64,000 bases of DNA from Pedobacter ureilyticus (GTDB lineage: Bacteria > Bacteroidota > Bacteroidia > Sphingobacteriales > Sphingobacteriaceae). How positions within the stretch are numbered: position 1 is the stretch's first letter; each line of letters begins with the position of its first letter. The translations under genes were made by a program, and so were the position numbers. Below are positions 1 to 64,000 of this stretch, in pieces. The notes under the pieces were generated by a model. The model did not search any database and was not told where the DNA came from. It worked only from the letters and a program-made list of their open reading frames with translations. The DNA lies in assembly GCF_005925345.1 (NCBI RefSeq), contig NZ_SSHJ01000002.1, positions 335,405-399,404 on the forward strand, given 5' to 3'.

Positions 1-1
1 A

Positions 2-1183
2 AAAGTAGTTTTAGCATTTAGCGGAGGTTTAGATACCTCATTCTGTTGCATCCACTTAACTAAAGATAGAGATTTAGAAGTGCACTCGGTAGTGGTAAAC
101 ACAGGTGGTTTTTCTGAAGAAGAGTTAAAGGAAATTGAAGCACGGGCTTATGCTTTGGGCGTAACATCGCATGCTGCGGTAGACGAAACCGAAAACTATT
201 ACAACGATAGCATTAAGTATTTAATTTTTGGTAATGTGTTGAAAAACGCCACTTACCCATTATCGGTAAGTGCAGAGCGTGTTTGCCAAGCTACCGCCAT
301 TGCCAATTATGTAAAGAAAATTGGTGCCGATTATGTAGCACATGGCAGTACGGGTGCAGGTAATGATCAGGTTCGTTTCGATATGATTTTCAATATCTTA
401 ATTCCTAATGTAGAAATCATTACGCCAATTAGAGATCTGAAATTATCACGCGAAGCGGAAATTGAGTATTTAGCCAAACATGGTGTAGAATATACGGCAG
501 AGAAAGCGAAATATTCGATCAACAAAGGTTTATGGGGCACATCGGTAGGTGGCGCAGAAACGTTGACTAGTCACCAAACTTTACCAGAAAGTGCTTGGCC
601 AACTCAAGTAACCGAAACCGAAGCAAAGCAAGTAGAATTGACTTTCGAAAAAGGTGAACTGGTTGCGGTTGATGGTGAAAGATTAGCTCCGGTTAGGGCC
701 ATCCAAAAGTTGCAAGCTATTGCTGCTCCGTTTGGTGTAGGTAGAGATATCCACGTTGGCGATACCATTATTGGCATTAAAGGTCGTGTAGGTTTCGAGG
801 CGGCAGGGCCGATGGTGATTATTAAAGCTCACCATGCTTTAGAGAAACATACGTTAACTAAATGGCAGTTGAGCTGGAAAGAAAACTTGTCATCATTTTA
901 TGGTAACTGGTTGCACGAAGGACAATTCCACGATCCGATTATGAGAGATATGGAAGCCTTCTTAACTTCAACGCAAAGCACCGTTAACGGAAAAGTGTTT
1001 GTAGAGTTATTGCCTTATCGTTTCCACATTATTGGTATAGAAAGTGCTAACGATTTAATGAGCAATAAATTTGGTAGCTACGGCGAAATGAACAACGCTT
1101 GGAGCGGCGAAGATGTAAAAGGTTTCTCTAAAATTTTCGGCAACCAAGTAATGATTTGGCATAAAGTTAATTCAGAAGCGTAG
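2..1183 (+). CDS. argG: Argininosuccinate synthase (5' end cut by window)
   Basis: Joins citrulline and aspartate with ATP to make argininosuccinate, the penultimate step of arginine synthesis, in the cytosol. The frame is open from base 2, so only a few N-terminal residues are missing. The ATP-binding loop SGGLDTSFC lies at the very start of the visible protein, and the roughly 393 residues present are close to full family length. A GTG at position 80 is inside the gene and is not a start because the ATP loop precedes it. It is the first visible gene of an arg operon reading rightward. Family assignment is secure. Confidence 0.96.
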   Translation, partial: KVVLAFSGGLDTSFCCIHLTKDRDLEVHSVVVNTGGFSEEELKEIEARAYALGVTSHAAVDETENYYNDSIKYLIFGNVLKNATYPLSVSAERVCQATAIANYVKKIGADYVAHGSTGAGNDQVRFDMIFNILIPNVEIITPIRDLKLSREAEIEYLAKHGVEYTAEKAKYSINKGLWGTSVGGAETLTSHQTLPESAWPTQVTETEAKQVELTFEKGELVAVDGERLAPVRAIQKLQAIAAPFGVGRDIHVGDTIIGIKGRVGFEAAGPMVIIKAHHALEKHTLTKWQLSWKENLSSFYGNWLHEGQFHDPIMRDMEAFLTSTQSTVNGKVFVELLPYRFHIIGIESANDLMSNKFGSYGEMNNAWSGEDVKGFSKIFGNQVMIWHKVNSEA

Positions 1184-1233
1184 AAGAGGAGTCGAAAAGA
1201 CAGAAAAGTCCGAAAGATTTTCTATCCCTTGCC

Positions 1234-1312
1234 GTCATTGCGAGGAACGAAGCAATCTTTCCAATTTGTCATCCTGAGCTCTCCGATAAACCGGAGCAGG
1301 TTGTCGAAGGAT
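1234..1312. repeat. Two interspersed palindrome arms between argG and GNAT
   Basis: Bases 1234-1258 are one arm of the family with core GTCATTGCGAGG...GAAGCAATCT, which forms a full hairpin at 1787-1852. Bases 1268-1312 (GTCATCCTGAG...GTCGAAGGAT) belong to a second, common Bacteroidota repeat type. Together they fill most of the argG-GNAT gap. Only single arms are present, so these look like decayed copies. Confidence 0.7.
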
Positions 1313-1321
1313 AAAAATTAA

Positions 1322-1786
1322 ATGATGAGTAAAATAGAAATTAAACGTATTGACGAAAAAGAAGCTAATCTTGTCGTTGGCTTGTTCAACCAGTACAGGA
1401 TGTTTTACGGTAAGTTCTCTGATTTAGGAATGGCAAAAGCGTTTATTGATGCTCGTTTGGAGAATAACGAATCGGTAATTTTTGTAGCACTTGATGGGGG
1501 CAAACCAGTTGGATTTACACAGCTTTATCCAAAATATTCGTCCGCTAGATTAACAAAAAATTGGATATTGAATGATTTATTTGTTGATGCGGATTATCGC
1601 AAGCAAGGAATTGGAGAGAAACTGGTTAAAACAGCAATGAATTTTGCGAGAACTCAAGGCTCTACTTTTGTGCAATTGGAAACAGCTGTTGATAATTTCA
1701 CAGCGCAAAGCCTTTACGAACAAATTGGTTTTGTAAAACAGGGGCCAGACGAAGAGTTTTTACTCTACAAAATTGAAATAAAATAG
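1322..1786 (+). CDS. GNAT family N-acetyltransferase
   Basis: A 154-residue acetyltransferase with one GNAT fold. The acetyl-CoA pyrophosphate-binding motif R-K-Q-G-I-G follows beta strand 4 (NDLFVDADYRKQGIG, around residues 87-101), and the typical YEQIGF segment lies near the C-terminus. Two adjacent ATGs (1322, 1325) could start it. It sits between argG and argC, so a role as the acyl-glutamate-forming enzyme is conceivable. However, the sequence looks like a general-purpose GNAT, and both flanks are interspersed repeats, which fits an inserted cargo gene. Substrate unknown. Confidence 0.85.
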   Translation: MMSKIEIKRIDEKEANLVVGLFNQYRMFYGKFSDLGMAKAFIDARLENNESVIFVALDGGKPVGFTQLYPKYSSARLTKNWILNDLFVDADYRKQGIGEKLVKTAMNFARTQGSTFVQLETAVDNFTAQSLYEQIGFVKQGPDEEFLLYKIEIK

Positions 1787-1852
1787 CGTCATTGCGAGGC
1801 ACGAAGCAATCTTAAAGCGATAAATGAGATTGCTTCGTGCCTCGCAATGACG
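1787..1852. repeat. Perfect 26-bp-arm palindromic (REP-like) element
   Basis: Arms 1787-1812 and 1827-1852 are exact reverse complements around a 14-nt loop. The element begins at the base after the GNAT stop codon and ends 17 bases before the argC ATG. It is the best-preserved copy of the GTCATTGCGAGGCACGAAGC family in the window; other copies or arms are at 1234, 14092, 18060 (decayed), 50720, 51636 and 52010. In RNA it would form a long hairpin inside the operon transcript. Confidence 0.93.
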
Positions 1853-1869
1853 ACAATAAACTTAAAAAT

Positions 1870-2898
1870 ATGATAAAGGCAGGAATTATTGGAGGAGCAG
1901 GTTATACAGGCGGCGAAATGCTGCGTATCCTGATTAACCACCCTAACGTAGAAATTGCTTTTGTAAATAGCAGCAGTAACGCAGGTAACCTAATTTCGGA
2001 TGTGCATACAGATTTGTTTGGTGATACGGACTTACGTTTTACAGATAGAACAGATTTTACGGAGCAGTTCAAAGAAGTCTTCCCAACAGAGGGAGATTTA
2101 GAGGGGGCTGTGCTTTTTCTTTGTGTAGGTCATGGCGATGCGAAGAAGTTTTTAGAAGCAAACCCGATTGATGAGCAAATTAAAATCATCGATTTATCAC
2201 AAGATTTTAGACTTGCTGCCAACTCCTCCCCTCAGGGGAGGCTGGGAGGGGCTTTCATCTATGGTCTTCCAGAATTGAATAAAGAGAAAATTGCTTCTGC
2301 ACAAAACATTGCCAATCCTGGTTGTTTTGCCACTTGCATACAATTAGGTTTGTTGCCGTTGGCTGCAAAAGGGTTGTTGCAAAGCGAAGTGCACATCAAT
2401 GCAACAACTGGTTCTACTGGCGCCGGACAAAGCTTGAGCAAAACTTCTCACTTTAGTTGGAGAAACAACAACCTATCAATTTACAAAGCTTTTGAACACC
2501 AACATTTGAATGAAATTGGCGAAAGCTTGGCTCAATTGCAAGGCGAAGTGAAAGAAGCGCTAAATTTTGTACCTCAGCGTGGCGATTTTACCAGAGGGAT
2601 TTTGGCTGCGATGTATATTGAAAGCGATTTGACGGAAGACGAAGCTTACGAACTGTATGAAAGCTATTACGCCAATCACCCATTTACCCATGTAAGCCGG
2701 AAAAACATCGATTTAAAGCAGGTGGTAAATACCAATAAATGCCTTGTTCATTTAGAAAAGCACGGCAACAAATTATTTATCATCAGCATTATAGATAACC
2801 TTTTAAAAGGCGCCAGCGGACAAGCAGTTCAGAACATGAACTTAATGTTTGGCTTGGAAGAAACAGCAGGGCTGAAGTTGAAAGCAGCGAATTTTTAG
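1870..2898 (+). CDS. argC: N-acyl-gamma-glutamyl-phosphate reductase
   Basis: NADPH-dependent reductase of the third acyl-glutamate step. The Rossmann start GIIGGAGYTGGE, the catalytic cysteine in ANPGCFATC and the ArgC segment YGLPELN are all visible. I choose the ATG at 1870: an upstream GTG (1837) is in frame but lies inside the palindrome and would add repeat-derived residues (MPRNDD...). Between LSQDFRLAAN and FIYGLPELN there is a short extra stretch (SSPQGRLGGA), encoded by a palindromic DNA element at 2222-2254 that also occurs in argF'. Key catalytic residues are intact, so the enzyme is probably active. RAYT follows after 8 bases. Confidence 0.94.
   Translation: MIKAGIIGGAGYTGGEMLRILINHPNVEIAFVNSSSNAGNLISDVHTDLFGDTDLRFTDRTDFTEQFKEVFPTEGDLEGAVLFLCVGHGDAKKFLEANPIDEQIKIIDLSQDFRLAANSSPQGRLGGAFIYGLPELNKEKIASAQNIANPGCFATCIQLGLLPLAAKGLLQSEVHINATTGSTGAGQSLSKTSHFSWRNNNLSIYKAFEHQHLNEIGESLAQLQGEVKEALNFVPQRGDFTRGILAAMYIESDLTEDEAYELYESYYANHPFTHVSRKNIDLKQVVNTNKCLVHLEKHGNKLFIISIIDNLLKGASGQAVQNMNLMFGLEETAGLKLKAANF
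2222..2254. repeat. Palindromic element inside argC (in frame)
   Basis: The G-rich tract GGGGAGGCTGGGAGGGGCTT with the preceding CTCCCCTCAGGGGAG hairpin matches one arm of the larger element in argF' at 5561-5663. It is a multiple of three, contains no stop, and is translated here as SSPQGRLGGA. It sits just before the conserved YGLPELN segment. Confidence 0.75.
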
Positions 2899-2906
2899 AA
2901 AAGACA

Positions 2907-3449
2907 ATGGGCGATAAATTCCAAAATAAATATAGAATTCCGTCAAATCGTTTACAAGGTTTTGATTATAGTTCGCATGGGCTGTATTTTGTAACCATTT
3001 GTACCAAAGACCGCATTCATTATTTTGGCAATATTTCGTCTGTAGAAACGGATAATTATCCATCTCTACGGTTAACCAAAATTGGTCAAATTGCAAATGA
3101 TTTTTGGAAAGAGATCCCAAAGCACTATCCATTTGTAGAATTAGATGAATTTGTAATAATGCCTAATCATTTACATGGAATTTTATTTTTCAACCGGCCA
3201 GAAAAGTCCGATTGGATTGAAAACAAATTTGGAAGTCAATCACAAAATTTAGGAGCGGTCATTCGTGCATTTAAAGCCTCTGTAAAACGGCATGCAAATA
3301 ATTACCAAATAGAGTTTGATTGGCAAACTAGATTTCACGACCGGATTATCCGGGATGATAGGGAATTACGGGCCATTCGGGGATACATTATTAATAACCC
3401 CGAAAAATGGACAGATGATGATTTGAATGCAGGCCGTAGAGCCACATAA
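2907..3449 (+). CDS. REP-associated tyrosine transposase (RAYT, Y1 HUH family)
   Basis: A 180-residue single-domain HUH nuclease of the IS200-related RAYT group, which nicks and joins single-stranded palindromes. The metal-binding HUH motif is in MPNHLHG (residues 86-92), and the catalytic Tyr is probably the one in RGYIINNP near residue 156. The N-terminal SSHGLYFVTICT strand and FHDRIIRDDREL segment are typical of the family. It starts 8 bases after argC, and its stop codon lies inside a perfect palindrome (3439-3460). It appears intact and in the operon's direction, hence a translated insertion between argC and argD. Confidence 0.92.
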   Translation: MGDKFQNKYRIPSNRLQGFDYSSHGLYFVTICTKDRIHYFGNISSVETDNYPSLRLTKIGQIANDFWKEIPKHYPFVELDEFVIMPNHLHGILFFNRPEKSDWIENKFGSQSQNLGAVIRAFKASVKRHANNYQIEFDWQTRFHDRIIRDDRELRAIRGYIINNPEKWTDDDLNAGRRAT

Positions 3450-3508
3450 TTATGTGGCTCATTAAATATGTTATTTATAAAAAAAGCCGCACAATTGTGC
3501 GGCTCTAC
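3436..3508. repeat. Paired palindromes at the 3' end of the RAYT gene
   Basis: Two perfect palindromes, 3439-3460 (22 bp, centre CATAATTATG) and 3485-3504 (20 bp, centre CACAATTGTG), are bracketed by GTAGAGCC (3436) and its complement GGCTCTAC (3501). This is the arrangement expected of the REP substrate that a RAYT recognises. The first palindrome supplies the RAYT stop codon; the second ends about 15 bases before the argD ATG and may affect argD translation. Confidence 0.88.
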
Positions 3509-3523
3509 AAAAACCTTAAAAAA

Positions 3524-4660
3524 ATGAACTTATACGACGTATATCCATTAAACGACATAGAAATCACCAAGGCAAACGGCAGCAATGTTTGGGATGCTAA
3601 TGGACAAAAATATTTAGACCTATATGGCGGTCATGCGGTAATTAGCATTGGCCATACCAATCCGCATTACGTACAACGTTTAACCGAACAGTTAAACAAA
3701 GTTGGATTTTACTCTAACTCCATCAAAATCCCTTTGCAAACACAATTGGCAGAAAAATTGGGCGAAGTTTCTGGGAAAAAAGATTATCAGTTATTCTTAG
3801 TTAATTCTGGTGCCGAGGCTAATGAAAATGCTTTGAAACTCGCTTCGTTTTACAACGGAAGAAAAAAAATCATCGCTTTTTCTGGGGCATTCCACGGACG
3901 TACGTCGTTGGCCGTTGCCGCTACGGATAATCCGAAAATTGTTGCTCCAGTAAACGAAACAGAGAACATTACTTTCTTGCCTTTTAACGATGAGCAAGCA
4001 TTGGCTGATGAATTTGCAAAACACGGAAATGAAATTGCTGCGGTAATTATTGAAGGCATTCAGGGAGTTGGTGGCATTAAAGAAGCCTCGAAAAGTTTCT
4101 TGCAAAAAATTCGCTCACTTTGTGATGAATATAATGCAGTTTACATTGCCGATAGCGTGCAATGTGGTTATGGTAGAACAGGTCAGTTCTATTCGCACGA
4201 TTGGGCTGGCGTAGAAGCTGATATTTACACCATGGCCAAAGGAATGGGCAACGGATTTCCAATAGCCGGTATTTCAATCGCCCCTAAATTTAAGCCTTGG
4301 CACGGACAATTAGGAACTACTTTTGGCGGTAACCATTTAGCTTGCGCTGCAGCGTTAGCGGTATTAGAAGTTATTGAGAAAGAAAACCTGATGAAAAATG
4401 CTGAAGAAGTAGGGACTTACCTAATTGAAGAGCTGAAGAAATTAGAGCAGGTGAAAGAAGTACGTGGCAGAGGATTAATGATTGGTATTGAATTGCCAGA
4501 AGAATTAGCTCATGTAAAGAAAGATTTGCTGTTTAAGCATTTTATCTTTACTGGCGAAGCTAAACCTAATGTAATCCGTTTGTTGCCAGCGTTGAATTTG
4601 ACCAAAGCACACGCTGAAGAGTTTTTGGTGGCGTTGAAAAAGGTTTTATGTTCTACGTAA
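3524..4660 (+). CDS. argD: Acyl-ornithine aminotransferase (class III, PLP)
   Basis: Transfers an amino group from glutamate to N-acyl-glutamate semialdehyde to make N-acyl-ornithine. It is a class III PLP aminotransferase: NSGAEANENALK and FSGAFHGRT (phosphate and cofactor contacts), ADSVQCGYGRTG (cofactor Asp), and the Schiff-base Lys in TMAKGMGNG. I place the start at ATG 3524 (MNLYDVYPLND), just after the RAYT palindromes, because the 24 in-frame residues upstream are translated palindrome sequence. The last residues and stop (CST*) lie in the flank of the next inserted gene, suggesting that insertion replaced the original end. Confidence 0.95.
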   Translation: MNLYDVYPLNDIEITKANGSNVWDANGQKYLDLYGGHAVISIGHTNPHYVQRLTEQLNKVGFYSNSIKIPLQTQLAEKLGEVSGKKDYQLFLVNSGAEANENALKLASFYNGRKKIIAFSGAFHGRTSLAVAATDNPKIVAPVNETENITFLPFNDEQALADEFAKHGNEIAAVIIEGIQGVGGIKEASKSFLQKIRSLCDEYNAVYIADSVQCGYGRTGQFYSHDWAGVEADIYTMAKGMGNGFPIAGISIAPKFKPWHGQLGTTFGGNHLACAAALAVLEVIEKENLMKNAEEVGTYLIEELKKLEQVKEVRGRGLMIGIELPEELAHVKKDLLFKHFIFTGEAKPNVIRLLPALNLTKAHAEEFLVALKKVLCST

Positions 4661-4672
4661 TACGTTTTAAGT
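4654..4672. repeat. Left flank motif of four-helix-bundle insertion
   Basis: TACGTAATACGTTTTAAGT overlaps the argD stop codon. ACGTAATACGT recurs inverted at 5040-5050 on the other side of the small gene. The two flanks look like the ends of an inserted unit of about 400 bp. Confidence 0.55.
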
Positions 4673-4673
4673 A

Positions 4674-5030
4674 ATGCAGAACTACAAAGAATTAAAAGTT
4701 TGGGAAAAATCACACCAGCTTGTTCTGGAAATCTATAGATTAACCGCGAAATTTCCTAAGGAAGAAATATTTGGGGTAACTAGTCAGATAAGAAGGGCCG
4801 CCGCTTCAATTCCAGCAAATATTGCTGAAGGTTGTGGCAAGAAATCTCAATTGGATTTTGCCAACTTTCTAAATATTTCATTAGGCTCTGCAAACGAAAC
4901 GGATTACTTTCTACTTTTATGTACAGATTTAAAATACATCTCTGAAACTGAGTTTTTAGAATTGGAGAATACAATAAACGCCATTAAGGCGATGCTCATT
5001 AATTTGATTACCAAAGTTAGAAGTAAGTAG
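4674..5030 (+). CDS. Four-helix bundle protein (23S rRNA intervening-sequence family)
   Basis: A 118-residue all-helical protein of the family first seen in intervening sequences of 23S rRNA genes (TIGR02436-type). Diagnostic segments are the N-terminal YKELKVWEKSHQL, the central QIRRAAASIPANIAEG (around residues 40-55) and FLNISLGSANE. Biochemical function is not established for the family. Members occur as scattered copies in Bacteroidota genomes, and this one sits between argD and argF' bordered by ACGTAWTACGT motifs, which fits a small mobile or domesticated insertion. It is co-directional with the operon. Confidence 0.9.
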   Translation: MQNYKELKVWEKSHQLVLEIYRLTAKFPKEEIFGVTSQIRRAAASIPANIAEGCGKKSQLDFANFLNISLGSANETDYFLLLCTDLKYISETEFLELENTINAIKAMLINLITKVRSK

Positions 5031-5039
5031 TGCACAATC

Positions 5040-5062
5040 ACGTATTACGTATAACTTAAAAC
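5040..5062. repeat. Right flank motif of four-helix-bundle insertion
   Basis: ACGTATTACGT followed by ATAACTTAAAAC, the reverse complement of elements found at 4654-4672, though the order of the two sub-motifs differs. It lies in the short leader before argF'. Confidence 0.5.
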
Positions 5063-5073
5063 TTATAACTTAA

Positions 5074-6123
5074 ATGAAACTTTTCTCTTCCGTACACGAT
5101 GTGCAGGACATCAAACAATTGGTAGCAAGTGCTTTGGCGCTAAAGGCAAGTCCGTATGCGCATAGCGATTTGGGTAAAAATAAAACCTTAGGTTTAGTTT
5201 TCATGAACCCAAGTTTGCGTACCCGTTTAAGCACACAAAAAGCCGCCCTTAACCTAGGTATGAATGTGATGGTGATGAATATGGATAAGGAAGGCTGGGC
5301 TTTAGAAACACAAGATGGCGTAATCATGAATGGCACCACTGTAGAGCATATCCGCGAAGCAGCCGCTGTAATGGGTGAGTATTGCGATATTTTAGGCTTA
5401 CGTTCATTCCCCAAACTGCAAAACAGAGACGAAGATTACAACGAGGAGTTCTTCAACAAGTTCGTGAAATTTTGCGGTGTGCCGGTGGTAAGTTTAGAAA
5501 GCGCCACTAGACATCCTCTACAAAGTTTAGCTGATTTGGTTACCATTACAGAGACTTGGAAGCCCATCCCCAACCCTTCCCAAAGGGAAGGGAGTAGCAA
5601 ATCGCTTAACCTTGCTGAAGGGGAAACTCCTCTCCCTTTGGGGGAGGCTGGGAGGGGGCTTCCAAAAGTAGTTTTAGCTTGGGCTCCACATATTAAACCT
5701 TTGCCGCAAGCTGTTCCAAACTCCTTTGCCGAGTGGATGTGCAAAGCACAAGCCGAAGGTATGTTGGATTTTACCATTGCCCAGCCAGAAGGTTTTGAGC
5801 TAGAAGAAAGTTTTACTCCTGGCGCTAAAATCTCTCATAATTTAGACGAAGCTATTGCTGATGCTGATTATGTTTATGTGAAAAACTGGAGCAGCTATAA
5901 AGAATACGGCAAGTTGTTAGATTTTCCAGAGGGATGGATGATGAACAACAAGAAGTTGAGCCTAACCAATAACGCAAAAGTAATGCATTGCCTGCCGGTT
6001 CGCCGTGATTTGGAATTGGCCTCTGAAATATTAGATGGACCAAATTCGTTAGTAATTCACGAAGCAGGAAATAGATTGTGGGCTGCACAAGCGGTACTAA
6101 AAGCGATGCTGGAAGAATTGTAG
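5074..6123 (+). CDS. argF: N-acyl-ornithine carbamoyltransferase with in-frame repeat insertion
   Basis: Transfers the carbamoyl group to N-acetyl- or N-succinyl-ornithine, the Bacteroidota/Xanthomonas variant of ornithine carbamoyltransferase. The carbamoyl-phosphate motif SLRTR is at residues 47-51; the proline-rich loop KPLPQAVPNSF and the ornithine-side motif HCLPVRR are present. Residue 90, reported to choose substrate (Pro in Bacteroides fragilis succinyl enzyme, Glu in the Xanthomonas acetyl enzyme at 92), is Val here. Residues about 164-197 are extra: they translate a palindromic DNA element (5561-5663) just before the conserved PKVVLAWAPH strand. No motif is lost, so activity is plausible but untested. 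Confidence 0.93.
   Translation: MKLFSSVHDVQDIKQLVASALALKASPYAHSDLGKNKTLGLVFMNPSLRTRLSTQKAALNLGMNVMVMNMDKEGWALETQDGVIMNGTTVEHIREAAAVMGEYCDILGLRSFPKLQNRDEDYNEEFFNKFVKFCGVPVVSLESATRHPLQSLADLVTITETWKPIPNPSQREGSSKSLNLAEGETPLPLGEAGRGLPKVVLAWAPHIKPLPQAVPNSFAEWMCKAQAEGMLDFTIAQPEGFELEESFTPGAKISHNLDEAIADADYVYVKNWSSYKEYGKLLDFPEGWMMNNKKLSLTNNAKVMHCLPVRRDLELASEILDGPNSLVIHEAGNRLWAAQAVLKAMLEEL
5561..5663. repeat. Palindromic element translated inside argF'
   Basis: About 103 bp with imperfect inverted arms: AAGCCCATCCCCAACCC...AAAGGGAAGGG on the left and CCCTTTGGGGGAGGCTGGG...GGGGCTT on the right. The right arm closely matches the argC insertion at 2222-2254. It is in frame, stop-free and codes for a Pro/Gly-rich stretch ending PLPLGEAGRGLP. 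It behaves like the protein-coding palindromic elements known from Rickettsia, but the sequence family is different. Confidence 0.85.
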
Positions 6124-6152
6124 AAAAGCAGAGCCACTTATGCTTTTATAAG

Positions 6153-7286
6153 ATGAATAAGCCAATTAAAAATATTACATCAGATTTTGAGCAAATTATA
6201 TCGCTTATTACCGAAGCTCGCAATAGAGTTTACAGTAAAGCAAATGCCGAATTAGTGATGTTGTATTTTAGTATTGGTAAAATTGTTTCTGAAAAGGTTT
6301 TAGCTGGAAATTGGGGAGATGGAACAGTAAATGATTTAGCAACTTACATTACCGAAAAGCAACCGTTATTAAGAGGTTTTAACCGCCGTGGACTTTATAG
6401 AATGAAACAATTTTATGAAGTTTACAGTAGCGATGAAATTGTGTCAACACTGGCGACACAATTTAAAAAAGACGAAATCCAATTTGTGTCACCAGCGGTG
6501 ACACAAAAGGGGAACAAAAACAAAATTGAAAAAGTGTCACCACTGGTGACACAAATAGAGGGTACAGTTTTTGAGTTTTGTAAAAAGGTATTATCTAAAA
6601 TAAATTGGACACACCACCTCTTAATTTTATCAAAAACAAAGCGCATTGAAGAGAAACTATTTTATCTCAATCAATGCATTAATGAAAAGCTATCTAAAAG
6701 AGAACTCGAGCGCCAATTAAATTCAGCTACTTTTGAGCGAACAATGCTGGGCGATAAATTTAGCAAGGTAATTACTTCTAAATTACCTGTAGGAATTTTT
6801 AAAGATCCTTATGTTTTTGAGTTTTTGGCTTTGCCCGAAATACATTCTGAGAGCGATTTGCAGCAAGCGCTAGTTAAAAATCTACAAAATTTCATTTTAG
6901 AAATGGGCAAGGGCTTTACTTACATGGGCAGCGAGTATAGATTGCAAGTTGGCAATAAAGATTACCATACAGATTTACTTTTTTATCATCGAGATTTACA
7001 ATGTATGGTGCTTTTTGAATTGAAAATTGAAGAGTTTCAACCAGAGTTTTTAGGCAAGCTGAACTTTTATCTTGAAGCCTTGGATAGGGATGTAAAAAGA
7101 CCACATGAAAACCCGAGTATTGGCGTATTATTGTGTAAAGGCAAAGATGAAGAAGTAGTTGAATATGCGCTTTCACGAAATATTTCGCCAGCTTTGATAG
7201 CTGATTATGAAACCAAATTGATTGATAAGAAATTATTGGCCGAAAAGCTTCATCAGCTTAGTGAAATTTTCTATAAAAATGAATGA
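6153..7286 (+). CDS. DUF1016 / YhcG-type PDDEXK nuclease
   Basis: A 377-residue member of the PDDEXK nuclease family with the N-terminal DUF1016 helical domain. The catalytic segment is near residues 265-300: YHTDLLFY provides the Asp, and VLFELKIEEF the Glu-x-Lys. I start at ATG 6153; the longer in-frame ORF overlaps argF' by translating its end. The hinge between domains contains three near-identical short repeats (VSTLATQ, VSPAVTQ, VSPLVTQ), each encoded by a small palindrome. Function is unknown; relatives are linked with restriction and mobile islands. It separates argF' from argB. Confidence 0.88.
   Translation: MNKPIKNITSDFEQIISLITEARNRVYSKANAELVMLYFSIGKIVSEKVLAGNWGDGTVNDLATYITEKQPLLRGFNRRGLYRMKQFYEVYSSDEIVSTLATQFKKDEIQFVSPAVTQKGNKNKIEKVSPLVTQIEGTVFEFCKKVLSKINWTHHLLILSKTKRIEEKLFYLNQCINEKLSKRELERQLNSATFERTMLGDKFSKVITSKLPVGIFKDPYVFEFLALPEIHSESDLQQALVKNLQNFILEMGKGFTYMGSEYRLQVGNKDYHTDLLFYHRDLQCMVLFELKIEEFQPEFLGKLNFYLEALDRDVKRPHENPSIGVLLCKGKDEEVVEYALSRNISPALIADYETKLIDKKLLAEKLHQLSEIFYKNE
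6441..6554. repeat. Three in-frame palindromic repeats in the DUF1016 gene
   Basis: GTGTCAACACTGGCGACACAA (6441), GTGTCACCAGCGGTGACACAA (6486) and GTGTCACCACTGGTGACACAA (6534) are spaced 45 and 48 bases apart. The second and third are perfect hyphenated palindromes, the first slightly degenerate. All encode VS-x2-(A/V)TQ in the same frame, so the hinge has been expanded by repeat copying. Confidence 0.85.
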
Positions 7287-7351
7287 TGAAAAACCAACTA
7301 ACTCACTAGTCTGAAGAGGTTTACGTTGTAAAGCTATTAAATGAAAAAACC

Positions 7352-7696
7352 ATGCAAAAACTAAAACACGAACAAATACAGTATATCGAATTTTTATCGG
7401 CAGATATTAATCGGGCAAAGGATTTTTACGCTAAAAGCTTTGGCTGGAAATTTACAGACTATGGCCCAGACTATACATCATTTGAGGGCGAGTACGTTGA
7501 TGGCGGATTTACTACAGGTGAACCAGCTAAAGGAACAATCTTAGTAATACTTTACTCTGCAAATCTTGAAGAAACCCTAGATAAAGTATTGGCTGCCGGA
7601 GGGACAATTGTGAAAGATATATTTAGTTTCCCTGGAGGTAGGCGTTTCCAATTTACCGACCCTGACGGCTATGAATTAGCAATTTGGTCGGAATAA
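7352..7696 (+). CDS. VOC (glyoxalase/bleomycin-resistance fold) protein
   Basis: A 114-residue single-module VOC protein. The N-terminal strand HEQIQYIEFLSADINRAKDFY and the C-terminal FQFTDPDGYELAIW are typical of the family, the latter holding the usual metal-site Glu. No substrate can be inferred. It lies between the DUF1016 gene and argB in the operon's direction. A second ATG 11 bases upstream is out of frame, so 7352 is the start. Confidence 0.87.
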   Translation: MQKLKHEQIQYIEFLSADINRAKDFYAKSFGWKFTDYGPDYTSFEGEYVDGGFTTGEPAKGTILVILYSANLEETLDKVLAAGGTIVKDIFSFPGGRRFQFTDPDGYELAIWSE

Positions 7697-7757
7697 CATT
7701 TGAATTGACAGTTCTCTTTGGCAACTTTACAACATTTCAATCTCAACCACAGCATTT

Positions 7758-8546
7758 ATGCAAAAACTAACCATCATAAAAATAGGCGGCAACGTCATCG
7801 ATAATTCAGAGAACTTACACCATTTTTTACAAGATTTTACAGCTTTAGAAGGACCGAAAATTTTAATCCATGGTGGTGGAAAAATAGCGACAGAAACTAG
7901 TGCGGCTATGGGTATTGAAGCAAAAATGATTGACGGAAGGAGGATTACCGATATTGATACTTTGCGTGTGGTTACAATGGTGTATGCAGGGTTAATCAAC
8001 AAAAATATGGTGGCACAATTACAGGCTAAAGGCAATAACGCCATTGGTTTAACCGGTGCAGACGGCAACATCATTAAAGCAAAGAAAAGACCTGTTAAGG
8101 CAATTGACTATGGTTTTGTCGGCGATTTAGAAGAAAGTTCTGTGTCTTCAACCATGTTGGATAGCTTGTTGAAAGCAGGTTTAACGCCTGTTTTATGTGC
8201 CATTACCCACGATGGAGATACCCAACTATTAAACACCAATGCCGATACCATTGCTTCGGCAGTTGCCGTGGCTATGTCGAGTGTTTATGAAACACATTTG
8301 GTATATTGCTTCGAGAAAAAAGGTGTATTGAAAGATGTAAATGATGATGCAACAGTGGTACGTGAGATTAGAGCGAGCGAATTTGAAGGTTTAAAGGCAG
8401 ATGGAACTGTGGCTGGTGGAATGATACCAAAACTGCATAACGCTTTTGAAGCGATTAATAAAGGTGTAGCGGCAGTTTACATTGGTAAGGCCGATGAGTT
8501 GGGAGAGATTGAAAAAAGGAATTTTGGCACGAAGCTGTTAAGGTAG
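7758..8546 (+). CDS. argB: Acetylglutamate (N-acyl-glutamate) kinase
   Basis: Phosphorylates N-acyl-glutamate, the second step of arginine synthesis. It is an amino-acid kinase: IIKIGGNVID (N-terminal phosphate-binding Lys/Gly), LIHGGGKIAT (substrate loop), and the C-terminal GTVAGGMIPKLHNA. The 262 residues match the family length. There is no extra N-terminal extension that would suggest arginine feedback control. Whether it uses acetyl- or succinyl-glutamate is not decidable by eye and should match the specificity of the neighbouring ArgF'. Confidence 0.95.
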   Translation: MQKLTIIKIGGNVIDNSENLHHFLQDFTALEGPKILIHGGGKIATETSAAMGIEAKMIDGRRITDIDTLRVVTMVYAGLINKNMVAQLQAKGNNAIGLTGADGNIIKAKKRPVKAIDYGFVGDLEESSVSSTMLDSLLKAGLTPVLCAITHDGDTQLLNTNADTIASAVAVAMSSVYETHLVYCFEKKGVLKDVNDDATVVREIRASEFEGLKADGTVAGGMIPKLHNAFEAINKGVAAVYIGKADELGEIEKRNFGTKLLR

Positions 8547-8595
8547 GTGGAAGGCCGAGGTTTTTTGAGTTTGTTGCAAAGTATTTCGTTTTTTT

Positions 8596-8690
8596 AAACC
8601 TGATAGCAACGGATCCCGATTTTTCATCGGGAGAAGCGAATAGCCCCGAAGTAAATTCGGGACAGGCAGGACGAACGATAAAAAGAACTA
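8596..8690. repeat. Interspersed repeat with two short hairpins between argB and proC
   Basis: The 231-bp argB-proC gap contains a repeat-like stretch (GATAGCAACGGATCCCGAT...GGACGAACGATAAAAAG) with hairpins CCCGAT-tttttc-ATCGGG and CCCGAA-gtaaa-TTCGGG. No coding potential was seen. It looks like a degenerate interspersed element. Confidence 0.55.
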
Positions 8691-8777
8691 CTGCCACTGC
8701 TTTTCAAATACTTCTACTATGCTCAGTATGACATTATAAAATATTAATCGGTGTAATCATTAAATCCGTGTAATCAA

Positions 8778-9590
8778 ATGAATAAAAAAATAACCATAAT
8801 CGGTAGCGGAAACATTGGCCTTTCTTTGGCGAAAGGATTGGTAAACAAGAACTATTGCAAAGCGGATGACATAACCTTAACGCGTAGAAATATTAAATTG
8901 ATGACCGAAGAGGTTGCTGCTGGTTTTAAGGTTAGCGATGATAATTCAGCAGCAATTGATGGTGCTGATATCGTGGTTTTAGCAGTGCTTCCTCAGCAAT
9001 TGAAAAAGGTGTTAACACAATTGGCTCCTGCGGTAAATCCAGAAAAGCAATTGTTCGTTTCGGTAATTTCGGGGGTAAGCTGTGCCGATGTACGCAAAGA
9101 ACTGGGCGAAAATGTGCAGGTAATTAGGGCCATGCCCAACACGGCAATTTCTATTGGCCAAAGCATGACTTGCGTAGCTAGCGACAATGCAACCGATGAA
9201 AATTTAAGCGAAGTGGTAACTTTGTTCGAGACTGTGGGTGCTGTAGTAACTATTCAAGAAGATTTAATGACATCGGCAACTGCTTTATGTGCTTGTGGTA
9301 TTGCTTTCTTTTTGCGTAGCATCAGGGCAGCATCGCAAGGTGGTGTAGAAATCGGCTTCCATGCACACGATGCCTTGAAAATGGCGGTGCAAACGGCAAA
9401 AGGAGCTGCAGATTTACTGCTATTAAATGAAACACACCCCGAAACTGAAATTGATAAAGTAACGTCGCCGAAAGGTTGTACTATTGCCGGCTTAAATGAA
9501 ATGGAGCACAATGGTTTCAGTTCTTCACTAATTAAAGGCATTAAACTTTCGGCTCTAAAAGCAGGTGGATTGTACACGAAGGAAGGATAA
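8778..9590 (+). CDS. proC: Pyrroline-5-carboxylate reductase
   Basis: Reduces pyrroline-5-carboxylate to proline with NAD(P)H. The N-terminal Rossmann motif is IIGSGNIGLSLAKGL, followed by ADIVVLAVLPQQ and the family hallmark RAMPNTAISIGQ. The C-terminal helical dimer domain contains TAKGAADLL and the signature VTSPKGCTIAGLNEME. At 270 residues it is complete. Its presence inside an arg operon is common in Bacteroidota and links proline with ornithine/glutamate semialdehyde metabolism. Confidence 0.95.
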   Translation: MNKKITIIGSGNIGLSLAKGLVNKNYCKADDITLTRRNIKLMTEEVAAGFKVSDDNSAAIDGADIVVLAVLPQQLKKVLTQLAPAVNPEKQLFVSVISGVSCADVRKELGENVQVIRAMPNTAISIGQSMTCVASDNATDENLSEVVTLFETVGAVVTIQEDLMTSATALCACGIAFFLRSIRAASQGGVEIGFHAHDALKMAVQTAKGAADLLLLNETHPETEIDKVTSPKGCTIAGLNEMEHNGFSSSLIKGIKLSALKAGGLYTKEG

Positions 9591-9695
9591 AAGACTAAAG
9601 CTGAAAGACCAAACACTAAAGAGGTGGAAGGCTAGAAGTCGAAAGGATTAGGGCGGCTGTCTCAAATCTTGATACTCGCTACTTACTACTAAAAA

Positions 9696-10760
9696 ATGAT
9701 TGAAAAACTAATTAAGGAAAGCACTGAATTATTGCGTGATTTGATCCGCATACAGTCTTTTAGTAAAGAAGAAGATAGAACGGCAAGTTTAATTGCGCAG
9801 TTTTTAGCGGAGCATGGCGTTAAAATTAACCGTAAGCTAAACAATGTTTGGGCTTACAACAAGCATTTCGATGCTGCTAAACCAACCATTTTATTAAATT
9901 CACATCACGACACGGTAAAGCCAAATTCGGGTTACACCCGCGACCCTTATGACGCCGCTATTGAAGATGGTAAGTTGTTTGGCTTGGGAAGTAATGATGC
10001 TGGCGGCTGTTTGGTGTCATTAATCGCTACTTTCTTGTATTTTTATGAGCAGGAAGGTTTAAAGTACAATTTCTGTTTAGCGGCAACTGCCGAAGAAGAA
10101 ATATCAGGTAATAATGGTTTGGAACTCGTAATTCCGGATTTGGGAGAACTGGAATTTGCCATTGTTGGCGAGCCTACAGAAATGCACTTGGCCATTGCCG
10201 AGAAAGGCTTGCTGGTTATCGACTGCACCGCCCACGGTAAGGCCGGTCATGCGGCTAGAGAAGAAGGTGAAAACGCCATTTACAAGGCGCTGCCAGCTAT
10301 AGAATGGTTCCGTACTTATCAATTTCCAAAAGTATCGGAGGTTTTTGGCCCGGTAAAAATGTCGGTAACCATTATCAACGCTGGCTCGCAACATAACGTG
10401 GTGCCTGCAAATTGTACTTTCACAGTTGATGTTCGCGTAACTGATGCCTATACCAACGAAGAAGTGGTAGAAATTATCAAACAGCATGTAAGCTGCGAAG
10501 TAAAACCTCGATCGGTACGTTTAAAACCATCATCAATAGATAAAAACCACCCAATTGTTGTTTCTGGTGTGGCCCTGGGTAAAAATACTTACGGTTCGCC
10601 AACAACATCAGATCAAGCCTTGCTATCCATTCCATCGCTAAAATGTGGTCCAGGTTTTTCTGGTCGCTCGCACATGGCCGATGAGTTTTTGTATGTTGAT
10701 GAAATTAGACAAGGCATTGAAGGTTATATAGCGATGTTGAAACCAGTGGTGGGGTTGTAG
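9696..10760 (+). CDS. argE: M20 family N-acyl-ornithine/citrulline deacylase
   Basis: Removes the N-acyl group in the arginine pathway; since carbamoylation in this operon acts on acyl-ornithine, the natural substrate is probably N-acyl-citrulline. It is an M20 metallopeptidase: LLNSHHDTVKP (metal His and Asp), GLGSNDAGG (bridging Asp), and TAEEEISG (catalytic and metal Glu). The dimerisation domain follows (about residues 170-285), and the C-terminal metal His is probably in GRSHMADEF. Complete at 354 residues. Confidence 0.92.
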   Translation: MIEKLIKESTELLRDLIRIQSFSKEEDRTASLIAQFLAEHGVKINRKLNNVWAYNKHFDAAKPTILLNSHHDTVKPNSGYTRDPYDAAIEDGKLFGLGSNDAGGCLVSLIATFLYFYEQEGLKYNFCLAATAEEEISGNNGLELVIPDLGELEFAIVGEPTEMHLAIAEKGLLVIDCTAHGKAGHAAREEGENAIYKALPAIEWFRTYQFPKVSEVFGPVKMSVTIINAGSQHNVVPANCTFTVDVRVTDAYTNEEVVEIIKQHVSCEVKPRSVRLKPSSIDKNHPIVVSGVALGKNTYGSPTTSDQALLSIPSLKCGPGFSGRSHMADEFLYVDEIRQGIEGYIAMLKPVVGL

Positions 10761-10763
10761 AAT

Positions 10764-10893
10764 TTTGCAAAGTTGTCTTTGTTTTTGCAAGAAATACACA
10801 TATTTTTGCAAAGTTGTTTTTGGTTTTTGCAAAAATATGTTGTTAATTTGCAAAATGCTTGCCGCTATTGTAAGTTTGATTTAAGTTTTGCAA
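10764..10893 (+). promoter_or_regulatory. Six phased TTTGCAA iterons over the fic promoter
   Basis: TTTGCAA occurs at 10764, 10784, 10805, 10826, 10847 and 10887, giving spacings of 20, 21, 21, 21 and 40 bp, so all copies face one side of the helix. A Bacteroidota -7 box TAAGTTTG is at 10871-10878, and the TTTG of the fifth iteron (10847-10850) is a -33 box at a 20-bp spacing. The last iteron ends one base before the fic ATG. The layout suggests cooperative repressor binding, probably by the Fic protein's own winged-helix domain (inference). Confidence 0.75.
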
Positions 10894-10894
10894 A

Positions 10895-12022
10895 ATGAAG
10901 AACTTCGCATCTGGTAAATATATTAACCAAGGATATTATAAAAGCTTTCAGCCTGATTTTATCAATAGAGAGTGGTTGTTAGATGATATGGAATTGCTTT
11001 CTCTTCTTTCAAAAGCCGATAGGCAATTGGGACGATTAGATATGTATAGTGAATACATTCCTGATATCGATTTATTCATCAGTATGAATGTGTTGAAAGA
11101 AGCTACACAAAGTAGCCGTATAGAAGGAACTCAAACAAATATTGAAGAAGCGTTATTAGATAAGAGCGATGTTAGCTATGAGCGTAGAGATGATTGGGAA
11201 GAGGTGCAAAATTATATTGCAGCAATGCACCTAGCAATAGAAAAGTTAAAAAGTATCCCTTTCTCTAGCCGTTTAATAAGAGATACTCATCGAACATTAT
11301 TACAAGGTGTAAGGGGCGAACATAAACTACCAGGTGAATTTAGGACTAGTCAAAATTGGATTGGTGGAGCAACTATAAATGATGCCATTTTCGTGCCTCC
11401 GATACATTCAAGCATTGGCGAGTTAATGACAGACCTAGAAAAGTTTACTCATAATACCGATTATGAACTTCCCGATTTAATTAAGATTGGAATTGTCCAT
11501 TACCAATTTGAGACTATCCATCCTTTTTTAGATGGAAATGGCCGAGTAGGCCGCTTGCTGATTACTTTATACTTGGTAGATAAAGAAATCTTGAAGAAAC
11601 CAATTTTATATCTTTCAGACTTTTTTGAAAGACACAGAGGTTTATATTATGATAATTTAATGCGTGTTAGAACTCATAATGATCTAAAGCAGTGGCTGAA
11701 ATTCTTTTTAACGGGAGTTATTGAAACCGCCAAAAATGGTGTGCAAACATTTGATGACATTCTTAAATTAAAAGAGCAATCTGAAATTGCAATTCAGAAA
11801 CTTGGTTTAAGGGCAAGCAATGCGCAGAAGATATTACATTATTTATTCAAAAGACCTATCATCAATATCCAAACAGTTGTAAAAATAACTGATGTATCAC
11901 AGAGAACTGCTTATAATCTAATTGCAGATTTAGAAAAAATAGGCATTTTGAGGGAGATAACTGGAAGTAAAAAAGATAAAATATATTCATTTAAACAATA
12001 TTTGGCGTTGTTCGAGAGATAG
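10895..12022 (+). CDS. Fic family AMPylase/toxin-like protein with C-terminal winged helix
   Basis: A 375-residue protein with an N-terminal Fic_N region, a central Fic core and a C-terminal helix-turn-helix. The catalytic loop H-P-F-L-D-G-N-G-R-V-G-R is at residues 209-220. The inhibitory motif S-R-I-E-G (residues 74-78) precedes the core, placing it in the auto-inhibited class with the regulatory helix in cis. Residues about 305-370 look like a winged helix (VVKITDVSQRTAYNLIADLEKIGIL). Fic enzymes of this type transfer AMP to proteins; the target here is unknown. It follows the iteron array and sits between argE and argH as cargo. Confidence 0.92.
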   Translation: MKNFASGKYINQGYYKSFQPDFINREWLLDDMELLSLLSKADRQLGRLDMYSEYIPDIDLFISMNVLKEATQSSRIEGTQTNIEEALLDKSDVSYERRDDWEEVQNYIAAMHLAIEKLKSIPFSSRLIRDTHRTLLQGVRGEHKLPGEFRTSQNWIGGATINDAIFVPPIHSSIGELMTDLEKFTHNTDYELPDLIKIGIVHYQFETIHPFLDGNGRVGRLLITLYLVDKEILKKPILYLSDFFERHRGLYYDNLMRVRTHNDLKQWLKFFLTGVIETAKNGVQTFDDILKLKEQSEIAIQKLGLRASNAQKILHYLFKRPIINIQTVVKITDVSQRTAYNLIADLEKIGILREITGSKKDKIYSFKQYLALFER

Positions 12023-12023
12023 C

Positions 12024-12602
12024 ATGTACAACCTTTCCCCAACCCTACAAAATCCAAAAGTAATCTTGCGTCCTTTACAACAAAGCGATGAAGAATTACT
12101 TTGGCCCGTTGCGCAAGAAAAAGCATTGTGGGTTTACGGCTTAAAAGATTTAAGCGTTAGAGAAAACCTAAATCAATACATCCAATCGGCTATAAAAGAT
12201 AGAACTAACGGGATTTGTGCCGTTTGGATAATTATTGATGCCGCTTCTGGCAGAGCGGCAGGCTGTACGCGTTTGGCAGAAATCAGTTGGAAAGACGAAC
12301 GTGGGCAAATCGGCTGGACTTGGATTGGAAAGGATTTTCAAGGTTCAGGTTTAAACAAAGCCATGAAATACGAAATACTGAATTATGGCTTTGAAACCTT
12401 GAGTTTAATTAGAATAGAACTCAAAGCAGACGAAAGGAATGTTCAATCTCGCAAAGCGATATTAAAATTGGGCGCCACAGAAGAAGGAACATTAAGGCAA
12501 CACATGAAAATTGCAGATGGATTTATCAGAAATACGGTATTTTATAGCATCCTGAAAAGCGAATGGCCAGAAATAAAACTTAAATTAGCGGCAGATTTAT
12601 AA
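12024..12602 (+). CDS. RimJ/RimL-type GNAT acetyltransferase
   Basis: A 192-residue GNAT of the RimJ/RimL group. It starts one base after the fic stop codon, so it is almost certainly co-transcribed. Family features are NPKVILRPLQQSDE near the N-terminus, a degenerate acetyl-CoA loop (KDFQGSGLNKAMK), and NVQSRKAILKLGATEEG with RNTVFYSI at the end. The substrate is unknown. Tight coupling to fic suggests the two travelled together. Confidence 0.88.
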   Translation: MYNLSPTLQNPKVILRPLQQSDEELLWPVAQEKALWVYGLKDLSVRENLNQYIQSAIKDRTNGICAVWIIIDAASGRAAGCTRLAEISWKDERGQIGWTWIGKDFQGSGLNKAMKYEILNYGFETLSLIRIELKADERNVQSRKAILKLGATEEGTLRQHMKIADGFIRNTVFYSILKSEWPEIKLKLAADL

Positions 12603-12619
12603 AGAGTGCTTATTCTTAT

Positions 12620-12711
12620 CGTCATGCTGAATTTATTTTACTGCGTAGCTTTCCGCTTCGCTATAGGTCAGCATCAGCTAAGCAGACCCTGAAATAAATT
12701 CAGGGTGACGG
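12620..12711. repeat. Interspersed composite repeat between GNAT and argH
   Basis: It comprises GTCATGCTGAATTTATTTTA, a GTAGCTTTCCGCTTCGCTA segment, then the palindrome ACCCTGAAATAAATTCAGGG and GTGACGG. The same blocks occur in swapped order and inverted at 15351-15448, showing that this is a modular interspersed element. Confidence 0.8.
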
Positions 12712-12757
12712 ACAGGAGAGCAAATCGTAAGTCGTAATTCTAAAATCGTAAATTGAA

Positions 12758-14089
12758 ATGAAAATTTGGCAGAAAAATATTGATGTAAACCAATTTGTAG
12801 AAAACTTTACCGTAGGCAAAGACCGTGAACTAGATTTACAAATGGCAAAGTTTGACGTGTTGGGCTCTTTGGCGCACACGCAAATGCTAGAAACCATCAA
12901 TCTATTAACCGCCGAAGAGCTTGTGGAAGTTCAGGGTGCCTTAAAAAATATTTATCAAGAAATTGAAGAAGGTAACTTTGTGATCGAAGACAGCGTGGAA
13001 GATGTACACTCGCAAGTAGAATGGCTATTAACCCAGCGTATTGGCGAAGCTGGTAAAAAAATACACAGCGGCCGCTCGCGTAACGATCAAGTTTTGGTAG
13101 ATTTAAAGCTGTATTTTCGTAGTTGTATCGAAGAAATGGTCGGCAATACCGAAGCGTTATTCAACCAGCTCATCAAACTAAGCGAAGAACATAAAAGCAA
13201 GTTGTTGCCAGGCTATACGCACTTACAAATTGCCATGCCATCATCTTTTGGTTTGTGGTTCGGCGCCTATGCCGAAAGCCTGGCCGATGATATGGAGCTG
13301 ATGCTTGCCGCTTGGAAAATCACCAATAAAAATCCACTAGGTTCGGCTGCGGGTTATGGCTCTTCGTTTCCCTTAAATAGAACTTTAACTACCCAACTTT
13401 TAGGTTTCGAAAGCTTAAATTATAACGTGGTTTATGCACAAATGGGCCGTGGTAAAACCGAAAGAATTTTGGCTCAGGCCATGTCGTCGGTAGCGGCAAC
13501 TTTAGCCAAAATGGCCATGGATGTTTGCTTGTTCATCAACCAGAACTTCGGCTTCATCAGTTTCCCGTCAGAATTAACAACTGGCAGCAGCATTATGCCG
13601 CACAAGAAAAATCCAGATGTTTTTGAACTGGTGCGTTCTCGTTGCAACAAAATTCAGGCTTTGCCTAACGAAATTGCCATGATGACTACCAATTTGCCAT
13701 CGGGTTACCACAGAGATTTGCAATTGCTTAAAGAGAACCTTTTCCCTGCATTTATTTCACTTAACGAATGTCTGGAAATCACCACTTTCATGTTGCAGCA
13801 CATCAGCATTAAAGATGATATTTTAAAAGACAAAAAATATGACTATCTGTTCAGTGTAGAAGTGGTAAATGAGTTGGCATTAAGCGGAATGCCATTTAGA
13901 GATGCCTATAAAGTGGTAGGCGAGCAAATCGAAACCGGCACATTTAAACCAATGTACGAAGTGAAACATACGCACGAAGGCACCATCGGTAATTTAATGA
14001 ATGCAGAAATTACTGCCGCAATGCAACAAACTTTAAGTCAGTTTGGCTTTGAAAAAGTAAATAAAGCAATTGATGATTTAGTTCGCTAA
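12758..14089 (+). CDS. argH: Argininosuccinate lyase
   Basis: Splits argininosuccinate into arginine and fumarate, the last step of the pathway. It belongs to the fumarase/aspartase fold: DVHSQVEWLL, the HSGRSRNDQVLVDLKL segment, LPGYTHLQIAMP with the catalytic-region His, and the superfamily signature GSSIMPHKKNPD whose mobile loop carries the catalytic Ser. It is 443 residues and complete. Last gene of the operon; a half copy of the REP-like repeat follows at once (14092). Confidence 0.96.
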   Translation: MKIWQKNIDVNQFVENFTVGKDRELDLQMAKFDVLGSLAHTQMLETINLLTAEELVEVQGALKNIYQEIEEGNFVIEDSVEDVHSQVEWLLTQRIGEAGKKIHSGRSRNDQVLVDLKLYFRSCIEEMVGNTEALFNQLIKLSEEHKSKLLPGYTHLQIAMPSSFGLWFGAYAESLADDMELMLAAWKITNKNPLGSAAGYGSSFPLNRTLTTQLLGFESLNYNVVYAQMGRGKTERILAQAMSSVAATLAKMAMDVCLFINQNFGFISFPSELTTGSSIMPHKKNPDVFELVRSRCNKIQALPNEIAMMTTNLPSGYHRDLQLLKENLFPAFISLNECLEITTFMLQHISIKDDILKDKKYDYLFSVEVVNELALSGMPFRDAYKVVGEQIETGTFKPMYEVKHTHEGTIGNLMNAEITAAMQQTLSQFGFEKVNKAIDDLVR

Positions 14090-14091
14090 TT

Positions 14092-14128
14092 CGTCATTGC
14101 GAGGTACGAAGCAATCTTAAAGCGATAA
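14092..14128. repeat. Half copy of the REP-like family after argH
   Basis: CGTCATTGCGAGGTACGAAG...TTAAAGCGATAAG matches the left arm and loop of the perfect element at 1787-1852, with one change in the arm and no right arm. It ends about 20 bases before the next gene. Confidence 0.7.
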
Positions 14129-14147
14129 GTTTTTAACACAAAATGAT

Positions 14148-14933
14148 ATGAAAATTTCTGTATTTACGCTCCTATTCTTAACCTTACTGAACGCCAACGC
14201 TTTTGCCCAAAAAGCAGATACTTTAACCATAGTCTGCTACAATATCCATCACGGTAATCCGCCAGCTAAGCCCGATGTAATAGACTTAGATGCCATTGCC
14301 AATGTAATTGCCCTGCAAAAGCCAGATTTGGTAGCCTTGCAAGAGGTTGATGTAAATATTAATAGGTCTGGCAAAGTAGACCAAGCGGCTTACTTGGCTA
14401 AAAAGCTAAATATGTACCATTATTTCGCCAAAGCGATAGATCATGATGGTGGTGATTACGGTGTTGCCGTGTTATCAAAATTCCCAATAGCAGCGGCAAC
14501 AACACTAAAATTTTCGAGAATAGAAGGCCGCAAAGCGGAAGATAGGGTTTTAGCTACGGTAACTGTAAAACTAAACAGCGGTAAAACCATTAAATTTTCG
14601 TCAACCCACTTAGATCATGTAAGAAACGAAAAGCTGAGGTTAATTCAAGTTGCAGAAATTATTAAACAAGCAGAAAAGGAAACCTTGCCTTTTATCGTAG
14701 CTGGCGACTTTAACGCCAAACCAAGCTCTGCAACCATCAAATTACTAGACCAAACTTTCAGCAGAACCTGCTATGATTGCGGTTTTACCATCCCGGTAGT
14801 AAAGCCAAAAGAAACCATCGATTTTATCACGTATCAAAAGAACCAAAAAATAGAGGTGCTTAAACACGAAGTCATCCAAGAGCATCAAGCATCAGACCAT
14901 TTGCCCATTGCAGCAAAAGTTGTGGTAAAGTAA
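14148..14933 (+). CDS. Secreted endonuclease/exonuclease/phosphatase family protein
   Basis: A 261-residue EEP-fold hydrolase exported by a signal peptide (about residues 1-20, ending NANAFAQ). Family motifs are VCYNIHHGN (metal/Asn), LVALQEVD (metal Glu), AVLSKFPI, VAGDFNAKP (Asp-x-Asn catalytic pair) and the terminal ASDHLPI with the catalytic His. Substrates of such periplasmic or secreted members range from nucleic acids to phosphoesters and lipids, so none is assigned. Confidence 0.9.
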   Translation: MKISVFTLLFLTLLNANAFAQKADTLTIVCYNIHHGNPPAKPDVIDLDAIANVIALQKPDLVALQEVDVNINRSGKVDQAAYLAKKLNMYHYFAKAIDHDGGDYGVAVLSKFPIAAATTLKFSRIEGRKAEDRVLATVTVKLNSGKTIKFSSTHLDHVRNEKLRLIQVAEIIKQAEKETLPFIVAGDFNAKPSSATIKLLDQTFSRTCYDCGFTIPVVKPKETIDFITYQKNQKIEVLKHEVIQEHQASDHLPIAAKVVVK

Positions 14934-15589
14934 ACGCTGCAAGTAATTTTTGCCGTCATCTTGAGCGCATCCGAAAGATCTTTCTAGTTTGTTGCAATAC
15001 TATCACTTGATGTATAAAAACAACATAAAGGTTCGCTTTTAATTTTTGATGTAATTCATCCTAACCAAATCCAAAGATCTCTCCACTTCGGTCGAGATGA
15101 CGGTCTGTATATTTTTTAAAAACATTCTCGAAGCACGAAGATTTGTTTCCGTTCTGCGTCATTTCGAACGCAGGGAGAAATCTCAAAGTGTGATGCTTCT
15201 GCCAAACAGATTTAGCGTTGCTTTCTTTCAGTTCTCAGTCGTGCCTTTCCAAATGATTGGAGTAGGCTGTAGAAATAGGCGCTACTAAAAACCTGAGTTC
15301 GATTATTATTTGTTTATTTTACAGCATTATTTAAAATTATTGAGTTCGCCGACCCTGAAATAAATTCAGGGTGACGGTAAATTGGCGGTTCGTCATGCTG
15401 ACCTGTAGCGAAGCGGAAAGCTACGCAGTAAATTTAGTTCAGCATCAGTTTTAAATGTTAATAATCAATGGGTTAATAATCGAACTCAGGTTAAAAGTAT
15501 AATCCTGCCTACCGGCTGGCAGCCGCTACCATTGGGTTTAGCTAACCAAAGCCTTTGCTAAACACCACTTACACTAGCAAAAAAGCTAC
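14934..15589. repeat. Gene-free 656-bp region packed with nested palindromic elements
   Basis: There is no convincing gene. The arms CCGTCATCTTGAGCGC...AGATCT (14953-14981) and their inverted partner (15075-15103) form a large stem-loop. A GTCATTTCGAACGCAGGGAG arm follows (about 15158), with AGATTTAGCGTTGCTTTCTT shared with 25838-25866. Perfect 19-bp inverted repeats (15290-15308 and 15474-15492, GAGTTCGATTATTA core) enclose the composite repeat 15351-15448. It reads like elements inserted into one another. Confidence 0.8.
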
Positions 15590-16450
15590 TTAATTTACGT
15601 TAGATCTAATATGGATATCACGTTGCGGAAACGGAATTTCAATGCCAGCGTTTTCTAAAGCTGCCTTACAATCGATAATCAGGTTTTCGTTCATTGCCCA
15701 AAAGTGCTCATTGTCTGTAGTAACCCTAACCGATAAATTAACCGCACTGTCTCCAAGCTCGGTTACCATAATTTGTGGTGCGGGTTCGGCATGGGCAAAT
15801 TCATTTTTCTTAATTACTTCACCAATAATGTCTTTTGCTTGCCTCAAATCAGCGCTGTAAGAAACGCCTATATTAAACCAAGTTCGGCGGGTGCCTTGTG
15901 CCGAAAAATTGGTAATGTTACTGTTTGATAAATTTCCATTAGGAACCACCACCACTTGGTTTTGGGGTGTTACAATTCTAGTGTTGAAAATATCAATTAC
16001 CGTAACGGTGCCAGCCACATCATTGCTTGAGGTAATAAAATCACCCACTCTAAACGGCTTTAAGGTTAAAATCAAAACTCCGCCAGCAAAATTAGACAGA
16101 GAGCCTTGTAATGCTAAACCAATGGCTAAACCAGCGGCACCAATAATGGCAATAAATGCTGAAGTTTGTATACCAAATTGGGTAGTAACGATAATAAAAA
16201 GCAGAATTTTAAGAGCCCAATCTATTAAGTTTCCTAAAAAACGACGTAGCGATATATCTACATCTTGTTTTTCAAATATTTTTTGGGTTAACTTCTTTAC
16301 CAATCTTATGATCCAAAGACCAACCACAAGGATTAAAATACCTGAAATGATAGAGGTGGCAATCTGGGGAGCTAATTCAATGGCTTTTGCAACCAACTTG
16401 TCCCAATTGTTGTCGAGGTTTTTGATGCTTAAATCTGGAGTGCTTTGCAT
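15590..16450 (-). CDS. Small-conductance mechanosensitive channel (MscS family)
   Basis: An inner-membrane tension-gated channel that releases solutes on hypo-osmotic shock. Its 286 residues are the length of a minimal three-helix MscS. There is a first membrane helix at about residues 30-52 (ATSIISGILILVVGLWIIRLV), a second near 73-95, and the pore helix with small residues GAAGLAIGLALQGSLSNFAGG. The cytoplasmic beta domain follows (RVGDFITSSNDVAGTVTVIDIFNTRI, PNGNLSNSNITNFS) and ends in FPQRDIHI. Convergent with no gene to its left; divergent from the oxidoreductase on its right. Confidence 0.93.
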   Translation of the reverse strand: MQSTPDLSIKNLDNNWDKLVAKAIELAPQIATSIISGILILVVGLWIIRLVKKLTQKIFEKQDVDISLRRFLGNLIDWALKILLFIIVTTQFGIQTSAFIAIIGAAGLAIGLALQGSLSNFAGGVLILTLKPFRVGDFITSSNDVAGTVTVIDIFNTRIVTPQNQVVVVPNGNLSNSNITNFSAQGTRRTWFNIGVSYSADLRQAKDIIGEVIKKNEFAHAEPAPQIMVTELGDSAVNLSVRVTTDNEHFWAMNENLIIDCKAALENAGIEIPFPQRDIHIRSNVN

Positions 16451-16619
16451 ATTCTAAAGTTTTAATATGATAATTTACGAAAGGATCTGCTGCAAAGGTA
16501 AGGTCTTATAATGGATAAGCCAAACCGACTACTAATCAGTCTTACATCCATATTTCATTTTTCTCAAAAACCGAAACAAAATTAAATCAATTTAGAATAA
16601 TTCAAAACAAATTGAAATG

Positions 16620-16627
16620 TATATTTG
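16620..16627 (+). promoter_or_regulatory. Candidate -7 box for the Gfo/Idh gene
   Basis: TATATTTG matches the Bacteroidota -7 consensus TAnnTTTG, 31 bases before the ATG at 16659. A clear -33 TTG at the usual spacing is not obvious, so this is a tentative call. Confidence 0.4.
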
Positions 16628-16658
16628 GTAATAAAAAACAATCTATAACCAAAATCTC

Positions 16659-18047
16659 ATGAACCGTAGAAATTTATTGAAGACACTTTCATTTGCCGCA
16701 GGAGCGTCAATAATTAGCACAGATGTACTGGCGAAAATTGGTGAACGGTCTTTTTTGTACAACATTCCAGATAATCCAGCGCATAAGCCCTTAACTAAGC
16801 CTGTTACTGCAATTACTATTGGCGCAGGAAACAGAGGAATGGTTTATGGAGGCTATGCAGCTAAATTTACTGATCAGATCAGGATTGTTGGGGTTGCCGA
16901 GCCTATCCCTTTTAGAAATGATAGGTACGCGAAAATTCATAATATTCCGGCAGATAATAGATTTAACACGTGGGAGGATGTTTTTAAACGACCCAAGTTC
17001 GCTGACGCGGTAATTATCTCTACTCCAGATGCTTTGCATTACGAACCCTGTATGAAAGCCTTAGCAATGGGCTACGATATCCTTTTAGAAAAACCCATTG
17101 CGCCAACCGAAAAAGAATGTAGAGATATTTTAAACTTAGCGAAGAAAAATAATCGCATTGTGGCGGTTTGTCACGTGTTGCGTTATGCACCTTACTTCGT
17201 GAAAATGAAAGAACTAATGGCGAAAGGCGCCATTGGCGAAGTGATTAGCGTACAGCATTTTGAACCTATAGAACATACGCACATGGCTCACTCTTATGTG
17301 CGTGGCAATTGGCATAATTCTAAAGCCACTACGCCAATTATCTTAGCTAAATCTTGTCATGATCTGGATATCATTAAGTGGGTAATTAACAAGCAAAGCC
17401 AAAAAATATCGGCCATGGGCGATTTAAAATGGTTTAAAGGGGCCAATGCGCCCGAGGGAAGTACGGCTCGTTGTACTGATGGCTGTAAGGTAGAGAGAGA
17501 GTGTCCTTACTCGGCAATTAAAGAATATGTAGATTTAAATAAACGCACCTCGGTTTTTGACGTTCCGAGTGGAACAAAGGATAGAAAAGCATTTATTGCA
17601 GAAAAATTAAAGACCACCAACTACGGGCGTTGCGTGTACCGTATGGAGAACGACCAGCCAGATCATTATATCACTAACATCCAGTTTGCAGATAGTGTAA
17701 CGGCAAGCTTCTCTATGGAAGCCTTTACCTCTTATCACGGCCGTAGAACCCGGGTAATGGGCTCAATGGGCGATTTGGTTGGCGATATGACAGAACTGGT
17801 ACACAACGATTTTAGAACTACAAAAGAAACCAAGTTTATACCGAAGGCAGAAGATGTAGAAGAATATAAAAATAGCGGTCACGGTGGTGGCGATTGGCTT
17901 TTAGTTCGAGATTTTGTTCAGGCAGTAGCACAGAAAAATCCCGCTTTGCTTACTTCTACCATTGATGATTCGATAGAAAGCCATGTGATGGGATTTATGG
18001 CCGAAGAAAGCCGTAAGAAAAGCAAGGTAATGGATATTAAGATGTAA
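16659..18047 (+). CDS. Exported Gfo/Idh/MocA family oxidoreductase
   Basis: A 462-residue NAD(P)-dependent sugar or inositol dehydrogenase-type protein. The N-terminus has a twin-arginine-like signal (NRRNLLKTLSFAAGASI), suggesting export with bound cofactor. The Rossmann motif is ITIGAGNRGMVYGGY, and the family segment EKPIAPTEKEC lies near residue 143. A Cys-rich stretch (CTDGCKVERECPY) is typical of the exported subgroup. The substrate is unknown. It reads away from mscS, and a strong terminator follows at 18127. Confidence 0.9.
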   Translation: MNRRNLLKTLSFAAGASIISTDVLAKIGERSFLYNIPDNPAHKPLTKPVTAITIGAGNRGMVYGGYAAKFTDQIRIVGVAEPIPFRNDRYAKIHNIPADNRFNTWEDVFKRPKFADAVIISTPDALHYEPCMKALAMGYDILLEKPIAPTEKECRDILNLAKKNNRIVAVCHVLRYAPYFVKMKELMAKGAIGEVISVQHFEPIEHTHMAHSYVRGNWHNSKATTPIILAKSCHDLDIIKWVINKQSQKISAMGDLKWFKGANAPEGSTARCTDGCKVERECPYSAIKEYVDLNKRTSVFDVPSGTKDRKAFIAEKLKTTNYGRCVYRMENDQPDHYITNIQFADSVTASFSMEAFTSYHGRRTRVMGSMGDLVGDMTELVHNDFRTTKETKFIPKAEDVEEYKNSGHGGGDWLLVRDFVQAVAQKNPALLTSTIDDSIESHVMGFMAEESRKKSKVMDIKM

Positions 18048-18126
18048 ACATTGGGCCGTCGTTGCGAGTTTACCAAGCTAATCTTTTCACGATTGCTTTG
18101 TTCCCCGTAAGGACGAGAATAGAAAT

Positions 18127-18164
18127 AAAAAAATCCAGCTAGGCTGCCTAACTGGATTTTTTTA
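18127..18164. terminator. Bidirectional intrinsic terminator
   Basis: AAATCCAGCTAGG-ctg-CCTAACTGGATTT with A-tract on one side and T-tract on the other, one G-T wobble in the stem. It lies between the convergent oxidoreductase (stop 18047) and coiled-coil gene (stop 18180) and can serve both. Confidence 0.88.
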
Positions 18165-18179
18165 TTTGTTGCTTTTGCG

Positions 18180-19091
18180 CTATCTAAGCACTATCTCCGA
18201 TTTCCCCATCAAGAACCCATCGGCATACAAAAAAATGCCGTAAGTGCCTTTAATGAAAGCCCTAGGGTTAATCCAGTCTATCTTATAAGAGGTGCCGTCG
18301 TTGTTGTAAGAAATTTCTATGGCTCTACTATACTGCATTTGCTGGCCATCTGCTTCAAACATATTATTTTCGTCTGCAATTAAGTTTCCAGCCGGATCAA
18401 TTACCCTCAAAAAGATTTTGTGATAAGTCTTTTCTGCTAAATCGTTAGGTGCAATGCCAAAATCAACGGTAAGTTTATTGGTAGCACTAGCTTTAGTTAC
18501 TACTGAAGTCTTGCCATTATCTTTTACTCTAAATGCACTTACGCTAATATTAGCTGCTTTTAAAGATGAACCTACTTTTACCTTTCTATTCAGCGCCCTG
18601 TTTTCCCTAATCAGGTTTTCTCTTTGTGCGTTGTAATCGTTAATGTTGGTTTTTAAACTATCTCGCTCTGTTTTAAGTGAGGAGTTTTCTTGTTCTAAAA
18701 TCGCAATTTGATTGTTGTAGCTTTTTACAAAGTCTTTAAGCGTATTGATCTGTTTGTGGGCTTCGTCTAACTCTTGTTGGGTAAGTTCGCCTTTTTTGAG
18801 TGCTAACTTAAGCTCCGCAATTTTTTCTCGAGCCAGTTTTTGTTCTTCTATTAACCTGTCGTTTAAAGTAATATTTAGCAAGTTAACTCGGTCAAGTTCT
18901 ACTTCTATTTTCTCTACTTCTAATTTTAAACGATCTTTTTCTGTGTTGATGGTAACAAATCTGCTGCTTTGCTGTTTGTCTTTGAAATATAGGTAGCCGT
19001 TGATACCCAATAACGCTATAATTACGATAATAAGGAAGTAGACTTTATTACGATCTACCTTGTTATCTATCGACTTTTCTTGTGTCTGCAT
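18180..19091 (-). CDS. Membrane-anchored coiled-coil protein, unknown function
   Basis: A 303-residue protein I do not recognise by name. A short basic N-terminus leads into one membrane helix (residues about 16-34, VYFLIIVIIALLGINGYLYF). Residues about 45-170 form a heptad-rich coiled coil (repeated E-K-L-x2-E patterns), and the last 120 residues look like a beta-sandwich (LTVDFGIAPNDLAE, KIFLRVIDPAGNLIADE). This resembles inner-membrane proteins with a periplasmic coiled-coil stalk and a globular tip. Transcribed divergently from the glycosidase at 19241. Confidence 0.75.
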   Translation of the reverse strand: MQTQEKSIDNKVDRNKVYFLIIVIIALLGINGYLYFKDKQQSSRFVTINTEKDRLKLEVEKIEVELDRVNLLNITLNDRLIEEQKLAREKIAELKLALKKGELTQQELDEAHKQINTLKDFVKSYNNQIAILEQENSSLKTERDSLKTNINDYNAQRENLIRENRALNRKVKVGSSLKAANISVSAFRVKDNGKTSVVTKASATNKLTVDFGIAPNDLAEKTYHKIFLRVIDPAGNLIADENNMFEADGQQMQYSRAIEISYNNDGTSYKIDWINPRAFIKGTYGIFLYADGFLMGKSEIVLR

Positions 19092-19240
19092 TGCTTTTTT
19101 CTGTTGCCAAAGTAATTTTTATCGCGTTAATCGGACCGCTAACTTAACAAAAAAACAAAAAAGTATAAAAATAATGTCACTTTTGTATGCTAAAGTTAAA
19201 AAGTAACGTTAACAATCTAGCTATTATCAAATTAATCAAG

Positions 19241-20797
19241 ATGCCCAATTCTCCGTTAAAGTACAACCTTTTTTACGCTCTTTTGCTTACTATATTTTGT
19301 GCCTCAACTTTAAACGCCCAACAGGAGGTAAAAATTGCGCCGAAGCGAGAATTTCGTGGTGTTTGGGTGGCCAGTGTAGCCAACATAGATTGGCCCTCTA
19401 GGCAGGGTTTAACCGTAGACCAGCAAAAGCGAGAGCTTATAGCTATTTTAGACCAACATAAAAAGACCGGACTAAATGCAATTATCTTACAAATAAGGCC
19501 TACTGCCGATGCTCTCTACGCAAAATCTAGGGAGCCTTGGAGCCATTGGTTAATGGGAAAGCAGGGCTTGGCACCAGCAGCAGGCTATGATCCGTTAGCG
19601 TTTGCAATAAGAGAATGTCATGAAAGAGGAATGGAGCTACACGCCTGGTTTAATCCTTACAGGGCTACGATGTCTGCCAATGCGGTAACCCATCAAGATC
19701 ATATTACTAAGCAAAGGCCAGAACTTTTTTATCGTTACGGCGGTCAGCTGCTTTTCGACCCAGGCATTCCAGAAAACAGAGCATATATTACCCAAGTTAT
19801 ATTAGATGTGGTTAAAGGTTACGATATCGATGGGGTACATTTTGATGACTATTTTTACCCGTACCGCATAGCCGGACAAACGATTAAAGACAGTGCAACT
19901 TTTGAAAAATATGGCAATGGCTTTACCAAAATTGATGATTGGAGAAGAAACAATGTAGATTTATTGGTAAAGATGGTAAACGACAGTGTGCATCATTACA
20001 AAAAGCACGTTAAGTTTGGCATTAGTCCTTTCGGGATTTGGAGAAACTTTAGGGAAGACACCTTGGGTTCTAAAACCAATGGCTTATCTAACTACGGAGA
20101 GCTTTATGCCGATTCTAGAAAATGGATTAAAGAGGGATGGGTAGATTATATCAATCCGCAAATTTACTTCTCTTTTTCTCGTGCTGCGGCACCATTTCAG
20201 GTTTTGTTAGATTGGTGGGATAAAAATACCTACGGCAGGCATTTGTATATTGGCCAAGCGGCTTATCTTATCCATAATGGTAAAACAAAGCGAGAAGCGG
20301 CTTGGGCAAAACCTAACGAAATCCCCAATCAGATAAGGGCCATTAGAGCCAATAACAGAGTGCAGGGCAGCGTCTATTTTAGCTCTAAATCTTTATCAAC
20401 TGTAGCTAAAGGTTTAGCAGATTCCTTAAGGAATGATTTTTATAAATACCCTGCATTACCCCCGTTGATGCCGTGGATAGATGACATAGTGCCAAATAAG
20501 CCTCAAAATTTAACAGCTGAAGCCACAGCAGACGGGATACAGTTAAAGTGGACAAAGCCCCTAAAAGCTACAGATGGCGAGACAGCTTCGGGTTATGTGG
20601 TGTATAGGTTTGCGGAAGGCGAAAAAATTGACATACTGGATGCCAAAAATATAGTAAAGATTGTTTTTTTAGACTATCCATTTTTCTTAGACACCAATGC
20701 TGAAAAAGGAAAACGTTACAGCTATCTCGTTACTGCTTTAGATAGAATTAAGAACGAAAGTGAGGCTAGTGGCCCGGTTGGGGTAGAAACGAAGTAG
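19241..20797 (+). CDS. Family 10-like glycosyl hydrolase (GHL10/DigH type) with FnIII domain
   Basis: A secreted 518-residue protein. I use ATG 19241 because a normal signal peptide follows (PLKYNLFYALLLTIFCASTLNAQ); an earlier ATG at 19187 would put 18 residues in front. The GHL10 TIM-barrel begins at KREFRGVWVASVANIDWP, with ELHAWFNPYR, DGVHFDDYFYPY (acidic active-site strand) and KFGISPFGIW. The C-terminal ~95 residues are a fibronectin III-like module (NLTAEATADGIQLKW). A characterised relative, E. coli DigH, cuts peptide-free peptidoglycan glycans; a similar role here is inferred. Confidence 0.9.
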   Translation: MPNSPLKYNLFYALLLTIFCASTLNAQQEVKIAPKREFRGVWVASVANIDWPSRQGLTVDQQKRELIAILDQHKKTGLNAIILQIRPTADALYAKSREPWSHWLMGKQGLAPAAGYDPLAFAIRECHERGMELHAWFNPYRATMSANAVTHQDHITKQRPELFYRYGGQLLFDPGIPENRAYITQVILDVVKGYDIDGVHFDDYFYPYRIAGQTIKDSATFEKYGNGFTKIDDWRRNNVDLLVKMVNDSVHHYKKHVKFGISPFGIWRNFREDTLGSKTNGLSNYGELYADSRKWIKEGWVDYINPQIYFSFSRAAAPFQVLLDWWDKNTYGRHLYIGQAAYLIHNGKTKREAAWAKPNEIPNQIRAIRANNRVQGSVYFSSKSLSTVAKGLADSLRNDFYKYPALPPLMPWIDDIVPNKPQNLTAEATADGIQLKWTKPLKATDGETASGYVVYRFAEGEKIDILDAKNIVKIVFLDYPFFLDTNAEKGKRYSYLVTALDRIKNESEASGPVGVETK

Positions 20798-20817
20798 ATT
20801 TGGCTATAGACCAACAA

Positions 20818-20918
20818 AGACTTACGAAGTTTAACTTTAGCCTCTGTTTCTTGTAAGGTTAAGTTAAGGATACCGGTAATTGGCACCGTTTACCCCTGTT
20901 TTGAAACTTCGTAAGTCT
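20818..20918. repeat. Inverted repeat AGACTTACGAAGTTT
   Basis: 15-bp perfect arms at 20818-20832 and 20904-20918 enclose a 71-nt loop between two converging genes. The same ACTTACGAAGTTT core forms a tight palindrome at 56733-56765. Confidence 0.75.
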
Positions 20919-20942
20919 AGTTAGATTAAATTTTGATTGCGT

Positions 20943-21470
20943 TTAATAACTATAGCTAACGCCCTTTTTAATAGACTGTACTTGCCCAAAGCCTCCACCG
21001 GTAGCACTTTTGCGATCTATGTCTTTATCTGACGTCATTAAAACAAAAGGACATTTATTGGCAGCGGCTTCTTTTTTTAGTTTTTCTAAGGATTTTCTGT
21101 CGCTACCACCCGCCGTTCTGTAATTGATAAAAGAGGTTTTTCCTTTAATCTCTGCTACTCTTTTTAGTCCAGATACTTCTTCAAGGTTTTCAATGATCAG
21201 TACTTTTTCCCAGTCGGCTTCGCCATTTACTTCTACTTTAGGTGTAATTTCTTGTTCTCTACCACTTTTACCATAGGTAATGTTGGCCACAGCAAATTTT
21301 CCAAAGGTTTGTTCGGCATCCTCTCCGTCGTAAGTGTAAATAACCGTGTGTTCAGTAACCTTTATTACCTTTCCGGTAATGGTTTTGCCGTTGTGTAATA
21401 AAATTTTGTCTGATTGTGCATTTACTACAAAAGGAATTGCCAAGAGTATGGCAACGATTAATTTTTTCAT
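20943..21470 (-). CDS. Secreted protein of unknown function
   Basis: A 175-residue exported protein: signal peptide MKKLIVAILLAIPFVVNAQ, then a small beta-rich segment (KILLHNGKTITGKVIKVTEHTVIYTY) reminiscent of short SH3-like modules found in Bacteroidota secreted proteins. A central KSLEKLKKEAAANKCPFVLMTSDKD region follows. I do not recognise a named family. It stands downstream of the M16 peptidase on the same strand but is separated from it by a terminator, so it is probably its own unit. Confidence 0.75.
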   Translation of the reverse strand: MKKLIVAILLAIPFVVNAQSDKILLHNGKTITGKVIKVTEHTVIYTYDGEDAEQTFGKFAVANITYGKSGREQEITPKVEVNGEADWEKVLIIENLEEVSGLKRVAEIKGKTSFINYRTAGGSDRKSLEKLKKEAAANKCPFVLMTSDKDIDRKSATGGGFGQVQSIKKGVSYSY

Positions 21471-21536
21471 TTGATCTCGTTTTAGATTTTGGAGCGAAAA
21501 TATTGTATAACTTCAACTTTATCAATTATTTGTTAA

Positions 21537-21572
21537 AAAAAAAGAGGATGCTTTGTTAAACATCCTCTTTAA
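21537..21572 (-). terminator. Intrinsic terminator of the M16 peptidase gene
   Basis: AAAGAGGATG-ctttgttaaa-CATCCTCTTT, followed on the minus strand by a run of eight or more T. It starts about 20 bases beyond the M16 stop codon. Confidence 0.88.
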
Positions 21573-21590
21573 AAATGGTACGTTAAATCA

Positions 21591-24446
21591 CTAATTCTCT
21601 GGTAATAGCACCAAGCGAATATAATTATCGCCATTTAAGTACTTTTTAGCAGCAGTTTTTGTGGCGTCAACAGTTACTCCGTTAATGCGTGAAGTATTGT
21701 CTAACACTTGCTCTACGTTGTCATTATATTTTAGTCGGTTAGTTAAGTAAGCTAACCAATAACCATTTTCGCGAAGACTTAATTCTACTTGTCTTAACTC
21801 TTCAGATTTGAATTTTTGCAAGTCTTCTGCGGTTACGCCATTGTTTTTAAAGTTGTTCACTTCTTCCAAGGCGGCATTAATTAATTTCTCTACGTTAGCT
21901 TTAGCACAGTTAAACGAAATGGTAAAATAATAGTGAGCCGCTGGGTTTTTTTGTACGCTTAGCGAAACACCTGGGCTATAAACACCGCTTTCTTTCTCAC
22001 GCAAACGCTCGGTGATTTTGATATCCAATGCGGCCTTTAATGCATCTAGCATCACGTTGTTTTCTGCACTATAAGTGTAATCATCATGAAAAACTAATTG
22101 AACAGAAACCTTGTCTTCTAAACCTTTTTTAACTGTTTTACTTACTTTACCTTTTGGAGGATTAACACCATTGTCTACAAAGTTTTCGTTTCTATTTAGA
22201 GAAGGTAGGCTTGCAAGATAGGTTGTAATTAAAGGTTTGATTTGCTCTACATCAAAATTACCTACGAAAACAAAGGTTTGTCCGCTGGCATCAGCAAAAC
22301 GATCTTTGTAGAAAGCATAAGCTTTGTCGATGTTGATTTTGTCGATATCAGCTAGGGTAGTTGGCATCCCACGTTTGTGGTAATTGGCCATTACAGCTTG
22401 TACAGTATCTGCAAATACACTGCTAGGGTTACTACCTTTGTTAGCTGTAATTACTTTAAAATCGCTGATGTTTTTATTAAAAATCTCTACATCTTTACGA
22501 GGGTTGGTTGCACGGGCATAAATCAATTGGAATGCTGTTTCTAAATCTTTAGGAGAAGCATTTCCAGAAAAACCTTGGTATAAATCGTCTATATAGGCAC
22601 CTACGGCAGCGTTTTTGCCGGCCAAGTATTTAGATAACTGCGTTGGATTATAATCTCCCACACCGCTTTGCGCAATTAAATTGGCATTTTCTGCAGAAAG
22701 AAAATCATCATTGCTAGCTAAAGAAGCCCCACCTTTGGCAAACGATGTGAAGATCACTTGGTCATTTTTAAAATCGGTAGGCTTTAACACCACTTTAACA
22801 CCATTGCTCAAAGTTAGTGTGGTAATACCAATTTTATCATTTTTGGTTTCGTTAACAATGGTGCCAGCTTTTGGAGCCTGAGCTATCAGTGGTTTGTTTA
22901 CTGCGTTGTCTACATACGGCGTTACCCCGTTGCCAGCATTTTTTAACGCAGCAATTAACGATGCTTCTTGAGGTAAATTAGCTTTCTCTTTTTCTGGCGC
23001 CTGTACTACCAATATTTGATTGTTTTTGGTTACCATTGCTTTAGCAGCGGCATTAACGTCGGCTAAAGAGATGCTTTGTAATAACTTCTTGTTCAGCTCA
23101 TAACTGTACTCCTCAGATGGAATTGCCGAGCCGATTAAGAAGTTATTTAAATATTGTTGTACGTAAGCACTAGATTTGGTTTTGTCTTTTTCTTTGAACT
23201 GCTTCTCGTTGCTAGCTTCCATTTTTTTCTTTACGGTTTCTAGCTCGCCAGCGGTAAAGCCAAATTTAGCCATACGCTCGTTTTCTGCTACAGCCGCAAC
23301 CAAAGCTTTTTCGAGCTCGGCACCTGTTTTGGCTACTGCAACGGTTTGTAGGGCGTTCATGTCCCAAATCATTCCGCCTTGGTATGGGCCATAACTACTT
23401 TGAGCAAACAAAAACGGCGCATTGCCTTTCTGCATAATTTCTGCAATACGAGCTGCCAACATATTGTTAACCATGTTTTGCGCTATTTGCGTTTTATAAT
23501 CAGCCTCTGTTTTTACTGGGCCTTGTTTCTGTTTGTAAATCAATTGGGCCACATTATAAGGTTGCTCTGGGTCTGTAGCAATTTTAACCAATGGCTGTAC
23601 ATTATCTGGAATGCTATAATACGTTCTAGCTTTTTCATTAGCAGGATTTTTCAACTCAGAAAAGTTAGCAATAATCAGCTTTTCTACTTCGTTTACATCA
23701 AAATCGCCAACAGCAATTACTGTTTGTAGGTTAGGGCGGTACCAGTCTTTGTAAAAGTTACGAATCTTATCGTGCGTAAATTTCTGCAATAAATCTACAT
23801 CTCCAATAGGGATACGTTTAGCATAACGCGAATCGCCTAGTAAGAAAGGCAGCAATTGTTTGCTTATTCGTTGTTGAGCGTTTTTACCACGCTGGCGGTC
23901 TTCTTCTATAATTACACCACGCTCGTTGTCAATCTCTTTGCCATCCATGGTTACTTTACCTGCCCAGTTAGCCAAGATTTTGAAGCCTGTTTTAAAGACT
24001 TCGGCACTATCTGTTGGGATTGGTAATTGGTATACCGTTTGGTTAAAGCCGGTGTAAGCATTTAAGTCTGCCCCAAAGCGTACGCCTGCTTTTTGCAAGT
24101 AATTAATGATTTCGTTTTTAGGAAAGTCTTTAGTGCCGTTAAAGGCCATGTGCTCGGTAAAGTGCGCCAAGCCCAATTGTTCTTCGTTTTCCATTAACGA
24201 ACCAATTTTGTTGCCCAAGTAAAGCTCGGCCCTATTTTTTGGTTCTACGTTTTTTCTAATGTAGTACACCAATCCGTTAGGTAGTTTGCCAATTTTAACA
24301 TTGGGATCGATAGGTAGTGCTGGGCTAGTGGCGGGTTTTGTCACTGTTTTAACAGCCTTAGCTGGAGCTTTTTTCTGCGCCATTGCTGGTTGTGCCAACA
24401 CTAGGGAGAGGGCGCCAACAGCAAGTAAATGCAAATTTTTCTTCAT
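21591..24446 (-). CDS. Secreted M16 zinc metallopeptidase, double-domain
   Basis: A 951-residue pitrilysin/insulinase-family peptidase with a signal peptide (residues 1-24, ending QPAMAQ). The inverted zinc motif H-F-T-E-H is at residues 95-99, with the third ligand Glu probably in ERGVIIEEDRQ near 178. A second, inactive M16 half begins around residue 540 (ITTLTLSNGVKVVLKPT) and lacks the motif, as is normal for the family. It probably degrades peptides in the periplasm or at the outer membrane. It has its own promoter (24485) and terminator. Confidence 0.93.
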   Translation of the reverse strand: MKKNLHLLAVGALSLVLAQPAMAQKKAPAKAVKTVTKPATSPALPIDPNVKIGKLPNGLVYYIRKNVEPKNRAELYLGNKIGSLMENEEQLGLAHFTEHMAFNGTKDFPKNEIINYLQKAGVRFGADLNAYTGFNQTVYQLPIPTDSAEVFKTGFKILANWAGKVTMDGKEIDNERGVIIEEDRQRGKNAQQRISKQLLPFLLGDSRYAKRIPIGDVDLLQKFTHDKIRNFYKDWYRPNLQTVIAVGDFDVNEVEKLIIANFSELKNPANEKARTYYSIPDNVQPLVKIATDPEQPYNVAQLIYKQKQGPVKTEADYKTQIAQNMVNNMLAARIAEIMQKGNAPFLFAQSSYGPYQGGMIWDMNALQTVAVAKTGAELEKALVAAVAENERMAKFGFTAGELETVKKKMEASNEKQFKEKDKTKSSAYVQQYLNNFLIGSAIPSEEYSYELNKKLLQSISLADVNAAAKAMVTKNNQILVVQAPEKEKANLPQEASLIAALKNAGNGVTPYVDNAVNKPLIAQAPKAGTIVNETKNDKIGITTLTLSNGVKVVLKPTDFKNDQVIFTSFAKGGASLASNDDFLSAENANLIAQSGVGDYNPTQLSKYLAGKNAAVGAYIDDLYQGFSGNASPKDLETAFQLIYARATNPRKDVEIFNKNISDFKVITANKGSNPSSVFADTVQAVMANYHKRGMPTTLADIDKINIDKAYAFYKDRFADASGQTFVFVGNFDVEQIKPLITTYLASLPSLNRNENFVDNGVNPPKGKVSKTVKKGLEDKVSVQLVFHDDYTYSAENNVMLDALKAALDIKITERLREKESGVYSPGVSLSVQKNPAAHYYFTISFNCAKANVEKLINAALEEVNNFKNNGVTAEDLQKFKSEELRQVELSLRENGYWLAYLTNRLKYNDNVEQVLDNTSRINGVTVDATKTAAKKYLNGDNYIRLVLLPEN

Positions 24447-24484
24447 TTTATAAATTTAGTTAGGGGTAAATGTTGTGTTTTAGA

Positions 24485-24492
24485 CAAAGATA
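24485..24492 (-). promoter_or_regulatory. -7 box of the M16 peptidase gene
   Basis: TATCTTTG on the minus strand, an exact match to TAnnTTTG, 38 bases before the ATG at 24446. The nearest upstream TTG is closer than the usual 19-20 bp, so the -33 box is uncertain. Confidence 0.55.
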
Positions 24493-24561
24493 ATGGTTTA
24501 AAGTTACAAGCAGATTTTCGTTCTTTGTCGTTCGTTTTTAGTCTTCGGTTCTTAATCTTAA

Positions 24562-25710
24562 TTACACCTTAATAATGATATTTCTTTTGTACATTACCCA
24601 AAGTATTACGTACCAAAAAAGTACAAACGCCACAGCATAAGCCAAAGAAGCATTTAGCGGGTTGGCAAAGTTATTGGCAAATAAGGCTTTGTTCACGTAG
24701 CTTAGTGCACCTACTTTTTCTCCCTCAAAATCAATCTTAATCATGTTTAGCAAACGCGGCATCAGGCCTGATAAAAAGAAAACGGTAATGGCGTTTACCC
24801 CATAAACCACAAAAGGTTTAGTAAAACGATTATATTGGTTCACATCTATCAGCCAATAAGATAAGGCTAAAATAACTGTTGCCAGCCCACCCGTATAAAG
24901 CACATAAGAGCTGGTCCACAATGCTTTGTTGATAGGGAATTGGAGGTCCCAAAGTAAGCCGCCCATAAACATCAATGTGCCAGCCGAAAATAACCAGGCT
25001 ATTTTAGTGGCTGGTTCTATGGTTTTCTTTTTAAGGTAGGTGCCTACCAATACGCCGATTAAGCAAGTTCCAATAGCTGGCAGGGTGCTTAAAATTCCTT
25101 CCGGATCCCAGGTTTTAGCGGCTTTCCATAAATGTGCTTCTGTTAAAATGGTTCTGTCTAGCCAAGCCCCTAAATCAGTTCCTTTTTCTAAATTGGCAGG
25201 TCCAAAACCGGGAACTGGAACAAAATTCATTAATGCCCAATAGCCAAAAAGTAAAATCACGATGGTTTGGAATAATCTTTTATCGCTAAGCTTTAGAAAT
25301 AAAATAGACGAAATTAAGAACACTACCGAAATTCTTTGCAGTACCCCAGGTATCCTTACCGTTTTCAAAGCTTCAATAAAATCGAAGTCACTAAAGTTTC
25401 TTGGGAAAAAGGCTAAAATAAAACCTAGAAAAAAAAGGGTAAATGCTCTTTTTGAAGCTTTTAAAATCGTTTTTCCGTGTGCTCCAATGTCTTCTCGCTT
25501 ACTGCCCATGGCATAGGCAATAGATACGCCAACAATAAACAAAAAGAAAGGAAATACGAGGTCGGTTGGGGTACAGCCATTCCATTCGGCGTGTGCTAAC
25601 GGTGGGTAAATGTGCCCCCAGCTTCCCGGATTGTTTACCAATATCATGGCGGCAACGGTTAGGCCTCTAAAAAAATCTAAAGAAAGGAGGCGTTGTGGTT
25701 TGGTTTCCAT
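24562..25710 (-). CDS. DUF5009 / heparan-alpha-glucosaminide acetyltransferase-like membrane protein
   Basis: A 382-residue integral membrane protein of about ten helices. The N-terminus RLLSLDFFRGLTVAAMILVNNPG and PTDLVFPFFLFIVGVSIA are characteristic of the acyltransferase-like family that includes lysosomal HGSNAT and bacterial NagX. Such proteins are thought to modify amino sugars at the membrane. The gene follows nagB on the same strand (25895-27814), supporting an amino-sugar role, though an apparent terminator lies between them. Transport versus acetyl transfer is not decidable here. Confidence 0.85.
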   Translation of the reverse strand: METKPQRLLSLDFFRGLTVAAMILVNNPGSWGHIYPPLAHAEWNGCTPTDLVFPFFLFIVGVSIAYAMGSKREDIGAHGKTILKASKRAFTLFFLGFILAFFPRNFSDFDFIEALKTVRIPGVLQRISVVFLISSILFLKLSDKRLFQTIVILLFGYWALMNFVPVPGFGPANLEKGTDLGAWLDRTILTEAHLWKAAKTWDPEGILSTLPAIGTCLIGVLVGTYLKKKTIEPATKIAWLFSAGTLMFMGGLLWDLQFPINKALWTSSYVLYTGGLATVILALSYWLIDVNQYNRFTKPFVVYGVNAITVFFLSGLMPRLLNMIKIDFEGEKVGALSYVNKALFANNFANPLNASLAYAVAFVLFWYVILWVMYKRNIIIKV

Positions 25711-25721
25711 TTTCTGTAAAT

Positions 25722-25773
25722 AAAAATATCTTCTATCATTTAGTTTGTTACGCTAAAGATAGAAGATATTTTT
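25722..25773 (-). terminator. 16-bp inverted repeat, probable terminator between nagB and DUF5009
   Basis: Perfect arms AAAAATATCTTCTATC (25722-25737) and its complement (25758-25773) around 20 nt. On the minus strand the hairpin ends in ATATTTTTATTTA, so it can end nagB transcripts, although it lies in the leader of the DUF5009 gene and a TATCTTTA box overlaps its loop. It could instead be an operator. Confidence 0.6.
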
Positions 25774-25781
25774 TCGAATGT

Positions 25782-25886
25782 CGTCATTTCGACGACTTTA
25801 GGAGGAGAAATCTGTTAGGTGGTAGCGTTTAGCTAAGAGATTTAGCTTCGCTTTCTTTCAGTTCTCTCTGTGTTCGAAATGATGAT
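25782..25886. repeat. Interspersed palindrome (GTCATTTCGACGA family)
   Basis: TCGTCATTTCGACGACTTTA...GAGAAATCT at one end and TTCTCTCTGTGTTCGAAATGA at the other form a long imperfect stem between nagB and the DUF5009 gene. The same family is at 43584, 44406 and in the 14934-15589 region. Confidence 0.75.
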
Positions 25887-25894
25887 GAACGGTA

Positions 25895-27814
25895 TTAATA
25901 ATGATACCTCACAAAAGCTTCCATCGCTTCGTAATCAGCTAAACCTAATTCGTCATAAGTTTTGGCCGTTTCGCGATTTCTATCTTCTGCTCGTTGCCAA
26001 AATTCTCTAGGGTCATCACCTGGAAACACAGGAATGTCTTTTTGCGACTGGTGTTTAAAAATAGCTAGTTTTTTACGTTCTACTTCTTTTGGACTTAAAG
26101 GAACGGCCATTTCAATTTCATGTGGTTCAAATTCGTGCCAAGCGCCGCGGTACATCCACAACCAGCAATCTTCTACCCAAGCTTCTGTACCTTTTAAGCG
26201 TCTAAGTGCCTCTACAATGAGGTTAAAACACACAATGTGCGTACCATGAGGATCTTCAAAATCGCCAGCGGCAAACACTTGCTGCGGTTTTACTTTTTGA
26301 AGCAACTCCATGGTTAGCTGTATATCAATTTCAGACACTGGGTTTTTCTTTACCTTGCCAGTTTCATAAAATGGTAATGCCATAAAATGGATGTTTTCAT
26401 CAGGTAAACCTGAAAAACGAGCTCCAGCAATAGCTTCTCCTTTTCTAATTAAACCTTTAACCAGTTTAATCTCTTCAGTATCTACTTGGTTTGGTAATTT
26501 ATTGGCCATAAACTCACGCATCTCTTCGTAAGTTTTTCTCATGTCGGTTTGGTCAATACCCATTTTCTCAGAAAAATCGATATTGAACTCCACAAAACGC
26601 AACACGTCATCGTCCCAAACGGCAGTGTTGCCAGATGTTTGGTAGGCAACGTGTACTTCGTGCCCTTGATCTGCCAAACGAATAAAAGTGCCACCCATCG
26701 AAATCACATCGTCATCAGGGTGCGGAGAAAACACAATGGCTCGTTTCTTCGCAGGGTTTGCTCTTTCTGGGCGCTGGCTATCATCTGCATTAGGCTTGCC
26801 CCCAGGCCAACCGGTAATGGTATGTTGTAATTTGTTAAAGATATCGATGTTGATGTCATAAACAGGCCCTTGCTCTGTAGCTAATTGAGCCATTCCGTTA
26901 TTGTTGTAATCGTCTTCAGTTAACTTCAAGATAGGCTTTTTAAGGTGTTGTGCTAACCAAATTACAGCTTTACGGGTAAGTAAGGGTGTCCAATCGCAAT
27001 CTCTTGCCAACCAAGGCGTGTTAAATCTCGTTAGGTCTAAAGCTGCGTCTTCATCTAAAATGAACTCTACATTGTCAGAAAGTTGCAAGTAGGTTGCTGG
27101 CACTTCACTAGAAATTTCTCCCTCTACAGCTTTTTTAATAATTGCCGCCTTTTTTCTATTCCAAGCCATCAAAATAATTTCTTTGGCTTTAAAAATAGTG
27201 CCTATACCCATGGTAATGGCTTTGGTAGGTACATTAGATTTACCACCAAAATCACGGGCAGCATCTCTACGGGTCAAATCATCTAGGGTTACCAAACGTG
27301 TTCCAGAGTTTGGTGCAGAACCTGGTTCATTAAAACCAATGTGACCAGTACGGCCGATACCTAAAATCTGAATATCCAGTCCGCCAACACTTTCTATTTT
27401 CTTTTCATAATTTAAACAGAAAGCTGGAATTTCTTCAAGACTTAAGGTGCCATCTGGAATGTGCACGTTGTTTTTGTCTATGTCTATATGGTTGAAAAGA
27501 TTTTCATTCATAAAGTGAACATAGCTCTGTACTGAGTTGGGCTGCATAGGATAATACTCATCCAAATTGAAAGTGATTACATTTTTGAAGCTTAAGCCTT
27601 CCTCTTTGTGTAACCTAACCAACTCTGCATAAACTGCAACCGGTGTAGCACCTGTTGCTAAACCTAACACTGCATTTTCGTTGTTTTGTTGTTTTTCTTT
27701 GATTAGCGAAGCGATACGGTGCGCTACATTTAAAGAAGCTTCTTTCGGATTTTTAAAGATACTTACCGGGAGCTTTTCGAACCTCGTTTCTTCTAATAGA
27801 TTTAATCTTGCCAT
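25895..27814 (-). CDS. nagB: Glucosamine-6-phosphate deaminase fused to a PIG-L/LmbE-type domain
   Basis: A 639-residue two-domain protein. Residues about 1-270 are the NagB deaminase: LGLATGATPVAVYAEL (phosphate loop), FNLDEYYPM (catalytic Asp), ILGIGRTGHIGFNEPG and the active-site His segment. It converts glucosamine-6-P to fructose-6-P and ammonia. From about residue 360 a PIG-L deacetylase-like domain begins with the zinc motif FSPHPDDDVISMGG. This fusion is standard in Bacteroidota and may join deacetylation of an N-acetylated sugar to deamination. It lies near anmK and NagX-like genes, consistent with amino-sugar recycling. Confidence 0.93.
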   Translation of the reverse strand: MARLNLLEETRFEKLPVSIFKNPKEASLNVAHRIASLIKEKQQNNENAVLGLATGATPVAVYAELVRLHKEEGLSFKNVITFNLDEYYPMQPNSVQSYVHFMNENLFNHIDIDKNNVHIPDGTLSLEEIPAFCLNYEKKIESVGGLDIQILGIGRTGHIGFNEPGSAPNSGTRLVTLDDLTRRDAARDFGGKSNVPTKAITMGIGTIFKAKEIILMAWNRKKAAIIKKAVEGEISSEVPATYLQLSDNVEFILDEDAALDLTRFNTPWLARDCDWTPLLTRKAVIWLAQHLKKPILKLTEDDYNNNGMAQLATEQGPVYDINIDIFNKLQHTITGWPGGKPNADDSQRPERANPAKKRAIVFSPHPDDDVISMGGTFIRLADQGHEVHVAYQTSGNTAVWDDDVLRFVEFNIDFSEKMGIDQTDMRKTYEEMREFMANKLPNQVDTEEIKLVKGLIRKGEAIAGARFSGLPDENIHFMALPFYETGKVKKNPVSEIDIQLTMELLQKVKPQQVFAAGDFEDPHGTHIVCFNLIVEALRRLKGTEAWVEDCWLWMYRGAWHEFEPHEIEMAVPLSPKEVERKKLAIFKHQSQKDIPVFPGDDPREFWQRAEDRNRETAKTYDELGLADYEAMEAFVRYHY

Positions 27815-28068
27815 TAATCTTTGGTTTTTTATTGAACGGAGCAGTAAATATAGTATAGATTAAACAGAAAAAAAATAGGACAGTTTTTGAGCAAAGCTTG
27901 TTTTGGTCTAAAAAGTGGCTTTAAAAAGCTCCTGCCGTACTTTTTACTTTTTAAAAAAATTAAAAAACTTTTTCGGCTTCTTTTTTTTAGCCCCTAGCTA
28001 GGTAAAATGCAGAAGTAAATAGCAACTTATCCGAAACAACTTGTACCTTTCGTGGTTCAAAAATTGTG

Positions 28069-29271
28069 ATGATGAAAAATCAAATCGAAAAGCTATACGA
28101 AAAGTCTATAAAGAAAGAAAAGCTGATTATTGGCTTAATGTCTGGAACCTCTATGGACGGATTAGACATTGCGCTGAGTTCTTTTAGCGGTAGCGGAGCC
28201 GATACGCAAATAAAACTGCTGAAATTTAAAACGGCAGACTACACCGATATTTTTAGACAGCAAGTGAAAGCTATTTTTTCTAAAAGAGAGGTTGATTTAG
28301 AAATGGTTTGCTTGATGAACGAGCAGGTGGCGCTTACTCACGCAAAGCTGATTAATGAAGCCATTGTAGAGTGGGGCTACCGAAACGAGGACATTGATTT
28401 TATTGCCAGCCATGGACAAACCATTTACCATGCGCCAAAATCACTACACCAACGGGACGAGCTGCCAAATGGTACCTTACAAATTGGCGATGGCGATCAT
28501 ATTGCGGTAAATACAGGCATCATTACCCTAAGCGATTTTAGGCAAAAGCATATTGCTGCTGGTGGCGAAGGCGCCCCTTTGGCCGTATATGGCGATTACC
28601 TCATTTTTTCTAAACAGGGCGAAGATAGGATCATGTTAAATATTGGCGGTATTGCCAATTACACTTATTTGCCCGGCAATTTAGATGCGGCTAAGGTTTT
28701 TTCAACCGATGTTGGGCCAGGCAATACTTTGATGGATCAGTACGTACAAAAGCATTTTGAAGGTTTATACTACGATAAAGATGCCGCTATTAGTCAATCG
28801 GGTAACGTGAATGAAAAACTTTTACAACAGTTATTGACGAACGATTTTTTTGCTGCAGATTTTCCCAAAACTACTGGGCCAGAACTTTTCAGCATCGATT
28901 ATTTAGTAAATGCGCAAAAAATTTCCGGTACGGATGGTTTATCCAAAGAAGACGTAATGGCTACATTGTGTCATTTTTCGGCAAAAGGAATTGTAGCAGC
29001 TATTGAACGAGCATTAGGCCAATTAAATAAGCCTGTGTTATACCTAAGTGGTGGCGGTATGCACAACCCCTTGTTGTTTTCGCTTTTGAAGGCTGCATTG
29101 CCCCAAGTAAGCTTTAAAACCACCGCAGATTTAGAGATTAATCCCGATGCTAAGGAAGCTGTTTTATTCGCATTATTAGCTAATGAAACCATTTGCGGCA
29201 GCCAAATTTACTTTGGTGGCAGAGAAGGTGTGCCATCTGTTAGTATGGGCAAGGTTAGTTTGCCTCATTAA
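28069..29271 (+). CDS. anmK: Anhydro-N-acetylmuramic acid kinase
   Basis: Opens and phosphorylates 1,6-anhydro-MurNAc released from peptidoglycan, giving MurNAc-6-P. The ATP-binding GLMSGTSMDGLDIAL is at the N-terminus. FIASHGQTIYH, GDGDHIAVNTGI, the catalytic-region DFRQKHIAAGGEGAPL, LNIGGIANYTYL and STDVGPGNTLMDQ follow as expected. The start is one of two adjacent ATGs (28069/28072); a GTG precedes at 28066. It is divergent from nagB with about 250 bp between. The nearby DeoR gene converges on it and may regulate this locus. Confidence 0.94.
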   Translation: MMKNQIEKLYEKSIKKEKLIIGLMSGTSMDGLDIALSSFSGSGADTQIKLLKFKTADYTDIFRQQVKAIFSKREVDLEMVCLMNEQVALTHAKLINEAIVEWGYRNEDIDFIASHGQTIYHAPKSLHQRDELPNGTLQIGDGDHIAVNTGIITLSDFRQKHIAAGGEGAPLAVYGDYLIFSKQGEDRIMLNIGGIANYTYLPGNLDAAKVFSTDVGPGNTLMDQYVQKHFEGLYYDKDAAISQSGNVNEKLLQQLLTNDFFAADFPKTTGPELFSIDYLVNAQKISGTDGLSKEDVMATLCHFSAKGIVAAIERALGQLNKPVLYLSGGGMHNPLLFSLLKAALPQVSFKTTADLEINPDAKEAVLFALLANETICGSQIYFGGREGVPSVSMGKVSLPH

Positions 29272-29337
29272 ATCATAAGGTGAAAAAGAACGAACCAGTA
29301 GCTCGCTCCGTTTCTCTTTAGTAAAGATGCATTTGAT

Positions 29338-30084
29338 TTAAATAATTTGCAGCCCATTGGTATGGTAGGCATTTAATGCTTCATCATCTTCATTGAGCTC
29401 GGTAATTAAATAACTGATATTTTCTAGTCCAGCTACTTTTAGTCTTAATGTAATTCCAAGCTTTTCGGAAATACATAGCACAGCAGTTTTCTTAGAAGAA
29501 GCAATCATGGCCTTCTTTAATTGGTTGATTTCCCAGTCGGTATCTGTAACGCCATCTGTTGGATGTAAAGCGCTCGTCCCCATTAAGCATAAGTCGGCTC
29601 TAATATCTGCTAGCTGGCTAATTACATGGCCCCCATAACTAATTTGCGAGTTTTTAGAGAATAGCCCTCCTATAAGGATAACTTCGATTTTTTCGTATTT
29701 CGCTAACTCTACAGCAACTAATGGACTAATGGTAATAAATGTAGCGTGAAGATGTTGGGGTAATTGCTTAGCCAATTCGATAACGGTAGTTCCGCCACCA
29801 GTTAAAACCACCATGCCGTCTTTAATCAATGACGAAGTCTTTTTGGCGATGCTAATTTTAGCGTCTTTGGCATAAACCTTACTATCATCAAAAGAAGATT
29901 GGTAAGACTTAGAAAGTGCCCCACCGTGTACTTTATTTAGCAAATTATCATCAGCTAATTCTTGTAAATCCCTTCTGATGGTATCTTCCGATACGTTTAA
30001 TAATTCGACCAAATCGGAACTTAACACCCTGTTGTGTAAGTTAATTTGGCGCATGATCATATTATGGCGTTCTTTTTTAAGCAT
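29338..30084 (-). CDS. DeoR/GlpR-type transcriptional regulator
   Basis: A 248-residue repressor. The N-terminal DeoR helix-turn-helix includes LSSDLVELLNVSEDTIRRDLQEL and the usual VHGGAL turn at its end. Residues about 75-230 are the sugar-phosphate sensing domain (ISIAKKTSSLIKDGMVVLTGGGTT, then LMGTSALHPTDGVTD). Such proteins respond to phosphorylated sugars. It lies between anmK (convergent) and the SusC operon (divergent, 269 bp), so either amino-sugar genes or the SusCD transporter may be its target. The target is an inference. Confidence 0.9.
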   Translation of the reverse strand: MLKKERHNMIMRQINLHNRVLSSDLVELLNVSEDTIRRDLQELADDNLLNKVHGGALSKSYQSSFDDSKVYAKDAKISIAKKTSSLIKDGMVVLTGGGTTVIELAKQLPQHLHATFITISPLVAVELAKYEKIEVILIGGLFSKNSQISYGGHVISQLADIRADLCLMGTSALHPTDGVTDTDWEINQLKKAMIASSKKTAVLCISEKLGITLRLKVAGLENISYLITELNEDDEALNAYHTNGLQII

Positions 30085-30353
30085 TTAATTGAGCATAGAG
30101 TTGGAGTCCTAAGGTAGTAAAAAATATTTTTTATACGGGAGAATGATTTAAATTAGAGAATAAGTTTGCGGATTTTTGCGGTGTTGTTTTGGTATTTTAT
30201 TGATTTTTGTTAATTTTTTGTTAAAATTTCTTTTTTTAACGAAAAACATTTGTGATATTTACTTAGGATTTGATGGAAATGCGTTAATGTGCGTTTTTGA
30301 TGAAAGACTAAAATCAACTAAACAAATTAATTACTATTAACCAACAAGAGTTT

Positions 30354-33300
30354 ATGAAAAAAAAATTACTCATGCTGTTCTTGGGAGCTTTTCTTTTAGC
30401 AGTTCAGGTAATGGCGCAACAGGTTACTGTTACGGGTAAGGTCACTTCTTCTGAAGACGGCCAGCCAATACCAGGTGCAACAGTTAAGGTAAAAGGGACT
30501 TCTGTGGCAACACAGGCTAACACCAGCGGTGTTTACTCTATTAAGGTAAACAAAGGAGATGTGCTACAGTTCGCCTATTTAGGAATGGTAACTAAGGAGC
30601 AGGCGGTAGGAACCGCTGCTACGATTAACATTACATTAAGCCCGGATACTAAGGCGCTTAATGAGGTTGTGGTTACCGCTTTTGGTATAGAAAGATCGAA
30701 GCGCTCGTTGGGTTATGATTCTCAGACAGTAAAAGGAGAGGAAATCGCTTCGACTCAGCGCGATAACTTTATTAATGCTCTACAAGGGAGGGTTGCTGGT
30801 GTTACGGTAACACCAACTAACGGTGTTCCTGGTGCTTCATCTCAAATTATCATTCGTGGCGCCGTTTCTTTAGATGGAGATAATCAGCCGCTTTTTGTAG
30901 TTGATGGAGTTCCTATTTCTAACAATACCTTTAGTGAGTATAATTTGGTTGGGCAGGGGACTTATAACAGAACAAACGATTATGGGAACCGTGGTATGGA
31001 TATTAATCCAGAGGAAATCGAGTCGGTTACCGTTCTCAAAGGGCCTGAAGCGTCAGCTTTATATGGTACTTTAGGTGCATCTGGTGCTGTAGTCATTACT
31101 ACAAAAAGGGCTAAAGCTGGTAAAGCGACAGTTTCTTACAACAACTCTTTCAGAGCAGAAACACCATATCGTTTTCCCGATGTGCAAACAGTGTTTGGCG
31201 GTGGAGCAGGAGGTATCTTTGATGAAGAGGTTCGCACAAGAACTTTCTTTGGAGGGCGTATCCCGGAAAATCGAACACGTTTTGATAACTTAGACGCCTT
31301 TTACCAAACTGGGTTTACGCAGAGGCATAGCGCTTCAATTGAGGGTGGAACTGAAGCGATCTCATTAAGAACTTCGGTGCAATACACCGATCAAGAAGGA
31401 GCTATACCCGGAACAGCATTTAACAGTTTGAATTTTAGGGTTACCGGTAACGCTAAAATTAGTGATAAGATTAGCGCAAATGCTTCGGTAAATTACATTA
31501 ACAATAGAACAGACAAGACTTACAAAGGGGCAGGCAGCCCTATGATAAGCGTACTCACTTGGCCACATGTAGATGATATCAGAAATAGATACACAGCAAC
31601 TGGAGAAAGGAGAACGATTACTGGCTCGTATAGTGCGGAATTAGATAACCCGATTTGGGGGATGGAGAATAATCCAAATTACGATATGACCAACCGTGTT
31701 ATGGCAAATTTTGGTATGACATATAAGCCTACTAACTGGTTGGATATTAGAGGTACTGCTGGTACAGATGTTTATTCTTTCAGAGGTGCGAGCGGCTATC
31801 ATCCGGAGTCGTATAATGCCAACGTTTCAGGTACAAGCTCAGTGGGAGGAGGTATAAATACCTTCAATAATAACGTTCGTTTATTGACTGCAAATTTGGT
31901 AGCTACAGCAAAGCAAACATACGGCAAGTTTAAACCAGTGTTGAGGTTGGGATATGATATTAATGATACCAGAAGCGAAACTACTTCACAATTTGGAGCG
32001 AGATTTTTAGAAACTAATTTTTTCAGTTTAAATAATACAGATCCCTCTACACAAAGAGTAGCTTACGCTGATGTTCGTACGCGTAAAATGGGTGCATTTG
32101 GACAAGCCGAACTTGGTTACGCCGACTTGTTATACTTGACATTTACTGGACGTATGGATTTCTCTTCAACTTTACCAATAGCTAATTATAACTTCTTTTA
32201 TCCAGCTGCATCTTTAAGTTTTGTGTTTTCAGACTTAGAGCCTGTTAAGAAGGTGGATTGGTTGTCTCAAGGTAAATTGCGGGCTTCTTGGGGACAGTCT
32301 GGTAAAGATGCTCGTACGGCATATATTACAAAAACCCCAATGACTGCTCAGACCACTACTGGAGGAGGTTTCGCGGTTGGCGTAACGCTGGGTAATCCTG
32401 ATTTAAAAGCTGAATTTACTACATCTAAAGAGGTTGGTATTGACCTTGGATTTTTTAAAGACCGCTTAACAGCCAACTTTACCTATTACAATGTAACTAG
32501 CGATGGACAAATTACAGCGCCACGTTTAAGCTATGCGACGGGCGGTATTTTGATGTATATTAATAGTGGATTGGTGTCAAACAATGGTATAGAGCTTGTG
32601 CTTAGAGGTACTCCAATAAAAAAGGAAAATTTTTCTTGGACTATTGGTACGAATATAACACAGGTTAAAGGGCGTATTAAACAACTACCGGGTGAGCAAG
32701 AGACTTTTTATGTGTCTGATTCTTGGTTGTTCGGTAATGTTAGAAGACAGTATTTGAAAGGATCTTCCGTTTCCGCTATCTCTAGTATGGAAGTCTTGAG
32801 GAACAACGCAGGTGAAATTTTGATTAATCCAGCTAATGGAATGCCTATTATTGCTTCAGATTGGACTCAGATAGGAGATTCGGCACCTGATTTTGGTATT
32901 GGTTTAACCAATAACTTCACTTATAAAAACTTTGATTTATCATTCTTGTTTGATATCAGAAAAGGCGGCGATGTCTATAACGCTACAGAACTATACCTTT
33001 ATCAAAGGGGAATGTCTACACGATCTTTAGATCGTGAAGTTCCTAGGGTAATTAAGGGTGTACTAAGAGACGGCTTGGAGAATACTTCAAACCCTACAGC
33101 AAATAATATTGTTGTAATACCTTCTATTTCAACATCTTACTACTCTAGTTTTTATAATACGAGCGATTTCATTGAGAAAGATATCAACTGGATTCGTTTA
33201 AAGGATATAACTTTAAGCTACAAGTTGCCAAAATCGTTTCTTGCTCGCACTAAAATTATTCGTAACGCAAGCGTTTTCTTTACTGGAACAGATCTATGGT

Positions 33301-33440
33301 TGTTAACAAACTATAAAGGGGTAGATCCATCTGTAAATGGTTTGAGCGCTGCTTCTGGTGGTACAGGTGGTACGGGTATAGATTTCGGATCTTACGGCTT
33401 GCCTAGAGGATATAATTTTGGAATAAGAGTTGGTTTTTAA
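30354..33440 (+). CDS. SusC/RagA-type TonB-dependent outer-membrane transporter
   Basis: A 1028-residue outer-membrane receptor that works with a SusD lipoprotein to import large nutrients. Signal peptide MKKKLLMLFLGAFLLAVQVMAQ; carboxypeptidase-like N-terminal domain (VTVTGKVTSSEDGQPIPGATVKVKG); TonB-box region EVVVTAFG; plug domain with ALQGRVAGV and the SusC signature IIIRGAVSLDGDNQPLFVVDG; then the 22-strand barrel ending in YNFGIRVGF. No N-terminal FecR-sensing extension is present. It heads a susC-susD-DUF4397 operon. Substrate cannot be told from sequence, and no polysaccharide-degrading enzyme is adjacent. Confidence 0.94.
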   Translation: MKKKLLMLFLGAFLLAVQVMAQQVTVTGKVTSSEDGQPIPGATVKVKGTSVATQANTSGVYSIKVNKGDVLQFAYLGMVTKEQAVGTAATINITLSPDTKALNEVVVTAFGIERSKRSLGYDSQTVKGEEIASTQRDNFINALQGRVAGVTVTPTNGVPGASSQIIIRGAVSLDGDNQPLFVVDGVPISNNTFSEYNLVGQGTYNRTNDYGNRGMDINPEEIESVTVLKGPEASALYGTLGASGAVVITTKRAKAGKATVSYNNSFRAETPYRFPDVQTVFGGGAGGIFDEEVRTRTFFGGRIPENRTRFDNLDAFYQTGFTQRHSASIEGGTEAISLRTSVQYTDQEGAIPGTAFNSLNFRVTGNAKISDKISANASVNYINNRTDKTYKGAGSPMISVLTWPHVDDIRNRYTATGERRTITGSYSAELDNPIWGMENNPNYDMTNRVMANFGMTYKPTNWLDIRGTAGTDVYSFRGASGYHPESYNANVSGTSSVGGGINTFNNNVRLLTANLVATAKQTYGKFKPVLRLGYDINDTRSETTSQFGARFLETNFFSLNNTDPSTQRVAYADVRTRKMGAFGQAELGYADLLYLTFTGRMDFSSTLPIANYNFFYPAASLSFVFSDLEPVKKVDWLSQGKLRASWGQSGKDARTAYITKTPMTAQTTTGGGFAVGVTLGNPDLKAEFTTSKEVGIDLGFFKDRLTANFTYYNVTSDGQITAPRLSYATGGILMYINSGLVSNNGIELVLRGTPIKKENFSWTIGTNITQVKGRIKQLPGEQETFYVSDSWLFGNVRRQYLKGSSVSAISSMEVLRNNAGEILINPANGMPIIASDWTQIGDSAPDFGIGLTNNFTYKNFDLSFLFDIRKGGDVYNATELYLYQRGMSTRSLDREVPRVIKGVLRDGLENTSNPTANNIVVIPSISTSYYSSFYNTSDFIEKDINWIRLKDITLSYKLPKSFLARTKIIRNASVFFTGTDLWLLTNYKGVDPSVNGLSAASGGTGGTGIDFGSYGLPRGYNFGIRVGF

Positions 33441-33453
33441 TTCAATTATTAGA

Positions 33454-34998
33454 ATGAAAAAGATATATATGATATTAGCTGGACTGATGACGGTTTCGTC
33501 GTTAGGCTGCAAGAAGTATTTTGATATAAATACTGACCCCGCAACACCTCAAACACCGAACAGTAAAACGATGATTGCTCCTCTGTTTGCGCAGATGGAG
33601 CGTGGGGTGCAATTTGACTCTAGGTATTTGGGAGGTGTTGTACAATATTTTGGTACTCCAAATGTTGGAGAAAACCACGGATGGCTACCTGCAAGTGACG
33701 CAATGGGTGAAATTTGGCGAACTGTCTATTTTGGGTTAGGTGCAAATTTGAACTTAATTATTGAAGATAGTTCAGAGAAACAAGAATGGAATTATGTAGG
33801 TTTAGCACAAGCACTAAAAGCTTGGGGTTGGCAAATTGGTACAGATTACCATGGACCAATGATAGTTAAACAAGCTTACGAACCTAATCGCTACAAATTT
33901 GATTATGATGAACAAGCTTATGTGTATGAAGAGGTAGTTAAAGTAGCAAATGAGGCGATTTCCAACTTATCTAGAACAGATGGTAATGGTGCGGTAGCTA
34001 AGCTTGCGCCATTCGATGCCGTTTACGCAGGCGACAATAGCAAATGGATTAAGTTTTGTTATGGTCTTTTGGCTAGAAATGCAAATAATCTAATCAACAA
34101 ATCAACTTATGATCCGCAAAAGGTAATAGATTATGTTGATAAGGCCTTAGCTAGCAATGCCGATAATTTTTTAATTAAAAACGACGGAACTACTTCTGTA
34201 AATGCAAACTTTTATGGCCCAATTAGGTCAAACTTGGCATCTTACAGGCAAACTAGAATAATGGTTGGTTTGTTAGATGGCACCTACTTTACAGGTGTTC
34301 CAGGTACTGTAATTGATCCTCGTAGAGCTACTATGATTGCACCGAGTCAAGACGGGGTTTATAGAGGTACTTCTCCCGGGAGCGTAACAGCAGGCACTGC
34401 TCCTCAGCAAATTCCGAATTTGTGGGGTTCTTACGGCACGGTAAATCCTGGTGCAGGTGATAATACTGGTAGATATCTATTTAAAGACAAAGCAAATTTC
34501 CCCATTATGACCTACGCTGAGATGCAGTTTATTAAAGCCGAGGCGGCATTTAGAAAGGGAGAGAAAGACAAAGCATTAATTGCATACCAAAATGGGATAT
34601 CGGCAAGCATCGATTTTGTAAGTGGTTTAGGCACTGCAATACCCACTGCCCAGAAGACGGCTTATATGACGAGTGCATCTGTTGCTCAAACTGAGGGTGC
34701 GCTTACATTAAAAGATATCATGCTGCAGAAGTATATAGCATTGTATGCTTACGGTTTTGTAGAAACTTGGTCTGATTTGCGTAAGTACAACTATATGGAG
34801 GGTGATGCTCAAGGAAATAAGCCTTATGATCAGGTTTACTTTTACCCAGCATTTAGCGCAGATAACGGCGGTAAACCTGCGCAAAGATATCGTCCACGTT
34901 ACAACTCAGAATATATCTGGAATTTAGATGCAATCAGAAAAATCGGTGCAGATAAAATAGATTATCATACAGTTAAAATGTGGTTTAGTCAACCTTAA
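33454..34998 (+). CDS. SusD/RagB-family nutrient-binding outer-membrane lipoprotein
   Basis: A 514-residue surface lipoprotein that caps the SusC barrel. I choose ATG 33454 because it gives a proper lipoprotein signal (MKKIYMILAGLMTVSSLGC, lipobox Cys); an earlier in-frame GTG overlaps the end of susC. The mature protein begins KKYFDINTDPATPQTPN and continues with helical TPR-like repeats (LAQALKAWGWQIGTDYHGP), resembling the SusD-like 2 subfamily. It lies 13 bases after susC and must be translated from the same message. Confidence 0.92.
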   Translation: MKKIYMILAGLMTVSSLGCKKYFDINTDPATPQTPNSKTMIAPLFAQMERGVQFDSRYLGGVVQYFGTPNVGENHGWLPASDAMGEIWRTVYFGLGANLNLIIEDSSEKQEWNYVGLAQALKAWGWQIGTDYHGPMIVKQAYEPNRYKFDYDEQAYVYEEVVKVANEAISNLSRTDGNGAVAKLAPFDAVYAGDNSKWIKFCYGLLARNANNLINKSTYDPQKVIDYVDKALASNADNFLIKNDGTTSVNANFYGPIRSNLASYRQTRIMVGLLDGTYFTGVPGTVIDPRRATMIAPSQDGVYRGTSPGSVTAGTAPQQIPNLWGSYGTVNPGAGDNTGRYLFKDKANFPIMTYAEMQFIKAEAAFRKGEKDKALIAYQNGISASIDFVSGLGTAIPTAQKTAYMTSASVAQTEGALTLKDIMLQKYIALYAYGFVETWSDLRKYNYMEGDAQGNKPYDQVYFYPAFSADNGGKPAQRYRPRYNSEYIWNLDAIRKIGADKIDYHTVKMWFSQP

Positions 34999-35011
34999 TT
35001 ATAAGATCAAC

Positions 35012-35818
35012 ATGAAAAAGAAATTATATTATTTAATAGCGGGTGTTGCAATGCTTTTTTCTGCTTGTGATAAGGATAAAGGCTATGTGGAAAACACAGA
35101 ATATGAGAGGCTTACGCCGGGAGATCCTAAGTATTCATATATCAAAATTTTAAATTTAAGTCCAGGCAGTCCGGTAGTTAATTTTTATATGGATGGAACT
35201 AAGTTTTCTTCGAAGCTTTCGTCTACAGGTGTAGAAAATGCTGGCTATACATATAATCAAGTGTTTCCTGACTTGGGTTACGCAATTGCTACTCCCGGCG
35301 CTCGTACGTTAACAGGCAAGATTATTCCTACTGCCACCGCAGATGCAAACTTACAGGTGTTTTCTACAAATATTAATCCTGCTCCTGGCAAGTATTACAC
35401 AATAATACCCAATGGCGCGTATAATACAAGTACAAAAACTATACCTTCAACATTAGTATTAGAAGATGTTAGACCCCTGTTAGATACCACTAAAGTGATT
35501 GTCCGTTTCGCAAATGTTTTAAGTGGAGGGCCTACAATGAGTTTAATAAGAGGTACAGCCGTTTCTGATCCTAAGATTATAAACAATGTTGCGGTTAATA
35601 CAGCGTCTGACTGGGTAGAGATTTCTAGTCCAGGAGGTGGTCCTAATCCTTCACTAAGTTTTTTGTTTGTAGATGCTGCAACCAACGTTGCGTTAGGAAC
35701 TGCTTTGACAACCACGTCGTTAACTAAAGGTAGGGCATATACTTTGTATGTTAGGGGTATATCAGGTGCCGCAAGTCCTAATAACCCGATTATTACTTTC
35801 TACACAACATTCTATTAG
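35012..35818 (+). CDS. DUF4397-containing lipoprotein
   Basis: A 268-residue lipoprotein (lipobox LFSAC after a short signal). The mature part has beta-sandwich repeats of the DUF4397 type: YIKILNLSPGSPVVNFYMDGTKF and, in the second half, VIVRFANVLSGGPTMSLIRG. Such proteins often accompany SusCD operons as accessory surface proteins. It starts 14 bases after susD, and a strong terminator follows, closing the operon. Confidence 0.85.
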   Translation: MKKKLYYLIAGVAMLFSACDKDKGYVENTEYERLTPGDPKYSYIKILNLSPGSPVVNFYMDGTKFSSKLSSTGVENAGYTYNQVFPDLGYAIATPGARTLTGKIIPTATADANLQVFSTNINPAPGKYYTIIPNGAYNTSTKTIPSTLVLEDVRPLLDTTKVIVRFANVLSGGPTMSLIRGTAVSDPKIINNVAVNTASDWVEISSPGGGPNPSLSFLFVDAATNVALGTALTTTSLTKGRAYTLYVRGISGAASPNNPIITFYTTFY

Positions 35819-35838
35819 CGGTATGAAATAAAATAAAA

Positions 35839-35866
35839 AAACCGAGCCAATTTGGCTCGGTTTTCT
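35839..35866 (+). terminator. Intrinsic terminator of the SusCD operon
   Basis: AACCGAGCCAA-TTTGGCTCGGTT followed by TTCTT and preceded by A7, 20 bases after the DUF4397 stop codon. The stem is perfect. Confidence 0.9.
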
Positions 35867-35878
35867 TAATTTTATACA

Positions 35879-38512
35879 ATGAGAATTTGGTTATTCATCT
35901 TCTTTTTAATGGTTTCCAAGGCTTCCCAAGCAATAATCATTGTAGTTACAAATAATGCTAACTCAGGCACAGGTTCTCTTAGGGAAGCTATTCAAATCGC
36001 AAACGCTAATGGTATAACCGATAGAGATTATATTTATTTCGATATTCCTGCAGCAACTGCATCAGAAGTTTCAATAAGCCTAGACAGTGAGCTGCCAATA
36101 TTAACTTCTAATGTTGTTATAGACGGAACAACTCAACCGATTTCACTTTTAGGAAATACTGGAACTCGAATTCGTCTTAATAATGCGACATCAAGCTTTT
36201 TTAGCGGGATAAGATTAGAAGGAAGCAGAGAAGTTGAGATTTACGGTATTGAGTTCGTTAACTTTAAGTCAGACCCAAACGGTCCAATTGAGGATAAGAA
36301 GGCTGGAATATATCTTCGAGATTCTCATTTTATCACCATTGGTTCTTCAAGTAAGCCAAATTGTTTTACAGGTAGTTATGCTGGAATTCTGTCTCCATTT
36401 ATCATACCTCGATTAGATGTTACAAATATCATTATTAGTGGTAACAATTTTGGTTTTAATGCAAATGGTTTGCTAAATCCAAACGAGAGTTCAATAGATT
36501 TAAGTTTTCTTAAAAACAGTAGGATTGGCGGTAGTACATTTGCTGATGCAAATGTGATTGCAGGTAGCACAAGAAATGGAATTGCGTTAGGCGGTGCGGA
36601 TGGAGACGTAGAGATCTCCAACAACATTATCGGGATGAACAGGACTATGACAACCTTGTATAAAGTGAGTGCGGCAGTTGGTATTTATGTAAATGGAAAT
36701 GCAAGCAAGCCAATTATTTCTAAAAACTTTATTTGTGGTCAAGATAGAGCTGTGTTTATAGATTATGTAAATGGGGGTTTTGTTTTAGAGGGAAACAAAT
36801 TAGGCGTAAATGAGACTGGCGCTACTACTTTTGGAAATAACGTTGGGGTATATATTAAATTTTGCAACGCTGGGCTTATAGGTGGTAATACTGCTTCTGC
36901 CAGCAACGAAATTGCTTATAATACTATAGCTGTAATTGCAGAAATTGCGTACCCGATTTCGGTCTTGCATAACAGCATTTATTGTAATTCAAATTCTTTA
37001 CTGTTTATCAACTTGCCTTCGGGTAAAACTATCACTACCTCTAAGATAGCCAATATTTCCGCCAATGAAGTGCGAGGCACTTATCTTACCAATTCAAAGA
37101 TTGAGCTTTTTTACACTGATGCCTGTGTAAATTGCGAAGGAAAGGAGTGGATTGCTACAATATTAACAGATGGATTGGGGAATTGGAGTTATAATGGGAC
37201 CATTGATCTTACGAGGTCTATTACAAGTATGGGCACAAACCAAGACGGAGCTACTGCGCCTTTCTCTAAACCTCTAATGGATCAGGTAAATGCCTTAAAA
37301 ACAGACGTAATTTGCAACCAGCCTACAGGAAGTATAAGAGGGATTGTGACTTATGATGCATCGATATTTGAATGGAGAGATGCAAATGGCTTGATCGTTG
37401 GGACAGCAAAAGATTTAGAAGGTGTTGGGCCGGGTACTTATAGGCTCACAGCTAAGCAGAACAACTCTTGCTCCGCTACGTCTAATGCGTTTACCATTAC
37501 TTCTTCTGGTACAGGAATATTGGAAAACAATATGGAGATTGTAAAGGCATATTGTGGTCAATCCAATGGTGCAATAACCGGAATAGTTACGCCAAATAAT
37601 GTTCCTCGTATCTGGTACAATGAAGCTGGAGTAGAGGTGGGTAGAAGTGATAATTTGATAAACGTGTCTGCAGGAACATACTATTTTACGGCACAATTAG
37701 GTACTTGCAATATTTCTTCTCCTAACTATGTGGTCGATAACGTCACATTTGAGTACAAAATAGCGGAAGAGGATGTTAAAGAAGCTACCTGTTCTCAAGA
37801 TAATGGCAGTATCAGTATAAATACTTTTCAAGGTGCAAGGCCAGATTATATTAAATGGTTTAATGAAAGTAATGTAGAAGTGGGTAATTCTGAAACTATC
37901 TCAGGACTAGCTGCGGGACGTTATAGATTAATGGGGTATAGTAATTTTGGATGTAGCAACTTGATTAAAGAATATACAATCGCGGAAATTCAAAGCCCTA
38001 TGGTTAACCTGCAAAACTTGAAACAATACATTAATTGTGATGGTAAATCAGTATCAACAAGCGGTATTCAAGTAGATGGACAAAGTGCACCTTATGGTTT
38101 TGCTTGGGTAGATCAAAACCAAAACATTGTTGCTTCCACACTAAATCTTAAAAATATTCCAATAGGAAAATACTTGCTAAAAGTTACAGACAGATACGGA
38201 TGTATAGTACAAAGTAGCATAATTGATTTTACACAATTAGAAGAAACCATTGTGAAAATACCAAACACATTTACCCCTAACGGAGATTCCATCAATGATG
38301 TATGGGAAATTAAAGGAATCGAAAACTATCCAGAAGCTGAATTCAATATTTTCAATCGGAGTGGCGCCACTATTTTTACAAGTAGAGGTTACAGCCGCCC
38401 ATTTGATGGTACATTTAACGGAAAAGAATTGCCCGTTGGTGTATATTATTATAAAATAAACCTGAACACAGAGTGCGGCGTTTTAACAGGGAGTTTAACT
38501 ATAATTAGATAA
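35879..38512 (+). CDS. Type IX-secreted beta-helix protein with gliding-type C-terminal domain
   Basis: An 877-residue secreted protein. After a signal (MRIWLFIFFLMVSKASQA) it shows the CSLREAI-like start SGTGSLREAIQIANANG and parallel beta-helix repeats (residues about 30-400: VEIYGIEFVNF, DVEISNNIIGM, ISKNFICG). Several Ig/SprB-like repeats follow, each carrying GSI/G..P and W-x2-x-G patterns (GVGPGTYRLTA, NVSAGTYYFTA, GLAAGRYRLMG, NIPIGKYLLKV). The last 80 residues are the gliding motility-associated domain (PNTFTPNGDSINDVWEI...GVYYYKINL), a type B sorting signal for type IX secretion. Likely an adhesin or surface binder. Confidence 0.88.
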   Translation: MRIWLFIFFLMVSKASQAIIIVVTNNANSGTGSLREAIQIANANGITDRDYIYFDIPAATASEVSISLDSELPILTSNVVIDGTTQPISLLGNTGTRIRLNNATSSFFSGIRLEGSREVEIYGIEFVNFKSDPNGPIEDKKAGIYLRDSHFITIGSSSKPNCFTGSYAGILSPFIIPRLDVTNIIISGNNFGFNANGLLNPNESSIDLSFLKNSRIGGSTFADANVIAGSTRNGIALGGADGDVEISNNIIGMNRTMTTLYKVSAAVGIYVNGNASKPIISKNFICGQDRAVFIDYVNGGFVLEGNKLGVNETGATTFGNNVGVYIKFCNAGLIGGNTASASNEIAYNTIAVIAEIAYPISVLHNSIYCNSNSLLFINLPSGKTITTSKIANISANEVRGTYLTNSKIELFYTDACVNCEGKEWIATILTDGLGNWSYNGTIDLTRSITSMGTNQDGATAPFSKPLMDQVNALKTDVICNQPTGSIRGIVTYDASIFEWRDANGLIVGTAKDLEGVGPGTYRLTAKQNNSCSATSNAFTITSSGTGILENNMEIVKAYCGQSNGAITGIVTPNNVPRIWYNEAGVEVGRSDNLINVSAGTYYFTAQLGTCNISSPNYVVDNVTFEYKIAEEDVKEATCSQDNGSISINTFQGARPDYIKWFNESNVEVGNSETISGLAAGRYRLMGYSNFGCSNLIKEYTIAEIQSPMVNLQNLKQYINCDGKSVSTSGIQVDGQSAPYGFAWVDQNQNIVASTLNLKNIPIGKYLLKVTDRYGCIVQSSIIDFTQLEETIVKIPNTFTPNGDSINDVWEIKGIENYPEAEFNIFNRSGATIFTSRGYSRPFDGTFNGKELPVGVYYYKINLNTECGVLTGSLTIIR

Positions 38513-38518
38513 AACTTC

Positions 38519-38526
38519 TATCTTTG
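38519..38526 (+). promoter_or_regulatory. -7 box for the CsbD-like gene
   Basis: TATCTTTG, an exact TAnnTTTG match, 19 bases upstream of the ATG at 38545; the -33 region (GTTTAAC) is weak. Confidence 0.5.
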
Positions 38527-38544
38527 CCCAAAACCTTTTATCCA

Positions 38545-38760
38545 ATGGCAAATTTTACCCTAACTCCTGAAACCTGGCAAAAAGTAAAAACAAAGTTTTT
38601 AAGAAAATACCGTGATTTAGCCGCCGTAGAGCTTTCTTTTGTGCCTGGACAAGAAGATCAGTTGGTAGAACAATTGGCTAAGTTAGTTAATAGAGACAAC
38701 GCTTATATCGAATTTACCATTCGTAAAGCTTTAGCAGATCCAGACGGGAACAGGCTTTAG
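38545..38760 (+). CDS. Small CsbD-like stress protein (tentative)
   Basis: A 71-residue soluble protein, start ATG 38545 just behind a good -7 box. The pattern WQKVKTKFLRKYRDL followed by VPGQEDQLVEQLAKLV resembles the short CsbD-type stress protein family, which is abundant in Bacteroidota and of unknown molecular role. It has no signal or membrane helix. The family link is by remembered pattern only; the gene call itself is firmer. Confidence 0.65.
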   Translation: MANFTLTPETWQKVKTKFLRKYRDLAAVELSFVPGQEDQLVEQLAKLVNRDNAYIEFTIRKALADPDGNRL

Positions 38761-38950
38761 CCGTTAGCTACCCACCAGATAAATCACTAAAAGTTCTACA
38801 TCGGTTGTCATAACTCGAGCGTTCCTTCCAGGCTTCGCAACAATGAGTTTGAAAAATCAATAAGGTTTAGCTAAATTTACTTTCGGTTATTTATTGTATG
38901 GTTACCATTTTAGAGGTAACCAAATAAATGGCTTTTTCATGATAAGCGAT

Positions 38951-40645
38951 ATGAAGAAAGTAAAAATCATCCTCCTCAGTTCTGCCCTTGCCGTTACCTC
39001 CCTAACCTTAGCCTTTAAGGAAGATTTATTTCAGGTCTCTAAAAACCTCGACGTATTTGCTTCATTGTATAAAGAAATCAATATCAATTATGTAGAAGAA
39101 ACCAATTCTGCAGATTTGATGAAGCATGGTATTGATGCGATGTTGGGCAGTTTGGATCCTTACACGGAGTATGTTCCCGAGTCGGAAATTGAAGACTATA
39201 AAATGAAGTATATCAGCACCCAATATGGCGGTATCGGTGCTGGAACGCTAACCATTGATGGCAAGTTGTTTATCAACGAAGTTAGTGACGGGCATCCTTC
39301 CCAAAAAAATGACATCCGTCCAGGCGATCAAATCGTTAAAATCAATGGTATAGACATCGTAGGAAAAGAAAGGTCGCAAATTAGCCAATTATTGCGTGGG
39401 CCAAAAGGCACGCCGGTAAGCTTAGTCTTGCTAAGGGAAGGTGCAGTAATCAATAAAACCATCGTAAGGGAAGAAATTAAACAGCCCAATGTACCTTATT
39501 CGGGCATGCTGAATGATCAAATTGGTTATATCCGTTTAGATAAATTCTTAGAAAATTCTGGACAGGAAGTGAAAGATGCGCTAGAGCAAATCAATAAACA
39601 AAAACCAAAAGGCCTAATATTGGATCTGAGAAATAACGGTGGCGGTATTTTACAGGAAGCGGTTAAAATCGTGAACCTTTTTGTAGATAAAAATGTAATG
39701 GTGGTTACCCAAAAGGGCCGTAATCCTGCAAAAAGCATTACTTATAAAACCACAGCCAATGCCATTGCGCCAACCTTACCCCTAGTCGTGCTTATCAATG
39801 GCGCTTCGGCTTCGGCATCTGAGATTGTGGCCGGTGCGATACAAGATTTAGAACGGGGTGTGGTGGTGGGCCAACGTAGTTATGGCAAAGGCTTGGTACA
39901 GCAAACGTTTAATTTGCCTTACAATAGCTTGGTAAAGGTAACCGTAGCGAAGTATTACACGCCATCTGGACGATGTATCCAAGCGTTAGACTATGCCCAC
40001 AAGAAAGAAGATGGCACGGCAGAGAAGTTCGCCGATAGCACTTTAAAAGCCTTTACCACCAAAGCAGGACGAACTGTTTACGATGGCAATGGCGTTTTTC
40101 CCGATGTAGAAGTGGAGGCTAGTAAATATAGCCCCATTACCATTTCCTTGCTCACAAAAAACCTATTTTTCGATTACGCCAATGCTTTCAAAAAATCCAA
40201 CAAGACGGTGGCTTCTGCCAAAGAATTTCAAATAACCGATGCCGATTATTCACAGTTTATCGCATCGTTAAAAAACAAAGATTATAGTTATACCTCAAGG
40301 TCAGAGCGCTTGTTAAACGAACTAAATAAGGAAGCCGATAAGGAAAATAAGGCAGCTGAGGTTAAGGCCGATTTAGAGGCTCTGAAAGCAAAAATGAGCT
40401 TGGCAAAGAAAAGTGACTTAACGGTGCATAAAGCGGAGATCAAACGGGCGTTGGAAACACAAATCATTAGTCGCTATTTTCATGAAAAAGGAAGGATAGA
40501 GCAGTCTTTCCAATATGACAAAGAGATAGCTCGAGCCAAGCAGTTATTTGCTAATCAAAGCCAAATGTTGGCCATTTTAAATGGGGATGGTTCTTACAAA
40601 ACTATTGGTAGCCCAACTTTAAAAATTAGCGAAAATAATCATTAA
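38951..40645 (+). CDS. S41 C-terminal processing peptidase (CtpA/Prc type)
   Basis: An exported serine protease of 564 residues. Start MKKVKIILLSSALAVTSL; ATGs 12 and 57 bases upstream are in frame but add nothing conserved. A PDZ domain spans about residues 75-155 (YGGIGAGTLTIDGKLFINEV, IRPGDQIVKINGIDI). The S41 core has LILDLRNNGGGILQEAV, the catalytic Ser in NGASASASEIVAGAIQD and Lys in QRSYGKGLVQQT. The C-terminal 150 residues are charged and helical. It probably trims or degrades periplasmic proteins. Confidence 0.92.
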   Translation: MKKVKIILLSSALAVTSLTLAFKEDLFQVSKNLDVFASLYKEININYVEETNSADLMKHGIDAMLGSLDPYTEYVPESEIEDYKMKYISTQYGGIGAGTLTIDGKLFINEVSDGHPSQKNDIRPGDQIVKINGIDIVGKERSQISQLLRGPKGTPVSLVLLREGAVINKTIVREEIKQPNVPYSGMLNDQIGYIRLDKFLENSGQEVKDALEQINKQKPKGLILDLRNNGGGILQEAVKIVNLFVDKNVMVVTQKGRNPAKSITYKTTANAIAPTLPLVVLINGASASASEIVAGAIQDLERGVVVGQRSYGKGLVQQTFNLPYNSLVKVTVAKYYTPSGRCIQALDYAHKKEDGTAEKFADSTLKAFTTKAGRTVYDGNGVFPDVEVEASKYSPITISLLTKNLFFDYANAFKKSNKTVASAKEFQITDADYSQFIASLKNKDYSYTSRSERLLNELNKEADKENKAAEVKADLEALKAKMSLAKKSDLTVHKAEIKRALETQIISRYFHEKGRIEQSFQYDKEIARAKQLFANQSQMLAILNGDGSYKTIGSPTLKISENNH

Positions 40646-40669
40646 TAATATTACTTTTGCGACCCCAAC

Positions 40670-40772
40670 GGAGAGGTGTCAGTCCGAAGGACCCCTTTGG
40701 GGAGTGGTCTAATGAGCAAGCCTGGTCCAGAGGATTCCTTTAGAGAAAGTTTGTATACTTGCAGGGGTTTCG
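40670..40772 (+). pseudogene. Decayed tRNA-Ser copy with two related 20-nt inserts
   Basis: The sequence matches the intact tRNA-Ser at 41023 from its first base to the variable arm (about 61 of 65 positions), but two inserts interrupt it. Insert 1, TCCGAAGGACCCCTTTGGGG (40683-40702), splits the D arm. Insert 2, TCCAGAGGATTCCTTTAGAG (40726-40745), falls in the anticodon loop between G35 and A36. The inserts agree at 14 of 20 positions. The T arm and 3' acceptor strand are lost, and a GIY-YIG ORF starts at 40780. Confidence 0.8.
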
Positions 40773-40779
40773 TACGTTT

Positions 40780-41021
40780 ATGTTTTATAGCTACATTTTG
40801 AAAAGTTTAAAAGATGGGAAGTACTACTACGGTAGTACCGAGAATCTTGATTTAAGACTGGCAAAGCATAATAAAGGAGATGTGAGATCAACTAAAGGAA
40901 GAAGGCCTTTAGTGTTACATTATTTTGAGATGTTTGAAACAAGGAGTGACGCTTTTACGAGAGAGCATTTTTATAAATCTATTGAGGGGTAGTTTATTTG
41001 AAGCAAAACAATATCATATAA
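40780..41021 (+). pseudogene. GIY-YIG nuclease gene, frameshifted near its 3' end
   Basis: A single-domain GIY-YIG endonuclease related to UvrC/homing nucleases: FYSYILKSLKDGKYYYGST holds the YIL...YYG motif, and LDLRLAKHNKG follows with the usual Arg and His. The frame stops at 40992 after HFYKSIEG. One frame over, the sequence reads LKQNNII and stops at 41019-41021, which is the normal family ending, so one base appears to have been lost around 40990-40998. The restored stop is one base before the tRNA-Ser. The catalytic part is intact, so a slightly shortened product could still be made. Confidence 0.82.
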
Positions 41022-41022
41022 C

Positions 41023-41109
41023 GGAGAGGTGTCAGAGTGGTCGAATGAGCAAGCCTGGAAAGTTTGTATACTCGCAAGGGTATCGAGGGTTCGAATCCCT
41101 CCCTCTCCG
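41023..41109 (+). tRNA. tRNA-Ser (anticodon GGA)
   Basis: 87 nt. Acceptor strands GGAGAGG and CCTCTCC pair fully with discriminator G; the anticodon stem CAAGC/GTTTG holds loop CTGGAAA, giving anticodon GGA for UCC/UCU. A long class II variable arm (TATAC...GTATC) and the T arm GAGGG-TTCGAAT-CCCTC are typical of tRNA-Ser. CCA is not encoded. A terminator follows 12 bases later. Confidence 0.96.
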
Positions 41110-41120
41110 CAAAAATAGCA

Positions 41121-41145
41121 AGCCCGATTGTCGTCGGGCTTTTTC
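41121..41145 (+). terminator. Intrinsic terminator after tRNA-Ser
   Basis: AGCCCGA-ttgtcg-TCGGGCT followed by TTTTC, 12 bases after the tRNA. Confidence 0.9.
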
Positions 41146-41203
41146 ATTTTCTATCCAAACGATTAATGAAGTTTTTACCATTGTATCATTATCAATACCT
41201 TAA

Positions 41204-41233
41204 TTTGTAAATTGCAAAAGCATCTTATTTTAG
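41204..41233 (+). promoter_or_regulatory. Candidate promoter of the DPP-IV gene
   Basis: TTTG (41204) and TATTTTAG (41226) are separated by 18 bp, close to the Bacteroidota -33/-7 pattern, with the gene start 22 bases further on. Confidence 0.4.
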
Positions 41234-41254
41234 GGCATAATTTCTAGTTCGAAA

Positions 41255-43573
41255 ATGAAAAAACAATTCCTAACTATCGCTTCTATTTTAACTGTTTTTA
41301 CTTTGAAAGCACAAAATAAACCGCTAACCGAGCAGGATTATGCTAGGGCCGAACAATTTCTAAGCTATAACATCGAACCTTTGGTAACTGAAGGAGCCAG
41401 CAGGCCAGTTTGGGTTGGAGAACAGTTTTGGTATTTGAGCAAAACTAATACTGGAAGTCAGTTTTTGTGGGTAAATCCGGGTAAGAAAACCAAGGTGCCG
41501 ATGTTTGACCATCAAAAATTGGCGATGGCATTGGGTAAGGCAACAGGGAAAGGCTATGAAGCGACACAGCTGCCTTTTCAAAATTTGGCTTTCGATGCAG
41601 TTGCTGAAACTATCAAATTTGTTGCTGACGAACAGTCTTGGAGCTATCACATTAAAACAAATACCTTAACCGAAAATACGGCCGGTGTAACTAACAGCCG
41701 ACTGCAGCCGCGAGGTAGAATGATGGGTGGTGTTCCCGAGACCATATCGCCCGATGGCAAAAAAGCCGTATTTATTAAAGATTGGAACTTATGGGTAAAA
41801 GACATCGCCTCTAAAAAAGAAACCCAACTCACTTTTGATGGTGTGAAAGATTACGGTTATGCTACCGACAATGCGGGCTGGAAAACCAGCGATAGGGCTA
41901 TTGTAAAATGGTCGCCAGATTCTAAAAAACTTGCCACCTATCAGCAAGATCAACGTCATTTGAAGGAGATGTATTTGGTAAGCACCAACGTTGGATCGCC
42001 AACTTTAAAAGCTTGGAAATATCCACTGCCGGGCGATAAAGAGATTGCCAAATTGCGTCGAGTGGTTATTGATGTCGAAAACCCTAAGGTAGTTAGCTTA
42101 CAAATTCCATTAGACGAGCATAGAAGTTCCCTAAGTGATGATATTAGCGACGGAGGTCAACTGGCCGATATAGATTGGAATGCTGACGGCAGCGAGTTCG
42201 CGTTTTTGTCAACCTCCCGCGATCATAAAGTTGCGAAGTTGCAAATTGCAAACGCAGTAACAGGAGCGGTTAGGGAAGTGTTTACTGAAACCGTAAAAAC
42301 GCATTTCGAATCGGGTGTAAACGCAATCAATTGGCGTTACTTACCTAAAACCAACGAAATTTTATGGTATTCCGAGCGTGATAATTGGGGGCATTTGTAT
42401 TTGTACGATGCTAAAACGGGAAAGGTAAAAAATCAGATTACTAAAGGAAATTGGTTGGTAGGGCGCTTGTTAAAAGTAGACGAAAAGAACAGGCAGCTTT
42501 ATTTTACTGGCTATGGTCGCGAGCAGGGCAATCCGTATTTTTCTTATTTGTATAGCGTAGGTTTTGATGGCAAAGGGCTCTCTTTGCTAACTCCAGACCA
42601 AGGCAACCACCAAGTTTCTTTCTCGCCAGATTTTAGTTGTTTTATTGATACCTATTCGCAGCCTAATGTGCCAAGTGTTACAGTTTTAAGAAATAGTAAG
42701 GGTAAAAAGATTGAGGATTTAGGCCGAACAGATATTTCTAGGTTACAGGCTACAGGGTGGAAAGCACCAGATGTGGTAAAAGTTTTAGCTGCAGATGGGA
42801 AGACGGACATTTACGGATTGGTATTTACGCCGACACAAATGGAAGCTGGCAAGAAATATCCGGTAATAGATTATATTTACCCAGGGCCGCAGGGTGGAAG
42901 TGTAGGCAGTTGGTCTTTCTCGGCTGCTAGAGCAGACCACCAAGCATTGGCAGAACTGGGCTTTATAGTGGTGCTGATAGAAGGGACGAGCAATCCAATG
43001 CGATCAAAAAGTTACCACGATATAAATTATGGCAACATGGGCGAAAATACCTTGCCAGATCAGGTTACGGCAATAAAACAATTGGCAGAAAAATACCCGA
43101 TAGACTTAGATAAAGTTGGAATTTGGGGCCACTCTGGCGGTGGTTTTGCTACCGCAGCTGCGCTGTTCCGCTATCCAGATTTCTTTAAAGTAGGCGTGTC
43201 TCAAGCTGGCAATCATGACAACAGAAACTATGAGGACGATTGGGGCGAAAGATATAATGGCTTGCTAGAAAACTCGGATTATGAGGCACAGGCCAACCAA
43301 AATTATGCTAAAAACCTAAAAGGAAAACTAATGCTGGCACACGGAATGATGGACAACAACGTGCCGCCTTATAATGTTTATTTGGTAATTGATGCCTTAA
43401 ATAAAGCTAATAAAGATTATGATTTGGTACTCTTTCCGCACAGTGGACATGGTTTTGGGGCGTACAACCCCTACATGATGCGCCGCCGTTGGGATTATTT
43501 TGTGAAGCATTTAAAAGGCGTGGAAACTCCGAAAGAGTATAATTTAAGAGGAGCAAATCAATTGCAGAAATAG
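41255..43573 (+). CDS. Dipeptidyl peptidase IV-type serine peptidase (S9)
   Basis: A 772-residue secreted peptidase (signal MKKQFLTIASILTVFTLKAQ). The N-terminal ~480 residues form the DPP-IV beta-propeller (ISPDGKKAVFIKDWNLWV, VKWSPDSKKLATYQQD). The C-terminal alpha/beta hydrolase has the nucleophile motif G-H-S-G-G-G, the catalytic Asp in HGMMDNNVPP and His in PHSGHGFG. It releases dipeptides from peptides, with a preference for Pro/Ala at position two in known members. Stands alone; a palindromic repeat follows. Confidence 0.93.
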   Translation: MKKQFLTIASILTVFTLKAQNKPLTEQDYARAEQFLSYNIEPLVTEGASRPVWVGEQFWYLSKTNTGSQFLWVNPGKKTKVPMFDHQKLAMALGKATGKGYEATQLPFQNLAFDAVAETIKFVADEQSWSYHIKTNTLTENTAGVTNSRLQPRGRMMGGVPETISPDGKKAVFIKDWNLWVKDIASKKETQLTFDGVKDYGYATDNAGWKTSDRAIVKWSPDSKKLATYQQDQRHLKEMYLVSTNVGSPTLKAWKYPLPGDKEIAKLRRVVIDVENPKVVSLQIPLDEHRSSLSDDISDGGQLADIDWNADGSEFAFLSTSRDHKVAKLQIANAVTGAVREVFTETVKTHFESGVNAINWRYLPKTNEILWYSERDNWGHLYLYDAKTGKVKNQITKGNWLVGRLLKVDEKNRQLYFTGYGREQGNPYFSYLYSVGFDGKGLSLLTPDQGNHQVSFSPDFSCFIDTYSQPNVPSVTVLRNSKGKKIEDLGRTDISRLQATGWKAPDVVKVLAADGKTDIYGLVFTPTQMEAGKKYPVIDYIYPGPQGGSVGSWSFSAARADHQALAELGFIVVLIEGTSNPMRSKSYHDINYGNMGENTLPDQVTAIKQLAEKYPIDLDKVGIWGHSGGGFATAAALFRYPDFFKVGVSQAGNHDNRNYEDDWGERYNGLLENSDYEAQANQNYAKNLKGKLMLAHGMMDNNVPPYNVYLVIDALNKANKDYDLVLFPHSGHGFGAYNPYMMRRRWDYFVKHLKGVETPKEYNLRGANQLQK

Positions 43574-43583
43574 ACAATATAGC

Positions 43584-43674
43584 CGTCATTTCGACGATAG
43601 GAGAAATCTAGCAAGTTGCATAGTTATTTTGCTAGATTTCTCTTCGTTACACTCATCGAAATGAAGGAACGAAT
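43584..43674. repeat. Interspersed palindrome (GTCATTTCGACGA family)
   Basis: CGTCATTTCGACGATAGGAG...ATCTAGCAA is answered by TTGCTAGATTTCTC...TCATCGAAATGA to form a long stem after the DPP-IV gene. Confidence 0.85.
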
Positions 43675-43703
43675 TATTGTAAATCTCTAAAATGAAGCTT
43701 AGC

Positions 43704-43946
43704 CTAAACGTTGTGTTGCTCTTTCTGCCTTTCCCGCACATGATCTGCTAATTGATAACCAGCTTTCTTTTCGGTAACTCCTTTCGATTGCTTTTTATCA
43801 AGAAGTAACAAGACAATGAGCGAGATAATGGGAATAAGAAATGAAATAAAAAACCAAAACCAAAAGCTTTTGCCTATGCTGTGGGCATAGATACCAGCAA
43901 CCAATTGCGGGATCATTAAGAAACATAAAAGTAATATTTCTGGCAC
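43704..43946 (-). CDS. Small two-helix membrane protein, unknown
   Basis: An 80-residue protein with two predicted membrane helices (residues about 3-20 and 27-48, FWFWFFISFLIPIISLIVLLLL) and a charged tail (DKKQSKGVTEKKAGYQLADHVRERQKEQHNV). The start is uncertain: GTG 43946 gives the full first helix, while ATG 43913 (MIPQLVAG) would cut it. I do not recognise a family. It lies downstream of the cytochrome c gene on the same strand. Confidence 0.55.
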   Translation of the reverse strand: MPEILLLCFLMIPQLVAGIYAHSIGKSFWFWFFISFLIPIISLIVLLLLDKKQSKGVTEKKAGYQLADHVRERQKEQHNV

Positions 43947-43986
43947 AGTAAAGATTTTTTATTGACTACAGTTATAATTTAAAGGA

Positions 43987-44391
43987 TCATTTCTCCTTTA
44001 CTGCCGCCACCATTTTTTCGGTAACTGGTTGCGTGTTTTTATTGCCAAAAGAATTCCTGATATAGTTCATCACATCTGCAATTTCATCATCGGCAAAGCC
44101 AGATGGGGGCATGGCGTTGTTATAGTCAACACCATTTACTTTGATAGCTCCACTCATCCCAAACTTAACGGCACGAATAGATTTCTCAGGGTACTTGGTT
44201 AAAAAATCAGCTTTTGCTAAAGGAGGAAAAGTGCCCTTTACGCCTTCTCCATTTGCCAAGTGGCAAGTAATACAGCTTTCTTTATAAAGTTCTTTGCCTC
44301 TGGCCATACTTTTAGCTAACTCCTCTTGCGAATTAGAAAAGAAAGTTAAACCGTAAATTGCTCCGCAGGTTATAATAGATGTGATTTTCAT
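43987..44391 (-). CDS. Exported c-type cytochrome
   Basis: A small monohaem cytochrome c of 134 residues. The haem motif C-I-T-C-H is near residue 40, and the axial Met is in NNAMPPSG. I start at ATG 44391 (MKITSIITCGAIYGLTFF, a signal peptide); 28 further in-frame residues upstream are translated palindrome sequence and are rejected. It follows the PQQ-type sugar dehydrogenase on the same strand, and such pairs usually act together, the cytochrome taking electrons from the dehydrogenase. Confidence 0.9.
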   Translation of the reverse strand: MKITSIITCGAIYGLTFFSNSQEELAKSMARGKELYKESCITCHLANGEGVKGTFPPLAKADFLTKYPEKSIRAVKFGMSGAIKVNGVDYNNAMPPSGFADDEIADVMNYIRNSFGNKNTQPVTEKMVAAVKEK

Positions 44392-44405
44392 TTTAAAAAT
44401 ATTGC

Positions 44406-44494
44406 CGTCATTTCGATCGGAGTGAGAAATCTTTAAGTTGACACTTCTGTTTAACAGATTTCTCTCCCGAAGCAAAATCGGGGTCGAAATGACG
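44406..44494. repeat. Interspersed palindrome between dehydrogenase and cytochrome c
   Basis: CGTCATTTCGATCGGAGTGAG...ATCT pairs with AGATTTCTCTCCCGAAG...GGGTCGAAATGACG. It fills the gap between the two genes and adds a spurious N-terminal extension to the cytochrome reading frame. Confidence 0.88.
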
Positions 44495-44501
44495 TAGACT
44501 T

Positions 44502-45665
44502 TTATGCTTTAGGACCAATTTTTACAATAGCACCTGTACTTTCAACAACCACATAGATATTGCCATCTGGCCCTTGTTTTACATCTCTCACTCTACCAAT
44601 TTTATCAAAGATAACCTCTTTCTTTACTACTTTATTTCCTTTGATCACTAAATGCTCCAAGTTTTGGAATTTCAATGAGCCTACTAGCAAATCGCCATTC
44701 CATTCTTTAAACTTAGGACTGTTCACGAAAGTCATTCCACACGGAGCGATAGAAGGTTTCCAGTAAATTACTGGTTGTTCCAAACCTGGCGCTTCGGTTT
44801 TATCAGAAATGATAGAGTTGTCATAATCAATTCCGTAAGTAATTAAAGGCCAACCGTAATTTTTACCTTTTTCTACAATGTTGAGTTCATCGCCTCCTTG
44901 TGGGCCATGCTCATGTGCCCAAATTGTACCTGTGGTTGGGTGCATTACCAAACCTTGCGGGTTTCTGTGTCCATAGCTCCAAATTTCTGGCAGGGCATCT
45001 TTAGTTTTTACAAACGGATTGTCGGTAGGGATTTTTCCATCTTCGTGCAAACGCACCATTTTGCCTTGTGCCTTGCTTAAATTTTGGGAGTTTTCTTTCT
45101 GTCCGCGTTCTCCTAGTGATAGGAAAACATAGCCTTTATTGTCGAATAAGATCTTACCACCAAAGTGTACACCGCCTCTTACATTCGGACTGGCTTTATA
45201 TAAATGTTCAATATTGGTTAACTGATGGCCATCTAACTTAGCTCGCATTAGCGCCGTATTGGCACCATTGTCATCACCAGCCTCGCCTTCCTTTTTGGGA
45301 GAAGAGTAGCTGATGTAAATCCACCCGTTTTCTTTGTAATTGGGATGAAGCGCCACGTCTAATAGGCCACCTTGCCCACGGTAATACACTTTTGGAATGC
45401 CAGTAATTTCTTGCGGATCTAATTGGCTGCCATTTACAATACGTAATTTACCTCCTCTTTCGGTAACTAAAACTCTTCCGTCGGGCAAAAAAGCCATAGA
45501 CCATGGCATATTTAAACCAGTCACTACAGTTTCCAATTTTAGGTTGTTTGCGGTAAGTTCCTTATTGTTAGGAGAAATATTGCAATGGCTCATCAATAGG
45601 CCAGATGTAGCTACAACCGCTAATATCAAAAGTAGTTTTATAGGTTGCTTAAATTGAAGTTTCAT
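44502..45665 (-). CDS. PQQ-dependent sugar dehydrogenase-type lipoprotein
   Basis: A 387-residue six-bladed propeller of the soluble glucose/sorbosone dehydrogenase family (like E. coli YliI). Lipoprotein signal with lipobox LLMSHC near residue 28. Family signatures: GLNMPWSMAFLPDGRVLVTERGGKL, GQGGLLDVALHP, the HFGGKILFDNKGYVFLSLGERG strand and SYGHRNPQGLV. It oxidises aldose sugars with PQQ in known members; the cofactor's presence here is inferred. The cytochrome c downstream is the probable electron acceptor. Confidence 0.92.
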   Translation of the reverse strand: MKLQFKQPIKLLLILAVVATSGLLMSHCNISPNNKELTANNLKLETVVTGLNMPWSMAFLPDGRVLVTERGGKLRIVNGSQLDPQEITGIPKVYYRGQGGLLDVALHPNYKENGWIYISYSSPKKEGEAGDDNGANTALMRAKLDGHQLTNIEHLYKASPNVRGGVHFGGKILFDNKGYVFLSLGERGQKENSQNLSKAQGKMVRLHEDGKIPTDNPFVKTKDALPEIWSYGHRNPQGLVMHPTTGTIWAHEHGPQGGDELNIVEKGKNYGWPLITYGIDYDNSIISDKTEAPGLEQPVIYWKPSIAPCGMTFVNSPKFKEWNGDLLVGSLKFQNLEHLVIKGNKVVKKEVIFDKIGRVRDVKQGPDGNIYVVVESTGAIVKIGPKA

Positions 45666-45805
45666 ATATGTTTATAGTGATATTTTTAGTTGTTGTTAAG
45701 ATAGCCTTTATCCGCTTTTTCTGAAATATGACTACTTCTTAAAGATAATTTTTCTTAAAGATATTAAATTAGGCTATAGTTAGTTAGATGTAAAAAGAGC
45801 TTTAC

Positions 45806-45838
45806 AAAAAAAGCATGAAAATTAATCCATGCTTTTTG
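45806..45838 (-). terminator. Intrinsic terminator of the small basic-protein gene
   Basis: AAAAAGCATG-aaaattaatc-CATGCTTTTT, flanked by A and T tracts, a few bases beyond the stop codon at 45842. Confidence 0.85.
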
Positions 45839-45841
45839 TTT

Positions 45842-46015
45842 TTACTGGCCACGCTTGCGTTCGTTGTCTTTATTTGATGTCTGATCGGATCGTTGGCCAC
45901 CAGCGTTGGTAATGCCGTTCATCTTCTTTTCTTGCCTTACATCATGGTGTGCCCTATCGGCAACGGTATTTTTATGCATTGAGCCGTTATTTTTTGGAAG
46001 ATCTGTATTTTTCAT
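45842..46015 (-). CDS. Small charged, probably disordered protein
   Basis: A 57-residue hydrophilic protein starting at ATG 46015 (MKNTDLPKNNGSMHKNTVAD); a longer in-frame start at 46063 adds residues without such composition. It is rich in Asn, Lys, Asp, Arg and Gln (RSDQTSNKDNERKRGQ), with no hydrophobic core, and followed directly by a good terminator, which supports a real gene. I do not recognise a family. Confidence 0.6.
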   Translation of the reverse strand: MKNTDLPKNNGSMHKNTVADRAHHDVRQEKKMNGITNAGGQRSDQTSNKDNERKRGQ

Positions 46016-46091
46016 CGTTTTAAAATTTAAGTGATTAAAAATAGATTTATAGCATAACCACATAAATCCTATTTGGTTTTGATAAAAAGAA

Positions 46092-46125
46092 AAGTCCCCG
46101 ATAAACAGCTGTTTATCGGGGACTT
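46092..46125 (-). terminator. Perfect 34-bp palindrome, terminator of the beta-barrel gene
   Basis: AAGTCCCCGATAAACAG and its exact complement meet with no loop; on the minus strand a T-rich stretch (TTTTCTTTTT) follows. It is 26 bases beyond the stop at 46152. Confidence 0.85.
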
Positions 46126-46151
46126 CAATCTATGTTGAAACCGACAAGCGG

Positions 46152-46775
46152 TTAGAATTTTAAACCCAACCCAACTTGGAACACTTGATTTTTAAATTCT
46201 GGCGTATTGCGGTCGCCGTTTTCATTTGTTTTTTGGAAGTCTAGTGCATAGCGACCAAAAATGCCAACTCTATCACTTAAATCTATCCTAGTACCAATAA
46301 CACCAGCAAGAATGCTCTTTTTAAAACGATCAGATTCGTCTTCAATAATTTCTTGCTCTGCATCTATAATGCCACTTTCGAATTTGTTTTTGGTAGACAT
46401 TAAGAATGATACCTGTGGGCCAGCAACTAAGTTAAAACCCGGTGCTAATTTAATAGTTGCTAAAATTGGCACGTCAATAAAGTGAGTGGTTTGCGTAAAA
46501 GAGCCACCCAAAGTTTCTGCTTTATAACCTTTAGTAGAATATAAAAGTTCTGGAGTAAAAGCTAGGTTTTCTAGCAACTTGATGTCTAGAGTTACACCGG
46601 CGTTAAAACCTACTAGGTAATCTGTTTTAAAGTCGTTATTGCCATCGTCTTTAATGATGTTCGAAAAGCTGGCACCACCTTTAACTCCAAATTTGATTAA
46701 ATTATCTGTCGACTGAGCGTTTGCAGTAAGGCCTGTAGCAAATAAACCTAATGCTAGAATAAGTATCTTTTTCAT
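46152..46775 (-). CDS. PorT-family outer-membrane beta-barrel protein
   Basis: A 207-residue protein with a signal peptide (MKKILILALGLFATGLTANAQ). The mature part has alternating beta strands of an eight-stranded barrel: IKFGVKGGASFSNI, YLVGFNAGVTLDIKL, LAFTPELLYSTKGY, FIDVPILATIKLAPGFNLVAGPQ, and the C-terminal FQVGLGLKF ending in an aromatic residue. This is the common PorT-like family of Bacteroidota; individual functions are mostly unknown. It has its own terminator. Confidence 0.88.
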   Translation of the reverse strand: MKKILILALGLFATGLTANAQSTDNLIKFGVKGGASFSNIIKDDGNNDFKTDYLVGFNAGVTLDIKLLENLAFTPELLYSTKGYKAETLGGSFTQTTHFIDVPILATIKLAPGFNLVAGPQVSFLMSTKNKFESGIIDAEQEIIEDESDRFKKSILAGVIGTRIDLSDRVGIFGRYALDFQKTNENGDRNTPEFKNQVFQVGLGLKF

Positions 46776-47146
46776 CTTTTTAAATTATTTATGTTAATCG
46801 AATGAGCTATCTCAATCTGGATATATCTCTCAAATAAATGTGCCAAATAAAAAAGAAGAGAAGTAAGGATATTGTAGGCTACACCTTTTTAGAGTATTTA
46901 AAACGCAGTTTTTTAATGATTTATACAAAAGAAATAAAGCTTGTTTATTTTAGCTTGTGGTTATAACGAGTGTACCAAATTTAATACACTTCTACGGCAA
47001 AAATCAATAGGAGTGTATTTTTTATACCGCTTTCTAAAAATGTATTCTAAATAATTGCCAACAACAAATTGATTCCGCATCTTTAAAAGATTTTCCGCAT
47101 TAACCAGCAATTGCAAAAATCAGCAATCAAAATTTTTAACACAAAA
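46776..47146. promoter_or_regulatory. Divergent intergenic region with an 8-bp inverted repeat
   Basis: 371 bp between the divergent barrel and GH3 genes, AT-rich and without an ORF. AATACACT (46982-46989 region) and AGTGTATT (about 47013-47020) form an inverted repeat, with another GAGTGTACC nearby, which might be an operator. I see no secure promoter boxes. Confidence 0.35.
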
Positions 47147-48853
47147 ATGAACAAAAAAATTCTTTACGCATTTGGCTTAATCTCCTTTTTAACTGTAGGA
47201 AAAGCTAATGCACAACAACCCTCTTACCTAGATTTGCTAAAGCAACAACCCCACTGGGTAGACTCGGTTTTTAATAAACTGAGTACCAAGCATAAAATTG
47301 CACAGCTGTTTTTTGTTAGGGCACATACCAACTTAAGCCAGGCTTATCAAGATTCGGTTGGCAAGGTAATTAAAAGAGAAAAGCTAGGAGGGGTGGTGTT
47401 TTTTCAGGGAGGGCCCGTTAGGCAAGCGGTTTTAACCAATAAATACCAAAGTAAAGCTAAAGTTCCGCTAATCATTTCTATTGATGGCGAGTGGGGCTTG
47501 GGCATGCGCTTAGACAGCACAATTTCTTATCCTTACCAAATGGCTTTAGGCGCAGTGCAAAACAAAGAATTGTTGTACAAAATGGGTTTGGAAGTGGCTA
47601 AAGATTTTAAGCGCTTGGGCATACAGATGAATTTGGCTCCAGATGTAGATGTAAATAACAATGCAAAAAATCCGGTAATTAACTTCCGCTCGTTTGGCGA
47701 AAACAAATACAATGTAGCCGAAAAAAGTGCTGCTTATTTGAAGGGCATGCAAGAAGGTGGTTTGTTGGTCAGCATTAAGCATTTTCCTGGCCATGGCGAT
47801 ACTGATGTAGATTCGCATTATGATTTGCCTCAACTGAAATTTACCAAAGAACGTTTAGATACTTTGGAGCTTTATCCATTTAAGGAACTGATTAAGAAGG
47901 GGGCAGCAGGCGTGATGATTGCCCACATGAATATCCCATCGTTAGATGCTACGCCGAACTTGCCATCAACTTTATCAAAACCTATTGTTACCGATTTGTT
48001 GAAAAACGAATTGGGCTTTAAAGGATTGATTATTTCTGATGCAATGGACATGAAAGGCGTGACCAAGTACTATAAAGATGGCGAGGCCGAAGTAATGGGT
48101 TTAATTGCTGGTAATGATATTTTAGAGTTGGCTCACAACACCAAAGAAGCAGTAAAAAAGGTAAAACAGGCCATTAAAGACCAACGCATTAGCATGGAGC
48201 GCATTGATGAAAGCGTAAAAAAGGTGCTTACCGCTAAATATTGGGCGGGCTTAAATGTGAAGCCAGTAATTGATGAAAATAATATTGTAGAGGATGTTAA
48301 TAGACCAGAAAGCCAAGCATTGGTGCAGCAGCTTGCCGATGCCAGTATAACCTTGCTCAAAAGTCGTGATGGCATTTCTAGCTTGACACCGAAGAAAAGA
48401 ACGGTAATCATTAATGTCGGCACCACACAAGCTACTACTTTTCAAAACGAAATTGTAGGGACGTACAAAAATTCGATCGCATTTAACGTAGATAAAAGTG
48501 CAAATGCCGCTACAATTGCAAACATCATTAAGCAAATACAAGACGATGATCAAATTGTGTTGGCAATAGTGGATACGAGAACGCGTCCGGGAAACAACAT
48601 CCCTTTGGGTAAAGACGTGAAAGACCTCATCACTACTTTGTCAGCCAGAAATGCAATGGTGGCTTTCTTTGCAAATCCATACAATTTGGCTAACCTACCT
48701 GGTATCGAAATGGCAAGATCTATTGTAGTGGCCTACCAAAAAGAAGATTTTATGCAAAAAGCTGCTGCGGCAGTATTTACGAAGAAATTAATGCCTACTG
48801 GAAAACTGCCGGTTACGGTTAATGGTATCTTTAAATATGGCGATGGTTTATAG
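47147..48853 (+). CDS. Secreted glycoside hydrolase family 3 (NagZ-like N-acetylglucosaminidase)
   Basis: A 568-residue exported GH3 enzyme. ATG 47147 gives a signal peptide (MNKKILYAFGLISFLTVGKANAQ). GH3 N-domain motifs: GVVFFQGGP, SIDGEWGLGMRLD, the NagZ-type histidine loop KHFPGHGDTDVDSHYDLP, and the nucleophile region IISDAMDMKG. The His loop points to beta-N-acetylhexosaminidase rather than beta-glucosidase activity. A second alpha/beta domain follows. Many Bacteroidota relatives are nearly twice as long with a C-terminal beta-lactamase domain; this one ends at FKYGDGL, exactly before that domain would start. Confidence 0.91.
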   Translation: MNKKILYAFGLISFLTVGKANAQQPSYLDLLKQQPHWVDSVFNKLSTKHKIAQLFFVRAHTNLSQAYQDSVGKVIKREKLGGVVFFQGGPVRQAVLTNKYQSKAKVPLIISIDGEWGLGMRLDSTISYPYQMALGAVQNKELLYKMGLEVAKDFKRLGIQMNLAPDVDVNNNAKNPVINFRSFGENKYNVAEKSAAYLKGMQEGGLLVSIKHFPGHGDTDVDSHYDLPQLKFTKERLDTLELYPFKELIKKGAAGVMIAHMNIPSLDATPNLPSTLSKPIVTDLLKNELGFKGLIISDAMDMKGVTKYYKDGEAEVMGLIAGNDILELAHNTKEAVKKVKQAIKDQRISMERIDESVKKVLTAKYWAGLNVKPVIDENNIVEDVNRPESQALVQQLADASITLLKSRDGISSLTPKKRTVIINVGTTQATTFQNEIVGTYKNSIAFNVDKSANAATIANIIKQIQDDDQIVLAIVDTRTRPGNNIPLGKDVKDLITTLSARNAMVAFFANPYNLANLPGIEMARSIVVAYQKEDFMQKAAAAVFTKKLMPTGKLPVTVNGIFKYGDGL

Positions 48854-48872
48854 CCTGTTAATAAATTGGATC

Positions 48873-48901
48873 AAAAGCCTCGAATTTTTTTCGGGGCTTT
48901 T
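48873..48901 (+). terminator. Intrinsic terminator of GH3
   Basis: AAAAGCCTCGA-atttttt-TCGGGGCTTTT with one wobble pair, 20 bases after the stop. Confidence 0.8.
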
Positions 48902-48961
48902 GTGTATATAGAGTTTCAAAAATAGTTAGCTAATTGAGCTAAATTGCTGTAAATTGTGTGT

Positions 48962-50005
48962 ATGGAACGTAAAGACGTAAAAATTTCCCGAAAAAAACCC
49001 ATTTTTCCAGTTAGCGAAAATTTACATAAGTATTTACGCACTTACCAACGTGATGCTCGTTTGCCTATTAAATACGAGGACCTTAAGACTTTTACGGAAA
49101 GTTTTCCCATTATGGATAGGGATGGTAAAGATACGCTTTGGGAAAGTCCGATTTATGCGCAATCGCAAATTGAAGAACTGCATAGTGGCTTAAAAATAAT
49201 TTATGCCAAGCTAAAAGCATCGGGCAACTTACGCATTGTAGAGCACAAATATATCGATAGAATTGATTACTGCACTTTCGGCAATACACATCCTTTTCGT
49301 ATTAGAATTGTAAACCGTTTAAATGATGTTTACGATTATTTTTACGTGAAAAAAGCAGATTCATCTAGAATTTATGGGCTCGAATTAGAAGAAGTTTTAT
49401 CGCCAAACCAAGTCAATTATTTGGTTGATGGAGATACCATGATTGAGGAGCATATTGTAGGGATACCAGGCGATGTATTTAATAAAGGGAAAATTTACCA
49501 AGATGATTTTAATCCAACTCGTATTGCCAAAGAGTTTGTGAAATTTAACGAACGTTGCTTGGTTACCTTGCTGGGCGATATGCGTTCGTATAATTTTGTG
49601 GTGCAAATTACACCCGATTTTGATGATATCCAATTCCGTATACGGGCTATAGATTTTGATCAGCAGTTTTATGAAGGAAACATTAAAGTGTACATGCCTC
49701 AGTTTTTTAAGGAAAATTTGCCGTTGGTAAAATTGTGTATGGAACACCTTACTGAAAAAACAGTGCAACAGTACAAACAAGAAGAGCTTTCGTCTTTAGT
49801 TCATCGGGTGCGTAGCGAACGCCATCGCTTAACAGATTTGCGTGACGTATCTTGTAAAGAGCAACTTACTACACCCGAGAATATCATGAAATTAAAGCGC
49901 AGCATGGCAGAGTATTATCAAGATGCTGCTTATAAAGAATGCAAGAATATGACTGATATTATCGAGCTGAACTTGAAAAATATCATTAGGCAGGTAAAGT
50001 TATAG
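48962..50005 (+). CDS. Conserved protein of unknown function
   Basis: A 347-residue cytosolic protein without signal or membrane segments. I place the start at ATG 48962 (an in-frame GTG lies 6 bases before). The centre contains LLGDMRSYNFVVQITPDFDD followed by IRAIDFDQQFYEGN, an arrangement of Asn and Asp that recalls the catalytic and metal-binding parts of kinase-like (APH/HipA-type) folds, but I cannot assign a family. The C-terminus is helical and charged. Single gene between GH3 and the DJ-1 gene. Confidence 0.7.
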   Translation: MERKDVKISRKKPIFPVSENLHKYLRTYQRDARLPIKYEDLKTFTESFPIMDRDGKDTLWESPIYAQSQIEELHSGLKIIYAKLKASGNLRIVEHKYIDRIDYCTFGNTHPFRIRIVNRLNDVYDYFYVKKADSSRIYGLELEEVLSPNQVNYLVDGDTMIEEHIVGIPGDVFNKGKIYQDDFNPTRIAKEFVKFNERCLVTLLGDMRSYNFVVQITPDFDDIQFRIRAIDFDQQFYEGNIKVYMPQFFKENLPLVKLCMEHLTEKTVQQYKQEELSSLVHRVRSERHRLTDLRDVSCKEQLTTPENIMKLKRSMAEYYQDAAYKECKNMTDIIELNLKNIIRQVKL

Positions 50006-50007
50006 AT

Positions 50008-50062
50008 GTCATTCTGAGCACGCGAGAAATCTAGCTGTAGATTCCTCGAGCCTCGGAATGAC
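50008..50062. repeat. Interspersed palindrome after the unknown gene
   Basis: GTCATTCTGAGCACGCGAG...ATCT and AGATTCCTCGAGCCTCGG...ATGAC form a stem of about 24 bp with a 6-nt loop between converging genes; it may also act as a terminator. Confidence 0.8.
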
Positions 50063-50078
50063 AAAGTGCTGTTAGTGT

Positions 50079-50639
50079 TTAAGCATGCTGTTTTTCGTGC
50101 ACACCTTCGGCAAATTCTTCTACCATTTTATCGTTAAAGGCTGGTAAATCTCCTGGGTTACGACTAGTCACTAAGCCTTGGTCTACTACCACTTCTTCGT
50201 CTACCCAATTGGCTCCGGCGTTGATCAAGTCTTTTTTGATCGAACCATAAGAGGTCATTTTCCTTCCTTCTACCACTTCGGCATCAATTAGCGTTTGCGG
50301 ACCATGGCAAATAGCCGCTACAGGTTTGCCTTTTTTAAAGAAATCTCTCACAAAAGCAACGGCATTTGCATTGGCTCTTAACGCATCTGGATTAATTACG
50401 CCACCCGGAAGCAACAAACCGTCAAAGTCATTTACATTTACTTCTTCTACCGCATTGTCGACCGCAATTTCTTTGCTCCACTGGTGGTCTTTCATGCCCT
50501 TAATGCTTCCTTTTTTTGAGGAGATGATTTGCACATTGGCTCCTTCTTCTTTTAACCTATTTAGTGGTTCAAATAATTCTGATTCTTCGAAGCCACTCTC
50601 TGATAGAATGGCGATGTTTTTATTGCTTAACTTTCCCAT
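50079..50639 (-). CDS. DJ-1/PfpI family protein (type 1 glutamine amidotransferase-like)
   Basis: A 186-residue protein of the PfpI/YhbO branch. The nucleophile elbow AAICHGPQTLIDA has Cys at residue 111, and LLLPGGVINPD carries the oxyanion-side glycine pair; the acidic partner is in the N-terminal EESELFEPL. Members act as stress-induced glyoxalase/deglycase or chaperone-like proteins; the exact activity is debated. No operon partner. Confidence 0.92.
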   Translation of the reverse strand: MGKLSNKNIAILSESGFEESELFEPLNRLKEEGANVQIISSKKGSIKGMKDHQWSKEIAVDNAVEEVNVNDFDGLLLPGGVINPDALRANANAVAFVRDFFKKGKPVAAICHGPQTLIDAEVVEGRKMTSYGSIKKDLINAGANWVDEEVVVDQGLVTSRNPGDLPAFNDKMVEEFAEGVHEKQHA

Positions 50640-50717
50640 TTTCTTTATGTATTTAATAAAACAATCGTATTAAATACAAGAAGTTGCAAGGGTTTGTTTT
50701 GGGAAGTTGGAATTGTT

Positions 50718-50822
50718 CTCTTGATTGCGAGGAGAAAATAATCTTAAAGCGAATTTATTGATCCTGGTTTTAGGATTGCTTTGCCGATAAATCGGTACAT
50801 ACCGTGCCTCTCAATGATAGGT
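50718..50822. repeat. Degenerate REP-like element
   Basis: TTGATTGCGAGGAGAAAATAAT and, about 80 bases later, ATACCGTGCCTCTCAATGATA are diverged arms of the GTCATTGCGAGG family, with AGGATTGCTTTGCCGATAAATC between them. Confidence 0.6.
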
Positions 50823-50827
50823 AGACT

Positions 50828-51577
50828 TTAATCGTTTGTTCTTCTATGCTTTAAAAAATAAAATCCTAAGTTAAACGCAATTACCACATGGTTAATTACA
50901 TTCGCCACAAAACCATAGTAATGGCTAAAAATTTTAAAACGTTCTTTTAAGCTTTCGCGATGTTTTTGCTTGCTCATGCCACCAACCAGATACTTGGCAA
51001 CGTACAAATGCGTATTTACAATATTCGATGCTTTTTTGGCGATTTTGATGATCCAATCTATATCTGAGCTGTATTTGTATTGTAAATCGTAAGGCTCAGT
51101 TAAGCTACGTTTTACGTAAATCGCCTGATGGCTAATGCTCATACCATATTTAAAACTGCGCCAATTAAAGGTATCTGGTGCTTGGTGCCTGCGCCTGCCA
51201 AGACTGTTCCAGTTTTCATCATACATTTCGGTTTCGCCGTAGTAGATGTCGGCGTTTGGCGAAGTAGCGAAAATCTTTTCCACGGTATCAAGCTCGTAGA
51301 TTTCATCTCCAGAGTTCATAAACAAGACATAATCGCCACTAGCCTGTGCCAAACCTTTGTTCATCGCATCGTAGATGCCCTTGTCTTTTTCCGAAATCAG
51401 CTTTGCTAAACGTTTTTCATATTGTTTAACGATAGTTAGCGTGCCATCTGTAGAAGCGCCATCAATAACAATATATTCGATGTTTTTATAGCTTTGGTTA
51501 AGTACCGAAAGCATAGTGCGTTCGATAGCTGCGGCATTGTTGTAAACGATGGTGATGACAGATAATTTGGGAAGCAT
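50828..51577 (-). CDS. Glycosyltransferase family 2
   Basis: A 249-residue GT-A enzyme. The N-terminal LSVITIVYNNAAAIERTMLSVLNQSY and YIVIDGASTDGT bind the nucleotide; DYVLFMNSGDEIY carries the acidic metal-site motif. The C-terminal part (FKYGMSISHQAIYVKR) matches the WcaA/colanic-acid-type group. It would add a sugar to a lipid-linked surface glycan; the sugar is unknown. It is part of the polysaccharide locus extending to 61071. Confidence 0.9.
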   Translation of the reverse strand: MLPKLSVITIVYNNAAAIERTMLSVLNQSYKNIEYIVIDGASTDGTLTIVKQYEKRLAKLISEKDKGIYDAMNKGLAQASGDYVLFMNSGDEIYELDTVEKIFATSPNADIYYGETEMYDENWNSLGRRRHQAPDTFNWRSFKYGMSISHQAIYVKRSLTEPYDLQYKYSSDIDWIIKIAKKASNIVNTHLYVAKYLVGGMSKQKHRESLKERFKIFSHYYGFVANVINHVVIAFNLGFYFLKHRRTND

Positions 51578-51611
51578 AATGCAAGTTTAAGGATAAGAAA
51601 GGAAATTTCTT

Positions 51612-51684
51612 GTTTCGCAGTGACGAAAATTATGTCGTCATTGCGAGGCACAGCCTGTTCCGATTATTCGGGAAAGCAATCTCC
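51612..51684. repeat. Left terminal REP arms of the GIY-YIG unit
   Basis: Bases 51636-51684 (CGTCATTGCGAGGCACAGCC...AAAGCAATCTCC) pair with 52010-52058 at 47 of 49 positions. A further partial inverted arm (TCGCAGTGACGA, about 51616-51627) sits just outside and can fold against TCGTCATTGCG. Confidence 0.9.
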
Positions 51685-51687
51685 GAG

Positions 51688-51985
51688 TTAGAAATTGATT
51701 TCATCATACAAATCTTTCCAATGCGGATTGATACCTTTTTATCAAAGTGATTTTAGCTAATCTGCTTCCGCTTTTAATACGTTTTTCTTCAAAAATTGCT
51801 TCTTCTATTGTTGGATAAAAGCAATAATAAACTAATTTTTCGCAGTTATATTTTGCCGCAAAACTATTTGGATAAATATGGTTTTTATGTTGCCAAATTC
51901 TATATGCAATATCAGACGTTACACCAACATATAGCACCTTATTAGATTTATTAGTTAGAATGTAGACTAATCCGCCTCTTTGCAT
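51688..51985 (-). pseudogene. GIY-YIG nuclease gene, 3' frameshift, enclosed by REP arms
   Basis: A compact GIY-YIG endonuclease: LVYILTNKSNKVLYVGVTSDI holds the YIL...YVG motif, IAYRIWQHKNH the Arg and His, and EEAIFEEKRIKSG the metal-binding Glu. The uninterrupted frame stops at 51704 after ALERFV. Removing one A from the AAAAA run near 51737-51741 restores GINPHWKDLYDEI, the usual family ending, with a stop at 51688-51690, three bases from the left REP arm. The shift truncates only the tail, after the catalytic residues. It may be genuine decay or an assembly error. Confidence 0.85.
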
Positions 51986-52009
51986 TTTTCGTTTTTGTGC
52001 TTTTAGGTT

Positions 52010-52058
52010 GGAGACTGCTTTCCCGAATAATCGGAACAGGCTGTGCCTCGCAGTGACG
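52010..52058. repeat. Right terminal REP arm of the GIY-YIG unit
   Basis: Inverted partner of 51636-51684, starting 25 bases before the GIY-YIG ATG (minus-strand sense) and ending 8 bases from the glycosyltransferase stop at 52066. Confidence 0.9.
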
Positions 52059-52065
52059 AAGGTCC

Positions 52066-53340
52066 TTATTTAGGCATATCATCTAACAACTTTAAATACA
52101 AAGCGGCATGTTGCTCAGCAATTACCGATGGGGCGAAGGTACTTAAAACCGTTCGTCTAGCTTCTTTCTGTATTTCTTCTTGCTTTTCGTGCAGGAATAG
52201 CCATTCTATGCCATCAGCTAGATCTGAAGCATCTTTGTACCGTGCTAAATAGCCATTTTGCAGATGCTTTACCATATCCGGAATACCACCAGTAGTAAAA
52301 GCAATTACGGGTGTGGCACAGGCCAAGCTTTCCATCACAGTATTCGGTAAGTTATCTTCTAGCGAAGGAGTAATGAAAGCATCGGCGGCGGCGTAGCATT
52401 TTGCCAGGTGCTCATCTTTGTTGATGGTTCCCAAAAAAGTAGTTTTAAAAGGAAATTTTGGAACGTCTTGTTCATTTTTATTTCCAAAAATAACTAACTC
52501 GATTTGCTCGTTCGGAATTTCTGGTCGGCGGGAAAGCTCAAACAAAGCATCGATTAAATATTGTGTACCCTTATGTTTGTCGTTTTTGGATGGCATAAAA
52601 CCACTCATTAACACAAACTTTTCTGGCGCTATTTTCAATATTTTCTTTGCTTCGGCTTTTACATAAGGTTTAAAAACATCCACCTCGATGGTGTTGGGAA
52701 TAACGGAAGTATGGCGTAAACCTAACAAACTACTTTCTTTTACCGATTGTGCCATCCAGTTGCTTGGGGCAACTACATGAAAGTTTAAGCTAGAGTAAGC
52801 CTTTTGTTTGCGCTTCCAGGTTTGGTGCGAAATGTCTCTAGGTCCGCTCATTTTTAACAATGGACAATTGCCACATTGCCTGCGAAAGTTCTCGCAGCTG
52901 TAACGTACATGGCAACCACCAGTAAAGGCATTGCTATCGTGGAAAGTCCACACAATTGGTTTCTCCAATTCATCCAATTCTGCTAAAAACTTCGGACTTA
53001 AAAAACCGTGGTTAACCCAATGGATGTGGATCACATCTGCTTCTTGAACCAATTTGTTTTTAAGGACGCTTTTACCAAACCATTGCAGCGAGAAGGGAGT
53101 TTTTACTTCTGCTTTTGAAAAAGCTTTGGCCAAATATCGCTCTGATAGGATATTAAACACCGCTTTGGCTTTAGCAAAAGGGCTTTTACTCAAATTATGG
53201 ATATGAGGATTGTTCCCGAATTGATAATACACGAGTACCTTGGAATCTACGCCCATGCCATTTAAAGCATCGCTTAAACGTAAGCAAGCCCTTCCGGCAC
53301 CGCCGTTACCATCATAAGTGTTTAGGTGTACTACTTTCAA
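52066..53340 (-). CDS. Glycosyltransferase family 4 (group 1)
   Basis: A GT-B enzyme. I prefer the TTG start at 53340 (reading KVVHLNTYDGNGGAGRACLRL, the canonical N-terminus); an ATG at 53454 is in frame but adds about 38 residues without family likeness. The C-terminal donor domain has VLMSGFMPSKNDKHKGTQYL and the acidic EDNLPNTVMESLACATPVIAF, with the retaining-enzyme Glu pair. A Cys cluster (CHVRYSCENFRRQCGNCP) is typical of this subgroup. It probably builds surface polysaccharide with neighbouring GTs. Confidence 0.9.
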   Translation of the reverse strand: MKVVHLNTYDGNGGAGRACLRLSDALNGMGVDSKVLVYYQFGNNPHIHNLSKSPFAKAKAVFNILSERYLAKAFSKAEVKTPFSLQWFGKSVLKNKLVQEADVIHIHWVNHGFLSPKFLAELDELEKPIVWTFHDSNAFTGGCHVRYSCENFRRQCGNCPLLKMSGPRDISHQTWKRKQKAYSSLNFHVVAPSNWMAQSVKESSLLGLRHTSVIPNTIEVDVFKPYVKAEAKKILKIAPEKFVLMSGFMPSKNDKHKGTQYLIDALFELSRRPEIPNEQIELVIFGNKNEQDVPKFPFKTTFLGTINKDEHLAKCYAAADAFITPSLEDNLPNTVMESLACATPVIAFTTGGIPDMVKHLQNGYLARYKDASDLADGIEWLFLHEKQEEIQKEARRTVLSTFAPSVIAEQHAALYLKLLDDMPK

Positions 53341-53474
53341 ATCAATCAAAAATACATTTTTATGTTTACGTTTGTAATATTTTAAAAATTGTTGGATTGA
53401 TACGTGGCTAAATTGCTGATGTGTTAACAATCCGACAGTAAAAATTAGTATCAAGCACTAACTTATTATTAAAA

Positions 53475-56400
53475 ATGAAAAATAGAAATGTGTTTAGCAA
53501 GCTTGCTTTTGCATTCTTGTTGCTTCCCTATGTTGCAATCGCTCAAAATCAAACTTATTTTGCCAGTAATCCATCATTATCTCCAGATGCACAAACTGTA
53601 GTGTTTAGTTACGATGGTGACATTTGGAGAGTGCCTGTGAAAGGTGGCTTAGCATCCAGAATTACAGCAATGCAGGGCGAGGAAATTAACCCAAAAATAT
53701 CGCCAGATGGCAAATGGTTGGCTTTTTCTGCCAACCAATACGGAAATTTTGATGTGTATCTGATGCCGCTGACTGGTGGCGAAATTAAGCAGTTGACTTT
53801 CAATGAGGCAACCGATGAAGTAGACAATTGGAGCTGGGATTCGAAGACGATTTATTTCACATCGAGCCGTTACAACAACTATTCGAGTTATAAAGTAGGC
53901 ATTAATGGTGGCACAGCTGTGCGATTATTCGATAATTATTTTAACACTACGCATCACATTGCCGAAGCACCCGACGGTAACTTATTCTTTAGTGATACGT
54001 GGGAAAGTAGAAATTTTGCCAACCGTAAGCATTACAAAGGTGCTTTTAACCCCGATATCCAATCTTACAACTCAAAAACTAAAACTTATAAGCGCTATAC
54101 CGATTATTTAGGCAAAGATTTTTGGACTAGTGTAGATCAAAACGGAAATATTTACTTTGTGTCTGATGAAGGAAATGAAGAATACAATTTGTACACCTTT
54201 GTTAACGGAAAAAAAACTGCACTAACCCGATTTGATACTTCTATTAAACGGCCTTTTGTAGCTGCAAATGGCCAAACCATTGTCTTTGAGAAAGACTACC
54301 AACTGTTTGCTTACGATGTAGCCTCTAAAAAAACAGAGAAGATCAACATCAGCTCTTTTAGAAACCAAGTGCTTACCAAAGAGCAAGAGTATGAAGTTAA
54401 AGCTAATATTTCCAATTTCGATGTATCGCCAGATGGCAAAAAAATGGCTTTTATTTCTAGAGGTGAGTTATTTGTGAGCGATGTGGATGGTAAATTCATC
54501 CGCCAGATTAACAACAGCGGAAAAGCATCTGAACGTGCATTGGAGCTAAAATGGTTGGCAGATAATAAAACTATTTTGTTTAGCCAAACGGCAGATGGTT
54601 ACCAAAACTGGTTTGCAATTGTTGGCGATGGAAAATCTGTAGCGAAACAAATCACCAAAGACAAAGCAAATAACCACGATATTGCCTTTAATAAAACCAA
54701 AACACAAGCGGTTTATTTGAGCGGTAGAAATGAGTTGCGGGTAATGGATTTGAAAACTTTCCAGAGTAAAACGGTGGTAAAAGACGAGTTCTGGGCCATC
54801 CAAAATTCGGCGCCAAGCTTTTCGCCAAACGACCAATATTTGCTTTTTACGGCTTTCCGCAATTTTGAGCAAGACATTTTGGTACATGATATTAAAGCAA
54901 ACCAAACCATTAATTTAACCAATACTGGTGTCACAGAAGCTAATCCAATTTGGTCGCCAGACGGCAAGTACATTTATTTTACCAGTGCCCGCACCAAGCC
55001 GTCTTATCCTTTCGGGATGCAAGATGCGCATGTGTACCGGATGGCTTTAGATTATTATGATACACCATACCGTGCCGATAAATTTGATGAATTGTTTAAG
55101 GAAAGTACACCCGTAACTCCTAAAGAAACTAAACCTGCAAAAGATGCAAAAAAGCCGACGGATACGGTGAAGAAAAAAGTAGAAACGAAGCCAGCGCCAA
55201 AGGTAATAACGATTAATACCCAACGCATTTTAGACAGGGTAGAACTCGTAAGTCCGGCGTTTGGTACGCAATATTTAACTGATGTTTTGGCCAAGGGCGA
55301 TAAAACTTATGTGTTCTATTCTTCTAGCCACGAAGGTGTGCCGGGAAGCACTTACAGAACCATTATCGAGTCTTTAGAAAACAACAAAACTGAAAAAGTT
55401 GCCCCTGGAGGTTTCGGAATTGTAGAAGCTGCGGGTAAACATTTTTTACTGTCGAGGGGTGTGGTAAATAAGTACAACATTGATATGAACAAGGTTGATG
55501 CCTTGGATGTCAGTTATAAATTTAGCAAAAACCTAAATGCAGAGTTTAACCAAATGTTTTACGAAACTTGGGTAGGTTTGGATGAGAATTTTTATGATGA
55601 GAACTTCCACGGTGTAGATTGGGAGAAGATGAAAACACGATATGCGGCTTATTTGCCTTACGTGAACAACCGTGCCGACTTGCGCATTTTGCTGAATGAT
55701 ATGTTGGGCGAACTCAACTCTTCGCACATGGGCTTCAATAGTTTTGGTGCTGAAGAACGTAAGAGTATGAATTATGTGACCAATGAAACTGGTATCATTT
55801 TCAGCAACGAAAAACCTTACCAAGTAGATAGGGTGGTGGCCAAAAGCAATGCAATGCTACTGGGCAATAAAATTGCCATTGGCGATGTTTTGACCCACGT
55901 AAATGGTGTGAAAGTAGACCAAGCTGTAGATCGAGATTATTATTTCAGTAAGCCATCGTTAGATAAGGAAATGAACTTAACTTTCTTGCGTAATGGTAAA
56001 TCGGTAGACGTAAATATCCATCCTCAAACATCAGCTACGTTAAAAATGAATTTGTATGATGAATGGATTGCCAACAACCGTAAAAATGTAGATGATTGGG
56101 GCAAAAATCGCATTGCGTATACTTACATGAAGAACATGAGTACTGGCGAGCTGCAAACTTTTTTGCTAGATATGGTAGAGCAGGAAAATAACAAAGATGC
56201 CATCATTTTAGATTTGCGTTACAATACTGGCGGAAATGTGCATGACGAGGTATTGAAGTTTTTATCGCAACGTCCGTATTTGCAATGGAAATATCGTGGA
56301 GGGAAGTTAACGCCTCAAAGCAATTTCGGTCCGGCGGTGAAACCTATTGTTTTGCTCATTAACGAACAATCTTTAAGTGATGCCGAAATGACCGCTGCTG

Positions 56401-56660
56401 GATTTAAACAGTTGAAACTAGGTAAAATCATCGGAACGGAAACCTATCGTTGGATCATCTTCACTTCGGCAAAAGGTTTGGTAGATGGCTCTTCTTATCG
56501 TTTGCCTTCTTGGGGCTGCTACACCATGGATGGTAAAAATTTAGAAAAAGAAGGTGTGGCTCCAGATATTTTTGTGAAGAATACGTTTGAAGATAGGTTG
56601 GCTAATAAGGACCCACAATTGGAAAGGGCAGTAGCCGAGATTATGAAAGATTTGAAATAA
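53475..56660 (+). CDS. Tricorn-like S41 peptidase
   Basis: A 1061-residue secreted peptidase (signal ends VAIAQ). The N-terminal two thirds are beta-propeller WD40-like repeats (NPSLSPDAQTVVFSYDGDIWRV, SPDGKWLAFSANQYG, VSPDGKKMAFISRGELFV). A Lys/Pro-rich linker lies near residue 550, then a PDZ domain (VVAKSNAMLLGNKIAIGDVLTHVNG) and an S41 core with IILDLRYNTGGNVHDEV and the catalytic Ser in NEQSLSDAEMTAAG. It resembles archaeal Tricorn protease. It reads divergently from the GT4 gene and is likely unrelated to glycan assembly. Confidence 0.92.
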   Translation: MKNRNVFSKLAFAFLLLPYVAIAQNQTYFASNPSLSPDAQTVVFSYDGDIWRVPVKGGLASRITAMQGEEINPKISPDGKWLAFSANQYGNFDVYLMPLTGGEIKQLTFNEATDEVDNWSWDSKTIYFTSSRYNNYSSYKVGINGGTAVRLFDNYFNTTHHIAEAPDGNLFFSDTWESRNFANRKHYKGAFNPDIQSYNSKTKTYKRYTDYLGKDFWTSVDQNGNIYFVSDEGNEEYNLYTFVNGKKTALTRFDTSIKRPFVAANGQTIVFEKDYQLFAYDVASKKTEKINISSFRNQVLTKEQEYEVKANISNFDVSPDGKKMAFISRGELFVSDVDGKFIRQINNSGKASERALELKWLADNKTILFSQTADGYQNWFAIVGDGKSVAKQITKDKANNHDIAFNKTKTQAVYLSGRNELRVMDLKTFQSKTVVKDEFWAIQNSAPSFSPNDQYLLFTAFRNFEQDILVHDIKANQTINLTNTGVTEANPIWSPDGKYIYFTSARTKPSYPFGMQDAHVYRMALDYYDTPYRADKFDELFKESTPVTPKETKPAKDAKKPTDTVKKKVETKPAPKVITINTQRILDRVELVSPAFGTQYLTDVLAKGDKTYVFYSSSHEGVPGSTYRTIIESLENNKTEKVAPGGFGIVEAAGKHFLLSRGVVNKYNIDMNKVDALDVSYKFSKNLNAEFNQMFYETWVGLDENFYDENFHGVDWEKMKTRYAAYLPYVNNRADLRILLNDMLGELNSSHMGFNSFGAEERKSMNYVTNETGIIFSNEKPYQVDRVVAKSNAMLLGNKIAIGDVLTHVNGVKVDQAVDRDYYFSKPSLDKEMNLTFLRNGKSVDVNIHPQTSATLKMNLYDEWIANNRKNVDDWGKNRIAYTYMKNMSTGELQTFLLDMVEQENNKDAIILDLRYNTGGNVHDEVLKFLSQRPYLQWKYRGGKLTPQSNFGPAVKPIVLLINEQSLSDAEMTAAGFKQLKLGKIIGTETYRWIIFTSAKGLVDGSSYRLPSWGCYTMDGKNLEKEGVAPDIFVKNTFEDRLANKDPQLERAVAEIMKDLK

Positions 56661-56732
56661 TAAAAATTGTTCAATGGTTGGATTGCTTTATTGTTAGGAT
56701 TATAGCAATTTAGCATCTCATAATTGAAATAG

Positions 56733-56765
56733 AAACTTACGAAGTTTTTAAAACTTCGTAAGTTT
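56733..56765. repeat. Perfect 16-bp-arm palindrome AAACTTACGAAGTTTT
   Basis: Arms 56733-56748 and 56750-56765 around a single T, 73 bases after the peptidase stop. It shares the ACTTACGAAGTTT core with the inverted repeat at 20818-20918. It ends 10 bases before the methyltransferase ATG. Confidence 0.88.
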
Positions 56766-56775
56766 ACTGCATAAA

Positions 56776-57525
56776 ATGGCAAACTTATTAACCGATAGAG
56801 ATTTTTGGGTAAAATACTGGGAAAGCAAGACCGATTTGTCGGTGGTAATTCCGGAGAATTATTTGTTTCATCGCCAACTGGCAGATATTATTGCCAAAAA
56901 CAGCGTGCAAACGGCAATAGAACTGGGCGGATTTCCAGGCTATTACGCTGTTTTCTTAAAGAAGTATTTGAAGTTAGATGTGACGTTGTTAGATTATTTC
57001 GTACACGAGCCAATTACGCATCAGCTTTTAGAAACAAACGGTTTAACGAAGGATGATATCCATATCATTGAAACAGATTTATTCAATTATCAGCCAGAAA
57101 AGCAATATGATTTGGTTTTAAGTTGCGGTTTGATTGAACATTTTAACGATACCACAGATATCATTAACAGACACATCCAATTTTTAAAACCAGGCGGAAC
57201 TTTATTCATCACGCTACCCAATTTTAAGGCGCTTAATGGTTGGTTCCAGAAGAATTTTGATAAGGAGAATTACGATAAGCACAATATCGACTGCATGGAT
57301 CCGATCTTGCTGAAGCATATTGTAGAAAAAGCAGGATTGAAAGTTTCGCAGGCTCGTTATTTCGGTAAGTTCAGTATTTGGTTAGAAAATGAAAAGGAAA
57401 AATCAGCGGGAGTGAAGTTGTTTAAAAAAGCAACATGGTTTGTAGGTAAGGTGTTTACTAAAATCTTTCCGTTTGATTCGAAGCAGCTATCGCCTTATAT
57501 TGTTATTGAAGCAAAAAAAGTTTAA
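56776..57525 (+). CDS. Class I SAM-dependent methyltransferase
   Basis: A 249-residue Rossmann methyltransferase. Motif I is TAIELGGFPGYYAVFLK, followed by VTLLDYF (acidic strand 2), DLVLSCGLIEHFND (motif IV-like) and LKPGGTLFITLPN. The substrate is unknown; placement in the surface-glycan locus suggests a sugar. Its stop overlaps the stop of the convergent glycosyltransferase by 4 bases. Confidence 0.88.
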   Translation: MANLLTDRDFWVKYWESKTDLSVVIPENYLFHRQLADIIAKNSVQTAIELGGFPGYYAVFLKKYLKLDVTLLDYFVHEPITHQLLETNGLTKDDIHIIETDLFNYQPEKQYDLVLSCGLIEHFNDTTDIINRHIQFLKPGGTLFITLPNFKALNGWFQKNFDKENYDKHNIDCMDPILLKHIVEKAGLKVSQARYFGKFSIWLENEKEKSAGVKLFKKATWFVGKVFTKIFPFDSKQLSPYIVIEAKKV

Positions 57526-58421
57526 TTAAAGCGTTGATGTAAGTAACGTTTAATTCTAGTCCAAAGGCTACCTTTTCTATTTGCTAAGAAGTTTTTAATG
57601 GCCGAATAAGCCTTTTGATCTTCAACTATTTCAGTAGGAAATTGGGTAATTGGCTTAGGGTTGATGATGACATTGTAAATATCGTTGATTCCCGAATGTA
57701 CGCCTGTACCATCGTGGCCAATGTTGTTGACTAAAGACTGCGATGGATTTAATGTTAAGCCGCCTTTAAGGAAGATAGAAGCATACCAACGAATAGCCCA
57801 AGAATTGTTTCTGCCGTTTTTGAAGTCTCGCATTTGCTTCCAAAAATTCATGGTGCCTTCTATCGAAAATGCGTTTATTTTCTGACGGTCAAATTGAGCT
57901 AATAAAGTGTCAATATTGGGCTCGAAGTGTAGCCAAGCCCGTTGCCAGGTAGCCCAGCCCCAGCTGGTTGCAGCTTTATAAAAGAAACTTTCGGGTAGGT
58001 TTTGTTCCTGTAAATGATACATGTAAGCGCCAATGTGCATCACTTTTTCTTCCTGGCGGTAGCGGTTTAGTGCCTCATTGAAATAAGTTAAAGTGTGCGG
58101 CGAAGAAACCAGATCATCCTCAAATACAATCACCTGTCCGTAGTTTTGGTTTAATTGGGTAACGCCTTCAATAATCGAATTCGCCAAGCCTTTATTGCTT
58201 TTGCTTTCAATCACTTTTACCGACTTGAAACCCTCAACCGACTTGATAAAACTCCTAACTTCGTTTACCTTGTCTTCATCAGCCTGTGTTTTAGCACCAT
58301 CAGAAAAGATGTAAAGCCGACTATCTGCGGCAAGCAAATTTTGCTGTAAAAATTTAATAGTACGCTCGGTATGTTGCGGACGGTTATATACGAATAAAGC
58401 TATTGGAGCTAGGTTTTGCAT
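57522..58421 (-). CDS. Glycosyltransferase, GT-A type
   Basis: A 299-residue glycosyltransferase resembling GNT-I/GT2-like bacterial enzymes: APIALFVYNRPQHTERTIKFL, LYIFSDGAKTQADEDKVNEVR, NKGLANSIIEGV, and the acidic VIVFEDDLVSSPHTL (metal-binding EDD). The W-rich TSWGWATWQRAW segment is typical of the group. Its start codon overlaps the HepT stop by one base, but HepT likely entered later. Part of the polysaccharide locus. Confidence 0.88.
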   Translation of the reverse strand: MQNLAPIALFVYNRPQHTERTIKFLQQNLLAADSRLYIFSDGAKTQADEDKVNEVRSFIKSVEGFKSVKVIESKSNKGLANSIIEGVTQLNQNYGQVIVFEDDLVSSPHTLTYFNEALNRYRQEEKVMHIGAYMYHLQEQNLPESFFYKAATSWGWATWQRAWLHFEPNIDTLLAQFDRQKINAFSIEGTMNFWKQMRDFKNGRNNSWAIRWYASIFLKGGLTLNPSQSLVNNIGHDGTGVHSGINDIYNVIINPKPITQFPTEIVEDQKAYSAIKNFLANRKGSLWTRIKRYLHQRFN

Positions 58422-58759
58422 TAAAGAGTTTTAAAAAGATTATCAATCTGTAATTTTAATTTTGGCAAGTAGTTACAAACTATGCCCCAAATAATTACAT
58501 CATCAACTTTATCATAACCATGAATTACCCAATTTCTTAAATCAACAATTTTTCTTGCATCACTTATTGCTATAGCGGGATTGATTTGTAAAATACGATT
58601 GGCAGCTTCGCCAATGATTTCTAACTCACGTTCTACTGCACGTCGTAGTTGTTTATTTGCTTGATAGTCCTTAAAATCTTTTTTTAAACCCAAGTATTCA
58701 TTAATGGATTGAATTGAAACCTGAATATCGAATAAATATTTTTCAATCTTAGGCTCCAT
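58421..58759 (-). CDS. hepT: HepT-like HEPN toxin (DUF86)
   Basis: A 112-residue all-helical HEPN protein. The RNase/toxin motif R-x4-H-x-Y appears as R-N-W-V-I-H-G-Y near residue 78. It overlaps the upstream nucleotidyltransferase by 11 bases, the standard MntA-HepT arrangement. In studied systems MntA adds AMP to the HepT Tyr and silences its RNase activity. All key residues are present, so the pair should be functional. Confidence 0.92.
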   Translation of the reverse strand: MEPKIEKYLFDIQVSIQSINEYLGLKKDFKDYQANKQLRRAVERELEIIGEAANRILQINPAIAISDARKIVDLRNWVIHGYDKVDDVIIWGIVCNYLPKLKLQIDNLFKTL

Positions 58760-59057
58760 AAATCAATTGTTTACTTTGTTCTATTTCATTAATAAAATAT
58801 GGATTTGACAAGGAGTTTTCAGTTACTAAATCTATTTCTCTATTAAATAATGATCTAAGTTGATATTGGAGAGAGAAATAATTATCAGTGTATTCAGCTA
58901 TACTGATATCTTTATCAAATGAGATTAAAAAATCGAGGTCGCTTTTCGAATTGAAGGTGTCCGTATTCGCGGAGCCAAAAGAATATAAAGATTTTACCTT
59001 GTAAAGTTTACAAAGCGTGATAAGGTCATTGATTTTACTGCGAATTAGAGAATTCAT
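58749..59057 (-). CDS. mntA: MntA-like minimal nucleotidyltransferase antitoxin
   Basis: A 102-residue nucleotidyltransferase. The motif G-S-x10-D-x-D is present as FGSANTDTFNSKSDLDF, and the third acidic residue is probably in REIDLVTE. It precedes hepT with overlapping reading frames and acts as the AMPylating antitoxin in known pairs. The two-gene unit interrupts the polysaccharide locus between a methyltransferase and a glycosyltransferase. Confidence 0.93.
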   Translation of the reverse strand: MNSLIRSKINDLITLCKLYKVKSLYSFGSANTDTFNSKSDLDFLISFDKDISIAEYTDNYFSLQYQLRSLFNREIDLVTENSLSNPYFINEIEQSKQLIYGA

Positions 59058-59095
59058 TGCATTTCGATTGAAATCAAAAATACGTTTTTAATTTT

Positions 59096-59743
59096 TTATA
59101 TCCCTAAACAGTTTTCGCTCTTGTAAAAAACAGACGTTGCCTTATTGTAGAATAAACCTGGAGAAATCCCAGAGAACAAAATTTCTTTAAATCCTAAGTT
59201 CTTCAAGAAAACTCTTGCCTCTTCGTAAGTTTCACGTTCAGAGTCATCTAAAACCAAAACTCCTTTTTCTGTTAGAGCCTCTACACTGTGTTTGCAACAA
59301 TTTACGCGGTCTCTTCCATCCACAATAATCACATCAAACTTTTCGTTTAACAATTTTGCCTTTTGGCTGTACTCGCCATTGGTTTCCAGTTTAGTGAAAA
59401 TCATTTCTGCATTTGGCGCTTTTTCGTTCACTATCTTTTTATACCAAGCTTCATCATGTTCTACCGAAACTACTCGCTTTACGTTTTTAGCGTAAAACAA
59501 CGTTGAGTTTCCAGAGCCATACTCAAAAATGGTTAAATCTTTGTGCAGCCGTGCTTTAATAAAGTCGATGAAAGAGTAAGTAACCCACGGAATAGGCTGG
59601 TTGTTTGCATCTACAGCCTGATGGTTATCGAAAGCGGTAAACCAACCAATAGATGCCAGATAGCCCTTATGACCATAAGATAATAGGGCAGCCAAACGCT
59701 TTGGTTTAGCCAATAAGGTTGCTAGTGCTTTAAGTTTGCTCAA
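59096..59743 (-). CDS. SAM-dependent methyltransferase (surface-glycan locus)
   Basis: A 215-residue class I methyltransferase. Motif I is TIFEYGSGNSTLFYAK, followed by VVSVEHDEAWY and FDVIIVDGRDRVNC. It overlaps the flippase gene by 4 bases (ATGA), so the two are translationally coupled, which implies a glycan-related substrate. Relatives act on sugars or small molecules; the precise substrate is unknown. Confidence 0.87.
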   Translation of the reverse strand: MSKLKALATLLAKPKRLAALLSYGHKGYLASIGWFTAFDNHQAVDANNQPIPWVTYSFIDFIKARLHKDLTIFEYGSGNSTLFYAKNVKRVVSVEHDEAWYKKIVNEKAPNAEMIFTKLETNGEYSQKAKLLNEKFDVIIVDGRDRVNCCKHSVEALTEKGVLVLDDSERETYEEARVFLKNLGFKEILFSGISPGLFYNKATSVFYKSENCLGI

Positions 59744-61071
59744 CGTTTAAATATTTTTTGAAAAAGTGTGACCAAAAATAATGATTTTAACATCATCAAT
59801 CCTTGTTTATGCGTTTTTGGGATAATGAGTATGAAGAAGGTGGCGACGAAATAAGCTGCAAGTGTAGCAATGGCAGCCCCCATAATACCATATTTGGGTA
59901 TGAGGTAAATATTTAACGCGATATTTACAACTGCACCAACTCCAGTTCTAATCAGAGATATTTTGGTGTAGCCTTCGGCGATAAGATATTGGCTACTGGC
60001 AGAGCCTAGAAAAACGAAAATTCCAGCCCAAACATGTACCGATAGTACCGGTGCGCCACTCCAAAATTCTTCTTTGTAAATTATTCTGTAAGCCAGAGGC
60101 GATACGAAAGTGGTAACTATGGCAATGCTCAAGCTCATCCAAACCATTAAATCGTACATGTTTTGTAGCCGCTTTTTGTAGCGGTTTGGGTCGTCTCGTT
60201 TGGCATTCATAATGGCAGGAAAAACCGAGGTAACAATAGCCACGGGAATAAAATACCAGCTTTCGCTCAGTTGCACAACGGTAGAATAAATGCCTAATTC
60301 GCCAGATCCGAGGTAGTTATCTACCATGAGCTGGTCTATTTTCATATATAATGAAACGAGTATGGCAGAAAAAGCTAAAGGCCAAGAATTAGCAAGTAAG
60401 TGCTTGCCCAGGCTCTTGTTGTATTTCCATTTCGATAAACGATCTGCCTTTTTTTGATAGAAATGAAGATAACCAAAAGCTAAAATAACCGTATCGAAAA
60501 ATATGGCCCAAACAAACCAAATCAGTTCTGCATGATTTAAAATCAGTGTTAATTTAATTAGCGCAGAAACAAGATTGCCAAATATTTGGGTAAAGGTTAC
60601 ATATTTAGCCTGTACCGTTGATTGGAAATAGCTATCTGTAATGTAAAAAGCTTGGCTTACGCCACTTAAGCCTATAATTAAAATATAGCTTAAAGGGGTT
60701 TGTGTTGGGGTAAAGAAACTCTGATTAATTAAATAGCCAAGGTAAATCAAAGGCATTGCGGCTAAACCTCCAATCAGTTTTAAGCGTAGGGAAGTGCCTA
60801 AAAGTTCATCTCGTTTTTCGGGGTGTTTCAATAGCTCTCTAGTGGTAAAACCATCTAGGCCTAATGCAGCGGCGGCAATAAAAAAAGCAACAAACGCCTG
60901 GGGGTAGTTGAGTAAGCCATTTTGATCTTTGCCTAGGTAATTTGCAATAGCAAAGCCTACAACAACCTTAATTAATAAACTACCCACACGAGCTAGTATT
61001 AACCAGCCGGTATTTTTCAAATACTTTTGCAGGGCATCTTGGTCAAAACCTTTAATATGGGGCAGTTTCAT
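59740..61071 (-). CDS. Polysaccharide flippase (Wzx/MurJ-like, MOP family)
   Basis: A 443-residue inner-membrane protein with about twelve helices. The N-terminus LARVGSLLIKVVVGFAIANYLGKDQNGLLNYPQAF and the conserved helix LDGFTTRELLKHPEKRDELLGTSLRLK are typical of oligosaccharide flippases. It would move lipid-linked glycan repeat units across the membrane for the neighbouring glycosyltransferases. The methyltransferase downstream overlaps it. Confidence 0.92.
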   Translation of the reverse strand: MKLPHIKGFDQDALQKYLKNTGWLILARVGSLLIKVVVGFAIANYLGKDQNGLLNYPQAFVAFFIAAAALGLDGFTTRELLKHPEKRDELLGTSLRLKLIGGLAAMPLIYLGYLINQSFFTPTQTPLSYILIIGLSGVSQAFYITDSYFQSTVQAKYVTFTQIFGNLVSALIKLTLILNHAELIWFVWAIFFDTVILAFGYLHFYQKKADRLSKWKYNKSLGKHLLANSWPLAFSAILVSLYMKIDQLMVDNYLGSGELGIYSTVVQLSESWYFIPVAIVTSVFPAIMNAKRDDPNRYKKRLQNMYDLMVWMSLSIAIVTTFVSPLAYRIIYKEEFWSGAPVLSVHVWAGIFVFLGSASSQYLIAEGYTKISLIRTGVGAVVNIALNIYLIPKYGIMGAAIATLAAYFVATFFILIIPKTHKQGLMMLKSLFLVTLFQKIFKR

Positions 61072-61174
61072 CAGTGTGTTGCGGTGGTGTTTTTTAATAT
61101 CTGCTGAAGCCCGAATGTTTAAATAGGTTTAGCCATTTTGTACAAGGGCGCCTTATAGCGCAAAGATGCAAAAA

Positions 61175-61699
61175 TTAGCTTTGTTGCTTAAAACTATTTT
61201 CGATACGTTTCAATTGTTTGTAATGATGATTGAGATGAATTTGGATAAATCGCAACCATTGCTTGGCATCGAGATAGCCTAATACGGGATGTTTGACCTT
61301 CATTTTGGGATTAGCGGTTCCAATTTTTGGAAAAGTTTGTGCAAGCTGTAGCTCAAAATCAGTAATGAATTGTTGGGCTGCGGTAACGCTGATTTTCTTC
61401 ACCCTAGCAGCGATCTTCGCAGGCGCCTTGTATTTTCTTCCAGGGGGAAGTGAGCCGAAAAACAAAATCAATTTTACGACAAATGCAGTAGGTTTGTTTT
61501 TCCCTTCTCCATTAATGCAATTATTCAAAGCCATCAAAGAAAGCAAGCTCGCATCGAAAATGTGCGCATAAACCTCGCTGTAGCTCCAACCACCAATTGG
61601 CGGTTCTAGTTGGAAATCGGCGGCGCCAAAACCATTTAATTTCTGCCGATAAGCTGCTGCGGTTTTTAAAATAGATTGATATATTTTCTCGATGCTCAT
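61175..61699 (-). CDS. DinB-like four-helix metal-binding protein
   Basis: A 174-residue DinB/YfiT-type protein. The three metal-binding His are seen as GWSYSEVYAHIFD and, near the end, IHLNHHYKQLKRI. Such proteins often act as thiol-dependent transferases, but no substrate is known here. Alone, reading left; its start lies about 45 bases from the HAD stop. Confidence 0.87.
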   Translation of the reverse strand: MSIEKIYQSILKTAAAYRQKLNGFGAADFQLEPPIGGWSYSEVYAHIFDASLLSLMALNNCINGEGKNKPTAFVVKLILFFGSLPPGRKYKAPAKIAARVKKISVTAAQQFITDFELQLAQTFPKIGTANPKMKVKHPVLGYLDAKQWLRFIQIHLNHHYKQLKRIENSFKQQS

Positions 61700-61743
61700 A
61701 AGCGAAAGTAACGTCTATTTTGGCAAAATCTTTTAAAATACTA

Positions 61744-62433
61744 TTAAAATTGGTTTAAAAGCTCTTCCAAATGATGGATGTGTTCTTTGACATCATCTGG
61801 TTTATCGACTCTTAATGGATTGAAGAAAATAGCCCTCATTCCAAAATTCTGGGCACCATACACATCGGCTTCAAGGCTATCACCAATCATAATGCTTTCT
61901 GGCTTTTTTGCTTTTGCCAAATTTAGGGCGTGTTCAAAAATGGCTTGATCGGGTTTGTTTACGCCAACATCTTCAGATATCACTACATTTTTAAAATATG
62001 GATTTAACTTGGATACGGTCATTTTAGTTACCACGGCCTCCTTAAATCCATTAGAAATAATGTGCAAATGGTATTTTTTTTGCAGGTAGGCCAATACATT
62101 TTCGGCACCGTCAAAGAGATGGGTTTTGGTAGGTCCCATGGCCACATAATCTGCCTCAAAATTGGCAGGTATCAACTCTGGATGTAAGCCCAAGTCAATA
62201 AAGGTTTTGCGGAAGCGTTCTGCTCTTAAAGCCTCTTTAGTGATTTTACCCACATGGTATTGCGCCCAAAGCTGATGATTGTTTACAGTATAAGTTGTAA
62301 TGAAATCCTCCGCAGATGTTAACCCTAATTCCTTAAGCTTATAAATTTCGTACAGCTCCATCAGGGTTTCCTGAGCATTACGGTCAAAATCCCAGATGGT
62401 ATGGTCGAGGTCGAAGAAAATGTGTTTGATCAT
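61744..62433 (-). CDS. HAD-superfamily phosphatase (YjjG nucleotidase type)
   Basis: A 229-residue HAD phosphatase. The catalytic D8-L-D10 is in FFDLDHTIWDFD; motif II is HIISNGF and motif IV MIGDSLEADVYGAQNFGM. The helical cap between residues 18 and 90 and the IWDFDRNAQETL start are characteristic of the YjjG pyrimidine 5'-nucleotidase branch. It may clean up unusual nucleotides, in line with the nearby upp gene, but they are not an operon. Confidence 0.9.
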   Translation of the reverse strand: MIKHIFFDLDHTIWDFDRNAQETLMELYEIYKLKELGLTSAEDFITTYTVNNHQLWAQYHVGKITKEALRAERFRKTFIDLGLHPELIPANFEADYVAMGPTKTHLFDGAENVLAYLQKKYHLHIISNGFKEAVVTKMTVSKLNPYFKNVVISEDVGVNKPDQAIFEHALNLAKAKKPESIMIGDSLEADVYGAQNFGMRAIFFNPLRVDKPDDVKEHIHHLEELLNQF

Positions 62434-62467
62434 GCTTATTAAGTAAGACCAAAGTTAAGGATAATGA

Positions 62468-63220
62468 TTAAAATAAGTGTGTTTTGTCATTTAGACTAAT
62501 CCTTAAAATCTTTGCGACATTTCTATCGGAAGAGTATTTTAGCGTTAAAATATCATTTTCTAAAGTCATTTCCTCAAATTGCTGCTCTGGAACGGTTGCA
62601 GTTAGTCTGTCTTGAAATGGGATTTTCAAGCGTTTCTTTTTATCAAGGTATTCTATAATTAAATGCTTTTGGTTAGCTGAAAAGTATACTATGAAATTAA
62701 AGTTGTATCTCGGGTTGTCATAAAGTTTTTCGATACATATTAATTGGTTAAATTCATCCAATATCTTGCCATTGTATTTATCAATTAGCGTATAAATACA
62801 AGGACCATTAGCAGGGCATCCACTTCTAAATAATAATCCCGATTTAAATTCTTTTATTAAATGATAGCTAAGTCTATAGGTATAGCCGTAATATTCTAAA
62901 GCAACAGTATCTAATATAAACTTTTCCTTCTTTTTGTTTTCAAGTGTTAGCCAAATCTTATCGCAATTGTATTGCCAGTAAATAGTCGATTGATTAGAAA
63001 ACTGTGTTGTATCGCAAGACACAGTTGCTCCATTCATTAGCGTGTCTTTATCACAGAAACAGTTGGTGCGATCTTTAGGCGAAACTTTAACCCTGCTTTT
63101 CTGTATTGAAGTGTTAGTTTGTATTACTGCTACATTTTTACGCTCCGCTTCGTGTGAGTAATTACACGCTGAAAAGTATATAAATGAAAGAAATAAACAG
63201 ATAAAGATTTTTATTTTCAT
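62468..63220 (-). CDS. Putative lipoprotein, unknown function
   Basis: A 250-residue protein with a lipoprotein signal (MKIKIFICLFLSFIYFSAC). The mature part is beta-rich with several Cys (TNCFCDKDTLMNGATVSC, FRSGCPANGPC), giving possible disulphides. I do not recognise the family. It follows upp after 6 bases on the same strand, so it is probably co-transcribed, although a functional link is not evident. Confidence 0.75.
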   Translation of the reverse strand: MKIKIFICLFLSFIYFSACNYSHEAERKNVAVIQTNTSIQKSRVKVSPKDRTNCFCDKDTLMNGATVSCDTTQFSNQSTIYWQYNCDKIWLTLENKKKEKFILDTVALEYYGYTYRLSYHLIKEFKSGLLFRSGCPANGPCIYTLIDKYNGKILDEFNQLICIEKLYDNPRYNFNFIVYFSANQKHLIIEYLDKKKRLKIPFQDRLTATVPEQQFEEMTLENDILTLKYSSDRNVAKILRISLNDKTHLF

Positions 63221-63226
63221 TAACTC

Positions 63227-63871
63227 CTACTGTTTTACGCCATAAGCTAAATCTCCAGCATCGCCTAAGCCCGGTACAATATAACTTTTGCTGGTCATTT
63301 CTTCATCAATAGCGCCTAACCATAAATCTGCTTTTGGCAAATTGGCACGCACATGCTTTACACCTTCGGTACTAGCAATGGCAGCAACAATATGTAGTTT
63401 TTCAATGTGATAGGTGTTGATCAATTCCTTTGCACAAAGCACAATACTTAAGCCAGTAGCCAACATAGGATCAGCTAAGATTACCGTTTTTCCCTCTAAA
63501 TCTGGTGCCGAAATGTGTTCCATTTGTATGACGAAATTGCCGTTCTTTTTGATTTTGCGGTAAGCGGTTATAAAAGCAGATTCAGCATGATCGAAAACAC
63601 TTAACAAACCTTGATGCATGGGTAAGCCCGCCCTCAAAATGGTAGCCAAAACAGGTTGCTGCTCTAAAACCGAACTCTTAGCAATGCCTAGTGGTGTTTG
63701 GGTTTCTACTTCCTTATATTTCAAGGTTTTGCTGATCTCGTAGGCAAAGAATGCGCCCAAACGTTCCAAATTTTTCCGGAAGCGCATGGCATCTTTCTGA
63801 ATTTGCTCATCTCTCAGCTCGGCAATAAATGTTCTGGCGATAGAGTTTTGCTTGCTTAGGTCGTATATCAT
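63227..63871 (-). CDS. upp: Uracil phosphoribosyltransferase
   Basis: Salvages uracil to UMP with PRPP. The PRPP-binding motif is VILADPMLATG, the flexible loop region ATILRAGLPMHQGLL, and the uracil-binding C-terminus YIVPGLGDAGDLAYG. Its 214 residues match the family. It precedes the lipoprotein gene by 6 bases on the minus strand. Confidence 0.95.
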   Translation of the reverse strand: MIYDLSKQNSIARTFIAELRDEQIQKDAMRFRKNLERLGAFFAYEISKTLKYKEVETQTPLGIAKSSVLEQQPVLATILRAGLPMHQGLLSVFDHAESAFITAYRKIKKNGNFVIQMEHISAPDLEGKTVILADPMLATGLSIVLCAKELINTYHIEKLHIVAAIASTEGVKHVRANLPKADLWLGAIDEEMTSKSYIVPGLGDAGDLAYGVKQ

Positions 63872-63895
63872 GTCAGGGAAATCGCTTTTAACATT

Positions 63896-64000
63896 TTAGC
63901 CAGCGATGAGTTTGCTTCTAAACTCGTCGTCCAAAGCAGCCCGTTTTCGTTTCTGTGGTTTGCTGCTTTTCGATTCTGTTTCCCTTTCGATGATATTCAA
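63896..64000 (-). CDS. C-terminal fragment of an unidentified gene
   Basis: A minus-strand frame open from the window edge and ending with TAA at 63896-63898. It encodes about 34 residues of charged, basic sequence (SKSSKPQKRKRAALDDEF...). Too little is visible to name it; the gene starts beyond the window. It lies just upstream of upp in the same direction. Confidence 0.5.
   Translation of the reverse strand: MNIIERETESKSSKPQKRKRAALDDEFRSKLIAG

Follow-up and report, generated by a model that had tools for sequence, protein, structure and literature searches.

Members of a subfamily of small GIY-YIG nucleases are usually bounded by CGTC-tagged REP hairpins across many phyla, and the clade of the nuclease matches the stem family of its REPs. 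The starting point was one locus in a 64,000-nucleotide stretch of Pedobacter ureilyticus DNA (the window), for which a sequence-only reading had described a GIY-YIG gene enclosed by inverted REP-type repeats. That observation is real and broader than originally proposed. The gene might have been confined to this one site, or might have had unrelated repeats beside it in relatives; instead, the family occurs at many different loci, where the flanking repeats are mostly related and clade matched, so the nuclease does belong with the REPs.

At the window locus, repeat search, arm alignment, and folding located a left arm at 51635 to 51684 on the forward strand (CGTC-ATTGC...GCAAT-CTC) and a right arm at 52010 to 52059 on the reverse strand (CGTC-ACTGC...GCAGT-CTC), each with its tag pointing outward. 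The inverted arms are identical at 48 of 50 positions in the arm alignment (47 of 49 had been claimed), and a wider 59-nucleotide pair in the repeat search is 90% identical. Between them, the open reading frame list and Pfam place a reverse-strand gene at 51704 to 51985 encoding 93 amino acids, with GIY-YIG (PF01541, 5.6e-14) as its sole Pfam domain. Its ATG at 51985 lies beside the right arm as described, at a measured distance of 24 bases rather than 25. The closest homologue is an intact 98-amino-acid open reading frame at the same locus in genome G146. Since the conserved C terminus of relatives sits in another frame than the one ending at 51704, and the G146 homologue is intact, the window copy carries a frameshift close to its 3' end. 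The stop codon of the conserved frame, which had been placed 3 bases from the left arm, is present in the sequence at 51688 to 51690 on the reverse strand, as comparison with the intact homologue confirms. A 13-bp direct repeat, TCGCAGTGACGAA, lies on the forward strand at 51615 to 51627 and again at 52048 to 52060, where it overlaps the head of the right REP. The unit is flanked by two reverse-strand glycosyltransferase genes, Glycos_transf_2 at 50828 to 51577 and Glycos_transf_1 at 52066 to 53454. The locus DNA around it has matches in 142 of 145 genomes of the genus.

The arm family recurs in the window as bare hairpins, as the earlier reading had noted. The arm head, GTCATTGCGAGG, has 7 matches with at most one mismatch against 0.11 expected, and hairpin scanning and folding identified a bare dimer of the same family at 1787 to 1852 on the forward strand, with a 26-bp stem and a tag at each end. 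A strict scan of the window listed 18 hairpins, 14 tagged with CGTC and 4 with TGTC, a list in which the dimer at 1787 is counted on both strands and from which the right arm is absent because it reads CGTCAC. The arms themselves have a 5-bp stem and a partly structured loop; in single-strand folding, 20 and 14 of 200 shuffles were at least as stable, so neither arm is a clear outlier. The dimer at 1787 to 1852 folds far beyond its shuffles.

By eye, both arms carry an identical long loop in the window and an identical short loop in G146, and the difference between left and right stems is retained in both genomes; to judge from these alignments by eye, the arms undergo concerted evolution. Their near-identity may thus come from correction between inverted copies, which needs no recent jump. 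Two window intergenic spaces, 44393 to 44502 and 50001 to 50079, hold another hairpin family in G146, as if sites swap families. The loop CAGCCTGTTCCGAT followed by three bases and TCGGGAA occurs in REPs of two stem families, that of the window arms and that of a REP on contig 33 of G005 (170792 to 170843).

The genome of the window contains six genes of the REP-type subfamily (L001 to L006), all of which have a strict hairpin on one or both sides; in five, it lies no more than 70 bp from the gene. The sixth, L002, has its nearest strict hairpins at distances of 253 and 155 bp. The arms of these six copies belong to four stem families, each matching its nuclease clade. We surveyed 40 stretches, none longer than 20 kb, in this genome and its relatives, taking genes with a profile score of at least 80 as REP type and hairpins within 200 bp as adjacent; 2 of the 40 rows, a weak match in L060 and a second open reading frame of L065, fell in neither group. 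Hairpins were adjacent on at least one side of 23 of 24 REP-type genes and on both sides of 15, versus both sides of 7 of 564 control genes (one side, 86). Among 14 genes of the sister GIY-YIG clade, none had hairpins on both sides and one had a hairpin on one side. In that clade, 9 of 14 genes lie in kilobase-long alignments with each other, whereas alignments of REP-type genes mostly end near the gene, although some are syntenic (for example, L012 and L014). From these alignments the sister clade appears resident and the REP-flanked clades do not; it is possibly a domesticated lineage. Sister-clade loci L066, L067, L070 to L076, and L037 keep their neighbors across genomes and have almost no adjacent REPs.

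The association extends far beyond Pedobacter. We examined the best 80 of 573 listed matches in named genomes, selected by one peptide pattern, and found [C/T]GTCAT hairpins within 300 bp on both sides of 49, on one side of 19, and at neither side of 12. As controls, 1,051 positions chosen at random in these loci, each 900 bp or more distant, had both in 2 cases and one in 73. The record titles of these best 80 span Bacteroidota, Pseudomonadota, Fibrobacter, Nitrospirae, Elusimicrobia, Chloroflexi, Acetothermia, Planctomycetes, Saccharibacteria, Campylobacteraceae, and Oscillospiraceae, and since many records are metagenome bins, single phylum assignments may be wrong. Second copies in genomes reached through this set (n = 10) had hairpins on both sides in 4 cases, one side in 2, and neither in 4. 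For 27 loci that failed or half failed the strict scan (L166 and L252 among them being one locus), a free arm search recovered an inverted match scoring at least 32 in 18; for comparison, 95% of shuffles reach no more than 23. Of the rest, 3 had a direct match only, L024 was marginal, and this search found nothing clear at 5 (L055, L086, L175, L260, and L263). Variant tags at these loci included CGTCG, CGTCAC, TGTCTT, TGTCGT, and CCTCAT.

Two further samples gave a similar distribution. In Bacteroidota, 191 of 296 sampled genomes match the GIY-YIG profile, the sister clade included; at 30 loci, taken as the best match with one per genome (L261 and L262 overlap the earlier sets), both arms were present at 17, one at 10, and none at 3, compared with both at 8 and one at 59 of 291 control positions. 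A tblastn search of plasmid records matched 33, including records from Rhizobium, Sphingobium, Sinorhizobium, Shinella, Azospirillum, Neisseria, and Planktothrix, and no phage match to the subfamily was found at 1e-5. Strict hairpins within 300 bp lay on both sides at 9 of the 16 plasmid records examined, on one side at 2, and at neither side at 5. Among these five, L082, L083, and L085 carry inverted arms whose tags are variants, L084 corresponds to the L083 locus in a related strain, and L086 has none. One of the plasmid genes, L087 of Planktothrix agardhii, is flanked by TGTC hairpins and lies between an MmeI-like restriction-modification gene and the DISARM gene drmA. A distant GIY-YIG paralogue (L007/L009; G000 contig 6, about 37400 to 38050) sits in a duplication (about 445 bp, 97% identical) that adjoins a tRNA-Leu (gag) gene.

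These counts bear on the two explanations in which the gene is an ordinary host gene. With a density of about 0.29 REPs per kb in the 40 sampled stretches, and with REPs in several intergenic spaces of the window, two of them could have landed next to a resident gene, but that account is virtually inconceivable and is refuted by the control genes (7/564), the random positions (2/1,051), and the clade-matched arms. Alternatively, the hairpins could terminate, protect, or process the transcript of a host gene, as REPs are often located 3' to genes and possibly function as RNA elements (PMC3733652, in the parts available to us). We regard such regulation as very improbable, because REP-type copies vary in position between genomes and because 49 of the best 80 of 573 loci have REPs on both sides versus 7 of 564 control genes. 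The earlier description of the unit as a REP hairpin with a nuclease in its loop fits one layout among several; of the 49 loci flanked on both sides, the CGTC heads point outward at 25, inward at 9, and in the same direction at 15.

Arms were classed by the bases following GTC and compared with a quick tree of 157 proteins, in which 77 of 154 forks are open. With 114 of the 157 tips labeled (43 had no arm, mixed arms, or other stems), 16 label changes were observed on the tree, versus a mean of 65.2 and a minimum of 57 in 500 shuffles. Shuffling labels only within genomes removes the effect of genomes full of one REP, and the match persisted. Multicopy genomes showed 3 changes, compared with a mean of 12.8 and a minimum of 6 in 5,000 trials; scored on the whole tree, the observed 16 compare with a mean of 28.9 and a minimum of 19 in 2,000 trials. 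Nuclease clade and REP stem family therefore match. Because co-inheritance of gene and arms also produces such a match, it shows a unit and not an activity.

Six residues are invariant in 21 aligned members (Y8, Y19, R29, H33, E67, and N86) and include the GIY-YIG core Tyr, Tyr, Arg, and Glu (Y8, Y19, R29, and E67). Given the individual roles that we presume for these six in a GIY-YIG site, the alignment is compatible with a working one. Columns 72 to 77, after the catalytic Glu, vary by arm class and are a lead toward specificity, and a change of W73 to G accompanies the NGCGA class in 26 of 34 members. It also occurs in the planctomycete L179 and is absent from L180 and L161; we thus treat W73 as a lead only and not as the specificity residue.

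REP abundance goes with the cognate nuclease, loosely and with many exceptions. We counted four REP families and searched 36 Pedobacter genomes for the nuclease (4 further pattern-searched genomes were dropped), assigning clades by hand from the tree, except that G025 was assigned to NGCGA through a fragment outside the tree; the TGTC-tagged copies of G001 and G031 (L058 and L060) were not counted. Median cognate REP counts with and without the clade were 84 and 0 for NGCGA, 36.5 and 0 for NCCS, 47.5 and 1.5 for NCTGA, and 104 and 0 for YTCGA. Permuting clades within genomes gave a P value of 1.5e-4, or 9e-4 once counts were centered by family; these permutations include the exceptional cells, and simple rank tests on the same data ignore kinship of the genomes. 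Where the clade was present, 23 of 32 genome-family cells had at least 40 copies (3 had fewer than 10); where it was absent, 16 of 112 did (57 had zero). REP-rich cells that lack the clade include G027 (93 NGCGA and 89 NCCS), G020 (158 YTCGA), and G034 (294 YTCGA), and in G007, which has 100 NGCGA REPs, no REP-type nuclease was found. Such cells could be explained by loss of the nuclease after spread or by action across families. On contig 1 of G005 (453335 to 455012), nine CGTCATTCCC REPs stand in tandem with a spacing of about 207 bp.

The exceptional cells count in favor of another possibility, that the gene is a passenger; gene and REP ends would then form one unit moved in trans by some other enzyme, with the nuclease inactive on REPs. 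Co-inheritance by itself would yield clade-matched arms, and 16 of 112 cells are rich in REPs while lacking the matching clade. Even so, we consider a passenger role unlikely, since the abundance of bare REPs tracks the cognate nuclease within genomes. Moreover, CGTC REPs are described as flanking no tyrosine transposase gene, with few fortuitous transposase links, in the available parts of PMC3733652.

At other loci, alignment ends fall at tags more often than random positions do. In pairs of nonsyntenic loci at least 74% identical, examined with a looser tag pattern than in our other scans, of the 64 points beyond the gene at which an alignment stopped, 25 lay within 5 bp of a tag versus 4.4% of random positions, with the reservation that the 64 ends are not independent because some genomes enter twice. 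The clearest bounded pair is Sinorhizobium L081 (1948 to 2322) and Shinella L088 (1945 to 2324), which have different neighbors. Beside the full unit in L081 (Sinorhizobium meliloti Ak57), at about 1665 to 1825, hairpins surround a fragment of the 3' end of the gene (1706 to 1786) that corresponds to gene bases 205 to 285 at 94% identity. The smaller element looks like an internally deleted, MITE-like derivative, and it provides one clear example for the earlier suggestion that bare elements could be remnants. Two equal-scoring copies about 6 kb apart on contig 1 of G258 (206026 and 212477) are a possible recent duplication. The Fibrobacter loci L139 and L149 were considered as a recent jump and set aside, as their flanks look, by eye, like homologous coding DNA.

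Sites in relatives bear on the possible mobility of the unit. In Azospirillum lipoferum, the unit separates sufB from sufC, and the four relatives compared have neither a GIY-YIG gene nor a CGTCAT or TGTCAT head between these genes (L099 holds another hairpin there). The REPs thus seem to have arrived with the gene. These sites are relevant to a scenario in which the nuclease is a homing endonuclease with REPs as its home: REPs would spread by other means, and the gene would invade by being copied into REP dimers that the nuclease had cut. The gene does lie within a tag-outward dimer at 25 of the 49 both-flanked loci (best 80 of 573), and GIY-YIG domains are frequent in homing enzymes (PMC1564403, as far as the consulted parts go). 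We find this scenario doubtful, if less so than a passenger role, because the A. lipoferum empty sites lack such a head, REP abundance follows the cognate nuclease, and Pfam and NCBIfam scans found no added DNA-binding domain.

Between G031 and G020 (about 93 to 97% identity), the gene is missing from G020 at all three loci compared of five REP-type loci, and the whole intergenic stretch differs at those three; locus L012 of G031 is common to G020 and not lost. Two of six footprint comparisons for this pair, both with L219, gave no alignment. The two Sphingobium plasmids compared showed no REP difference in about 50 kb. For the window locus, the best 20 matching loci comprise 4 with the gene (the window's own, G146, G017, and G070) and 16 without it, and both flanks are readable in 18. 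In G089, an intergenic space of 55 bases aligns to both sides of the unit with a 10-bp overlap at the join and is, from this alignment, a near-exact empty site for the window unit. The window copy itself is old at its locus, being common to G146, G017, and G070. The gene is present in G017 and G070, whose similarity to the window (about 80%) is lower than that of G089 (83%), a comparison that leans toward loss in G089. The direct repeat at 51615 and 52048 would make precise deletion as easy as insertion at that site. We found no consistent target-site duplication, and the roughly 10 bp at G089 coincide with the REP head. A simple cut-and-paste footprint was looked for and rejected; among the G031/G020 pair, the Sphingobium plasmids, and the window against G146 and G089 (alignments that cover window positions 37076 to 63873 and 38511 to 63873 only), G089 alone is near clean. 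As for the small mobile system originally envisaged, the association of nuclease and REP stands, while the evidence for mobility is indirect and clean empty sites are rare, with the one near-exact case in G089.

The account that we favor, and hold to be probable, is a two-part selfish system consisting of a small stand-alone GIY-YIG nuclease and its cognate CGTC-tagged REP, in which the pairing is observed and the activity would be as follows. The nuclease would recognize hairpins of its cognate REP family, in part perhaps by means of the helix that follows the catalytic Glu, and would cleave at or near the unpaired CGTC tag of a hairpin exposed in single-stranded DNA or a cruciform. A hairpin substrate is plausible by analogy with Slx1, which works on branched DNA. 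GIY-YIG enzymes hydrolyze DNA, and we know of no joining step for them, so templated copying is the expected route of spread. Units would be copied into intergenic breaks during repair or replication, a process that resembles homing more than cut-and-paste. Copying of bare REPs would take place in trans, and loss of the gene from a unit would leave a bare dimer. It is quite possible, though somewhat short of probable, that the CGTC REPs of many phyla form a superfamily of mobile hairpins replicated by dedicated, stem-specific GIY-YIG nucleases.

If this superfamily reading is right, the REP-nuclease-REP unit of about 425 bp would define a new class of mobile DNA, with an enzyme other than a DDE, HUH, serine, or tyrosine recombinase. 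If the favored account holds, it would be a very small autonomous mobile unit with a chemistry that, to our knowledge, is not known from DNA transposition. Genes annotated as "GIY-YIG nuclease family protein" or "excinuclease ABC subunit C" could then be repeat partners and not repair enzymes.

Two superfamilies of REPs are distinguished by their unpaired tag, GTAG and CGTC (also TGTC and CCTC), of which GTAG REPs associate with RAYT transposases and CGTC REPs "apparently lack a dedicated transposase" (Di Nocera et al. 2013, PMC3733652; here and below, the parts of the article available to us). The elements described here resemble the latter in their CGTC, TGTC, or CCTC tag, to some extent in a hairpin that opens with AT, in head-to-head dimers, and in occurring partly in the same organisms, namely, Azospirillum lipoferum, Sinorhizobium meliloti, and Neisseria (dRS3). 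The tag is present on the window arms and on at least one side of 68 of the best 80 of 573 loci; head-to-head dimers are seen at window 1787 to 1852 and in many neighboring plus/minus pairs among the REP matches listed. Stems in the published families are 8 to 9 bp with loops of 4 to 5, whereas the window family has a 5-bp stem and a longer loop; our NCCS and NCTGA families have 8-bp stems. The main difference is that no transposase gene was reported for CGTC REPs in that survey, while a GIY-YIG nuclease is associated with them here. The term GIY-YIG is absent from the available text of PMC3733652, and the literature that we searched yielded no earlier report of a link between GIY-YIG genes and REPs. 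Di Nocera et al. end by asking what moves CGTC REPs, which are widespread in bacteria; the superfamily reading, if correct, would supply the enzyme missing from their survey. Given a clade-matched nuclease, their question can be put to the test using short hairpin oligonucleotides and a protein of about 95 residues.

Several other systems share parts of this arrangement. MITEs and insertion sequences likewise have inverted ends, and, as with them, an internally deleted form was seen here at least once; in our case, the ends are themselves hairpins and no consistent target-site duplication was found. GIY-YIG homing endonucleases share the nuclease domain and a possibly selfish context but differ in that no added DNA-binding domain was found here; in an NCBIfam scan of five proteins, no model reached its cutoff (grpIintron_endo, 20.3 versus 56.05). 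Stand-alone Slx1-like or UPF0213 proteins have the same size of about 95 amino acids and a single domain, and the nearest solved structures by sequence, 1zg2 and 1ywl, are both UPF0213. They differ insofar as the sister clade looks resident and the REP-flanked clades do not. Dunin-Horkawicz et al. ask whether further GIY-YIG proteins are molecular parasites (PMC1564403, in the parts consulted).

A parallel in layout is found in the REP-RAYT REPtrons, in which a gene is likewise flanked by its own REP family, matched to it by clade, and accompanied by an excess of bare repeats. RAYTs are HUH/tyrosine enzymes that go with GTAG REPs (PMC8266576 and PMC3733652, both as available in part), whereas here a GIY-YIG enzyme goes with CGTC REPs; Pfam detects PF01541 only and no HUH tyrosine transposase domain in the window protein, and the tag of the window arms is CGTC and not GTAG. 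The present system is therefore not RAYT by membership and looks like RAYT in its layout and in the matching of enzyme to repeat. If the proposed activity holds, two REP systems with unrelated enzymes would represent convergence.
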